A DNA stretch of 38,646 nt from an uncultured Oscillospiraceae bacterium (GTDB taxonomy: Bacteria; Bacillota; Clostridia; Oscillospirales; Oscillospiraceae), in assembly GCA_944387225.1 (NCBI GenBank), contig CALXDY010000073.1:1-38646 (forward strand), read 5' to 3'. The translations under genes were made by a program, and so were the position numbers. Shown piece by piece: positions 1 through 38,646 of the stretch. The notes beneath the pieces are model-generated. The model was not told the DNA's origin, did no database searches, and was given only the letters and a program-made list of their open reading frames with translations. Within the stretch, counting starts at the first letter, position 1. Each line of letters opens with the position of its first letter.

Positions 1-1
1 T

Positions 2-115
2 TCCCTGGATGACTTCGCAAAGCAGCTCGCCGTCCACAACCGCCGCTCCAACAACTTCCCTATGAGGCCTTTAGGTTGGCTTTCTCCCTCAGAGTTTACT
101 GTCCAATATGTTTGA
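2..115 (+). pseudogene. 3' end of an integrase-type (DDE) transposase, cut by the window edge
   Basis: Reading frame 2 is open from the first base to a TGA at 113-115 and encodes the last 37 residues of a protein. The peptide contains AVHNRRSNNFPMRPLGW followed by LSPSEF. This is the style of C-terminus seen in integrase-core transposases of insertion sequences, where an N-x-x-R-P-x-x-x-L-x-x-x-x-P pattern ends the catalytic domain. The 5' part lies outside the window, so it cannot be said whether the element is intact. The IS family is not assigned and no terminal inverted repeat can be confirmed with only one end visible. The end of the element probably lies within the next few tens of bases. 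Moderate confidence that it is a transposase tail. Confidence 0.6.
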
Positions 116-130
116 CAAACCTACACCTCC

Positions 131-173
131 TTCCCCGGGAAATCCTCCCATTGGCTTGTATTTCCCAGGGAAA
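131..173. promoter_or_regulatory. paired TTCCCnGGGAA palindromes, candidate operator
   Basis: Two near-identical palindromes lie upstream of pncB: TTCCCCGGGAA at 131-141 and TTTCCCAGGGAAA at 161-173. Both are followed by ATC. Their centres are 31 bases apart, about three helical turns, and the second sits between the -35 and -10 elements. That placement suits a repressor site. A third TTCCCTGGGAAATC lies at 23110-23123. The regulator is unknown. Confidence 0.4.
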
Positions 174-184
174 TCAGGTATAAT
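156..184 (+). promoter_or_regulatory. sigma-A type promoter of pncB
   Basis: TTGTAT (156-161) and a perfect TATAAT (179-184) are separated by 17 bases, about 50 bases before the pncB start codon. A palindrome TTTCCCAGGGAAA (161-173) fills most of the spacer. Confidence 0.75.
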
Positions 185-234
185 GAATAGGATAAACACG
201 GGGCTGGCCCCCGTTCAAGGAGGCGTTCCCAGGG

Positions 235-1686
235 ATGAAAGAGAAAACCAACCTGACCATGCTCTGCGACTTTTACGAGCTGACCATGGGCAACGGATAT
301 TTCCAGACAGGCCTGTCCGACCGCCTCTGCTGTTTTGACGTGTTTTACCGCTCCGTTCCCGACCGGGGCGGATTTGCCATCGCCGCGGGCCTGGCCCAGG
401 TGGTGGAGTACATCCAGAACCTGCACTTTGACGAGGAAGATCTGGACTATCTGCGGGGGAAGGCCTGCTTCTCCCCGGAGTTTCTGGATTACCTCCGGGA
501 CTTCACCTTTACCGGCGACATCTGGGCCGTGCCGGAAGGCACCCCCATCTTCCCCGGAGAGCCCATCCTCACCGTCCGGGCTCCCGCTGTCCAGGCCCAG
601 TTCATTGAGACCTTCGTCCTGCTGTGCCTGAACCACCAGTGTCTGATCGCCACCAAATCCAACCGCATCGTCCGGGCCGCCGAGGGCCGCCCTGTGGCGG
701 AATTCGGCTCCCGCCGGGCCCACGGCCCCGACGGCGCTCTGCTGGGTGCCCGGGCCAGCTATATCGCCGGCTGCTCCGCCACCGCCTGCACCATGGCCGA
801 CCAGCACTACGGCTCTCCCGCCACCGGCACCATGGCCCATTCCTGGGTGCAGATGTTCTCCGATGAGTACACTGCCTTCAAGACCTACTGCCAGCTTTAC
901 CCCAACAACGCCATTCTGCTGGTGGACACCTACAATGTGCTGAAGTCCGGCGTGCCCAACGCCATCCGGGTGTTCCAGGAGGAGCTGCTGCCCAAGGGGA
1001 TTACCAAGTGCGGCATTCGCCTGGATTCCGGCGACCTGACCTACCTGTCCCAGAAGGCCCGGGAGATGTTGGACGAGGCCGGGCTTACCGACTGCAAGAT
1101 CTTTGCCTCCAACGCCCTGGACGAGTACATCATCCGGGATCTGGTGCGCCAGGGCGCCCGGATCGACTCCTTCGGCGTGGGCGAGCGGCTGATCACCTCC
1201 CGCAGCGAGCCTGTGTTCGGCGGGGTGTATAAGCTGGTAGCCATTGAGGACGAGAACGGCACCGTCATCCCCAAAATCAAGATCAGTGAAAATGCCGCAA
1301 AAATCACCACCCCCCATTTCAAGAAGGTGTACCGTATTTTCTCCAAGGCCACCGGAAAGGCGGAGGCCGACCTGATCTGCCTGCGGGATGAGGAGATCGA
1401 TTTCACTCAGCCCCTGGAGCTGTTCGACCCCGACGCCACCTGGAAGCGGAAAACCTACACCGATTTTGAAGCCAAGGAGCTGATGGTGCCGGTGTTCCTC
1501 CAGGGCAAGCTGGTGTATGAGGTTCCCTCTCTCCAGGCCAGCCGCGCCTACTGCCAGCGGCAGGTGGATTCTCTGTGGGATGAGGTAAAGCGGTTTGAAA
1601 ACCCCCACAACTACTATGTGGATCTGTCCCAGACCCTGTGGGATATCAAGCAGGATCTGCTTAATCACCACGACATGAAGAAATAA
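235..1686 (+). CDS. pncB: nicotinate phosphoribosyltransferase
   Basis: This cytoplasmic enzyme makes nicotinate mononucleotide from nicotinate and PRPP, with ATP use, and so feeds NAD salvage. The 483-residue protein opens with the family signature KTNLTMLCDFYELTMGNGYF. It has FGSRRAHGPDGA near residues 157-167 and GTMAHSW at 198-204. His202 in the latter is the likely phosphorylated histidine of the family. The phosphoribosyl-binding stretch IRLDSGDL follows later. The length is normal. The ATG start sits 11 bases after AAGGAGG (217-223). A sigma-A promoter lies upstream and a hairpin terminator follows, so the gene appears to be monocistronic. The adjacent transposase tail and the palindromes upstream are the only unusual context. 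Confidence 0.95.
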   Translation: MKEKTNLTMLCDFYELTMGNGYFQTGLSDRLCCFDVFYRSVPDRGGFAIAAGLAQVVEYIQNLHFDEEDLDYLRGKACFSPEFLDYLRDFTFTGDIWAVPEGTPIFPGEPILTVRAPAVQAQFIETFVLLCLNHQCLIATKSNRIVRAAEGRPVAEFGSRRAHGPDGALLGARASYIAGCSATACTMADQHYGSPATGTMAHSWVQMFSDEYTAFKTYCQLYPNNAILLVDTYNVLKSGVPNAIRVFQEELLPKGITKCGIRLDSGDLTYLSQKAREMLDEAGLTDCKIFASNALDEYIIRDLVRQGARIDSFGVGERLITSRSEPVFGGVYKLVAIEDENGTVIPKIKISENAAKITTPHFKKVYRIFSKATGKAEADLICLRDEEIDFTQPLELFDPDATWKRKTYTDFEAKELMVPVFLQGKLVYEVPSLQASRAYCQRQVDSLWDEVKRFENPHNYYVDLSQTLWDIKQDLLNHHDMKK

Positions 1687-1693
1687 CCGTATC

Positions 1694-1724
1694 GAAGGCG
1701 GCCGTTTCCCCGGCCGTCTTCTTT
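1694..1724 (+). terminator. terminator after pncB
   Basis: An 11-bp stem (1694-1704 with 1711-1721, one G-U pair, 6-base loop) begins 7 bases after the pncB stop codon. Only a short T run (TTT) follows, so termination may be partial. Confidence 0.6.
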
Positions 1725-1764
1725 CATCCAGAGAAAATTGAATATTTCTTAAATGTTTTTTCGT

Positions 1765-1792
1765 TTTCTTTCCGCCAGCGATATGATATACT
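1765..1792 (+). promoter_or_regulatory. extended -10 promoter of glf
   Basis: TGATATACT (1784-1792) gives a TGn-extended -10 with hexamer TATACT at 1787-1792. The -35 is poor (TTTCTT, 1765-1770, 16-base spacer), as expected for extended -10 promoters. Confidence 0.5.
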
Positions 1793-1804
1793 GAAACTGC
1801 GTGC

Positions 1805-1821
1805 ATGGGGAAATTCCCCAT
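1805..1821. promoter_or_regulatory. 17-bp palindrome at the glf transcription start, candidate operator
   Basis: ATGGGGAAATTCCCCAT is a perfect inverted repeat with a single central base. It begins 13 bases after the -10 hexamer and lies before the ribosome binding site. With a one-base centre it cannot fold as an RNA hairpin without opening its middle, so a DNA-binding site is the better reading. The regulator is unknown. Confidence 0.4.
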
Positions 1822-1844
1822 TTGATGAAAGGGTGGGATGATAC

Positions 1845-3023
1845 TTGACACATCCATACGATATTGTGGTGGTGGGCGCCGGCTACGCCGGCAGCGTGGC
1901 AGCCCGTGAATTGGCCCAGCGGGGCAACAAGCGGGTCCTGGTACTGGAGCGCCGTCCCCATGTGGGCGGGAACGCCTACGACTGCCTGGATCAGGCCGGA
2001 ATTCTGATCCACCAGTACGGCCCTCATATTTTCCACACCAACAACCGGCAGGTTTTTAACTGGCTGTCCCAGTTCACCGCCTGGCGAGACTACCAGCACC
2101 GGGTCATCGCCGACATCCCCGGAGAGGACGGCGGGCGGATGACCTTCCCCGTTCCCTTTAACCTCACCTCCCTGGAAACGGCCTTCGGCCCGGAGGAGGG
2201 AAAACGGCTGGGAGAGAAGCTGCTGGCCGCTTACGGCCCGGAGCGGAAGGTCACCATTCTGGAGCTGCGGCAGAACACGGATCCCGAAATCGCCGCCTTG
2301 GCGGACTACGTCTATGAGCATGTGTTCGTCCGCTACACCATGAAGCAGTGGGGACAGACACCGGAGGAAATTGACCCCAATACTACCGCCCGTGTGCCTG
2401 TCTTCCTCTCCCGGGACGACCGGTATTTCCAGGACTCCTGCCAGGGGATGCCCCTGGAGGGCTATACCCCCATGTTCCAGCGGATGCTGGACCACCCCAA
2501 TATTACTGTGGAGCTTGGTGTGGAGGCCCTCAGCCGCCTGGACGTCTCCGGCGCTGCCGTGACGCTGGACGGTCAGCCCTTTGCCGGCCCGGTGATTTAC
2601 ACCGGTCAGGCGGATGAGCTGTTCGGATTCCAGTTCGGGCCGCTGCCTTACCGCACCCTGGACTTCCGGTTCGAGACCCTTGAGCAGGACGACTTCCAGG
2701 GCTACGGCACGGTCAACTACACCGTGGATCAGGATTACACCCGCATCACCGAATTCAAGCACATGACCGGCCAGGTCAAGCCCGGTGTAACCACCATCGT
2801 CAAGGAGTATTCCCGGGCCTTCACCGGCGGGGCAGGGGAGACCCCCTATTACGCCATTATCAACCCGGAAAACAACGCCCTCTACGGCAAGTACCGGGCT
2901 TTGGCAGACACCTTCCCCAACCTGTACCTGCTGGGCCGGCTGGCCGAATACAAATACTACAACATGGACGCCATCGCGGCCAGAGCGCTGGAGCTGGCTG
3001 ATGAGCTGCTTCAGCAGCACTGA
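1845..3023 (+). CDS. glf: UDP-galactopyranose mutase
   Basis: This FAD-dependent enzyme interconverts UDP-galactopyranose and UDP-galactofuranose, the donor for galactofuranose in surface glycans. The 392-residue protein begins with a Rossmann motif GAGYAGS (GxGxxG at residues 11-16) and an acidic end of beta-2 (LVLERR). GGNAYD and GPHIFHTNN follow, both typical of the family. The C-terminal YKYYNMD segment is also diagnostic. The start is TTG at 1845, chosen because GGGTGGG lies 7 bases upstream and the nearby ATG at 1838 is in another frame. The next gene is a glycosyltransferase 30 bases downstream, which suggests that the pair builds a galactofuranose-containing polymer. No other glycan genes are in view. 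Confidence 0.93.
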   Translation: MTHPYDIVVVGAGYAGSVAARELAQRGNKRVLVLERRPHVGGNAYDCLDQAGILIHQYGPHIFHTNNRQVFNWLSQFTAWRDYQHRVIADIPGEDGGRMTFPVPFNLTSLETAFGPEEGKRLGEKLLAAYGPERKVTILELRQNTDPEIAALADYVYEHVFVRYTMKQWGQTPEEIDPNTTARVPVFLSRDDRYFQDSCQGMPLEGYTPMFQRMLDHPNITVELGVEALSRLDVSGAAVTLDGQPFAGPVIYTGQADELFGFQFGPLPYRTLDFRFETLEQDDFQGYGTVNYTVDQDYTRITEFKHMTGQVKPGVTTIVKEYSRAFTGGAGETPYYAIINPENNALYGKYRALADTFPNLYLLGRLAEYKYYNMDAIAARALELADELLQQH

Positions 3024-3053
3024 AAGGGCTCCCACAGAGAGGAGAGATAACCT

Positions 3054-4082
3054 ATGGATAAATTGATTACCTTCGCGGTTCCCTGCTATAACTCCGCCGA
3101 CTACATGGAGCACTGTGTGGAGACCCTGCTCCAGGGCGGCGACGACATCGAAATCATCCTGGTGGACGACGGCTCCACCAAGGACGCCACCCCCGAAATC
3201 TGCGACCGGTATCAGGAGCAGTATCCGGACATTGTCCGGGCCATCCACCAGCCCAACGGCGGTCACGGCGAGGGCGTCAACCAGGGCATCCGCAACGCCC
3301 GGGGCATTTACTACAAGGTGGTGGATTCCGACGACTGGGTAGACGTCCCCTCCCTCCACAAGGCCCTGGATAAGCTGCGCCAGTTCGTCCGGGACGAGAA
3401 GCTGGTGGACATGATGGTGTGCAACTATGTCTACGAACATGCGGAGACCAACACCCAGCGGGTGATGCACTACCGCAACGTCTTTCCCCGGAACAAGGTC
3501 TTCGGCTGGGATCAGATCGGCCGGTTCCGCCCGTCCCAGTATCTGCTGATGCACTCGGTGATCTACCGCACCCAGCTGCTGCGGGACTGCAATCTGGAGC
3601 TGCCCAAGCACACCTTCTACGTAGACAACATTTTCGTCTACCAGCCCCTGCCTTACGTAAAGAACATCTATTATTTGGATGTGGATCTGTACCGCTACTT
3701 CATCGGCCGTTCCGATCAGAGCGTAAATGAGAAGGTCATGGTCACTCGGGTGGACCAGCAGCTGCGGGTCACCTACCACATGATCGGCAGCCACGACCTG
3801 CGCCAGGTATCCGCCGAGCACAAGAAGCTTGGCCGGTACATGTTCAACTACCTGGCTATGATGATGGCCATTTCCTCCATCTTCCTGATCATCGACAACA
3901 GCCCCGAGGCCCTGGGAAAGCGCACCCAGCTGTGGGAGTATCTGCGTACTGTGGATTCCGGCATCTATCACAAGATGAAATACCGGGCCGTATCCGCCTT
4001 TACCGCCTTCCCCGGCTATCAGGGCAGAAAGCTGTCCGTGGGCCTGTATCGTCTGGCCCGGAAAATCTACAAGTTCAATTAA
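3054..4082 (+). CDS. family 2 glycosyltransferase
   Basis: This protein has a GT-A fold, inverting family 2 glycosyltransferase domain that transfers a sugar from a nucleotide donor. The 342-residue protein starts FAVPCYNSADYMEHC. It carries DDGS at 38-41 and the metal and nucleotide binding DSDDW at 91-95. No clear membrane helix is visible, although the region around residue 270 (YLAMMMAISSIFLII) is hydrophobic and could associate with the membrane. GAGGAG lies shortly upstream of the ATG. The gene follows glf by 30 bases and shares its promoter. The donor may therefore be UDP-galactofuranose, but the acceptor and product cannot be told from sequence. Confidence 0.88.
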   Translation: MDKLITFAVPCYNSADYMEHCVETLLQGGDDIEIILVDDGSTKDATPEICDRYQEQYPDIVRAIHQPNGGHGEGVNQGIRNARGIYYKVVDSDDWVDVPSLHKALDKLRQFVRDEKLVDMMVCNYVYEHAETNTQRVMHYRNVFPRNKVFGWDQIGRFRPSQYLLMHSVIYRTQLLRDCNLELPKHTFYVDNIFVYQPLPYVKNIYYLDVDLYRYFIGRSDQSVNEKVMVTRVDQQLRVTYHMIGSHDLRQVSAEHKKLGRYMFNYLAMMMAISSIFLIIDNSPEALGKRTQLWEYLRTVDSGIYHKMKYRAVSAFTAFPGYQGRKLSVGLYRLARKIYKFN

Positions 4083-4105
4083 GGTTCCCAAACGGGAAAG
4101 CACCG

Positions 4106-4133
4106 CGGGCCACGGCAGATCTGCCGTGGCCCG
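4106..4133 (+). terminator. strong hairpin after the glf-glycosyltransferase pair
   Basis: A perfect 28-base palindrome (arms 4106-4119 and 4120-4133) lies 24 bases after the glycosyltransferase stop codon. It lacks a T run, so it may act as a 3' stabilising structure as much as a terminator. Confidence 0.45.
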
Positions 4134-4188
4134 TGTCAGCGTTACCCCATCTTTGATGGGGTTGAAGGTCTACTCCATGGCCGCAAAA

Positions 4189-4214
4189 AAGAAGCACCCC
4201 GCAGGGTGCTTCTT
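4189..4214 (-). terminator. terminator of pta
   Basis: An 11-bp stem (4189-4199 with 4204-4214, loop CGCA) is followed on the minus strand by a run of six T (A4185-4190). It lies 16 bases beyond the pta stop codon and faces the glycosyltransferase hairpin. Confidence 0.8.
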
Positions 4215-4229
4215 CTTATTTTGCTGAAG

Positions 4230-5204
4230 TTACGCCAGGGCGGCGGTGATAATAGCCATGGAGTAGACCTCCTGGGCATTACAGCCACGGCTCAGGTCGT
4301 TGATGGGGGCGTTCAGGCCCAGCAGGATGGGGCCGTAGGCCTCGAAGCTGCCCAGACGCTGAGCGATCTTATAGCCGATGTTGCCGGCGTTGATGTCGGG
4401 GAAGATGAAGGTGTTGGCATAACCGGCCACCTTGGAGTCGGGGCACTTGGTCTGAGCCACACGGGGAGACACAGCGGCGTCAAACTGCAGCTCGCCGTCC
4501 ACGGGGATGTCAGGCATAGCGGCCTTGGCCTTCTCGCAGGCGTTTCTCATCTTGTCCACGTCCTCGCCCTTACCGGAGCCGAAGGTGGAGTAGCTGAGGA
4601 AGGCAACCTTGGGATCGATGCCGAAGATCTTGGCGCACTGAGCGGTCTCCACGGCGATCTCCACCAGCTCGTCCTCAGAGGGCTTGATGTTGATGGCGCA
4701 GTCGCCCATGGCCAGCACGTCGTTGTCACCGGTAGCGGAGGGACGCACCAGGATGAAGCAGGAGGACACGATCTTGTTGCCGGGCTTGGTCTTGACCAGC
4801 TGCAGGGCGGGACGCACGGTATCAGCAGTGGAGTAGGTAGCGCCGCCCAGCAGGGCATCGGCCTCACCCATAGCCACCAGCATGGTGCCAAAGTAGTTGC
4901 TCTTCTTCAGAGCGGTGCGGCACTCCTCCTCGGTCATCTTTCCCTTACGCAGCTCCACCATCTTGGCAACCATCTCGTCCATCTTCTCATAGGTAGCTGG
5001 ATCGATGATGATGGCGCCCCGGATATTGAAGCCGGCGTCCTCCGCGGCGACACGGATCTCCTCCTCATTACCCACCAGCACGGGGGTGAGGAAGGTACCG
5101 GACAGCAGACGGGCGGAAGCCTCCAGAATACGGGGGTCAGTGCCCTCGGTGAAGACGATCTTGCGGGGGTGAGCCTTCAGAATCTCAATCAGCTTTTTGA
5201 ACAT
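4230..5204 (-). CDS. pta: phosphate acetyltransferase
   Basis: This enzyme interconverts acetyl-CoA and acetyl phosphate, the step before acetate kinase in fermentative ATP production. The 324-residue protein matches the short single-domain Pta form. It starts MFKKLIEILK, followed by IVFTEGTDPRILEAS, GGATYSTADTVRPALQL and a C-terminal APINDLSRGC motif. The ATG at 5204 is preferred over an in-frame codon 45 bases upstream, because the family begins here and GGAAGGA lies at a workable distance. The gene has its own promoter (5267-5295) and terminator, so it is monocistronic. Acetate kinase is not next to it. It is divergent from the XRE-lepA operon. Confidence 0.95.
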   Translation of the reverse strand: MFKKLIEILKAHPRKIVFTEGTDPRILEASARLLSGTFLTPVLVGNEEEIRVAAEDAGFNIRGAIIIDPATYEKMDEMVAKMVELRKGKMTEEECRTALKKSNYFGTMLVAMGEADALLGGATYSTADTVRPALQLVKTKPGNKIVSSCFILVRPSATGDNDVLAMGDCAINIKPSEDELVEIAVETAQCAKIFGIDPKVAFLSYSTFGSGKGEDVDKMRNACEKAKAAMPDIPVDGELQFDAAVSPRVAQTKCPDSKVAGYANTFIFPDINAGNIGYKIAQRLGSFEAYGPILLGLNAPINDLSRGCNAQEVYSMAIITAALA

Positions 5205-5266
5205 GTCAAAACCATTCCTTCCAAAACAGTTCTTTGGGTGTGTATCCACACGCTCTTTCTCGCTCT

Positions 5267-5295
5267 ATGGTAGCATTTTCCCCTGAAAAATGCAA
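5267..5295 (-). promoter_or_regulatory. promoter of pta
   Basis: On the minus strand TTGCAT and TACCAT are 17 bases apart, and TGC precedes the -10 as an extended element. The leader to the ATG is about 55 bases. Confidence 0.65.
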
Positions 5296-5370
5296 GGGAT
5301 ATTGCCTTACCATTTTGCCATTTTTTTACCGTTGTATACAAAAAAACGGACCAGATTTTTGTTTTTCCTC

Positions 5371-5399
5371 TTTACGTGAGGTATTCAGTCATTTATACT
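5371..5399 (+). promoter_or_regulatory. probable promoter of the XRE-lepA operon
   Basis: TTTACG (5371-5376) and TATACT (5394-5399) are spaced 17 bases apart, about 30 bases before the TTG start. A 10-base palindrome TTGTATACAA (5332-5341) upstream might be an operator, but this is weak. Confidence 0.5.
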
Positions 5400-5436
5400 A
5401 TACCATGCGTATTGATTAGATATGAGGTGAACCATT

Positions 5437-6132
5437 TTGAACGCTGAATTTGCCCGCACCCTGTCCCTGCTTCGCCAGGAAAAAGGAGTCAGCCAGCGCA
5501 CCGCCGCCGGAGCCCTGGGCATTTCCCAGGCCCTGCTGTCCCACTACGAAAACGGCATCCGGGAGCCTGGCCTGGCCTTTGTGGTCAAGGCCTGCGATTA
5601 TTACGGCGTGTCTGCCGACTACCTGCTTGGCCGCACCCTGACCCGGGACGGCACCACCATCGGTACAGACGAGCTGTATGACATCAGCGCCGAAAAGGAC
5701 AACTCCATGCGGGGCTCCGTGCTGGCCCTGCTGTCCAAAAAGCTGCTGGTCAACTCCGTCGGTATGCTGTTTGATCTTCTGGGCAAGACCGGAAACCGGG
5801 AGGCCATCCGCGCCGCCTCCAACTACCTGTCCACCGCTCTGTATAAGGTCTACCGGGATTTGTACCACGCCAATCCGGACAACAACCCGGACTTCTTCTC
5901 CGTCTCCCCCGTTCTCTTCGCCAGCGGTCTGCCGGAAGCTGACCTCCACATCAGCGAAGCGGAGCTGCGGGATGCGCTGACCAGCCACGTGAAGGAAAAG
6001 GGCCGTCTGCCCGAGATGGATCACGCAGCCCTTGCCCGGGACTATCCGGTGCTGTACCAGTCTCTGCTGCAGCTGATCCACAACTCCGGCGAGCGCATGA
6101 ACAAGCTGCTGGCCGGTCGCAGCAGCAAGTAA
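5437..6132 (+). CDS. XRE-family transcriptional regulator
   Basis: This is a DNA-binding regulator with an N-terminal Cro/C1-type helix-turn-helix. Residues 5-65 show the five-helix pattern, with [22 protein letters not shown] as the recognition unit and [12 protein letters not shown] closing the domain. The remaining 160 residues are mostly helical and show no known sensor domain. The start is TTG at 5437, chosen because GAGGTGA lies 6 bases upstream. lepA starts 17 bases after the stop, so the two genes are very likely co-transcribed. A dedicated regulator in front of a translation factor gene is an uncommon pairing. Target genes and ligand are unknown, and autoregulation is only a guess. 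Confidence 0.85.
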
Positions 6133-6149
6133 TCCTCAGGAGGCAAAGT

Positions 6150-7958
6150 ATGACCGATCAATCCAAAATTCGTAATTTCTCCATTATCGCCCACATTGAC
6201 CACGGCAAGTCCACTCTGTCCGACAGACTGATCGAACAGTGCAACGCCGTGGAGCAGCGCCAGATGGAGTCCCAGCTGCTGGACAACATGGATCTGGAGC
6301 GGGAGCGGGGCATCACCATCAAGGCCCGTGCCGTCCGTCTGGATTACACCGCCGCCGACGGCCAGGTGTACGCCCTGAACCTCATCGACACGCCGGGCCA
6401 TGTAGACTTCAACTACGAGGTCAGCCGTTCTCTGGCCGCCTGTGAGGGTGCCGTGCTGGTGGTGGACTCCACCCAGGGCGTGGAAGCCCAGACCCTGGCC
6501 AACACCTACCTGGCCCTGGAGCATGATCTGGAAATCCTGCCTGTATTCAACAAGATTGACCTGCCCGCCGCCGACCCCCACAAGGCAAAGGAGGAGGTAG
6601 AGGCCATCATCGGCCTGCCCGCCATGGAGGCCCCGGAATTCTCCGCCAAAATGGGCATTAACATCCCCGCCGTGCTGGAGGACATCGTCCAAAACGTCCC
6701 CGCACCCACCGGTGATCGGGAAGCTCCCCTGAAAGCTCTGATCTTCGACAGCCAGTACGACCCCTACCTGGGCGTCATCGTCTACTTCCGGGTCATGGAG
6801 GGCACCCTGAAAAAGGGGATGACGGTGAAAATGATGGCCTCCGGCGCCTCCTATCAGGTGCTGGACTGCGGTTATCTCCGTCCCCTGGGCATGGATTCCT
6901 GCCAGGAGCTGTCCGCCGGCGAGGTGGGCTGGTTCACCGCCTCCATCAAAAACGTAAAGGACACCCGGGTGGGCGACACCATCACCGAGAGCCAGCGCCC
7001 CGCCCAGGAGGCTCTGCCCGGCTACCGTCCCGCCCAGGCCATGGTCTACTGCGGCATCTACACCCAGGACGGCAGCAAGTATCCCGACCTGCGGGACGCC
7101 CTGGAGAAGCTGCAGCTCAACGACGCCTCCCTGTCCTTTGAGCCGGAATCCTCCATCGCTCTGGGCTTCGGTTTCCGCTGCGGTTTCCTTGGCATGCTCC
7201 ACATGGAGATTATCCAGGAGCGGCTGGAGCGGGAATTTGACCTGGATCTGGTGACTACCCTGCCTTCCGTCATTTACGAAGTCACCAAGACCGACGGCAC
7301 CGTGGTCATGGTAGATAACCCCCACAACTATCCCGACCCGGGCCAGATTGCCGAAGCCAAGGAACCCTACGCCAAGGTGTCCATCATCGCCCCCCCGGAC
7401 TATGTGGGCAACATCATGCCCATGTGCCAGGAGCGCCGGGGTATTTTCAAGGACATGCAGTATCTGGACACCAACCTGGTGGAGCTGCATTACTCCATGC
7501 CCCTGGGCGAGATCATTTACGATTTCTTCGACGCTTTGAAGGCCCGCACCAAGGGCTATGCCTCCCTGGACTACGAGCTGGAGGGTTACATGCCCAGCGA
7601 GCTGGTGAAGGTAGACCTGCTGCTCAACGGCGACCAGGTGGATGCCCTGTCCTTTATCGCCCACAAGGAAAAGGCCTATCCCAGAGCCAGAAAGATCTGT
7701 GAGAAGCTGAAGGACAACATTCCCCGCCAGCTGTTTGAGGTGCCCATGCAGGCGGCCATCGGCGGCAAGATCATAGCCCGCGAGACAGTCAAGGCCATGC
7801 GGAAGGACGTGCTGGCCAAGTGCTACGGCGGCGACATTACCCGAAAGAAGAAGCTGCTGGAGAAGCAAAAAGAAGGCAAGAAGAAAATGCGTTCTCTCGG
7901 TACTGTCCAGATGCCCACCGAGGCATTTATGGCTGTACTCAAGCTGGACGAAGAATAA
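6150..7958 (+). CDS. lepA: elongation factor 4 (back-translocating GTPase LepA)
   Basis: This ribosome-associated GTPase is thought to back-translocate or remodel stalled ribosomes. The 602-residue length is standard for the family. The P-loop AHIDHGKST is at 14-22, the effector-region RGITIKA follows, and the G3 box is DTPGHVDF. G4 is NKIDLP. The protein has EF-G-like domains II, III and V and the LepA-specific C-terminal domain, seen here as [25 protein letters not shown] precedes the ATG. It is the second gene of an operon with the XRE regulator and ends at a strong terminator. hemN, a frequent neighbour of lepA in Firmicutes, is absent here. Confidence 0.97.
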
Positions 7959-7989
7959 CACCGTTCTTCACACCAAACTTTCAAAAAAA

Positions 7990-8028
7990 GATGGAGAATC
8001 GCCTTTCAGGCGATTCTCCATCTTTTTT
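7990..8028 (+). terminator. strong terminator after lepA
   Basis: A perfect 14-bp stem (7990-8003 with 8009-8022, 5-base loop) is followed by six T (8023-8028). A run of A precedes it, so it can also act on the minus strand for the facing gene. Confidence 0.9.
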
Positions 8029-8050
8029 ACTTCAATAAGTTTTGTCGTGT

Positions 8051-8145
8051 AGGAAGGGAGGGGATTTTCTCTCCCTTCCCGCATAGCCGGAGGAAAGCGG
8101 GGCTTTCCGGGAAGTTCTTTGCCTACTTTCTTTCAAGAAAGTAGG
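8051..8145 (-). repeat. dispersed palindromic repeat, copy A
   Basis: Read on the minus strand, this is a 24-base palindrome starting CCTACTTTCTT (8122-8145), then the linker CAAAGAAC, then a second hairpin with GGAAAGC/GCTTTCC arms. A third GGAAGGGA/TCCCTTCC hairpin ends near 8051. The first palindrome and linker match copy B at 24771-24827 almost base for base. The upstream gene on this strand ends inside the first palindrome: its TGA occupies the loop (8133-8135). Confidence 0.7.
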
Positions 8146-9806
8146 GTTAGGGTATAACCGTCCAGGATAGACTGCTCCTCCTGGCTCACCGCATGGTCGA
8201 TGGTCACCTGGTCGCCTACGTTGAGGATCACCGCCTCCGGATTCTGAGCGGCAGACAGGGAATAGAAGACCTCTTCCCCCTCCAGGCGGACAAAGTAGTA
8301 GGTGTTGCCGTCCAGCACCGCCGAGCGGATCTCCGCCACAGTGCCCTGGGCCTGGGTGGAGGGAAGCTCCTCGGTCTGCGTAATGCCGCCCTCTGTGAGC
8401 ATGCGGATATACTGCTGCTCACACTGGGAGACGGTGGAGCCGGTAGCCACGATCTGGTACTGAGCCACGTTGACCATGGCATACATCTTCACCAGGTTGG
8501 CCTGATCCTTCAGGGGAATGAAATACGTGGGCTGGCCGGAGATGTTCAGCAGCAGAGGGAAGGTTGCGGTGTAGCCAAGATCCTGCACCACACCCTGAGC
8601 CGACACCTGGGCGGCGTACTCCGTGGCGCCGGGAGCGCTGTAGAACTTGGTCTCCTTGGTGCGCTGGTTGCTCAGCAGGAAGCCCAGGTTAGACTGGTCG
8701 GCATTGGCGGAGGTGATGCCAGTGTAGACATAGACGTCGTCATTCAGGGCGATATAGTTATAGCCCTGGGTGGTTACCGTCACGTCCCGCTGGCCCAGAA
8801 TGGAGTTGATAAAGCCGTTGACCAGGGTGCCGTAGTAATCATACTGCTGCATAATCAGCTGAGGGGTATAGACGTTATCCACCCAGCTGGGCACTTCCTC
8901 GTAATACTGGCTCTCGCCGGTGATGGCGTTGCACAGCACCGCTCCCTTGATGTCCGTACCACCGAACAGCCCGATGGTCTTCACCATCCGGGGAGCCACC
9001 CACCAGGGCTGACCCTCCTCGTCGATCTCAAACCGGGGGGTGGAGAACATGAAGGTGGGATACTGGAACCGGAGATGACGGTAGATATTCCGGTTCAGGG
9101 GCTCGGAGAAGGAATACTTGATTCCCTCCTGCAGGCGCACCACCTGGGCCTCCTGGGTCACCATGTCCACCAGCACATAGGCGGGCAGGCCCTCGCCCCG
9201 GTTGGTAAACCACTTGATCAGATCGGCGTAGGCCACGGGAGCCACCCGCACAGGACGGCCCTGGTAGTTGATCTGGGTGGAGTCGCCGGCGTACTCAAAC
9301 TGGCTGACCATGTCGCTGAGGGTACCCATCTGGCGATCCCCCAGATACTCCGCCGAATCCCTGTCCAGGGTAGGAATCTCATTAAAGGAAATCTGGCTGA
9401 TGTCCTGGGCAAACTCGCCGTTTTCCACGGTAAGCAGCTCCCGGTAGGCCCCTGCCCGGAAAATAGGCATGGAGATGATCTGCCCCAGGAAGGCGCCCAC
9501 CACCACAACCACCATCAGGATCCCCACGGGCAGGCACTGCTGCTTAATAAAGCGCAGATATTCCCGCATGGACACTCTGCCCTTTTGCCCAACTCCCTGC
9601 ATCCCGGAGGTCACCAGGGCAGAGAGGATATAGACAAAGCACAGCATAAACAGGAAGGTGTAAAACTCCGTGGACTGGGGATTGATGGCGGGCAGGGCCA
9701 GATAGAAGTAGATAAACCCTACCACCGCCGTCACAATCAGGTTCAACAGGATCTTGCCCGCCTTACCTGACGGGACGCGGGCCATTTTATCCGATGTATC
9801 ACGCAA
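8133..9806 (-). CDS. membrane protein with three N-terminal helices and a large outer domain, function unknown
   Basis: I do not recognise this 557-residue protein. Three hydrophobic segments are clear: about 18-40 (LLNLIVTAVVGFIYFYLALP), 49-68 (FLFMLCFVYILSALV) and 93-112 (VGILMVVVVVGAFLGQII). About 440 residues follow with no further membrane segment and are probably extracytoplasmic. This outer part is rich in aromatic and beta-type sequence and has no catalytic motif that I can name. The start is TTG at 9806, with AAGGAG 9 bases upstream; a later ATG gives MARVPSGK. The promoter is TTGATT-17-TATACT. The last codons and the stop lie inside a dispersed palindromic repeat, so the native C-terminus may have been altered. 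It is monocistronic and divergent from the CBS protein. Confidence 0.75.
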   Translation of the reverse strand: MRDTSDKMARVPSGKAGKILLNLIVTAVVGFIYFYLALPAINPQSTEFYTFLFMLCFVYILSALVTSGMQGVGQKGRVSMREYLRFIKQQCLPVGILMVVVVVGAFLGQIISMPIFRAGAYRELLTVENGEFAQDISQISFNEIPTLDRDSAEYLGDRQMGTLSDMVSQFEYAGDSTQINYQGRPVRVAPVAYADLIKWFTNRGEGLPAYVLVDMVTQEAQVVRLQEGIKYSFSEPLNRNIYRHLRFQYPTFMFSTPRFEIDEEGQPWWVAPRMVKTIGLFGGTDIKGAVLCNAITGESQYYEEVPSWVDNVYTPQLIMQQYDYYGTLVNGFINSILGQRDVTVTTQGYNYIALNDDVYVYTGITSANADQSNLGFLLSNQRTKETKFYSAPGATEYAAQVSAQGVVQDLGYTATFPLLLNISGQPTYFIPLKDQANLVKMYAMVNVAQYQIVATGSTVSQCEQQYIRMLTEGGITQTEELPSTQAQGTVAEIRSAVLDGNTYYFVRLEGEEVFYSLSAAQNPEAVILNVGDQVTIDHAVSQEEQSILDGYTLTLLS

Positions 9807-9868
9807 TGGAATCTTCTCCTTGTCCGGGCTGCCGCCCTATGGCAGAAACAACCCTATGAAATGATGCA

Positions 9869-9897
9869 AGTATACCCGTTTTTGACCAAAAAATCAA
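9869..9897 (-). promoter_or_regulatory. promoter of the three-helix membrane protein
   Basis: On the minus strand TTGATT and TATACT have a 17-base spacer. The leader to the TTG start is about 55 bases and contains a small GGGC/GCCC hairpin. Confidence 0.65.
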
Positions 9898-10020
9898 CCG
9901 AAATTCCCCACCCCGTTTGTGAAGATTTGGTTAAGCCCATTTCCAAGCCCAACAGAGTATGGGAAAAGGGAAATTGTGCCATACTGTATGAAAACAGAAA
10001 AGGGAAAGGTGGTTTACCAC

Positions 10021-10449
10021 ATGAACGTAAAGGAATTGATGAATCCCGCCGTGGTCACCATTGAGCCTGCCTCCTCCGCTGCCCTGGCTGCCCGGCTGAT
10101 CAGCCGACACAACGTGGGGGCCCTGCCGGTGTGCGGGCCGGACCGGAAGCTGCGGGGTATGGTGACCGACCGGGACATCATCCTGCGGTGCATCGCCGCG
10201 GAGGAGGATCCCGCCCAAACCCCGGTACGGGACATTATGACCCGGGGCTGCGTCACTGTCTCCCCGGGGGACGACTGCCGCCAGGCCGCCCGGATCATGG
10301 CCGCCCAGCAGGTGCGCCGCCTGCCAGTGGTAGAAGAGGGAAAGCTGGTGGGCATCGTCTCCCTGGCCGACCTGGCCCGGAGCCAGCGCTACGACATGGA
10401 GGCGGCCCAGGCACTGGGGGAGATCTCTGAGAATATCCTCCGGCGGTGA
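10021..10449 (+). CDS. two-CBS-domain protein
   Basis: This small cytoplasmic protein (142 residues) consists of a tandem CBS pair, a module that usually binds adenine nucleotides and senses energy state. CBS1 covers about residues 6-62 (MNPAVVTIEP to GMVTDRDIILR). CBS2 covers about 74-128 (MTRGCVTVSP to GIVSLADLARS). No partner catalytic domain is attached. The ATG at 10021 is chosen because AAAGGTGG lies 8 bases upstream; longer in-frame starts at 9919 and 9988 would add residues unlike the family. Stand-alone CBS pairs often bind to or regulate another enzyme, but nothing nearby points to the partner. The promoter was not convincingly located. Confidence 0.88.
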   Translation: MNVKELMNPAVVTIEPASSAALAARLISRHNVGALPVCGPDRKLRGMVTDRDIILRCIAAEEDPAQTPVRDIMTRGCVTVSPGDDCRQAARIMAAQQVRRLPVVEEGKLVGIVSLADLARSQRYDMEAAQALGEISENILRR

Positions 10450-10451
10450 AA

Positions 10452-10482
10452 ACGGCCCGGCGCTGAGACAGCGTCGGGCCGT
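10452..10482 (-). terminator. terminator of lspA-rluD
   Basis: A 13-bp stem with one G-U pair (10452-10464 with 10470-10482) is followed on the minus strand by TTTT. It starts just past the rluD stop codon and may also serve the convergent CBS gene. Confidence 0.75.
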
Positions 10483-10486
10483 GGCT

Positions 10487-11395
10487 TTACCGATCGATTT
10501 TGTTCAGCACCGCCTGAAACCAGTCGGGCAGGGGGCACTCCAGCTCCACCAGCTTCCCTGTGGTGGGATGGACAAATTTCAGCTTTCTGGCATGGAGACA
10601 CTGTCCCGCCAGGCCGGGATAGGGCTTTTTGCTGCCGTACACCACGTCACCCAGCAGGGGATGGCCCAGGGAGGCCAGATGCACCCGAATCTGGTGGGTG
10701 CGCCCCGTCTCCAGACGGCACTCCACATGGGTATAGCCGGGGTAGCGGGCCAGCACCGACCAGTGGGTCACCGCCGCCCGTCCGTTTTTGGGGTCGACAG
10801 CCATCTTTTTCCGATCCACCGGATGGCGGCCAATAGGTGCATCCACCGTACCGGAATCCGCCCGGAGATTGCCCACTGCCACCGCTTCATACACCCGGGC
10901 CAGGGAGTGATCCTGCAGCTGCTCCGCCAGAGCCAGGTGGGCCCGGTCATTTTTCGCGGCGATGATCAATCCGGAGGTGTCCCGGTCAATGCGGTGGACG
11001 ATGCCGGGGCGGAGCTGGCCGTTGATCCCCGACAGAGAGTCGCCGCAGTGGTACAGCAAAGCGTTGACCAGGGTGCCATCAGGATGGCCGGGGGCGGGAT
11101 GCACCACCATGCCCACCGGCTTGTTGATGACAATCACATCCCCGTCCTCGTACACCACATCCAGGGGAATATTCTGGGGCACTACATCCACCGGCTGGGG
11201 ATCAGGCACCGTTACGGTCACCTCATCTCCGGGGACCGTTTTGCTGTTCTTTTTCCACGTCTTGCCGCCGCAGACCGCCGCACCCTCCTCCAGCAGCCGC
11301 TGGGCCGCCGAGCGGGTCAGCCCCTCTATGCTCCGGGCCAGGAAGGCGTCCGCCCGCTCACCGGCCCGGTCGGCAATCAGATGATACTCCGCCAT
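10487..11395 (-). CDS. RluA/RluD-family pseudouridine synthase
   Basis: This enzyme isomerises specific uridines to pseudouridine, most likely in 23S rRNA helix 69 if it is the RluD ortholog. The 302-residue protein has an N-terminal S4-like RNA-binding region (residues 15-65). The RluA-family active site is HRIDRDTSG at 134-142, with Asp137 as the catalytic nucleophile. NKPVGMVVHP (91-100) and the later ETGRTHQIRVHL motif are also typical. The gene starts 3 bases after the lspA stop, so the two are translationally linked. In Firmicutes the lspA-rluD (ylyB) pair commonly precedes pyrR; pyrR is not here. The exact target uridine is not determined. Confidence 0.92.
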   Translation of the reverse strand: MAEYHLIADRAGERADAFLARSIEGLTRSAAQRLLEEGAAVCGGKTWKKNSKTVPGDEVTVTVPDPQPVDVVPQNIPLDVVYEDGDVIVINKPVGMVVHPAPGHPDGTLVNALLYHCGDSLSGINGQLRPGIVHRIDRDTSGLIIAAKNDRAHLALAEQLQDHSLARVYEAVAVGNLRADSGTVDAPIGRHPVDRKKMAVDPKNGRAAVTHWSVLARYPGYTHVECRLETGRTHQIRVHLASLGHPLLGDVVYGSKKPYPGLAGQCLHARKLKFVHPTTGKLVELECPLPDWFQAVLNKIDR

Positions 11396-11398
11396 GCC

Positions 11399-11860
11399 TT
11401 ACTTCACCCCATGCTCCAGCCTGTCCGCCAGGAACATGTAGTACAGGGCGGCGGCGATCCCGCCCACCACCACAAAGACATCGGCCACGTTGAATACCGC
11501 GAAATTCATGAACAGCACATGGAACATGTCCACTACGTATTGCAGCCGCACCCGGTCAATCAGATTGCCAATGGCTCCCGCCAGCAGCAGGGTGAGGGAG
11601 AGCCGTCCCAGAGGGTGGCGGAAGAAGCCCTTCCATAGAGCTACGGCCAGGATCACCGAAACCACCAGGGAAATCATGGTCAGAATCCAGGTATGCTCCG
11701 AAAAGATGGAAAAGGCCGCGCCGGTGTTCTGCACATAGGTCAGATCCATGATGTAGGGTAGGAAAGGCACGTGCTCCCCCAGGGGGATGTTGGCCACCAC
11801 CAGATATTTTACCACCTGATCCAGGGCCACCAGGATCAGGACAAGCAGGGCGTACAGCAT
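11399..11860 (-). CDS. lspA: lipoprotein signal peptidase (signal peptidase II)
   Basis: This inner-membrane aspartyl protease cleaves the signal peptide of prolipoproteins after Lgt has added diacylglycerol. The 153-residue protein has four hydrophobic segments. Family motifs are DQVVKYLV at 14-21, NTGAAFS at 45-51, GNLIDRV at 98-104 and FNVADVF at 123-129. Asp102 and Asp127 are the catalytic pair. GAGGAG lies 8 bases before the ATG. It is the first gene of a two-gene operon with the RluA-family synthase. Its promoter carries a perfect 17-bp palindrome, so expression may be repressed by an unidentified factor. Confidence 0.96.
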   Translation of the reverse strand: MLYALLVLILVALDQVVKYLVVANIPLGEHVPFLPYIMDLTYVQNTGAAFSIFSEHTWILTMISLVVSVILAVALWKGFFRHPLGRLSLTLLLAGAIGNLIDRVRLQYVVDMFHVLFMNFAVFNVADVFVVVGGIAAALYYMFLADRLEHGVK

Positions 11861-11903
11861 AGCAGGTTCTCCTCACGGACAGGTTTACAGAATATACGCC
11901 ATC

Positions 11904-11932
11904 ATTCTATCATGTTCTTCCAGGAAGAACAA
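11904..11932 (-). promoter_or_regulatory. promoter of lspA
   Basis: On the minus strand TTGTTC and TAGAAT have a 17-base spacer, and TGA precedes the -10. The -35 overlaps a palindrome at 11914-11930. Confidence 0.7.
11914..11930. promoter_or_regulatory. 17-bp palindrome in the lspA promoter, candidate operator
   Basis: GTTCTTCCAGGAAGAAC is a perfect inverted repeat with a one-base centre. It overlaps the -35 hexamer and most of the spacer, upstream of the transcription start, so it can only act at the DNA level. The regulator is unknown. Confidence 0.45.
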
Positions 11933-11969
11933 CGGGAATTTTCCGGAATTTGATCAAATTTTGCGATGG

Positions 11970-12008
11970 AAAAACGCGCCCCCCTGTGCTGCTGCACAGG
12001 GGGGCGCG
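11970..12008 (-). terminator. terminator of rpsO-pnp
   Basis: A perfect 15-bp GC-rich stem (11975-11989 with 11994-12008, loop of 4) is followed on the minus strand by five T. It lies 21 bases past the pnp stop codon. Confidence 0.9.
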
Positions 12009-12029
12009 AGACAGTTTTGAGAAACCTGA

Positions 12030-14180
12030 TTATTTCACGGCCTCGCCGGCGGCCTTCTTGGCCTTGATCTCCTTCACGGCGTCCTTGTAGCTCAGGTTGA
12101 CGCGGCCCTTGTCGTCGATCTCGGTGACCTTGACCCAGATCATATCGCCGATGTTCACCACGTCCTCCACCTTCTCCACACGGTGGTCGGCCAGCTTGGA
12201 AATGTGAACCATGCCGTCCTTACCGGGAGCCAGCTCTACGAAAGCGCCGAACTGGAGGATGCGAACCACCTTGCCGTAGTACAGCTCGCCCACCTGGGGA
12301 ACGAACACGATGGTCTCGATCATCTTCTTGGCGGCGTCGCAGGCCTCGGCGTTGGGGGAGGCGATGTGAATGGTGCCGTCATCCTCGATGTCCACAGTGG
12401 CGCCGGACTCAGCGGTGATCTTCTGAATCACGGAGCCGCCCTTGCCGATGACCTCACGGATCTTGTCGGGGTCGATCTTCAGGGTGATCATCTTGGGGGC
12501 ATACTTGCTCACCTCGGCCCGGGGGGCGGAGATGCAGGGCAGCATGATCTCGTCCAGGATGGCGAAGCGGGCGTCCTTGGTGATCTCCAGAGCTTCCTTG
12601 ATGATCTCATGGGTCAGGCCGTCGTTCTTCAGGTCCATCTGGATGGCGGTGATACCGGCCTTGGTGCCGGCCACCTTGAAGTCCATCTCGCCGTGGAAGT
12701 CCTCCACGCCCTGGATGTCGATGAAGGTGGTGAAGCCGCCGTTGTCGTCCTGGATCAGGCCGCAGGAAATGCCGGCCACAGGGGCCTTAATGGGCACACC
12801 GGCGTCCATGAGGGCCAGGGTGGAGCCGCAAATGGAGCCCTGAGAGGTGGAACCGTTGGAGGACAGCACCTCGGAGACGACGCGGATGGCGTAGGGGAAC
12901 TCCTCCTGGCTGGGCAGCACAGGCAGCAGAGCACGCTCAGCCAGCGCGCCGTGGCCATACTCCCGGCGGTTGGTGGAACGGGGAGCACGGGCCTCGCCCA
13001 CAGAGTAGGGGGGGAAGTTATAGTGGTGCATATACCGCTTCTCGGTCTCCTCCCAGATGGTGTCCAGCTTCTGAGAGGCAGCCAGGGTGTTCAGAGTACA
13101 CACGGACAGCACCTGGGTCTGACCACGGGTGAACAGGCCGGAGCCGTGGACACGGGGCAGCACACCCACCTCGGCGGCCAGGGGACGGATCTCGTTCTTG
13201 GCGCGGCCGTCCACACGGTGGCCCTCCAGCAGCCAGGCCTTGACGATCTTCTTCTGGAACTTGTAGGTGAACTCCTCCAGATACTGATCCATATCGGGAT
13301 ACTGCTCCAGATACTTTTCGTGCCACTTATCGATCATGGCGTTCCAGCGGGTCTCACGGACATTCTTGTCATCGGTGTCCATGGCGGCCTTGGCCTCGTC
13401 CATGAACTCGTCCACGATCTTGTCGAACAGCTCCTGGTTGAACTGGGCATGCTCGTACTCCATCTTGGGCTTGCCGATCTCGGCCACGATCTGGTTGATG
13501 AAGTCGATCTGCTTCTTGATCTCCTCATGGGCCTTGACGATACCGGCGTACATGATCTCGTCGGGGATCTCGTCGGCGCCGGCCTCGATCATAACCACCT
13601 TCTCGGCGGTGGCGGCCACGGTCACGTCCATGCGAGAGGTCTTGCGCTGCTCCTGGTTGGGGTTGAGGACGATCTGGCCGTCGCAGTAGCCCACCTCCAG
13701 ACAGCCGATGGGGCCGGCGAAGGGGATCTCGGAGTAGCTGACGCAGGCGGAGGCGCCGATCATGGCAGCCACCTCGGGGGAGCAGTCATAATCCACGCTC
13801 ATCACGGTGCACTGGATGCACACGTCGTTGCGGAAATCGTAGGGGAACAGGGGACGCATGGGCCGGTCGATCAGGCGGCTGGCCAGCACGGCGGGCAGAG
13901 AGGGGCGGCCCTCACGGCGCATGAAGGAGCCGGGAATGCGGCCCACGGCGTACAGCTTCTCCTCAAACTCCACGCTGAGGGGGAAGAAGTCGATGCCGTC
14001 CCGGGGACGGGGAGCCACGGTGACGGCCACCATCACGGTGGTGTCGCCGTACTTGACCATGGCGCTGGCGCTGGCCAGCTCAGCCACCTTGCCCACCTCG
14101 ATGGTCAGGGGACGGCCGCACAGGTCCATGGTCCAACTCTTGAAGTTGTTAAACTGCTTGTGCTTAATAACGGTTGACAT
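12030..14180 (-). CDS. pnp: polyribonucleotide nucleotidyltransferase (PNPase)
   Basis: This 3'-5' phosphorolytic exoribonuclease acts in mRNA decay, probably as a trimer. The 716-residue protein has two RNase PH domains (about 10-140 and 310-540) flanking a helical linker. A KH domain carries IGKGGSVIQKI near residue 580. An S1 domain starting GELYYGKVVRILQFGAFVEL near residue 630 follows. The ATG at 14180 (MSTVIKHKQF) is chosen over an in-frame extension of 31 codons, because AAAAGGAG lies 8-9 bases upstream and the extension is not family-like. It follows rpsO as in many bacteria. The gap between them holds a long imperfect RNA stem that could be the processing site for autocontrol. Confidence 0.96.
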   Translation of the reverse strand: MSTVIKHKQFNNFKSWTMDLCGRPLTIEVGKVAELASASAMVKYGDTTVMVAVTVAPRPRDGIDFFPLSVEFEEKLYAVGRIPGSFMRREGRPSLPAVLASRLIDRPMRPLFPYDFRNDVCIQCTVMSVDYDCSPEVAAMIGASACVSYSEIPFAGPIGCLEVGYCDGQIVLNPNQEQRKTSRMDVTVAATAEKVVMIEAGADEIPDEIMYAGIVKAHEEIKKQIDFINQIVAEIGKPKMEYEHAQFNQELFDKIVDEFMDEAKAAMDTDDKNVRETRWNAMIDKWHEKYLEQYPDMDQYLEEFTYKFQKKIVKAWLLEGHRVDGRAKNEIRPLAAEVGVLPRVHGSGLFTRGQTQVLSVCTLNTLAASQKLDTIWEETEKRYMHHYNFPPYSVGEARAPRSTNRREYGHGALAERALLPVLPSQEEFPYAIRVVSEVLSSNGSTSQGSICGSTLALMDAGVPIKAPVAGISCGLIQDDNGGFTTFIDIQGVEDFHGEMDFKVAGTKAGITAIQMDLKNDGLTHEIIKEALEITKDARFAILDEIMLPCISAPRAEVSKYAPKMITLKIDPDKIREVIGKGGSVIQKITAESGATVDIEDDGTIHIASPNAEACDAAKKMIETIVFVPQVGELYYGKVVRILQFGAFVELAPGKDGMVHISKLADHRVEKVEDVVNIGDMIWVKVTEIDDKGRVNLSYKDAVKEIKAKKAAGEAVK

Positions 14181-14226
14181 GTCGACACTCCTTTTCGTTT
14201 CGTTTTCCGGAGCCATAAGCCAACTC

Positions 14227-14281
14227 TTTAGCACTTGAAACCAGGTTCGGGCCGGGCTCAAGCCCAGTTTCAACTGCTAAA
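14227..14281 (-). promoter_or_regulatory. long RNA stem in the pnp leader
   Basis: Bases 14227-14241 pair with 14267-14281 (TTTAGCAcTTGAAAC with GTTTCAAcTGCTAAA), giving 14 bp interrupted by one mismatch. An inner GGGCT/AGCCC hairpin sits at 14254-14265. No T run follows, so it is not a simple terminator. It ends 46 bases before the pnp ATG. Its position matches the RNase III-cleaved stem of the Escherichia coli pnp leader. Confidence 0.55.
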
Positions 14282-14324
14282 AAAGCGGCGTGGCTCCAGA
14301 TTTGGCTTTGGGTTTAGATGTGAA

Positions 14325-14356
14325 CATAGGGCAGCGCGGAACCACGCTGCCCTATG
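14325..14356 (-). other. 12-bp hairpin just after rpsO
   Basis: CATAGGGCAGCG (14325-14336) pairs perfectly with 14345-14356, with an 8-base loop, 10 bases past the rpsO stop codon. There is no T run, so it looks like an mRNA 3'-end stabiliser or processing stem that lets transcription continue into pnp. Confidence 0.5.
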
Positions 14357-14366
14357 AGGCACAATC

Positions 14367-14633
14367 TTACTTACGGATGCCCAGCTTGGCGATGATAGCG
14401 CGGTAACGCTCCACGTCCTTGGCCATCAGATAGTCCAGCATCGTGCGGCGCTTACCGACCATCTTCAGCAGACCACGGCGGGAGTGGTTGTCCTGCTTGT
14501 GAATCTTCAGGTGCTCGGTCAGCTCGTTGATGCGGGCGGTCAGAATGGCGATCTGAACCTCGGGGGAGCCGGTGTCAGTGGGATGGGTGCGGTTGGCCTC
14601 AATAACGGCAGTCTTTTCGTCCTTGCGGATCAT
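14367..14633 (-). CDS. rpsO: 30S ribosomal protein S15
   Basis: S15 is a small-subunit protein that binds 16S rRNA helices 20-22 early in assembly. The 88-residue product has the family core: [20 protein letters not shown], then [19 protein letters not shown]. It ends [12 protein letters not shown]. The ATG at 14633 (MIRKDEK) is chosen because this is the normal family start and AAAGGTGG lies upstream; 30 additional in-frame codons upstream are not family-like. It is transcribed with pnp from the promoter at 14764-14792. The leader of about 125 bases is long enough to hold the autoregulatory structure that S15 binds in other bacteria. Confidence 0.97.
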
Positions 14634-14757
14634 GTTTGGTTTCCACCTTTCTGTAATAGTCCCCAATGGGCTGCGTAGCGGGTGGGTGTCGCCCCGTCCT
14701 GGCGGACAGGCTGTGTCCCGCAACGAAGCGGATGGGCAGTCTACGCCCTTTGGCGTA
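14634..14757 (-). promoter_or_regulatory. rpsO leader, candidate S15 autoregulatory region
   Basis: On the minus strand an outer GCGGG/CCCGC pairing encloses a GTCC-GCCA-GGAC hairpin, with an alternative GGACA/TGTCC pairing. This could form a junction of the kind S15 recognises. The structure was judged by eye only. Confidence 0.35.
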
Positions 14758-14763
14758 CGCCGT

Positions 14764-14792
14764 ACTATATCACAGTTTTGCCCGTCTGTAAA
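14764..14792 (-). promoter_or_regulatory. promoter of rpsO-pnp
   Basis: On the minus strand TTTACA and TATAGT have a 17-base spacer, with TGA before the -10 giving an extended element. Confidence 0.75.
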
Positions 14793-15033
14793 GGAAAAAG
14801 TCGGGATTTCTCTGAAATATTTTTACTTCATCCCCAGAATCCAGGGAAAAAGAAGGCGAAATGTGGTATTCCGCGCTATTTGTGCTGGGGACTCCGGGAG
14901 GTCATTTTTCTCAAACGGGAGGCCATTGTCCACGGTACAAGGACACGTCATTTCTCCAGAATCACTTTATCGTCTGATCGCACACAGCTTTCTCTAATTT
15001 TCTTTCAAAAATGTGCATATAGCTGAAATTCAC
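14793..15033. other. intergenic stretch without recognised features
   Basis: This lies between the divergent rpsO and SLH-protein promoters. It is AT-richer than its surroundings. I see no convincing gene, repeat or structured RNA in it. Confidence 0.5.
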
Positions 15034-15062
15034 TTGTGCGTTTTACCGGTCCATGATAAAAT
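15034..15062 (+). promoter_or_regulatory. promoter of the SLH-domain protein
   Basis: TTGTGC (15034-15039) and TAAAAT (15057-15062) are 17 bases apart, with TGA just before the -10. The 5' leader is about 130 bases and carries a CCGCTC/GAGCGG hairpin near 15153-15171. Confidence 0.7.
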
Positions 15063-15199
15063 AATCCCGTAAAATACCAGAATTACCCTATCTTAGATTA
15101 TGTCCATGGCGCGGCTTGTCCCAGTTGCACTCCACGACCATCAATGGTGAAAACCGCTCCCAAGAGAGCGGAGCATAATAATGAGAGAAGGGATACACG

Positions 15200-17200
15200 A
15201 TGAAAAACAGGAAACGGCGACACCTGCCCCTGCTGCTTGCCCTTACGGCGGCGCTGGGCCTGGCTGTTCCGGCGGGGGCGGCCGGCGGAACCTTTACCGA
15301 CGTGCCGGACAGCTACTGGGCCTACCCCTTCGTAGAGAAAGCGGCCGATGAGGGCTTTGTCTCCGGCGTGGGCAGCGGCCGGTTCGACCCCAATGGAACG
15401 GTGACCTACGCCCAGTTTGCCACCATGGTGGCCCGCAGCTTCCGGTCCGACGTCCTGGACACCTCCTCCGGCCGCGGAGACTGGTGGCTGCCCTACATGG
15501 AAGCCGTGCACAGCGGCGGGCTGCTGGAGGGCACCCAGGTATCCGACCGGCAGAGCTGGGACAGCACCTTGGTAAACAGCCCCATCTCCCGCTATGAGAT
15601 GGCCCAGGTGATGTACCACGTGATGAACCTGCCCGGGGCCAAGATCAAACTCCCCGGCAGTGCCGCCATCACCCAGGCCAAGCAGAGCATCGCCGACTGG
15701 GGCTCCATCCCCAAAAACTATCAAGACGCAGTGGCTGCCTGCTACGCCGCCGGGCTGCTCAGCGGTGTGGACGACAAGGGCACCTTCGGCGGCGGCTCCG
15801 ACATGAGCCGCGGCCAGTCCGCAGTGGTGATGTGCCGTCTCAACGGGGTGGAAGTCAGCCAGCCGGAGACGCCCCCTGTCTCTGGAGACGGCAAAACCCT
15901 GGTTGCTCAGCCTCTGGCGGAGGATCCCCTGTCCCCCGACCTCACCCCTTCCAGCATGAAAATCCAGGATCTGGTGGACTACTGCGACGGCGGACTGGAG
16001 TACGGCGACCTGAGCACCTCGGGGGTATACCAGGTCCGGAAATTCACCGGAGACGGGGAGGACTTCTCCATTGTGGAGGCCTATGTGGAGGAGCTGTGCG
16101 GCGGCAGCTATAACCTGGAGCTGGGGGAGGAATACTACAAAAGCTACTCCGACACCTTTTTCAGCTGGGGTCTGAATTATACTGGCACAGGAAATGTAAA
16201 GGACACCACAGGGGTCACCTATACCGATACCCAGTGTACCATCAACATCTACGGTACCATTGTGCGGGATCGGTTGAAGGTATCCGTCTGGATTCCTCTG
16301 GACATGGAGCTGGCGGATCTGGGCCTGCGCTATGGGCAGACAACACAGTCTGTAAGCCTGGCCGGCCCGTCGGCGATGACAGGACTTTACAAGCTGTCCG
16401 ACGGTTCCTTCCAGACCAGTGACGGGCGGCTGACCACCCGGATGGGGCAGGCGGTGGTGCTGCGGGACGGCGTATCCTACACCACCGAGGCGTCCTTTCT
16501 CCGCAACAGCCGTCTCAGCCGGGACGAACTGTGGGTACGGGACTTCTATCGGGACGAGACCCTGTTCTTCTGTTCCCCCGCAAGCCGTCTGATGACCGGG
16601 GATGTCTATACCCGGAAGGATCTTGTTCAGGAGATGGGCACCATCGGTTCTGACCCCAATTTCTTCCGCAGCGCGGATGATTTCGACAACTACACTTGGA
16701 CGCTCTTTTTCGGCGCGGGCCACAACGGGGAATTTATTACCCCCCTGATCACCCAGCTCAACCAGTTTGAGAATCTCACCGTGCGGATGATGTACTGGGA
16801 CGAGGGCGTGGAGGCGGTCTATTACATCTACGCCGCCTTCGACTCCAGCCCCTACACCCTGGAGGCCCTGTGCGCGGTAGGTCTGTCCGCCGGTTCCGCC
16901 CCTCAGGCGGATGAGACCCTCACCATGTATACCGGCCAGTCCCTCAATCTCACCTGTCCCACGGAGTTCGGCGCCAATTATGAGCTGTTCACCTGGGAGA
17001 TCGTGGAGGGCGGCGCCCTGGCGGAGGTGTCCGGCGCCACATCCAAAACCTGCACCCTCACCGCCAACCGGGCGGGAACAGTACGCCTGCGCGTGACCTA
17101 TCAGTACGGGGTGGACGAACCGGATGTGCTCACCGGGATTCCCCGCAACGTGGACAAGAGCCGCACCCGGGACTACCTGATTACCATTGAAAGCAGATAA
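15200..17200 (+). CDS. secreted S-layer-homology (SLH) domain protein
   Basis: This is a probable surface protein held to secondary cell-wall polymer. The 666-residue product has a classic signal peptide (basic MKNRKRR, then a hydrophobic core, cleavage near residue 28 after PAGA). Three SLH domains follow: about 31-80 (FTDVPDSYWAYPFVEKA), 92-142 and 163-214 (YQDAVAACYAAGLLSGV). Residues 225-560 show no family I can name. The last 100 residues (from about 565) resemble a bacterial Ig-like fold, with LTMYTGQSLNLTCP and a later TCTLTANRAGTVRLRVTY. It has its own promoter, a long leader and a terminator. The role could be adhesion or envelope structure; this cannot be settled here. Confidence 0.88.
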   Translation: MKNRKRRHLPLLLALTAALGLAVPAGAAGGTFTDVPDSYWAYPFVEKAADEGFVSGVGSGRFDPNGTVTYAQFATMVARSFRSDVLDTSSGRGDWWLPYMEAVHSGGLLEGTQVSDRQSWDSTLVNSPISRYEMAQVMYHVMNLPGAKIKLPGSAAITQAKQSIADWGSIPKNYQDAVAACYAAGLLSGVDDKGTFGGGSDMSRGQSAVVMCRLNGVEVSQPETPPVSGDGKTLVAQPLAEDPLSPDLTPSSMKIQDLVDYCDGGLEYGDLSTSGVYQVRKFTGDGEDFSIVEAYVEELCGGSYNLELGEEYYKSYSDTFFSWGLNYTGTGNVKDTTGVTYTDTQCTINIYGTIVRDRLKVSVWIPLDMELADLGLRYGQTTQSVSLAGPSAMTGLYKLSDGSFQTSDGRLTTRMGQAVVLRDGVSYTTEASFLRNSRLSRDELWVRDFYRDETLFFCSPASRLMTGDVYTRKDLVQEMGTIGSDPNFFRSADDFDNYTWTLFFGAGHNGEFITPLITQLNQFENLTVRMMYWDEGVEAVYYIYAAFDSSPYTLEALCAVGLSAGSAPQADETLTMYTGQSLNLTCPTEFGANYELFTWEIVEGGALAEVSGATSKTCTLTANRAGTVRLRVTYQYGVDEPDVLTGIPRNVDKSRTRDYLITIESR

Positions 17201-17214
17201 GCGCCCCATGAAAA

Positions 17215-17250
17215 AGGGCCCCCGCTTTTTGGGCGGGGGCCCTGGTTTTT
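17215..17250 (+). terminator. bidirectional terminator between the SLH gene and marR
   Basis: An 11-bp GC-rich stem (17215-17225 with 17233-17243) is followed by a T run at 17246-17250. A matching run of A on the left lets it also end the convergent marR transcript. Confidence 0.85.
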
Positions 17251-17253
17251 CTG

Positions 17254-17673
17254 TTATTCAGCCATCCGGACCGCCTTGTTTGCTACCTGCTCCAGCAGGA
17301 CAAAGAAGGCCTCCTGCTCCTCCCGGGTCAGATCGGAGGTGGCGTCGGCCACCCACTGATTCATCACCTTCTGGGCCTGTCCCACCAGCTCCATGGCCTT
17401 GTCTGTCAGGGAGACCCGCACCGAGCGCACATCCTCCGGATTCACCGTCTTTTGGATCAGGCCGTCCTTCTCCATCCGCATCAGCATTTTGGCCACGGTG
17501 CTTTTGTCCATGTCCAGCTCCTTGCAGATCTCCACCTGGCTCATGGCCTTGTGATCCCGGATACAGAACAGGAAAATCGCCTTGGCCCCGGAGATGCCCA
17601 AATAGGCCAGCCGGACGTTAGTCAGCATATTCATCTTCCGGTAAAGCACCGAAATATCCCTTGTGGGATCCAT
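17254..17673 (-). CDS. MarR-family transcriptional regulator
   Basis: This 139-residue winged-helix regulator is expected to act as a dimer that leaves DNA when it binds a small, often toxic, molecule. The core is MSQVEICKELDMDKSTVAKMLMRMEKDGLI (about residues 44-73), holding the recognition helix. The wing strand follows as VNPEDVRSVRVSLTDKA. Flanking helices form the dimer arm. The ATG has AAGGAG 9 bases upstream. The gene is divergent from a MATE transporter. The region between them holds three copies of a GTTGRYATGCCAAC-like palindrome placed on both promoters, which points to self-repression and control of the transporter. Confidence 0.92.
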   Translation of the reverse strand: MDPTRDISVLYRKMNMLTNVRLAYLGISGAKAIFLFCIRDHKAMSQVEICKELDMDKSTVAKMLMRMEKDGLIQKTVNPEDVRSVRVSLTDKAMELVGQAQKVMNQWVADATSDLTREEQEAFFVLLEQVANKAVRMAE

Positions 17674-17694
17674 CCCGCCCCGCTCCTTTCCGTG

Positions 17695-17708
17695 GTTGGC
17701 TTGTCAAG
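17695..17708. promoter_or_regulatory. MarR operator-like site 1 (marR leader)
   Basis: On the minus strand CTTGACAAGCCAAC matches site 2 at 12 of 14 positions. It lies just downstream of the marR -10 element, over the transcription start. Confidence 0.55.
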
Positions 17709-17712
17709 TATC

Positions 17713-17741
17713 ATCATACACGCCCAGACATCAAAAATCAA
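17713..17741 (-). promoter_or_regulatory. promoter of marR
   Basis: On the minus strand TTGATT and TATGAT are 17 bases apart, with the operator-like site 17695-17708 immediately downstream. Confidence 0.6.
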
Positions 17742-17769
17742 GTTTGGCAAATCTGCTGTCCGATAATTA

Positions 17770-17783
17770 GTTGACATGCCAAC
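17770..17783. promoter_or_regulatory. MarR operator-like site 2 (over the MATE -35)
   Basis: GTTGACATGCCAAC is a near-perfect palindrome that contains the TTGACA -35 of the MATE promoter. A bound dimer here would block RNA polymerase. Confidence 0.65.
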
Positions 17784-17799
17784 AATAATGCGCTAGAAT
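17771..17799 (+). promoter_or_regulatory. promoter of the MATE operon
   Basis: A perfect TTGACA (17771-17776) and TAGAAT (17794-17799) have a 17-base spacer. Transcription should start near 17806, exactly where a short terminator-like hairpin begins. Confidence 0.8.
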
Positions 17800-17805
17800 A
17801 AGTTC

Positions 17806-17826
17806 AGTGCCTAATGGCACTTTTTT
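17806..17826 (+). terminator. short hairpin plus T run at the 5' end of the MATE transcript
   Basis: AGTGCC-TAAT-GGCACT followed by T (six in all, 17821-17826) has the form of a minimal intrinsic terminator. It begins at the predicted +1 of the MATE promoter. It may attenuate, protect the 5' end, or mark the end of transcription from elsewhere. Confidence 0.45.
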
Positions 17827-17838
17827 CATCGGTCATTT

Positions 17839-17852
17839 GTTGGTATGCCAAC
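17839..17852. promoter_or_regulatory. MarR operator-like site 3 (MATE leader)
   Basis: GTTGGTATGCCAAC matches site 2 at 12 of 14 positions. It lies about 33 bases downstream of the predicted transcription start. A weaker relative, ATTGGCGTACC, follows at 17860-17870. Confidence 0.6.
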
Positions 17853-17904
17853 TATATGTATTGGCGTACCGGGTCGATTTTAGGAAAGGAGCGATAAACG
17901 ATTC

Positions 17905-19290
17905 ATGCCTACCGCACAAAATAACGCATATCTGGCGGAAGCGCCGGTGGGAAAGCTGATTTTGAAGTTTTCCATCCCCTGCATCATGTCCCTGCTGATT
18001 GCCGCTTTGTATAACCTGGTGGATCAGGTCTTTATCGGGTGGGGCGTGGGATATCTGGGCAACGGAGCCACCAACGTCATTTACCCCATTACCGTCATTA
18101 CCCTGGCCCTGGCCGTACTCATCGGCGACGGCTGCGCGGCCTACCTTAGCCTTTGCCAGGGCAGGGGAGACACCGCCGGAGCCCACAAGTCGGTGGGCAA
18201 CGCCATCCTGCTGTCCGTGGTGATTGGTGTGGTGCTGACCATTCTGTTCATTCTGGGAGAAAACCAGATCCTGTGGGCCTTCGGCGCCACGGAAAACAAC
18301 ATCGGCTATGCCCATGAGTATTTCCGCTACATCGTCCTGGGCATTCCCTTTTACATGTTCGGCAACGCCATGAACGGCATCATCCGGGCCGACGGCAGCC
18401 CCAAGTTTGCCATGGTCTCCACCCTGGTGGGCTGCATCATGAATCTGATTCTGGATCCTGTGGCCATTTTCGGCCTGGGATGGGGGATGCGGGGCGCCGC
18501 CCTGGCCACCATCGCCGGTCAGATTGTCACCGCTCTGCTGGCAGTCTACTACCTGTTCCACACCAAAACCTTCGTCCTGAACCGTTCCAGCTTCCTGCTC
18601 AAGCCCTCTGTCCTCAAGCGGGTCATCCCTCTGGGCGGTTCCAGCTTCCTGACCCAGATTTCCATTGTGGTCATTATGGCTGTGATGAATAACATCCTGG
18701 TTCAGTACGGCGCCCTGTCCAAGTACGGGGAGGACATTCCCCTGACGGTGGTGGGCATCGTTATGAAGGTGTTCGGCATTGTGGTGTCCATCGCCGTGGG
18801 CATCACCGTAGGCGCCCAGCCCATTATCGGTTACAACTACGGCGCAGGCAATTTCAAGCGTGTGAAGGAGGTTTTCCGCAAGCTGATGAAGGCGGAGGTG
18901 TGCGTGGGCATCGTGGCCATGCTGTGCTTTGAGTGCTTCCCCCTGCAGATCATCAGCATCTTCGGCACCGGCGACGCCCTGTATCAGGAATATGCCTGTC
19001 TGGCCTTCCGGATCTACCTGGGCACGGTGCTCCTGTGCGTTATTCAGAAGGCCAGCTGCATCTTCCTCCAGGCCATGGGCAAGCCGGTGGCCTCCACCTT
19101 CCTGTCCCTGCTGCGGGAGATCATTCTGAGCATTCCCTTGATTCTGCTGCTTCCCATTCCCTTCGGCGTGGTGGGCCCTCTGTTCGCCGGCCCCATCGCC
19201 GACGTGGTGTCCTTCCTGGCGGCAGTTTTTATGCTCCGGGGCACCATGAAGCAGCTGTCCCAGCCGGATAAAGGAGGTATAGCACAATGA
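17905..19290 (+). CDS. MATE-family multidrug efflux transporter
   Basis: This 12-helix inner-membrane antiporter uses an ion gradient to export drugs or metabolites. The 461-residue protein has the two six-helix halves of MATE proteins. The first half carries LILKFSIPCIMSLLIAALYN and NLVDQVFIG; later come NAMNGIIRADGSPK and ITVGAQPIIGYNYGAGN, both highly typical. The ATG lies 12 bases after AAAGGAG, longer than usual spacing, which may lower translation. The stop overlaps the next start by four bases (ATGA). Control by the divergent MarR protein is strongly suggested by shared palindromes. The substrate is unknown. Confidence 0.94.
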   Translation: MPTAQNNAYLAEAPVGKLILKFSIPCIMSLLIAALYNLVDQVFIGWGVGYLGNGATNVIYPITVITLALAVLIGDGCAAYLSLCQGRGDTAGAHKSVGNAILLSVVIGVVLTILFILGENQILWAFGATENNIGYAHEYFRYIVLGIPFYMFGNAMNGIIRADGSPKFAMVSTLVGCIMNLILDPVAIFGLGWGMRGAALATIAGQIVTALLAVYYLFHTKTFVLNRSSFLLKPSVLKRVIPLGGSSFLTQISIVVIMAVMNNILVQYGALSKYGEDIPLTVVGIVMKVFGIVVSIAVGITVGAQPIIGYNYGAGNFKRVKEVFRKLMKAEVCVGIVAMLCFECFPLQIISIFGTGDALYQEYACLAFRIYLGTVLLCVIQKASCIFLQAMGKPVASTFLSLLREIILSIPLILLLPIPFGVVGPLFAGPIADVVSFLAAVFMLRGTMKQLSQPDKGGIAQ

Positions 19291-19868
19291 AAAACCGAAT
19301 CATCACCATCAGCCGGGAATTCGGCAGCGGCGGCCGCACCATCGGCAAAGAGGTGGCCCGTCAGCTGGGCATCCCCTGCTACGATCAGGAGCTGCTGGAG
19401 AAACTGGCGGAGGAGAGCGGATTCTCCCGGGACTACCTACGGGAGCAGGGAGAGTACGCGGGGGAGAAGGGGCTGTTCGGCCTGTCCCTGGCCCCCCGCA
19501 CCTACGGTCTGACCAATCAGGATCAGATCTGGAAAATTCAGTATGATCTGATCTGCCGTCTGGCGGAGGAGGGCCCCTGCGTCATTGTGGGCCGCTGCGC
19601 CGACTACATCCTCCGGGACAGGGCCGACTGCCTGCGGGTATTCATCCACGCCAGTCTGGAAAAGCGGGCTGAGCGGATTGTCCGGGAGTATGGAGAGCGG
19701 CCGGAATCCCCGGAGCAGCGCCTGCGGGACAAAGACAAGCGCCGGGCCACCTACTACCGCTTCTATACGGATATGAAGTGGGGCCGGGCCCAGAATTACC
19801 ACATCTCCCTGGACAGCGGCGAGCTGGGGCTGGATCGCTGCGTGGATCTGATCAAACAGCTGTATTGA
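19287..19868 (+). CDS. cytidylate-kinase-like protein
   Basis: This is a P-loop kinase of the cytidylate-kinase-like family. The 193-residue protein begins IITISREFGSGGRTIGKEVA, with the P-loop at about residues 12-20. It has a conserved PCYDQELLEKLAEESG, IVGRCADYIL and an LRDKDKRRATYYRFYT segment. True Cmk proteins are somewhat longer and contain a CMP-binding insert that I do not see here, so the substrate is uncertain. The ATG overlaps the MATE stop codon, so translation of the two is coupled and they are probably induced together by the MarR system. This hints that the kinase acts on a ligand linked to the transporter. The operon ends at the hairpin 19881-19919. Confidence 0.85.
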   Translation: MKNRIITISREFGSGGRTIGKEVARQLGIPCYDQELLEKLAEESGFSRDYLREQGEYAGEKGLFGLSLAPRTYGLTNQDQIWKIQYDLICRLAEEGPCVIVGRCADYILRDRADCLRVFIHASLEKRAERIVREYGERPESPEQRLRDKDKRRATYYRFYTDMKWGRAQNYHISLDSGELGLDRCVDLIKQLY

Positions 19869-19880
19869 GCCTGGAATCAA

Positions 19881-19919
19881 AAAAGGGACCTGAGGAATGG
19901 AAATCCTCAGGTCCCTTTT
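19881..19919 (+). terminator. bidirectional terminator between the kinase-like gene and ileS
   Basis: A perfect 16-bp stem (19881-19896 with 19904-19919) has an A run on the left and a T run on the right, serving both convergent genes. Confidence 0.9.
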
Positions 19920-19942
19920 GTTGTCAAAGAGAGGATTGGCTC

Positions 19943-22702
19943 TTACAGCTCGATGGCAGCCACAACCTTGGCGCACCGGGGGCAGAGGGTGGGGTGCTGG
20001 GTATCGGCGCCCACCTTGATGTGGTGCTTCCAGCAGCGCTCGCACTTGTCGCCCTTGGCGGGAGCGACCTCCACCTTCAGCTCGCTGCCCACCTCCACGG
20101 TGGCCTGGGAGACGATGAGCAGATCGGCCAGGTAATCGGCGTCCAGCTCCGCCAGGAAGGCGTCCTCCCTAGGCACAGTGAGGGTGACGGCAGCCTCCAG
20201 GCTCTTGCCGATCTTCTTCTCATTCCGGGCGGCCTCCAGGGCGCCGTTGACGGCGGTACGCACCTGGATGACCTTCTCCCACTTGGCCATCTCCTCGTCG
20301 GACAGGGCGTACTGGGTAAAGGGCTTGTTCATCTCGTTGAGCACCACGTTCCGGCCGTCGTCCTCCGCCCGATGGGGCATGGCCAGCCAGATCTCGTCGC
20401 AGGTGAATGCCAGGATGGGGGCAAACAGCTTGGTGATGGTGTCCAGGATCAGCCACAAGGCAGTCTGGGCGGAGCGGCGCTCCAGGCCGTTTTTATCCTC
20501 GCAGTACAGACGATCCTTGATGATATCCAGATAGAAGGAGCTCAGCTCCACCACGCAGAAATCGTTGATGGCGTGGGACACCACGTGGAACTCGTAGTTG
20601 TCGTAGGCGGCAAAGCACTTTTCCGTCAGCTCATTGAGCTTGCTCACCGCCCACTTGTCCAGCTCCAGCATATCCTGGGGCTCCACCAGGTGGTTGGGAT
20701 CAAAGCCGTCCAGGTTGCCCAGGCAGTACCGGGCGGTGTTGCGGAACTTCAGATAGTTCTGGGACAGCTGCTTGAAGATGTTGTCGGAGCAGCGCACATC
20801 CACGTGGTAGTCGGCAGAGCCGGCCCACAGGCGCAGCAGGTCGGCGCCGTACTTCTTAAAAATGTCGGCGGGATCCACACCGTTGCCCAGGGACTTGTGC
20901 ATGGCCCGGCCTTCGCCGTCCACGGTCCAGCCGTGGGTCAGGCACTCCTGGAAGGGTGCTCCCTTCCCCAGGGCGCCCACAGCGGTGAGCAGAGAGGACT
21001 GGAACCAGCCGCGGTACTGATCCAGGCCCTCCAGGTACATGGTGGCGGGCCAGAAGCCCTGATCCTTCTGCATGGAGGCATAGTGGGTGGAACCGGAATC
21101 GAACCAGCCGTCCAGGGTGTCCTCCTCCTTGGTGAAGCCGTGGCTCTGGCCGCAGTGGGGGCACTTGAAGTCCTTGGGCAGGATATCGGCAGCCTCCAGC
21201 TCATACCAGGCATTGGAGCCCTTCTCCCCAAACAGCTTGCTGACAGCGGCGATGGTCTCATCGGTGCAGATGGGCTTGCCGCAGTCGGAGCAGTAGAACA
21301 CGGGGATGGGCAGACCCCACCGGCGCTGACGGGAGATACACCAGTCGGCACGCTCCCGGATCATGGAGATCATCCGGTCCTTGCCCCAGGCGGGCACCCA
21401 GCGCACGTTGTCGGTGGCGGCTACCGCCGCGTCCTTGAAGGCATCCACAGAGCAGAACCACTGGGGGGTGGCCCGGAAGATGATGGGGTTCTTACACCGC
21501 CAGCAGTGGGGGTAGGAGTGGACGATCTCCTCGCTGGCAAACAGGGCGCCGCTCTCCTTCATGTCTGCCAGAATGACGGGGTTGGACTCTTCGGTCTTCA
21601 TGCCCGCATACTTGCCGGCATAGTCGGTGTGGCGGCCCCGGTCGTCCACAGGCACCACCATCTCCATGCCGTACCGGCGGCAGGTCTGATAGTCGTCTGC
21701 GCCGAAGCCGGGAGCGGTGTGGACGCAGCCGGTACCGGAGTCCATGGTGACGTAGTCGGCCAGCAGCAGACGGGAAGTCTTGTCCAGGAAGGGGTGGTGG
21801 GCCAGCATGTTCTCGAAGAAGGAGCCGGGATGGGTCTCCACGATCTCGTACTCCTCAATGCCGCCTACCTTCATGACCTTCTCCACCAGGGCCTCGGCCA
21901 TGATATAGCAGCTGTCGCCCGCCTTCACAATGGCGTAGCTCTCACTGGGATGGAGGGAGATGCCCAGGTTGCCGGGCAGGGTCCAGATGGTGGTGGTCCA
22001 GATGACGAAGTAGAGCTTGCTGTGGTCATAGCCGGGCAGCTTGCCCAGGTCGTCGGCCATGGGGAACTTCACGTAAACGGTGGTGCAGGGATCGTCCTGA
22101 TACTCGATCTCCGCCTCGGCCAGGGCGGTCTCGTCCTTGGGGCACCAATACACGGGCTTAAGGCCCTTGTAAATGTAGCCCTTCTTATACATCTCCCCGA
22201 AAACCTTTACCTCCTCGGCCTCGAAGCCGGGATCCATGGTCTTGTAAGGGTGCTCCCAGTCGCCGATCACGCCGATGCGCTTGAAGCCCTCCATCTGGAT
22301 ATCAATATACTTCTGGGCGTAGTTGTGGCAGGCCGTGCGGAACTCCGGCACGGACATCTGCTTGCGGTTGAGCTTCTGCTCCTTGATGATGGCGCTCTCA
22401 ATAGGCATGCCGTGGTTGTCCCAGCCGGGGATATAGGGGGTGTAATAGCCCCGCATGGCATACATCCGGGTGATGAAGTCCTTCAGGGACTTGTTCAGGG
22501 CGTGACCCATGTGCAGGTTGCCGTTGGAGAAGGGAGGGCCGTCGTGGAGAGAGAAGCGGGGCTTACCCTCGTTCTTCTTCAGCAGCTCGTTGTACAGGTC
22601 CATCTTGTTCCAGTTCTCCAGCATGCCGGGCTCCCGAGCGGGCAGGCCGGCCCGCATGGGGAATTCGGTCTTGGGGAGATTGATGGTCTTGTTGTAGTCC
22701 AT
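19943..22702 (-). CDS. ileS: isoleucine--tRNA ligase
   Basis: This class I synthetase charges tRNA-Ile and edits mischarged valine. The 919-residue length fits bacterial IleRS. The HIGH motif appears as HMGH at 64-67 within SNGNLHMGHALNK. The KMSKS motif is the variant MHKSLGN in EGRAMHKSLGNG. The editing domain with GTGCVHTAPGFGADDY and the RQRRWGLPIPVFYC block lie between them. A C-terminal zinc finger has cysteines at about 887, 890, 907 and 910. GGAGGAA precedes the ATG. Expression is controlled by a T-box leader that reads uncharged tRNA-Ile. A terminator follows the stop. Confidence 0.97.
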   Translation of the reverse strand: MDYNKTINLPKTEFPMRAGLPAREPGMLENWNKMDLYNELLKKNEGKPRFSLHDGPPFSNGNLHMGHALNKSLKDFITRMYAMRGYYTPYIPGWDNHGMPIESAIIKEQKLNRKQMSVPEFRTACHNYAQKYIDIQMEGFKRIGVIGDWEHPYKTMDPGFEAEEVKVFGEMYKKGYIYKGLKPVYWCPKDETALAEAEIEYQDDPCTTVYVKFPMADDLGKLPGYDHSKLYFVIWTTTIWTLPGNLGISLHPSESYAIVKAGDSCYIMAEALVEKVMKVGGIEEYEIVETHPGSFFENMLAHHPFLDKTSRLLLADYVTMDSGTGCVHTAPGFGADDYQTCRRYGMEMVVPVDDRGRHTDYAGKYAGMKTEESNPVILADMKESGALFASEEIVHSYPHCWRCKNPIIFRATPQWFCSVDAFKDAAVAATDNVRWVPAWGKDRMISMIRERADWCISRQRRWGLPIPVFYCSDCGKPICTDETIAAVSKLFGEKGSNAWYELEAADILPKDFKCPHCGQSHGFTKEEDTLDGWFDSGSTHYASMQKDQGFWPATMYLEGLDQYRGWFQSSLLTAVGALGKGAPFQECLTHGWTVDGEGRAMHKSLGNGVDPADIFKKYGADLLRLWAGSADYHVDVRCSDNIFKQLSQNYLKFRNTARYCLGNLDGFDPNHLVEPQDMLELDKWAVSKLNELTEKCFAAYDNYEFHVVSHAINDFCVVELSSFYLDIIKDRLYCEDKNGLERRSAQTALWLILDTITKLFAPILAFTCDEIWLAMPHRAEDDGRNVVLNEMNKPFTQYALSDEEMAKWEKVIQVRTAVNGALEAARNEKKIGKSLEAAVTLTVPREDAFLAELDADYLADLLIVSQATVEVGSELKVEVAPAKGDKCERCWKHHIKVGADTQHPTLCPRCAKVVAAIEL

Positions 22703-22807
22703 GTCTCATGTTCCTCCGTCTATTTGAAACTTTTATTGATCTGCGAATTTGTGGGAAAAGGTGGAGCGGAAGCTCCCTTCGGTTTGCGTTCCTTCGAGGA
22801 AGGAAAC

Positions 22808-23058
22808 AAAAAACGCCCTTGTCTCAGCAAAGAGACAAAGGCGTAACCTCTGCGGTACCACTCTTCTTGCCGGATGGAGCATCCGGCCACTCAAGGTAAG
22901 CCCGGTAACGGGGGCGTCCGGAGGAGCCTACTGGTATTCAGCCCTCTGCTCCAAGGTGATTTTCCCCGTCCCCTCCCGTCCGCCTTGCACCAAACGGCGG
23001 CTCTCTGTGCGTATCGGGGGTGGGTACTCCTCCTTTTCCACGCAATTAAACGATTTGC
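22808..23058 (-). ncRNA. T-box riboswitch (isoleucine) upstream of ileS
   Basis: The minus strand carries AGAGTGGTACCGC (22852-22864), the T-box core whose TGGT bulge pairs with the ACCA end of uncharged tRNA-Ile. Upstream are AGAGAG and TTGGTG of the Stem I distal loops, and GAAAATCACC with the candidate specifier AUC at 22958-22960, an isoleucine codon. The Stem II/III sequences CAGTAGG and CCGTTACCGGG follow. Downstream is a 13-bp terminator (22813-22825 with 22832-22844, one mismatch) with a T run. Uncharged tRNA-Ile should favour the antiterminator and turn ileS on. Confidence 0.93.
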
Positions 23059-23064
23059 CCTAGT

Positions 23065-23093
23065 ATTCTATCCGCTTTTTTCAAGGATGTCAA
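23065..23093 (-). promoter_or_regulatory. promoter of the T-box/ileS unit
   Basis: On the minus strand a perfect TTGACA and TAGAAT have a 17-base spacer. The start is near 23058. Confidence 0.85.
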
Positions 23094-23263
23094 TAGAGAT
23101 TCCCCGCTGTTCCCTGGGAAATCCTGATTTTCTCCTGCCTGTTCTCTGCCTTGCCCTGTGTCCATGCTATCCGTATCCTATCCTTTCGGTAAACGCCGCT
23201 GATTCGCCCCTGGTCCACCTCTATTCTCCCGAAGAATTTTCCCGTATAATCCAGGCATTTCCC
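23094..23263. other. intergenic stretch between the ileS and miaB promoters
   Basis: No gene or RNA was recognised. The only notable element is TTCCCTGGGAAATC at 23110-23123, which matches the palindromes upstream of pncB. Confidence 0.45.
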
Positions 23264-23292
23264 TTGTAGCGGCGAAAAAAAGATGATAAAAT
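23264..23292 (+). promoter_or_regulatory. promoter of the miaB-divIVA gene run
   Basis: TTGTAG (23264-23269) and TAAAAT (23287-23292) have a 17-base spacer and a TGA extended -10. The leader to the miaB start is about 65 bases. Confidence 0.7.
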
Positions 23293-23364
23293 GATACGAT
23301 ACCGCTGTAAGATGTATTTTCGCGGGAACCGTCCCGCTCCCATACCAAAGATTCGGAGGAACAC

Positions 23365-24795
23365 ATGGAACGAACCACCACCACCATCTCCCAGGAGGAG
23401 ATCAGCCGCCAGCTGGGCTTCTGCCGGGAGATTGCCGCCCTGAACGCTGTCCGGCCCCAGGCGCCCCTGGCCTTTGTGGACACCTACGGCTGCCAGCAGA
23501 ACGAGGCTGATTCCGAGCGCATCCGGGGCTATCTCCGCCAGATGGGCTACGACTTTACTCAGGACGAGGAACAGGCCCAGATTATCGTACTCAACACCTG
23601 CGCCATTCGGGAGCACGCCGAACAGCGGGTGCTGGGCAACCTGGGCGCCCTGGTTCACGTCAAGCGCCGCCATCCCGACCAGATCATCTGCCTGTGCGGC
23701 TGTATGGCCCAGGAGCCCCACGTGGCCGAAAAGGTGCGCCAGTCCTTCCGCCATGTGGACTTGGTTTTCGGCCCCCATGTGCTTTGGAAATTCCCGGAGT
23801 TTATCCATACCCTGCTCACCGGCCGGGGACGGATCTTCCAGATCCCTGACGAGGCCGGCTCCATCGCCGAGGGCATTCCGGTGGTGCGTCAGGACACGGT
23901 GAAGGCCTGGGTATCCATTATGTACGGCTGCAACAACTTCTGCTCCTACTGTATCGTCCCCTATGTCCGGGGCAGGGAGCGCTCCCGCAAGCCGGAGGAC
24001 ATTCTCCGTGAGGTAAGGGAGCTGGTGGAGCAGGGGTACAAGGACATCACCCTGCTGGGCCAGAATGTCAACTCCTACGGCAAGGATCTGGATCAGGCCA
24101 TGGACTTTGCCGACCTGCTGCAGGCCATCAACGCCATCCCCGGGGACTTTTTGATCCGCTTCATGACCTCCCACCCCAAGGACGCCACCCAGAAGCTGTT
24201 TGAAACCATGGCCCGGTGCGAAAAGGTAGCTCCGGTGCTCCACCTGCCCTTCCAGGCGGGGAATGACCGGATTTTGAAGATAATGAACCGCCGCCACACC
24301 CGGGAGCAGTATCTGGAGAAGATCCGCAGCCTGAAGGCTCTGATCCCCGATATCGTCCTGACCTCCGATGTGATCGTGGGCTTCCCCGGGGAGACCACGG
24401 AGGAATTTGAGGACACCCTGAAAGTGCTGGAAGAGGTGCGTTTTGACGCCCTGTTTACTTTCATCTATTCCCCTCGGGTGGGCACCCCCGCCGCGGAGAT
24501 GGACGATCCCATGTCCCGGGAGGAGAAGCTGGCCAACTTTAACCGCCTGGTTGCCCTCCAGGATCAGATTTCCGAGGAGAAGCACGCCGCCTACATCGGC
24601 AAAACGGTGCGCTGCCTGGTGGACGGGGTGAGCGACGACCCCCGCTACCCCGTGACCGCCCGCACCCCCGGCAACCGCCTGGTACGTCTCACCGGCGGTA
24701 CCGCCCAGGACGTGGGGCAGTTCATGGACGTGCAGATCACCGGGGCCAATAAGTGGTCCCTCTTCGGCGACCTACTTTTCTTGGAAGAAAAGTAG
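23365..24795 (+). CDS. miaB: tRNA-2-methylthio-N6-dimethylallyladenosine synthase (MiaB)
   Basis: This radical-SAM methylthiotransferase converts i6A37 of tRNA to ms2i6A37 using two iron-sulfur clusters. The 476-residue protein has the N-terminal cluster cysteines in TYGCQQNEADS (Cys43), LNTCAIREHA (Cys79) and CGCMAQ (Cys113). The radical-SAM motif CNNFCSYC has Cys189, 193 and 196. A TRAM RNA-binding domain ends the protein. GGAGG lies upstream of the ATG. MiaA, which makes its substrate, is encoded 5.4 kb downstream in the same run. The last residues (LLFLEEK) and the stop lie inside dispersed repeat copy B, so the C-terminal tail has probably been replaced by repeat sequence. Confidence 0.96.
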   Translation: MERTTTTISQEEISRQLGFCREIAALNAVRPQAPLAFVDTYGCQQNEADSERIRGYLRQMGYDFTQDEEQAQIIVLNTCAIREHAEQRVLGNLGALVHVKRRHPDQIICLCGCMAQEPHVAEKVRQSFRHVDLVFGPHVLWKFPEFIHTLLTGRGRIFQIPDEAGSIAEGIPVVRQDTVKAWVSIMYGCNNFCSYCIVPYVRGRERSRKPEDILREVRELVEQGYKDITLLGQNVNSYGKDLDQAMDFADLLQAINAIPGDFLIRFMTSHPKDATQKLFETMARCEKVAPVLHLPFQAGNDRILKIMNRRHTREQYLEKIRSLKALIPDIVLTSDVIVGFPGETTEEFEDTLKVLEEVRFDALFTFIYSPRVGTPAAEMDDPMSREEKLANFNRLVALQDQISEEKHAAYIGKTVRCLVDGVSDDPRYPVTARTPGNRLVRLTGGTAQDVGQFMDVQITGANKWSLFGDLLFLEEK

Positions 24796-24827
24796 GCAAA
24801 AGAACGTTCTGCGAAACTTCGTTTCGC
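24771..24827 (+). repeat. dispersed palindromic repeat, copy B
   Basis: CCTACTTTTCTT (24771-24782) pairs with 24785-24796 to make a perfect 12-bp stem. The linker CAAAAGAAC and a second hairpin GCGAAAC-TTC-GTTTCGC (24811-24827) follow. The layout and sequence match copy A at 8051-8145. The miaB stop codon TAG (24793-24795) lies in the right arm of the first stem. Confidence 0.75.
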
Positions 24828-24889
24828 TTTCTTCCCATTCTACGAAAGGCCCCGTATATAGGCGGCCAACACAGAAAGACGGTGACCCC

Positions 24890-27493
24890 ATGGCAGAAAT
24901 GACCCCTATGATGAAACAGTATCTGGAGATGAAGGAGCAGAATCCCGACTCCATCCTGTTTTTCCGTCTGGGCGATTTTTACGAGATGTTTTTTGACGAC
25001 GCCAAGCTGGCCTCCAAGGAGCTGGATCTGACCCTCACCACCCGGGATCGGAACAAGCCCCCGGAGGAGCGCACCCCCATGTGCGGCGTACCCTACCACG
25101 CCTGTGACAGCTACATCGCCCGCCTGATTGCCAAGGGGTACAAGGTCGCCATCTGCGAGCAGACGGAGGATCCCGCCACCGCCAAGGGGCTGGTGGATCG
25201 GGACATCATCCGGGTGATCAGTCCCGGCACCGTCATTTCCTCCTCCATGCTGGAGGAGGGGCGGAACAACTTCCTCTCCGCCGTCTATGCCGACTCCGCG
25301 GCGGTGGGCCTGTGCCTGTGTGACCTGTCCACCGGCGAGGTGTTCGCCACCTCTTTCCCCGCCGGGGAGGAGGCCCTGTCCCATCTGGAAAACGAGCTGG
25401 GCCGGTTCCATCCCGCCGAGGCGGTGCTGTCCGACGGCGCCTATCACCAGGAGGGGCTGGTGTCCTTCCTCCGGGATAAGCTGGACTGCCTGTGCGAAAA
25501 CGGGGGCGAGGCCCGCTTCCGCTTCCCCGCCGCGGAGGAGCTGGTAAAAAAACAGTTCCGCTCCGGACTGGACTCCCTGCCGGAAGGGGATCAGGCGGCG
25601 GTACAGGCGGCGGGCGGCCTGCTGTCCTACCTGTACGAAACTCAGAAAACCGATCTGGATCACATCGCCGTATTTACCTACTACACCGCCGGGCAGTTCA
25701 TGGAACTGGATCTCACCGCCCGGCAGACCCTGGAGCTGACGGAGACCCTCCGCTCCAAGGAGAAGAAGGGCTCCCTGCTGTGGGTGCTGGACCGCACCAA
25801 AACCGCCATGGGCAGCCGCCTGATGCGGGGCTGGATGGAGCGTCCCCTCCTGTCCCCGGTGCAGATCGGCCGGCGGCAGCAGGCGGTGGGCTGCCTGGTG
25901 GAGGACATCATCACCCGGGAGGAGCTGATCCTGGAGCTGAAAGAAGTCACCGACCTGGAGCGGCTCATCGGCCGGGTGGTGTACGGCTCGGCAGGGGGCC
26001 GGGACCTGGTGGCCCTGGCCAACGGCCTGAGCCGCCTGCCCCGGATCCGCAGCCTGCTGGAGCCCTGTTCCTCCGCTCTGCTTCAGAGCCTCCGGGAGGA
26101 TCTGGACGACCTGCCCCAGGTGCGGGAGCTGCTCCTCCAGGCCCTGGTGGACGAGCCCCCCTTCTCCGTCCGGGAGGGGAAATTCATTCGCCCCGGCTAC
26201 AGCCCGGAGGTGGATCAGCTGCGCCATGTGATCGACCACGGGGCGGAGCTACTGGCCGACCTGGAGACCCGCACCAAGGAGCAGACCGGCATCAAGAATA
26301 TGAAGGTCAGCTATAACAAGGTCTTCGGCTATTACATCGAGGTGGCCAAGTCCCAGATCGGCCTGGTGCCCCAGGACTGGGTGCGGAAACAGACCACCGT
26401 CAACGCCGAGCGGTATATTTCCCAGGAATTGAAGGAGCTGGAGCACACCATCCTCTCCGCCCAGGACAAGGTGGTGGCTTTGGAATATCAGCTGTTCTGC
26501 CAGCTAAAGGACACCGTCTGCCAGCATGTGACTCAGATCCAGGCCTCGGCAGCGGCGGTGGCTCAGGTGGACGTGCTCACCGCCCTGGCCGCGGTTGCCG
26601 CCGCCAGCAACTACTGCATGCCCCAGGTGGATCACTCCGCCGTGCTGAACATCGTGGAAGGACGCCACCCGGTGGTGGAGCGGGTCTTGAAGGACGGGCT
26701 TTTTGTCCCCAACGATACCCACATGGATCAGGAGGACAACCTGTGTACCGTCCTCACCGGCCCCAATATGGCGGGCAAATCCACCTACATGCGTCAGGTG
26801 GCCCTGATCGTCCTCATGGCCCAGATGGGCTCCTTCGTTCCCGCCCGCTCCGCCCATATCGGCGTGGTGGACCGAATCTTCACCCGTATCGGAGCCAGTG
26901 ACGACCTGGCCTCCGGCCAGTCCACCTTCATGGTGGAGATGACCGAGGTGGCCACCCTGCTAAAGCACGCCACTCCCAGCTCTCTGCTGATTTTGGACGA
27001 GATCGGCCGGGGCACCTCCACCTATGACGGCATGGCCATCGCCCGGGCGGTGGTGGAATACTGCGCCGACAAGAAGCGCCTGGGCTGCAAGACCCTGTTC
27101 GCCACCCATTACCACGAGCTCACCGTGCTGGAGGGCCAGCTGGCCGGGGTGAAAAATTACAACATCGCCGCCAAGAAGAAGAAGGACGACATCATTTTCC
27201 TGCGGAAAATCGTCCGGGGCGGTGCCGACCAGAGCTACGGCATCGAGGTGGCCAAGCTGGCCGGCGTCCCCGACCGGGTCATCCGCAGGGCCCGGGCCAT
27301 CCTGGCCGATCTGGAGTCCCAGCAGCCCATCCAGGCCGCCGCCCCAGCCGCGCCCAGAGAGCAGGTCTCCCTCACCGATCTGGGAGGACAGACCGTACTC
27401 AATAAGCTGCGGATGACCGATGTGAACATTCTCTCCCCCATTGAGGCTCTGAACCTGCTGGCGGAGCTGAAACGAGACTTACAGGAGAGCTGA
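24890..27493 (+). CDS. mutS: DNA mismatch repair protein MutS
   Basis: This protein recognises mismatches and small loops and starts methyl-independent mismatch repair with MutL. The 867-residue length is usual for MutS1. The mismatch-probing motif LGDFYEMFF has Phe30 and Glu32 as the base-contacting pair. The Walker A GPNMAGKST is near residue 624, followed by the ATPase motifs ILDEIGRGTSTYDG and FATHYHEL. The C-terminal helical tail is present. The Shine-Dalgarno sequence (GACGGTG) is weak. The gene sits 94 bases after miaB, behind the palindromic repeat, and only 2 bases before mutL. Confidence 0.97.
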   Translation: MAEMTPMMKQYLEMKEQNPDSILFFRLGDFYEMFFDDAKLASKELDLTLTTRDRNKPPEERTPMCGVPYHACDSYIARLIAKGYKVAICEQTEDPATAKGLVDRDIIRVISPGTVISSSMLEEGRNNFLSAVYADSAAVGLCLCDLSTGEVFATSFPAGEEALSHLENELGRFHPAEAVLSDGAYHQEGLVSFLRDKLDCLCENGGEARFRFPAAEELVKKQFRSGLDSLPEGDQAAVQAAGGLLSYLYETQKTDLDHIAVFTYYTAGQFMELDLTARQTLELTETLRSKEKKGSLLWVLDRTKTAMGSRLMRGWMERPLLSPVQIGRRQQAVGCLVEDIITREELILELKEVTDLERLIGRVVYGSAGGRDLVALANGLSRLPRIRSLLEPCSSALLQSLREDLDDLPQVRELLLQALVDEPPFSVREGKFIRPGYSPEVDQLRHVIDHGAELLADLETRTKEQTGIKNMKVSYNKVFGYYIEVAKSQIGLVPQDWVRKQTTVNAERYISQELKELEHTILSAQDKVVALEYQLFCQLKDTVCQHVTQIQASAAAVAQVDVLTALAAVAAASNYCMPQVDHSAVLNIVEGRHPVVERVLKDGLFVPNDTHMDQEDNLCTVLTGPNMAGKSTYMRQVALIVLMAQMGSFVPARSAHIGVVDRIFTRIGASDDLASGQSTFMVEMTEVATLLKHATPSSLLILDEIGRGTSTYDGMAIARAVVEYCADKKRLGCKTLFATHYHELTVLEGQLAGVKNYNIAAKKKKDDIIFLRKIVRGGADQSYGIEVAKLAGVPDRVIRRARAILADLESQQPIQAAAPAAPREQVSLTDLGGQTVLNKLRMTDVNILSPIEALNLLAELKRDLQES

Positions 27494-27495
27494 CT

Positions 27496-29466
27496 ATGGC
27501 TATGATACAAGTTCTGGATCCCCATGTGGCCGATCTGATCGCCGCCGGCGAGGTGGTGGAGCGGCCCGCCTCCGTGGCCAAAGAGCTGATGGAAAACGCC
27601 ATTGACGCCGGAGCCAGCGCCATCACCGTGGAGATTGCCCACGGGGGAATGACCTTTCTCCGGATCACCGACGACGGCAAAGGCATTCCCGCCGGGGAGC
27701 TGAAAACCGCCTTTCTCCGCCACGCCACCAGCAAGCTGCGAACCGCCTATGACCTGGAGGCCATCGGCACCCTGGGCTTCCGTGGAGAGGCCCTGGCCGC
27801 CATCGCAGCGGTGTCCCGGGTAGAAGTCATGAGCCGCACCGCCGACAGCCCCCTGGGCGCCTCCCTCTGTCTGGAGGGCGGACAGCCCGGGGAGGTGGAG
27901 GAGGCCGGCTGCCCCCTGGGCACCACCATGATCGTGCGGGATCTGTTTTTCAACACCCCCGCCCGGCTGAAATTCATGAAAAAAGACGCCGCCGAAGGGG
28001 CCGCGGTGTTCGCCGTGGTACAGCGCACCGCCCTGTCCCATCCGGAAATTTCGGTGAAATTCATCCGGGATGGCAAGCAGGAGCTGCTCACCCCCGGAGA
28101 CGGCCAGCTGCAGTCGGCGGTATACGCCGTGCTGGGTCGGGATCTGGCCCTGGGCTTTGATCCTGTGTCCGGCTCCGGCGAAGAGATCCAGGTCACCGGC
28201 TTTGTGTCCAAGCCCACCTGCTGCCGGGCCAGCCGGAACTGGCAGTTTTTCTTCGTCAACGGCCGACAGATCAAGTCCCGGCTGCTCATGGCCGCTCTGG
28301 AGGAGGCCTACGCCAACCAGAAGATGGTGGGCAAATTCCCCGGCTGCGTCCTCCATCTGTCCATGAAGACCAACGGCGTAGACGTCAACGTCCACCCCGC
28401 CAAGACCGAGGTAAAGTTCAGCCGGGAGCGGGAGGTCTTTCACGCTGTGTACCACACCGTCCTCTCCGCTCTGGAGGGCAGCCGCAGCCACCCCGCAGCT
28501 GATCTGACCCGGGCCGCCGTTCCGGCCACGCCTGTGCCGCAGGCCACAACAGCCCCCCAGGCCGTCCGGATGCCGGTGTCCAGCAGTACCCGGCCGTCTG
28601 TGGCCGCCCCCCGGATTCCCCCCGTTCTCCACGTGGCTGCCGCCACGCCCCGTCCCACTCCCACAATCCCCCCGGCCGCTCCCGTTCTCTCCCGCCCCTC
28701 CGTATGTGAAAACAAGGAGAAACCCAAGGCGGAACCGGTACGGCCAGTGGAGGCTGTGGACAAAAATGTGGATAATGTGGATAACCTACCAAATCCGGTG
28801 GATATTCCCCACCCTGTCCAGCCGGAGCCCGTCCCCGTCCAGTCGGAACCCATCCCTGATGCGCCGGATCGTCCGGCCCAGGAGGATTTGTCCCTGCCCC
28901 AGCAGCCCTGGCGGGTGGCGGGGGAGGTGCTGAACACCTACTTGATCGTAGAACAGGGGGACAAGGTCATCCTCATCGACAAGCACGCCGCCCATGAGCG
29001 GATGAACTTCGACCGAATGAAAGCGGAGGGCTACGACCCCATGTCCCAAACCCTCCTTACCCCGGTGGTGTGCCACCTGCCCCCGGAGGAGCAGGCGGCC
29101 CTGCTGGCCAACCTGCCCCTGCTGGAGGAATTCGGCTTTGCCGCGGAGGAGTTCGGCGGCGGCTCCATCCTGGTGCGCCAGGCCCCCTTCGACGTAGCGG
29201 TGGGGGAAGTGGGGCCCACCCTGTCGGAAATTGCCCAAAAGCTGCTGTCCACCGGGCGGGCCGACCCTGCCGCCGCCCGGGACGAGCTGCTGCATACCAT
29301 GGCCTGCAAGGCGGCCATCAAGGGCGGCTGGAAAACCAGCCCCCAGGAGCTGGAAAAGGTGGCCCAGGCCGTCATGTCCGGGCAGGTGAAGTTCTGTCCC
29401 CACGGCCGCCCGGTGGCCATTGAGCTGACCCGAAGCCAGTTGGAAAAACAGTTCAAGCGGGCCTAA
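27496..29466 (+). CDS. mutL: DNA mismatch repair protein MutL (endonuclease type)
   Basis: This GHKL ATPase is recruited by MutS and nicks DNA in organisms without MutH. The 656-residue protein has the N-terminal ATPase with VADLIAAGEVVERPASVAKEL, ENAIDAGA and the GFRGEAL motif. A proline-rich, low-complexity linker spans about residues 335-475. The C-terminal endonuclease signature appears as DKHAAHERMNFD (from residue 495), where the usual DQHA-x2-E-x4-E has Lys for Gln and Asp for the last Glu. The supporting motifs ACKAAIKGG (about 603) and CPHGRP (634) are intact. It is translationally close to mutS with a 2-base gap. Confidence 0.96.
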   Translation: MAMIQVLDPHVADLIAAGEVVERPASVAKELMENAIDAGASAITVEIAHGGMTFLRITDDGKGIPAGELKTAFLRHATSKLRTAYDLEAIGTLGFRGEALAAIAAVSRVEVMSRTADSPLGASLCLEGGQPGEVEEAGCPLGTTMIVRDLFFNTPARLKFMKKDAAEGAAVFAVVQRTALSHPEISVKFIRDGKQELLTPGDGQLQSAVYAVLGRDLALGFDPVSGSGEEIQVTGFVSKPTCCRASRNWQFFFVNGRQIKSRLLMAALEEAYANQKMVGKFPGCVLHLSMKTNGVDVNVHPAKTEVKFSREREVFHAVYHTVLSALEGSRSHPAADLTRAAVPATPVPQATTAPQAVRMPVSSSTRPSVAAPRIPPVLHVAAATPRPTPTIPPAAPVLSRPSVCENKEKPKAEPVRPVEAVDKNVDNVDNLPNPVDIPHPVQPEPVPVQSEPIPDAPDRPAQEDLSLPQQPWRVAGEVLNTYLIVEQGDKVILIDKHAAHERMNFDRMKAEGYDPMSQTLLTPVVCHLPPEEQAALLANLPLLEEFGFAAEEFGGGSILVRQAPFDVAVGEVGPTLSEIAQKLLSTGRADPAAARDELLHTMACKAAIKGGWKTSPQELEKVAQAVMSGQVKFCPHGRPVAIELTRSQLEKQFKRA

Positions 29467-29494
29467 CCCGCCCTGGGAAGGGAGGCACACCCAT

Positions 29495-30175
29495 ATGACC
29501 TGGAACGAAAACCTGTACCGCTACTGGAAAGCCCATGGAGGCACCCTGTTCGCCATTCTGGAGCAGACCTGGGACGGGACATTGATGATGGAGGGCAGCA
29601 AGGGCCCTCTGCTCATCCGCACGGAGGCGGTGGGGCCCAGCCGGTACGAGCTGGATTACTACATCACCGTCACCGCTCAGGTCACCCTGGAGCGGCCTTA
29701 TGCCCTACACATCCGGCCTGCCAGCCTCATGTGGACGGGGGTCCACCAGGTGCTGGGCGGCGTGATGGATCTGGGCAAGTCCACCACCTTATACCAGAAT
29801 CCCCGGGCCCCCAAGTCCCTGAAAAAGCGGCACATCACCACCAGCGAGCCCCCCTTTACCAAGTGGGTGCTGCAAAGCGCCCCCCTGGTGGAGCTGCTGG
29901 CCCAGCGGAAGGACTGGGCGGTCCGGATCGGAGCCTCCGCCGCCGATGAACGGCTCCACGCCGTCACCGCTTACGCCAAGACGGACGCCTTTTTCCTGGC
30001 CCCGGAGGTGTTCTCCATGGACAGCTCCGGCGAGGATCCGGCGGACGACCCGGAGCTGTCTGAACGCCAGACGCCCAGCTTTGACGAGACCCTGACCCAG
30101 CTGATCCGGCTGGCGGAGGAGGCCGCGGCCGCTGTTACCGCCTGGCCTATGCCCATTCTCCCTTCGGGGGAGTAA
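29495..30175 (+). CDS. uncharacterised cytoplasmic protein between mutL and miaA
   Basis: I do not recognise this 226-residue protein. It has no signal peptide or membrane segment. The first 190 residues look like an alpha/beta fold with many aromatic positions (NLYRYWKAHGGTLFAILEQTWDG at the start, YELDYYITVTAQ near 55). The C-terminus is acidic, then helical. There is no cysteine cluster, P-loop or other catalytic motif that I can name. GGGAGG lies upstream of the ATG. It is 28 bases after mutL and 21 before miaA, so it is certainly co-transcribed with repair and tRNA-modification genes. That context suggests a nucleic-acid role, but this is only association. Confidence 0.75.
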   Translation: MTWNENLYRYWKAHGGTLFAILEQTWDGTLMMEGSKGPLLIRTEAVGPSRYELDYYITVTAQVTLERPYALHIRPASLMWTGVHQVLGGVMDLGKSTTLYQNPRAPKSLKKRHITTSEPPFTKWVLQSAPLVELLAQRKDWAVRIGASAADERLHAVTAYAKTDAFFLAPEVFSMDSSGEDPADDPELSERQTPSFDETLTQLIRLAEEAAAAVTAWPMPILPSGE

Positions 30176-30196
30176 TCCAGACAAGGAGGTGGCCCC

Positions 30197-31141
30197 TTGG
30201 CCCCTAAACTTATCGCCCTGGTGGGCCCCACCGCGTCAGGCAAAACCCGGATGGCGGTGGAGCTGGCCCAGCTGCTCAACGGGGAGGTGGTGTCCGCCGA
30301 CTCCATGCAGATCTACCGCCGCATGGACATTGGCACCGCAAAGCCCACCCGGGAGGAGATGGCCGGCGTCCCACACCATATGATCGACGTAGCCGATCCG
30401 GAAGAGGATTTCTCCGTGGCCCGGTATGTGGAAATGGCATCCGCCTGCGTGGATGACATTCTGGCCCGAGGAAAGCTGCCCATCGTGGCGGGTGGCACCG
30501 GGCTGTATATCGACTCCCTCCTCTCCGGCCGTACCTTTGCCCCCTTCCAGCCGGAAACCGGCCTGCGCCAGGCCCTGGAGGAGGAGCTGGCCCAGGACGG
30601 GGGAGAGGCCATGCTGGCCCGGCTGGCCCAGGTGGATCCCGACAGCGCCGCCCGTCTCCACCCCAACGACCACAAGCGGATTATTCGGGCCCTGGAGATC
30701 TACCGCTCCACAGGCAAAACCATGACCCAGCACAACCTGGAAACCCAGGCCATCCCGCCCCGATACCAGGCGGTGACCATCGGCCTTGCCTTTGCCCAGC
30801 GGCAGCACATGTGGGATCGCATTGACCGCCGGGTGGACGAGATGGTAGCCGCCGGTCTGGAGGATGAGGTACGGGCCCTGCTGGCCTCCGGCCTGTCCCC
30901 CCGCTGCACCGCCATGCAAGCCATCGGCTACAAGGAATTTACCCAGGCCGTGGAGGGGCTGGACAGCTGGGACAGCGCCGTGGAGACGGTGAAGCTCCGC
31001 TCCCGGCAGTACGCCAAGCGCCAGCTCACCTGGTTCCGCCGCAGCCCCGAAACCCATTGGTTGTTCTGGGAAGAAATACCAAATTTTGGATCCGCTCGAC
31101 AGACTGCGGCAGAAATCGCGCAGCGGTTTGGGGTAGGATAA
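30197..31141 (+). CDS. miaA: tRNA dimethylallyltransferase (MiaA)
   Basis: MiaA transfers a dimethylallyl group to N6 of A37 in tRNAs that read codons starting with U, giving i6A, the substrate of MiaB. The 314-residue protein has the P-loop GPTASGKT at 10-17. SADSMQIYRRMDIGTAKP follows near 38-55, and VAGGTGLYIDSLL near 97-109. The start is TTG at 30197, fixed by AAGGAGG 7 bases upstream; there is no better ATG before the P-loop. miaB lies at the head of the same run, and hfq follows directly, the order known from enterobacteria. Confidence 0.96.
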   Translation: MAPKLIALVGPTASGKTRMAVELAQLLNGEVVSADSMQIYRRMDIGTAKPTREEMAGVPHHMIDVADPEEDFSVARYVEMASACVDDILARGKLPIVAGGTGLYIDSLLSGRTFAPFQPETGLRQALEEELAQDGGEAMLARLAQVDPDSAARLHPNDHKRIIRALEIYRSTGKTMTQHNLETQAIPPRYQAVTIGLAFAQRQHMWDRIDRRVDEMVAAGLEDEVRALLASGLSPRCTAMQAIGYKEFTQAVEGLDSWDSAVETVKLRSRQYAKRQLTWFRRSPETHWLFWEEIPNFGSARQTAAEIAQRFGVG

Positions 31142-31143
31142 AA

Positions 31144-31185
31144 GCACTCTGTACAGGCCTTCTGTACGAATAGAAAAAGGAGTGC
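31144..31185 (+). promoter_or_regulatory. stem-loop over the hfq ribosome binding site
   Basis: GCACTC (31144-31149) can pair with GAGTGC (31180-31185), which includes part of the hfq Shine-Dalgarno AAGGAG. A second stem, GTACAG (31151-31156) with CTGTAC (31162-31167), nests inside. Pairing would hide the binding site, so translation may be controlled. This is judged by eye. Confidence 0.45.
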
Positions 31186-31192
31186 GTACATT

Positions 31193-31444
31193 ATGCAGAA
31201 AACCAACAATCTTCAGGACATTTTCCTCACCCAGGTTCGCCGGGACCGCCGTCCGGTCACCATGTTTTTGATGAATGGATTCCAGATGCGGGGCTATGTC
31301 ACCGGCTTTGACGCCTTCACCGTGGTGCTGACCAGCGACGGGAAGCAGCAGATTGTTTACAAGCACGCAATATCCACCATTGTACCGGAGCGCCCGGTGC
31401 CCCTCTGCCAGCCCGGCATGGAGGAGGAATCCCCGCGCCCATAA
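31193..31444 (+). CDS. hfq: RNA chaperone Hfq
   Basis: Hfq is a hexameric Sm-like RNA-binding protein that pairs small RNAs with mRNAs in many bacteria; its role in Gram-positives is more limited. The 83-residue product has the [20 protein letters not shown] start, the Sm1 region [20 protein letters not shown] and the Sm2 motif YKHAIST at 56-62, which lines the proximal RNA site. The C-tail is short and acidic. It sits between miaA and an HlyD-like gene. A stem-loop covers its ribosome binding site, so self-control at the translation level is possible. Confidence 0.95.
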
Positions 31445-31460
31445 AGAAAGAGAGTGAACC

Positions 31461-32729
31461 ATGAAATCGGGAAAGCCGCTGATTACCTTTGTGATGACCC
31501 TGCTGGCGGTCAGCCTGCTGTGCTATCTGGGCTATTACGCCTGGACCACCTTCCGGGATCCCTTTACCACCACCTACGCTTATACCTACCAGCTCAACGA
31601 CAGCGTTGAGGTGGAAGGACTGGTGGTACGCAGCGAGTACCTGCTGCCCGGCCGCCAGGGAATTGTAGACGTCACCCGGGGAGAGGGCGAGCAGGTAGGC
31701 GTGGGACAGACAGTGGCTCTGGTCTACCAGGACGATCAGGCCCGCCTGGCCCAGCAGGAGCAGGACAGCCTGCGCACGGAGATCATCCAGCTGCAGTATG
31801 CCATGGGTCAGGAGGGGGACGTGGCCTCCGCCGCCAAGGTGGACGACGACATCCTCTCCGGGCTGATCCAACTGCGGGGCGACTGCGGCGTGGGCCAGTA
31901 CGGGGATCTGGAGGATCAGGTGCTGCAGGTGAAAAGCAGCGTGCTGCGGCGGGAATACGCCTACGGCACGGATCTGACGGCGGACGACCTGGCCCTGCGG
32001 CTGAGTGAGCTGCGCCAGCGGTATACCGACCTGCAGAACCAGACCTATGCCACCGTCAGCCAGATCACCACACCGGTATCCGGCACCTTCTCCAGCCAGA
32101 CGGATGGGTTTGAGACGCTGGTATCCCCCGAAACTGTGGTTCAGCTCACCCCCACGGCCCTGGAAAGCCTGCTCCACCAAGCGCCCACTGCCGACCAGGG
32201 AGCCGCGGGAAAGATCATCACCAGCAATCAGTGGTACTTCGCCGCTGTCATGACCGCCGACCAGGCCAAGCGCCTGGAGGATCAGGACAGCATTACCCTC
32301 CGCTTTGCCAGCGATTTTGTGGAAAACATTCCTGCCAACCTGTACCATATCGGGGCTGAGGAAAATGGGAAGGTGGCGGTGGTGGTCTCCACCAACCGCT
32401 GTCTGGAGGATACCACCCTGCTGCGCCTTCAGTCCGCCCAGCTGATCTTCGACACCCAGACCGGAATCCGGGTGCCCAAGGCCGCCCTGCGTATGGTGAC
32501 CCAGGAATCCACTGACGAGGAAACCGGCCAGGTGACCCAGACCAACCAGTCCGGCGTCTATGTGATCACCGCCGGAAAGGCAGAATTCAAGGCGGTGGAG
32601 ATTCTGGGAGAGGGGGACGACTTTTATGTGGTTCGCTCCCTGAACCAGGAGAAGAAGGCACTCCGTGCGGGGGATGAGGTCATCATCCAGGCCACGGATT
32701 TGTACGATGGAAAGCTGCTGGAGTATTGA
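31461..32729 (+). CDS. HlyD-like membrane-anchored protein of a division-gene cluster
   Basis: This 422-residue protein has one N-terminal membrane helix (about residues 9-28) and an outer part. The lipoyl/barrel-sandwich half-motif VEVEGLVVRSEYLLPGRQGIV is followed by GEGEQVGVGQTVALVY, the pattern of HlyD/membrane-fusion adaptors. A coiled-coil-like stretch lies at about 90-195 and a second beta barrel near 250-400. No ABC transporter or outer-membrane partner is near. In Clostridia such genes sit just upstream of yggS-sepF-divIVA, and that order holds here, so a role in cell-envelope or septum assembly is more likely than export. Start ATG with AGAGAG upstream. Confidence 0.8.
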   Translation: MKSGKPLITFVMTLLAVSLLCYLGYYAWTTFRDPFTTTYAYTYQLNDSVEVEGLVVRSEYLLPGRQGIVDVTRGEGEQVGVGQTVALVYQDDQARLAQQEQDSLRTEIIQLQYAMGQEGDVASAAKVDDDILSGLIQLRGDCGVGQYGDLEDQVLQVKSSVLRREYAYGTDLTADDLALRLSELRQRYTDLQNQTYATVSQITTPVSGTFSSQTDGFETLVSPETVVQLTPTALESLLHQAPTADQGAAGKIITSNQWYFAAVMTADQAKRLEDQDSITLRFASDFVENIPANLYHIGAEENGKVAVVVSTNRCLEDTTLLRLQSAQLIFDTQTGIRVPKAALRMVTQESTDEETGQVTQTNQSGVYVITAGKAEFKAVEILGEGDDFYVVRSLNQEKKALRAGDEVIIQATDLYDGKLLEY

Positions 32730-32756
32730 CAGATAGAAAGAAAGAGGGAAGCGTGT

Positions 32757-33482
32757 ATGTCCATTCAGGAGCATGTCAGCCAGGTACAGGCGGCCATCGC
32801 CGCGGCAGCCGCCGCGGCGGGACGGGATCCCCGGGAGATCACCCTGTGCGCCGCCACCAAGGTGCAGAGTGACGAAACCATCCGCGCCGCCATCGCCGCG
32901 GGGATCACGGTATGCGGAGAAAACCGGGTGCAGGAGCTGCTGGCCCACCTGGAGGGGGACGCCTATCACGGCGCCCAGGTACACTTTATCGGCCACCTGC
33001 AGACCAACAAGGTTAAACAGGTGGTTGGCAAAGTGGCTCTGATCCATTCCGTGGACTCCCAGCGGCTGCTCCAGGCCATTGACACCCAGGCGGGAAAGCT
33101 GGGCATCTGCCAGGACATCCTCCTGGAGGTGAACATCGCCGGGGAGGAGAGCAAGGGGGGCTGCACCCCCCAGCGGGCGTGGGATCTGGCGGCCGAGGCC
33201 GCGGAATGCGCCCATGTGCGCCTGCGCGGCCTGATGGCCATCCCTCCCGCAGCCCACCATCCCGGGGAAAATCGCCGGTTTTTTCAGGAAATGCGCCAGC
33301 TTTATGTTGACATAAAGGGGAAGTTGGGAGATAATCAAAGTAGTATGGACTGCCTGTCCATGGGGATGAGCGGCGATTTTACCGACGCCATCGCCGAAGG
33401 CGCCACCCTGGTTCGGGTGGGCACTGCTCTCTTCGGCCCACGGCCCCCCATGGGTCACAGTTCCGCAGTCGGAGCTCTGTGA
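32757..33482 (+). CDS. PLP homeostasis protein of the YggS/PROSC family
   Basis: This cytoplasmic pyridoxal-phosphate-binding protein has a role in vitamin B6 balance and no known catalytic activity. The 241-residue protein follows the single-domain alanine-racemase-like barrel. The PLP lysine is Lys35 in LCAATKVQ. Other signatures are GENRVQEL, HFIGHLQTNKVK near 76-87, SMGMSGDF near 201-208 and RVGTALFG at the end. AGAGGGAAG lies 6 bases upstream of the ATG. It is the usual neighbour of sepF (ylmE-ylmF in Bacillus). Confidence 0.94.
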   Translation: MSIQEHVSQVQAAIAAAAAAAGRDPREITLCAATKVQSDETIRAAIAAGITVCGENRVQELLAHLEGDAYHGAQVHFIGHLQTNKVKQVVGKVALIHSVDSQRLLQAIDTQAGKLGICQDILLEVNIAGEESKGGCTPQRAWDLAAEAAECAHVRLRGLMAIPPAAHHPGENRRFFQEMRQLYVDIKGKLGDNQSSMDCLSMGMSGDFTDAIAEGATLVRVGTALFGPRPPMGHSSAVGAL

Positions 33483-33512
33483 CGGCTCCCCTTGGAGAAA
33501 AGAGGTATTACG

Positions 33513-33992
33513 ATGGGTATTTTTGACGAGTTCAAGCGGCTGGCCCGCCCCTATGAGGACGAGGACGACGACGCCTTTGACGACGAGTATGACGACGCCC
33601 CCCGCATTCCTGAGCGCCGGGAGCGCAGCACCCGCAGCAACGACATTCCCTACAGCAGCCCCGCTGTAGACGACGGAGACAATCGCCGCAACAAGGTGGT
33701 CAACATCCGTGCAGCCACCCAACTTCAGGTAGTTTTGGTCAAGCCGGAGCGGTTTGAAAATGCCAGCGAGATCGCCGACCATTTGAGAGAGAAGCGCACT
33801 GTGGTGCTCAATCTGGAGTCCGCCAACAAAGAGATCGCCCGCCGTCTGCTGGACTTCCTGTCCGGCGTGGCGTACGCTAACGAGGGCAAGATCAAGAAGG
33901 TGGCCATCTCCACCTACATCATTACCCCCTACAACGTGGACATTTTGGGCGAGCTCATCGACGAGCTGGAGAACAACGGCCTGTACTTCTAA
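33513..33992 (+). CDS. sepF: cell division protein SepF
   Basis: SepF binds the FtsZ C-terminus and tethers the Z ring to the membrane. The 159-residue protein starts with the amphipathic anchor MGIFDEFKRLARP. A very acidic, low-complexity linker follows (EDEDDDAFDDEYDD). The globular DUF552 domain begins near residue 60 with VVNIRAATQLQVVLVKPERF and includes EIADHLREKRTVVLNLE. The ATG at 33513 is chosen because MGIF is the family start and AAGAGGT lies upstream; a TTG at 33492 would give an odd extension. Bacillus-type ylmG and ylmH between sepF and divIVA are absent here. Confidence 0.95.
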   Translation: MGIFDEFKRLARPYEDEDDDAFDDEYDDAPRIPERRERSTRSNDIPYSSPAVDDGDNRRNKVVNIRAATQLQVVLVKPERFENASEIADHLREKRTVVLNLESANKEIARRLLDFLSGVAYANEGKIKKVAISTYIITPYNVDILGELIDELENNGLYF

Positions 33993-34147
33993 TGGCTGTG
34001 GTCCCACCCACATCATGTTCCCCGCCCCGTTTGGGGACAGGGGGGCGTATATGGCCGCTCTGGCGGACGGCCCCGGCGCCTGTTCCCTCGACACCCCGTG
34101 GGACAGCCGCCGGACAGACAAAGTGAGAGATTGAGGAGGTAACCACT
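33993..34147 (+). other. structured sepF-divIVA spacer without a gene
   Basis: These 155 bases hold several possible hairpins, including GTCCCAC near 34009 with GTGGGAC near 34098, TCCCC/GGGGA around 34019-34040 and CGGCG/CGCCG near 34075-34113. No ORF is supported. In many Firmicutes ylmH occupies this position. It may simply be a leader for divIVA or the scar of a lost gene. Confidence 0.4.
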
Positions 34148-34894
34148 ATGCTGACACCCCAGGAGGTTTCTCAGTGCGCGTTTCCCAAGGCATCCTTCGG
34201 TGGCTATAATATGGCCCACGTGGACGAGTTTCTGGATGCGCTGACCGGGGATTACACCACCCTTTACAACGAAAACGCAGTGCTGAAAAGCAAGATGAAG
34301 GTACTGGTGGACAAGGTGGAGGAATACCGGGCCACCGAGGAGGCCATGCGAAAGGCTCTGATGACCGCCCAGCGCCTGGCCGATGACCTGGTGAAGGAGG
34401 CCGAAGAGAAGCGGGCCAAGATCCTGGCGGACGCCCAGGCGGAGGCCCAGGCCCAGATTGAATCCCTGCGGCGGGAGGTCACCCTGGAGGAGGGACGGCT
34501 GACCGCGGCCCAGGAGAATACCGCCGCCTTTGTGGAGAAGGTACGTGCCCTCTACGCCCAGTCCCAGACCTTCCTGGACAACCTGGGCCAGCTGGTCCCC
34601 CAGCTTCCCGGCCCCAGCGCCCAGGAGCAGCAGGTGGAGCAGACCGCCTCCGACATTGACGACAGTGTCCAGCGCCTGGTGGCTCAGGCCATGGCCGACG
34701 CCACGGCAGAGAACCAGCGCGCCCAGCAGCAGGAGCGTCAGGAGCAGCAGGATCTGTCCGAGACCACCCTCTTCACCCCGCCCAAGGCCGAGGAAGAGAA
34801 GCCTGCCCGGGACGAGGAGCTGGACGAGCTGGAGCGCACCACCAAGATTGATTTCTCCAACCTTCAGTTTGGTCGGGATTACGAGATTAAATAA
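34148..34894 (+). CDS. divIVA: DivIVA-family cell division/polarity protein
   Basis: DivIVA is a coiled-coil protein that gathers at curved membrane of poles and septa. The 248-residue protein has the N-terminal membrane-binding motif FPKASFGGYNMAHVDEFLD (about residues 12-30). A long heptad-rich coiled coil runs through residues 33-150. A Gln/Glu-rich spacer follows, then a conserved C-end IDFSNLQFGRDYEIK. GAGGAGG lies upstream of the ATG. It is the last gene of the miaB run, closed by the terminator 34900-34935. Confidence 0.93.
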   Translation: MLTPQEVSQCAFPKASFGGYNMAHVDEFLDALTGDYTTLYNENAVLKSKMKVLVDKVEEYRATEEAMRKALMTAQRLADDLVKEAEEKRAKILADAQAEAQAQIESLRREVTLEEGRLTAAQENTAAFVEKVRALYAQSQTFLDNLGQLVPQLPGPSAQEQQVEQTASDIDDSVQRLVAQAMADATAENQRAQQQERQEQQDLSETTLFTPPKAEEEKPARDEELDELERTTKIDFSNLQFGRDYEIK

Positions 34895-34899
34895 CCGGT

Positions 34900-34935
34900 T
34901 TCCCGCTCCCCGGCTTCCGGCGGAGCGGGAATTTT
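34900..34935 (+). terminator. terminator after divIVA
   Basis: A stem TTCCCGCTCC (34900-34909) with GGAGCGGGAA (34922-34931) is followed by TTTT. It ends the miaB-divIVA run. Confidence 0.8.
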
Positions 34936-35033
34936 ATGGGCATTCCCATCCCCGGCCCGTATAAGTTCCCGTCCACTTCGCCAAACTTTCAGGCGTATCA
35001 TACTCCTTTTCCTCGGGATTTTTCTCCTCTCCG

Positions 35034-35062
35034 TTGCCTTTTCCTGGGGATAGTGTTACAAT
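35034..35062 (+). promoter_or_regulatory. promoter of the racemase-fold/ATP-grasp operon
   Basis: TTGCCT (35034-35039) and TACAAT (35057-35062) have a 17-base spacer and a TGT extended -10. The leader is about 48 bases. Confidence 0.7.
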
Positions 35063-35116
35063 GTTCACTACCGATGGACAATCCCACCCCACTGGACAGA
35101 AGGGAGCTTATTTATC

Positions 35117-36184
35117 ATGCGTACGCTGGTCATCGACACCTCCGCTCTCCGTGCCAACATCAACGTGATCAAAGAACGTGCAGCCGGAGCCATACTCTAC
35201 GGCGTGGTCACGGGGGACGGCGGCGGCCTTGGCACAGCCAATCTGGCCCGACTGATCCGCAACGAGGGAATCGGCCGTTTCGCGGTGGGCTCTGTGGAAG
35301 AGGCCCGCGCCCTGCGGGAGGCCGGGTTCGTGGATGAAGAGATCCTGATGCTGCGCTCCACCGTGGATCGGGAGGAGCTGGAGCAGCTGGTGGATCTGGG
35401 CGTGGTATGCACGGTCTCCTCTGTGGACACCGGTATGGCTCTGAACGCTGTAGCGGAGAATCGCTCCACCGTGGCGGAGGCCCATATTCAGGTGGACACC
35501 GGAATGGGGCTGGGCGGTTTCCTGGTCGGGGAACCGGAGAAGATCCTTCTGGCCTACCGTTCCCTGCCCAATGTAGCCCTGTCCGGCATTTATACCCAGC
35601 TGCACACCGCCTCCCGGCAGGATCGGGAGGTTGAAACCCAGCTCAACCAGTTCCACCAGGTTTTGGACGCCATCCATGCCGCCGGCTTTGAGACGGGCAC
35701 CGTCCACGCCGCCGGCTCTTACGCCCTGCTCCACTTCCAGCAGGCCCGGCTGGACGCCGTGCGGGCCGGCTCGGTTCTGCTGGGCCGCTGCCGCCGCACC
35801 TCCGGAGACGGTCTGACCACCGTAGGCTGCGGCCAGGCCCCCCTGTCCGAGGTGCGCTGGCTGCCCAAGGGCCACACCGTCGGGGCAGACCGGCTGGTCA
35901 CCCTGAAACGCCCCACCCGGGTGGCTGTGCTGCCAGTGGGGTACCAAAACGGACTGGGGGTGGATCGTCCCAGAGACTCCGGACTGTTTGCCGCCTTCCG
36001 CCAGTGGCGGGCCAGACGCCGCCGCACGGTCCTGGTGGGCGGACAGCGGGTTCGGGTCATCGGCTCCATCGGCTCCACCGAAACCATTCTCAACGTAACC
36101 AATGTAAAATGTTCCGCCGGGGATCTGGCTACCTTTGATCTGGATCCCCTATTCGCCAAGGGGTTTCAGCTGGAATTCCGCTGA
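35117..36184 (+). CDS. alanine-racemase-fold protein lacking the catalytic residues
   Basis: The overall 355-residue sequence follows alanine racemase (Alr): an N-terminal barrel (IDTSALRANINVIKERA, FAVGSVEEARALREAGF, VDTGMG), RAGSVLLG and a C-terminal beta domain. The usual active-site motifs are changed. VVKxxAYGHG, which holds the PLP lysine, reads VVTGDGGGLG, so the lysine position is Thr32. The DTGMGR arginine is Leu132. The region of the second catalytic base (YGATY in Alr) reads VGADR near 255-259, and the CMDQ motif reads GSTE (319-322). A working PLP racemase is therefore unlikely. The frame is intact and has a promoter and AAGGGAG, so it is probably a functional pseudoenzyme, not a dead gene. 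It heads the ATP-grasp, racemase and Mur-ligase group. Confidence 0.85.
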   Translation: MRTLVIDTSALRANINVIKERAAGAILYGVVTGDGGGLGTANLARLIRNEGIGRFAVGSVEEARALREAGFVDEEILMLRSTVDREELEQLVDLGVVCTVSSVDTGMALNAVAENRSTVAEAHIQVDTGMGLGGFLVGEPEKILLAYRSLPNVALSGIYTQLHTASRQDREVETQLNQFHQVLDAIHAAGFETGTVHAAGSYALLHFQQARLDAVRAGSVLLGRCRRTSGDGLTTVGCGQAPLSEVRWLPKGHTVGADRLVTLKRPTRVAVLPVGYQNGLGVDRPRDSGLFAAFRQWRARRRRTVLVGGQRVRVIGSIGSTETILNVTNVKCSAGDLATFDLDPLFAKGFQLEFR

Positions 36185-36223
36185 CCACTCCATTCGCAAT
36201 TCTCTGATCATCGAGGCTCACCA

Positions 36224-37441
36224 ATGAACAACAATCATTCCTTTCAGCCGCTGCTGTTTGGCGGCGATCTCAACGTTTACAGCGTCGCCCGAGCCTTTCA
36301 TGAAGCTTACGGCGTAAAAAGTGTGGCATACGGCAAATTTTCCTCCTCCCCCTGCCACGGGAGCGCCATCATTGACTACCGGATCTGTCCCGACATTGAG
36401 CAGGATTCCGTCTTCCTCCACACGGTGGAGCATGCCGCCCGGGAGTTTTCGGAGACCACCATTCTCTTGCTGGGCTGCGGGGACAGCTATGTCCACCTGG
36501 CCGCCAAGTACCGGGACAAAATGCCTGCCAATGTCATCGCCCCCTATATCGACGGCTCCCTGCTGGATACCCTGATCAACAAGGAGAAGTTCTATCAGCT
36601 GTGCGACCAGTACGGCATCGACCACCCCGCCACCTTCATCTACGACAAATCCATGGGCCATGACTTTACCCTGCCCTTCGGCCCTCCCTATATCGCCAAG
36701 CCCGCCGACAGCGTGGCCTACTGGGCCACCGGAGCCCACGGCCTGTCCAAGGTCTATGTCTGCCAGACCTGGGAAGAGCTGCTGGCCGCCCTGGACCAGG
36801 TCTATCAGGCCGGCTACCCGGACCACATGGTGCTGCAGGAGTTCATTCCCGGAGACGACACCTATATGCGGGTGCTCACCAACTACTCCGACCGCAGCGG
36901 CAAGGTCAAGCGGATGTGCCTGGGGCACGTACTGCTGGAGGAGCACTCCCCCCTGGGAATCGGCAATCACGCCGTGATCATTACCGACTATGACGAGGCC
37001 CTGTGCCGCCAGATCCAGGGTCTGCTGGACGCCCTGCATTACACCGGCTTCTCCAACTTCGACATCAAGTTCGACGCCCGGGACGGGAAGTACAAGGTCT
37101 TTGAGATCAACTGCCGCCAGGGCAGAAGCAACTACTACGTCACCGGCGCGGGGGAGAACATCGCCCGCATCCTGGTGGAAGACCGCATTGAGGGCAAGGA
37201 GCTGCCCTTCCGGATTACCCAGACCCGTTCCCTGTGGCGGATGATCCCCAAGGAGTTGGTGTTTGAGTTTGTCCCTCAAAAGTACCACAAGGAAATTAAG
37301 GAGCTAATCCATCAGGGAGCGGATTCCCACACCCTGGTGTATCACGGGGATAATTCCCCCGCACGGCGGCTCCGCATTTGGAAGAACCACCTGGGCAACG
37401 TGCGGCGGTTCCGCCGCTACAACCCCAAGCCCCAGAATTAA
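36224..37441 (+). CDS. ATP-grasp carboxylate-amine ligase, candidate D-aspartate ligase
   Basis: This 405-residue enzyme of the ATP-grasp superfamily joins a carboxylate to an amine using ATP. The ATP-binding lysine is in YIAKPADS (Lys159). VLQEFIPGDDTYMR (from 203) follows. Metal ligands sit in FDIKFDA (Asp280) and FEINCRQGRSN (Glu294, Asn296). There is no signal peptide. The overall type resembles the D-aspartate ligases that add D-Asp to the peptidoglycan stem lysine in lactic acid bacteria. Support comes from the neighbours: an aspartate/glutamate racemase just downstream and a MurE-like ligase after it. Other members of this superfamily use different amino acids, so the substrate is inference. 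The Shine-Dalgarno sequence is weak (GAGG). Confidence 0.82.
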   Translation: MNNNHSFQPLLFGGDLNVYSVARAFHEAYGVKSVAYGKFSSSPCHGSAIIDYRICPDIEQDSVFLHTVEHAAREFSETTILLLGCGDSYVHLAAKYRDKMPANVIAPYIDGSLLDTLINKEKFYQLCDQYGIDHPATFIYDKSMGHDFTLPFGPPYIAKPADSVAYWATGAHGLSKVYVCQTWEELLAALDQVYQAGYPDHMVLQEFIPGDDTYMRVLTNYSDRSGKVKRMCLGHVLLEEHSPLGIGNHAVIITDYDEALCRQIQGLLDALHYTGFSNFDIKFDARDGKYKVFEINCRQGRSNYYVTGAGENIARILVEDRIEGKELPFRITQTRSLWRMIPKELVFEFVPQKYHKEIKELIHQGADSHTLVYHGDNSPARRLRIWKNHLGNVRRFRRYNPKPQN

Positions 37442-37448
37442 GCATCCA

Positions 37449-37489
37449 TCCGCTCCCGCCTGGCCTCAGGCCGGAGCGGAAGCTTTTTT
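37449..37489 (+). terminator. terminator between the ATP-grasp gene and the racemase
   Basis: A 14-position stem with one mismatch (37449-37462 with 37467-37480) is followed by six T (37484-37489). No clear promoter lies between it and the next gene, so the racemase probably depends on read-through or on a distant promoter. Confidence 0.8.
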
Positions 37490-37515
37490 CCACACTTCCC
37501 CCGGGAAATGTGGAA
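37488..37515 (+). other. inverted repeat before the racemase start
   Basis: TTCCACACTTCCC (37488-37500) and GGGAAATGTGGAA (37503-37515) form a 13-position stem with one mismatch. It overlaps the end of the terminator T run and ends 8 bases before the GGAGG of the racemase. It could be an anti-terminator partner, a translation control hairpin or an operator. Confidence 0.5.
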
Positions 37516-37537
37516 CGATTTCCGGAGGACTCCACCT

Positions 37538-38257
37538 ATGAAACAAGCTCGACTGGGCGTGATCGGGGGAATGGGCCCCCAGGCCACCAATACCTTTTAC
37601 CAGTTTGTCATTGACCGTACCCAGGCTCGCACCGACCAGGAGCATCTGTCCATGCTGATTTTCTCCGACAGCCAGATCCCGGACCGTACCCAGGCCATTC
37701 TGGGTACCCCCCAGCAGCGGGAGGAGGTTTTTCAGCGGCTGCTGGCAGACGCCCGGCTGCTGGAGCACGCCGGCTGCACCGTGCTGGCCGTGCCCTGCAA
37801 TACCTCCCACTTCTTCCTGGATCAGGTACAGGCGCAAATCTCAATCCCTATTCTGCACATGATCCGGGAAACCGCCAAGCTGCTGGCCAGCCAGGGCAAA
37901 CGCCGCCCCGGCATCCTGGCCACCGACGGCACGATCCGCAGCGCGCTATACCAGAAGGAATTTATTGCCCTTGGTATGACCCCTCGTATTCCATCTGCTC
38001 CCGTCCAGCGCCAGGTCATGTCCCTGATTTATGACGATGTGAAGGCGGGGAAAGCGGGAGATCCGGAGAAATTTGCCGCCGTCCATCAGGATTTGGAGGA
38101 GCAAGGCTGCGACTGCGCGGTGCTGGCCTGCACCGAGCTATCCGTATTTGCCGCCCAGCACCACCTGCCTCCCTTCTATGTGGACGCCATGGCGGTGCTG
38201 GCCGAGCGGGCCGTCCAAGCCTGCCACAAACCTCTGCGAACTATATATTCCAAGTAA
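37538..38257 (+). CDS. aspartate/glutamate racemase
   Basis: This PLP-independent racemase uses two cysteines as acid and base. The 239-residue protein begins LGVIGGMGPQATNTFYQ, the family start. PCNTSHFF holds Cys87 and LACTELSV holds Cys198; both catalytic cysteines are present. The substrate is more likely aspartate than glutamate, since the GGMGP start is typical of aspartate racemases, but this is not proven. The ATG at 37538 follows GGAGG by 9 bases; an in-frame ATG at 37508 is less likely. Together with the ATP-grasp ligase it would supply and attach a D-amino acid. Confidence 0.92.
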   Translation: MKQARLGVIGGMGPQATNTFYQFVIDRTQARTDQEHLSMLIFSDSQIPDRTQAILGTPQQREEVFQRLLADARLLEHAGCTVLAVPCNTSHFFLDQVQAQISIPILHMIRETAKLLASQGKRRPGILATDGTIRSALYQKEFIALGMTPRIPSAPVQRQVMSLIYDDVKAGKAGDPEKFAAVHQDLEEQGCDCAVLACTELSVFAAQHHLPPFYVDAMAVLAERAVQACHKPLRTIYSK

Positions 38258-38271
38258 TGGAGGTAGCTGAT

Positions 38272-38646
38272 ATGTCCTTTCCCATTCGCCCCCTGGGGGA
38301 GTATGCGGCGCTGCTGGAGCAGGCCGGTCTGCTCACCGCCCCCATTCCCGACGGTCTGGATCGGGCGTTTCCTGTCTCCCTGGTGTCCTGCGACTCCCGG
38401 GAAGTCGTTCCCGGTACCCTGTTTCTCTGCAAGGGCGCGGCCTTCCGGCCGGAATTTCTCCAAAGCGCCCGGGAGAAGGGGGCCGTGGCCTATGTCAGCC
38501 AGACGGAATATCCGGACTGCGGCCTGCCTGCCCTGCTGGTGTCCGACATGCGCCGTGCCATGGCGCCCCTGGCGGATCTGTACTATGACCACCCCTCCGC
38601 CAAGGTGAAGGTGGCTGGTTTTACCGGCACCAAGGGCAAGTCCTCC
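38272..38646 (+). CDS. MurE-type Mur ligase, 5' part only
   Basis: The frame is open from an ATG at 38272, preceded by GGAGGT, to the window end (125 codons). The start resembles MurE (UDP-MurNAc-tripeptide synthetase): residues near 39-55 read SCDSREVVPGTLFLCKG, the MurE substrate-binding domain. The end shows a P-loop GFTGTKGKSS, with Lys where most MurE proteins have Asn (GTNGKT). It follows the racemase by 14 bases. The amino acid it adds and whether it is the main MurE or a second copy cannot be told from this fragment. Confidence 0.88.
   Translation, partial: MSFPIRPLGEYAALLEQAGLLTAPIPDGLDRAFPVSLVSCDSREVVPGTLFLCKGAAFRPEFLQSAREKGAVAYVSQTEYPDCGLPALLVSDMRRAMAPLADLYYDHPSAKVKVAGFTGTKGKSS

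Follow-up and report, generated by a model that had tools for sequence, protein, structure and literature searches.

A lysine-less alanine-racemase homologue of the Oscillospiraceae, probably a repurposed pseudoenzyme

The window examined here, i.e., the whole stretch of 38,646 nucleotides from an uncultured Oscillospiraceae bacterium, carries near its end a gene that raises a simple question: is a protein with the architecture of an alanine racemase (Alr) still that enzyme when the residues of catalysis have been replaced and, if not, what is it likely to do? The gene is the following:

35117-36184, plus strand: coding sequence of the putative pseudo-racemase, 355 aa, a lysine-less alanine-racemase fold (reading frame, Pfam, AF2 and Foldseek)

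Reading frame, fold and active-site columns

The frame is open from its ATG start through 355 codons. The product matches both Ala_racemase_N (153.1 bits; E value 1.2e-44; Pfam cut-off 24.1) and Ala_racemase_C (42.4 bits; E value 6.2e-11; Pfam cut-off 25), and scores 139.9 bits against TIGR00492, the curated NCBI equivalog for alr, which is below the cut-off of 168. For annotation this is a warning, in that both Alr domains pass the Pfam cut-offs and yet the gene should not count as alr. The AF2 model has a mean pLDDT of 91.8 and a pTM of 0.85. Its top PDB match is VanTg (PDB: 4ecl), both by sequence (1.1e-26) and by fold (Foldseek; 7.7e-32); the predicted fold gives TMq values of 0.77-0.88 with the 50 PDB matches listed, and the other nearest solved relatives, by sequence as well as by fold, are Alr-type racemases. 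An intact frame with Alr architecture, as claimed in the original prediction made from the sequence, is thus confirmed by the open frame, the two domains and the fold match.

Active-site residues were placed by alignment with canonical Alrs and with lysine-bearing members of an Alr paralogue family, for which we coin the name Alr2; the Lys and Arg motifs align without gaps. Residue numbers such as K39 and Y265, and the roles attached to them, are those of GsAlr. The positions concerned are:

35210-35212, plus strand: Thr32 (ACG) at the PLP lysine column
35510-35512, plus strand: Leu132 at the column of the DTGMGR arginine
35597-35599, plus strand: Gln161 at the column of the YTHF histidine
35762-35764, plus strand: Arg216 at the Arg219 column, Arg in 46/46 rows of the window's subclade B
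35885-35887, plus strand: Ala257 at the catalytic tyrosine column of YGATY
36071-36082, plus strand: GSTE (319-322), aligned with CMDQ, a motif mostly altered in lysine-bearing Alr2 too

The PLP-binding lysine is present in all seven canonical rows and in 35/35 Alr2 rows of the comparison, the latter having been chosen for their lysine, with L160 left out; the window protein has Thr32 instead. The arginine of DTGMGR is likewise replaced, by Leu132, and on both residues the original prediction stands. It had also read YGATY as VGADR, which does not agree with the alignment: ADRLV (257-261) falls opposite YGATY, and the catalytic tyrosine contributed by the second subunit (Y265), conserved in 7/7 canonical and 35/35 lysine-bearing Alr2 rows, is therefore replaced by Ala257. 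Its placement of GSTE at CMDQ is correct. As a sign of lost catalysis, however, this change does not serve, because the Cys and Asp of the motif are mostly lost in lysine-bearing Alr2 relatives as well. The usual C-terminal segment of Alr is also missing from those relatives. The loss of the YTHF histidine (Gln161) is a further change, beyond the motifs listed previously.

A sequencing error or a wrong frame was ruled out as the source of these substitutions: identical residues occur in an independent assembly (L088; 97% identity, with the same active-site losses) and the state is clade-wide. No compensating lysine was found at the PLP column. A lysine shared by at least 80% of the lysine-less rows occurs only at Lys142 and Lys251, both outside the PLP column, and Lys251 is positioned six residues ahead of the Tyr265 column.

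Distribution and descent of the lysine-less family

A full-length orthologue (69-100% identity) is present in 32 of 37 same-genus genomes, and inner stops were found neither in these 32 nor in the listed matches from the family. The gene is dispensable in some of the genus, because its other five genomes (G024, G029, G031, G032 and G033) are without it. A scan of named genomes gave 77 loci from the best 80 of 84 matches. They comprise 73 close relatives, of which two are truncated at contig ends, together with L105, which is more distant, and three canonical Alrs (L108-L110); the carriers among the matches listed include Flavonifractor plautii ATCC 29863 (orthologue at L083, 2438-3502), Pseudoflavonifractor, Lawsonibacter and Intestinimonas. 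In the family set, for which 150 genomes were taken from the family of the window organism (148 of them with completeness of 90% or more and contamination of 5% or less), an Alr2-family match at E<=1e-40, a threshold which leaves weaker second copies out of the counts, was obtained in 72. By the state of their Alr2, 44 of these genomes have only the lysine-less form, 24 only the lysine-bearing form and four have both. For 168 different proteins whose genes have 120 nt or more of upstream sequence, canonical ones included, the PLP-lysine column holds T in 77, K in 51, S in 32, A in six, and M and N in one each, so that 117 are without the lysine.

Trees were built with the lysine and the other active-site columns removed, and were rooted on seven canonical rows. 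The quick tree (106 rows) included the window protein, 27 proteins from L005-L107, 58 of the 60 from L143-L202 (L144 and L171 being left out), 13 order-level rows and seven of ten canonical ones; L203-L218 stand outside it. The careful tree (87 rows) is the same set minus 19 rows with long branches or near copies. Lysine-less proteins form one clade in both, with a support of 99/95 in the careful tree and an SH-aLRT of 94 in the quick tree, and the lysine state requires two changes on either. This clade is nested inside Alr2 and is separate from canonical Alr. In the 35 lysine-bearing Alr2 rows that surround it (L160 again left out), the arginine is kept in 34 and the tyrosine in 35. The one exception is the protein of L160 (G084), which has a Lys at the PLP position inside the lysine-less clade, but is without the arginine and the tyrosine; it may be either a reversal or an odd survivor.

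A gene of the FemAB family lies directly upstream of most lysine-bearing Alr2 genes (the copy at L112 matches PF02388 with an E value of 9.9e-64). It occurs in 22 of the 24 family genomes that have only lysine-bearing Alr2, at a distance from Alr2 of at most 160 nt in 19, about 2.7 kb in two and about 9 kb in one. Outside the family set, FemAB was found at 11 of 13 lysine-bearing loci (L105 and L111-L122; the exceptions are L119 and L120). By contrast, only one of the 44 genomes with lysine-less Alr2 alone has FemAB, far from the pseudo-racemase gene. No FemAB match was obtained in the four genomes with both forms, on the stretches fetched around 48 lysine-less loci, in 36 of 37 same-genus genomes, the exception being G035, or in the window's own genome (a MAG, 81% complete). 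The residues that mark FemAB-linked Alr2 are replaced in the window protein, with T, L and A at the Lys, Arg and Tyr columns. There are, however, counter-cases, since six of the 28 genomes with a lysine-bearing copy are without FemAB (G084, G114, G070, G100, G109 and G191), and the association does not establish a cause, because the losses of lysine and FemAB coincide essentially once on the tree. In toto, the alignments and trees show descent of the window gene from Alr2, a family which elsewhere has the PLP lysine and the catalytic tyrosine and usually adjoins FemAB.

Some further features of Alr2 loci were noted. The same-genus MAG G035 (72% complete) has, on contig C32 (L201), a lysine-bearing Alr2 beside FemAB in addition to a lysine-less copy, the extra pair representing either a transfer or contamination. 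Behind Alr2 in other families of the order there is often a cyclic-di-AMP receptor gene (PF06153; L112, L114-L117 and L123), and often there are genes that, from their sequences, we take to be holB-like and ricT-like (L112-L118 and L121-L123).

Partners, pocket, neighbours and expression signals

A search for a second, canonical alr in the same genome, which the original prediction had proposed, yielded a fragment of one. This second Ala_racemase_N match begins at the very edge of contig C63, so that the N-terminal part with the lysine is not on the contig. The motifs GMGRLGF, VSYGRTY and ICMDMC are present in it. An Alr-like match besides the orthologue is present in 36 of 37 same-genus genomes, the window's own included and G023 (65% complete) being the exception, and motifs were inspected in five of them, namely the window's genome and G024, G029, G032 and G033 (L124-L127). 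The active site of Alr is shared between subunits across the dimer interface. The window protein might accordingly act as a prozyme or dominant partner, forming a heterodimer with canonical Alr that it activates or inhibits, and the common occurrence of a potential partner agrees with this. In trypanosomes, dead paralogues are known to serve as activators of their partners (PMC3663545). Nevertheless, these additional Alr matches of the genus are about 28-37% identical and the canonical rows form a separate, old branch, and we regard such a partnership as unlikely.

Whether the protein could remain an enzyme was considered from the variability of its columns, expressed as entropy percentiles within subclade B (46 rows, including the window) and subclade A (17 rows). 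The Tyr265 column, invariant in lysine-bearing Alr2 rows, is at the 97th percentile in subclade B; Tyr43 is at the 89th and Asp313 at the 90th, the latter being equally variable in lysine-bearing Alr2. On the other hand, the Arg219, Ser204, Gly221 and His200 columns do not exceed the 15th percentile in subclade B, and Arg216, Ser201, Gly218 and His197 are the conserved cofactor-side residues of the window's subclade. The Arg216 column is presumably that of the arginine which contacts the cofactor ring. Gln161, Gly200 and Tyr276 are found in 89-93% of subclade B, and, beyond the catalytic set, many columns of the lysine-less proteins are close to invariant. In subclade A, Ser204 is kept, Arg219 is lost in 7/17 rows and Gly221 in 8/17, because of which the pocket argument does not span the whole clade. 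As read from the alignment, the catalytic set is gone from both subclades and the pocket is remodelled along separate lines. Such a pattern would be expected of a changed binding site; ligand binding there is an inference. The conservation of the cofactor side, together with that of Gln161, Gly200 and Tyr276, would also be compatible with PLP held non-covalently or with a wholly new chemistry. With the lysine and the catalytic tyrosine lost and the Tyr43 and Asp313 columns free to vary, we consider continued catalysis quite improbable.

The original prediction further suggested, as a possibility, a scaffold or sensor for the ligase and the racemase encoded next to the gene. Downstream of it, the window contains:

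36224-37441, plus strand: ATP-grasp ligase, perhaps D-aspartate ligase-like
37508-38257, plus strand: protein of the Asp/Glu-racemase family, from profile matches
38257-38646, plus strand: first part of a MurE-like ligase gene that runs past the window end, from profile matches

The ATP-grasp protein has no match in the PDB at E<=0.1. The ligase is adjacent to the pseudo-racemase gene in many loci of the genus, and occurs in 27 of 32 genus genomes with that gene vs none of the five without it (Fisher 6e-4, uncorrected for kinship). In the family set it was found in 20 of the 44 lysine-less-only genomes (45%), in one of the 24 with lysine-bearing Alr2 only (G084), and in 18 of the 78 (23%) that have no Alr2-family match at E<=1e-40. 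From these three counts it follows that the pseudo-racemase is not an obligate partner of the ligase. In 24 of the 44 lysine-less-only genomes the ligase is absent, and elsewhere the neighbours differ. At Flavonifractor-like loci the gene is beside divergent miaB and dtd/metallo-hydrolase genes, and in subclade A the neighbours are mostly miaB, mutL, miaA and hfq, the names mutL, miaA, hfq and miaB being those that we presume from sequence. (Neighbouring genes were taken from codon-scored and conservation-scored gene calls, some antisense frames persisting in the latter, the DNA being rich in G+C.) The enrichment and adjacency notwithstanding, we judge a dedicated role for this ligase and Asp racemase very improbable, and that part of the original prediction is not upheld.

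In the window, the pseudo-racemase gene stands after divIVA. A link with the cell-division genes yggS, sepF and divIVA was considered and set aside as lineage-specific, being found, among the loci searched, only in the window and L088. FemAB (25/150 genomes) and the ATP-grasp ligase (39/150) have no genome in common (hypergeometric 2.4e-4, uncorrected for kinship), which suggests that they are alternative systems for the peptidoglycan cross-bridge. In the kinds of genes alone, the downstream part of the window, with its ATP-grasp ligase, Asp/Glu racemase and MurE-like ligase, may be said to recall the aslA-racD operon of L. lactis, through which D-Asp is added to the peptidoglycan side chain (PMC4155827). 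The Asp/Glu racemase at 37508-38257 exceeds the cut-off of the asp_race model with 206 bits against 93.1, and also that of the cysteate racemase model CuyB with 205.7 bits against 190. In L047 (9278-11644), L067 (9308-11680) and L098 (9256-11676), a fusion joins the MurE-like gene to an amino-acid-kinase domain, by eye of the NAG-kinase type; in L088 (9160-11316) and L043 (9852-11807) the C-terminal stretch is shorter, has no kinase domain at E<=0.01, and looks degenerate.

The signals that precede the gene are:

34915-34930, plus strand: terminator-like hairpin behind divIVA, at chance level in the scan
35034-35062, plus strand: sigma-70-like promoter TTGCCT-17-TACAAT with an extended -10, recurring upstream of many lysine-less relatives
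35100-35106, plus strand: ribosome-binding-like AAGGGAG, 10 nt upstream of the ATG, from sequence

When identical proteins are counted once and relatedness is left uncorrected, the pattern TTGNNN-16/18-TANAAT within 100 nt upstream is present in 66 of 117 lysine-less genes vs 0.68 in mononucleotide shuffles, and in one of 51 lysine-bearing genes, canonical ones included, vs 0.2 in shuffles. A scan of the window stretch gave one such site, which is at chance level (0.8 expected), and the promoter argument thus rests on the relatives. On this pattern the lysine-less gene is probably expressed. Values of dN/dS (NG86) were 0.05-0.43 in 18 chosen lysine-less pairs, among which two nearly duplicate each other, and 0.18 in one lysine-bearing pair; they are rough, because dS is high in several pairs and YN00 gave no estimate for 11/19. 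They show that the lysine-less genes are under purifying selection. A decaying gene on its way out, to which the active-site loss and the absence from five of 37 genus genomes might point, is already contradicted by a single old clade with intact frames, by these dN/dS values, by the recurring promoter and by the many near-invariant columns beyond the old catalytic set, and is scarcely credible.

Proposed role and comparison with known systems

The features by which a fold-type III pseudoenzyme is recognized, namely a retained fold, lost catalytic residues and purifying selection, are all found in this protein. Loss of the racemase function is probable, because both the lysine that holds the cofactor and the catalytic tyrosine are gone. 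The best reading, in which we have fairly good confidence, is that of a conserved pseudo-racemase, i.e., a descendant of Alr2 repurposed for non-catalytic ligand binding or regulation. A repurposed pseudoenzyme had been suggested at the outset, and it is well supported by the single clade, the intact frames, the purifying selection, the separate promoter in many relatives and the presence of a canonical alr fragment on another contig of the genome. Numerous gut bacteria belonging to one family, then, keep under strong selection a racemase-shaped protein that has neither the Lys nor the Tyr and is probably no longer that enzyme. Its new role would most likely be non-catalytic ligand binding or the regulation of a partner.

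The lysine was lost on the stem of one Oscillospiraceae clade of Alr2, in which the gene stands apart from femAB, often with its own promoter; purifying selection retains fold and frame while the catalytic columns drift. In the mechanism that we propose for this pseudo-racemase, the window protein would neither racemize amino acids nor form an internal aldimine with PLP. It would be expressed as a non-catalytic binding protein, probably dimeric, whose remodelled pocket may sense or hold a small ligand, perhaps phosphorylated or amino-acid-like, and which would probably regulate an enzyme of the cell wall or of D-amino-acid metabolism. Ancestral Alr2 may already have had a second role, left once catalysis became dispensable. 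Tentatively, we speculate that this non-catalytic role was the sole survivor after the FemAB cross-bridge was lost in one gut lineage, and that the pocket now senses another ligand, a scenario that is possible rather than probable.

The active-looking and inactive forms share one bacterial family, which makes the step from enzyme to pseudoenzyme directly testable. Our literature search, made without bioRxiv preprints and with few subscription papers, found no inactive alanine racemase. With canonical Alr (TIGR00492; fold-type III) the window protein shares both Pfam domains, the predicted fold and, in subclade B, the cofactor-side columns. It differs from it in lacking the PLP lysine, the catalytic tyrosine, Tyr43, Arg136 and His166, and in a different, shorter C-terminus, and it falls below the TIGR00492 cut-off. 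In the catalytic domain of the VanTg serine racemase (4ecl), the PLP lysine is retained (VVKAE) and the catalytic column holds Tyr (VGYSR), whereas the window protein has neither. The altered C-terminus is common to the window protein and the FemAB-linked Alr2 of the Oscillospirales; the latter, unlike the window protein, keeps Lys, Arg and Tyr and usually adjoins FemAB.

It is well established that dead enzymes can be kept for regulation, e.g., the paralogue of ornithine decarboxylase (ODC) in animals. ODC itself is of fold-type III. The proposed way of working of the window protein has its closest known parallel in dead paralogues such as the antizyme inhibitor AZIN1, which derives from ODC and is kept for regulation (PMC6313458 and PMC3663545). 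AZIN1 differs in being reported as monomeric and unable to bind PLP, in being eukaryotic, in being derived from a decarboxylase and in acting by binding antizyme.
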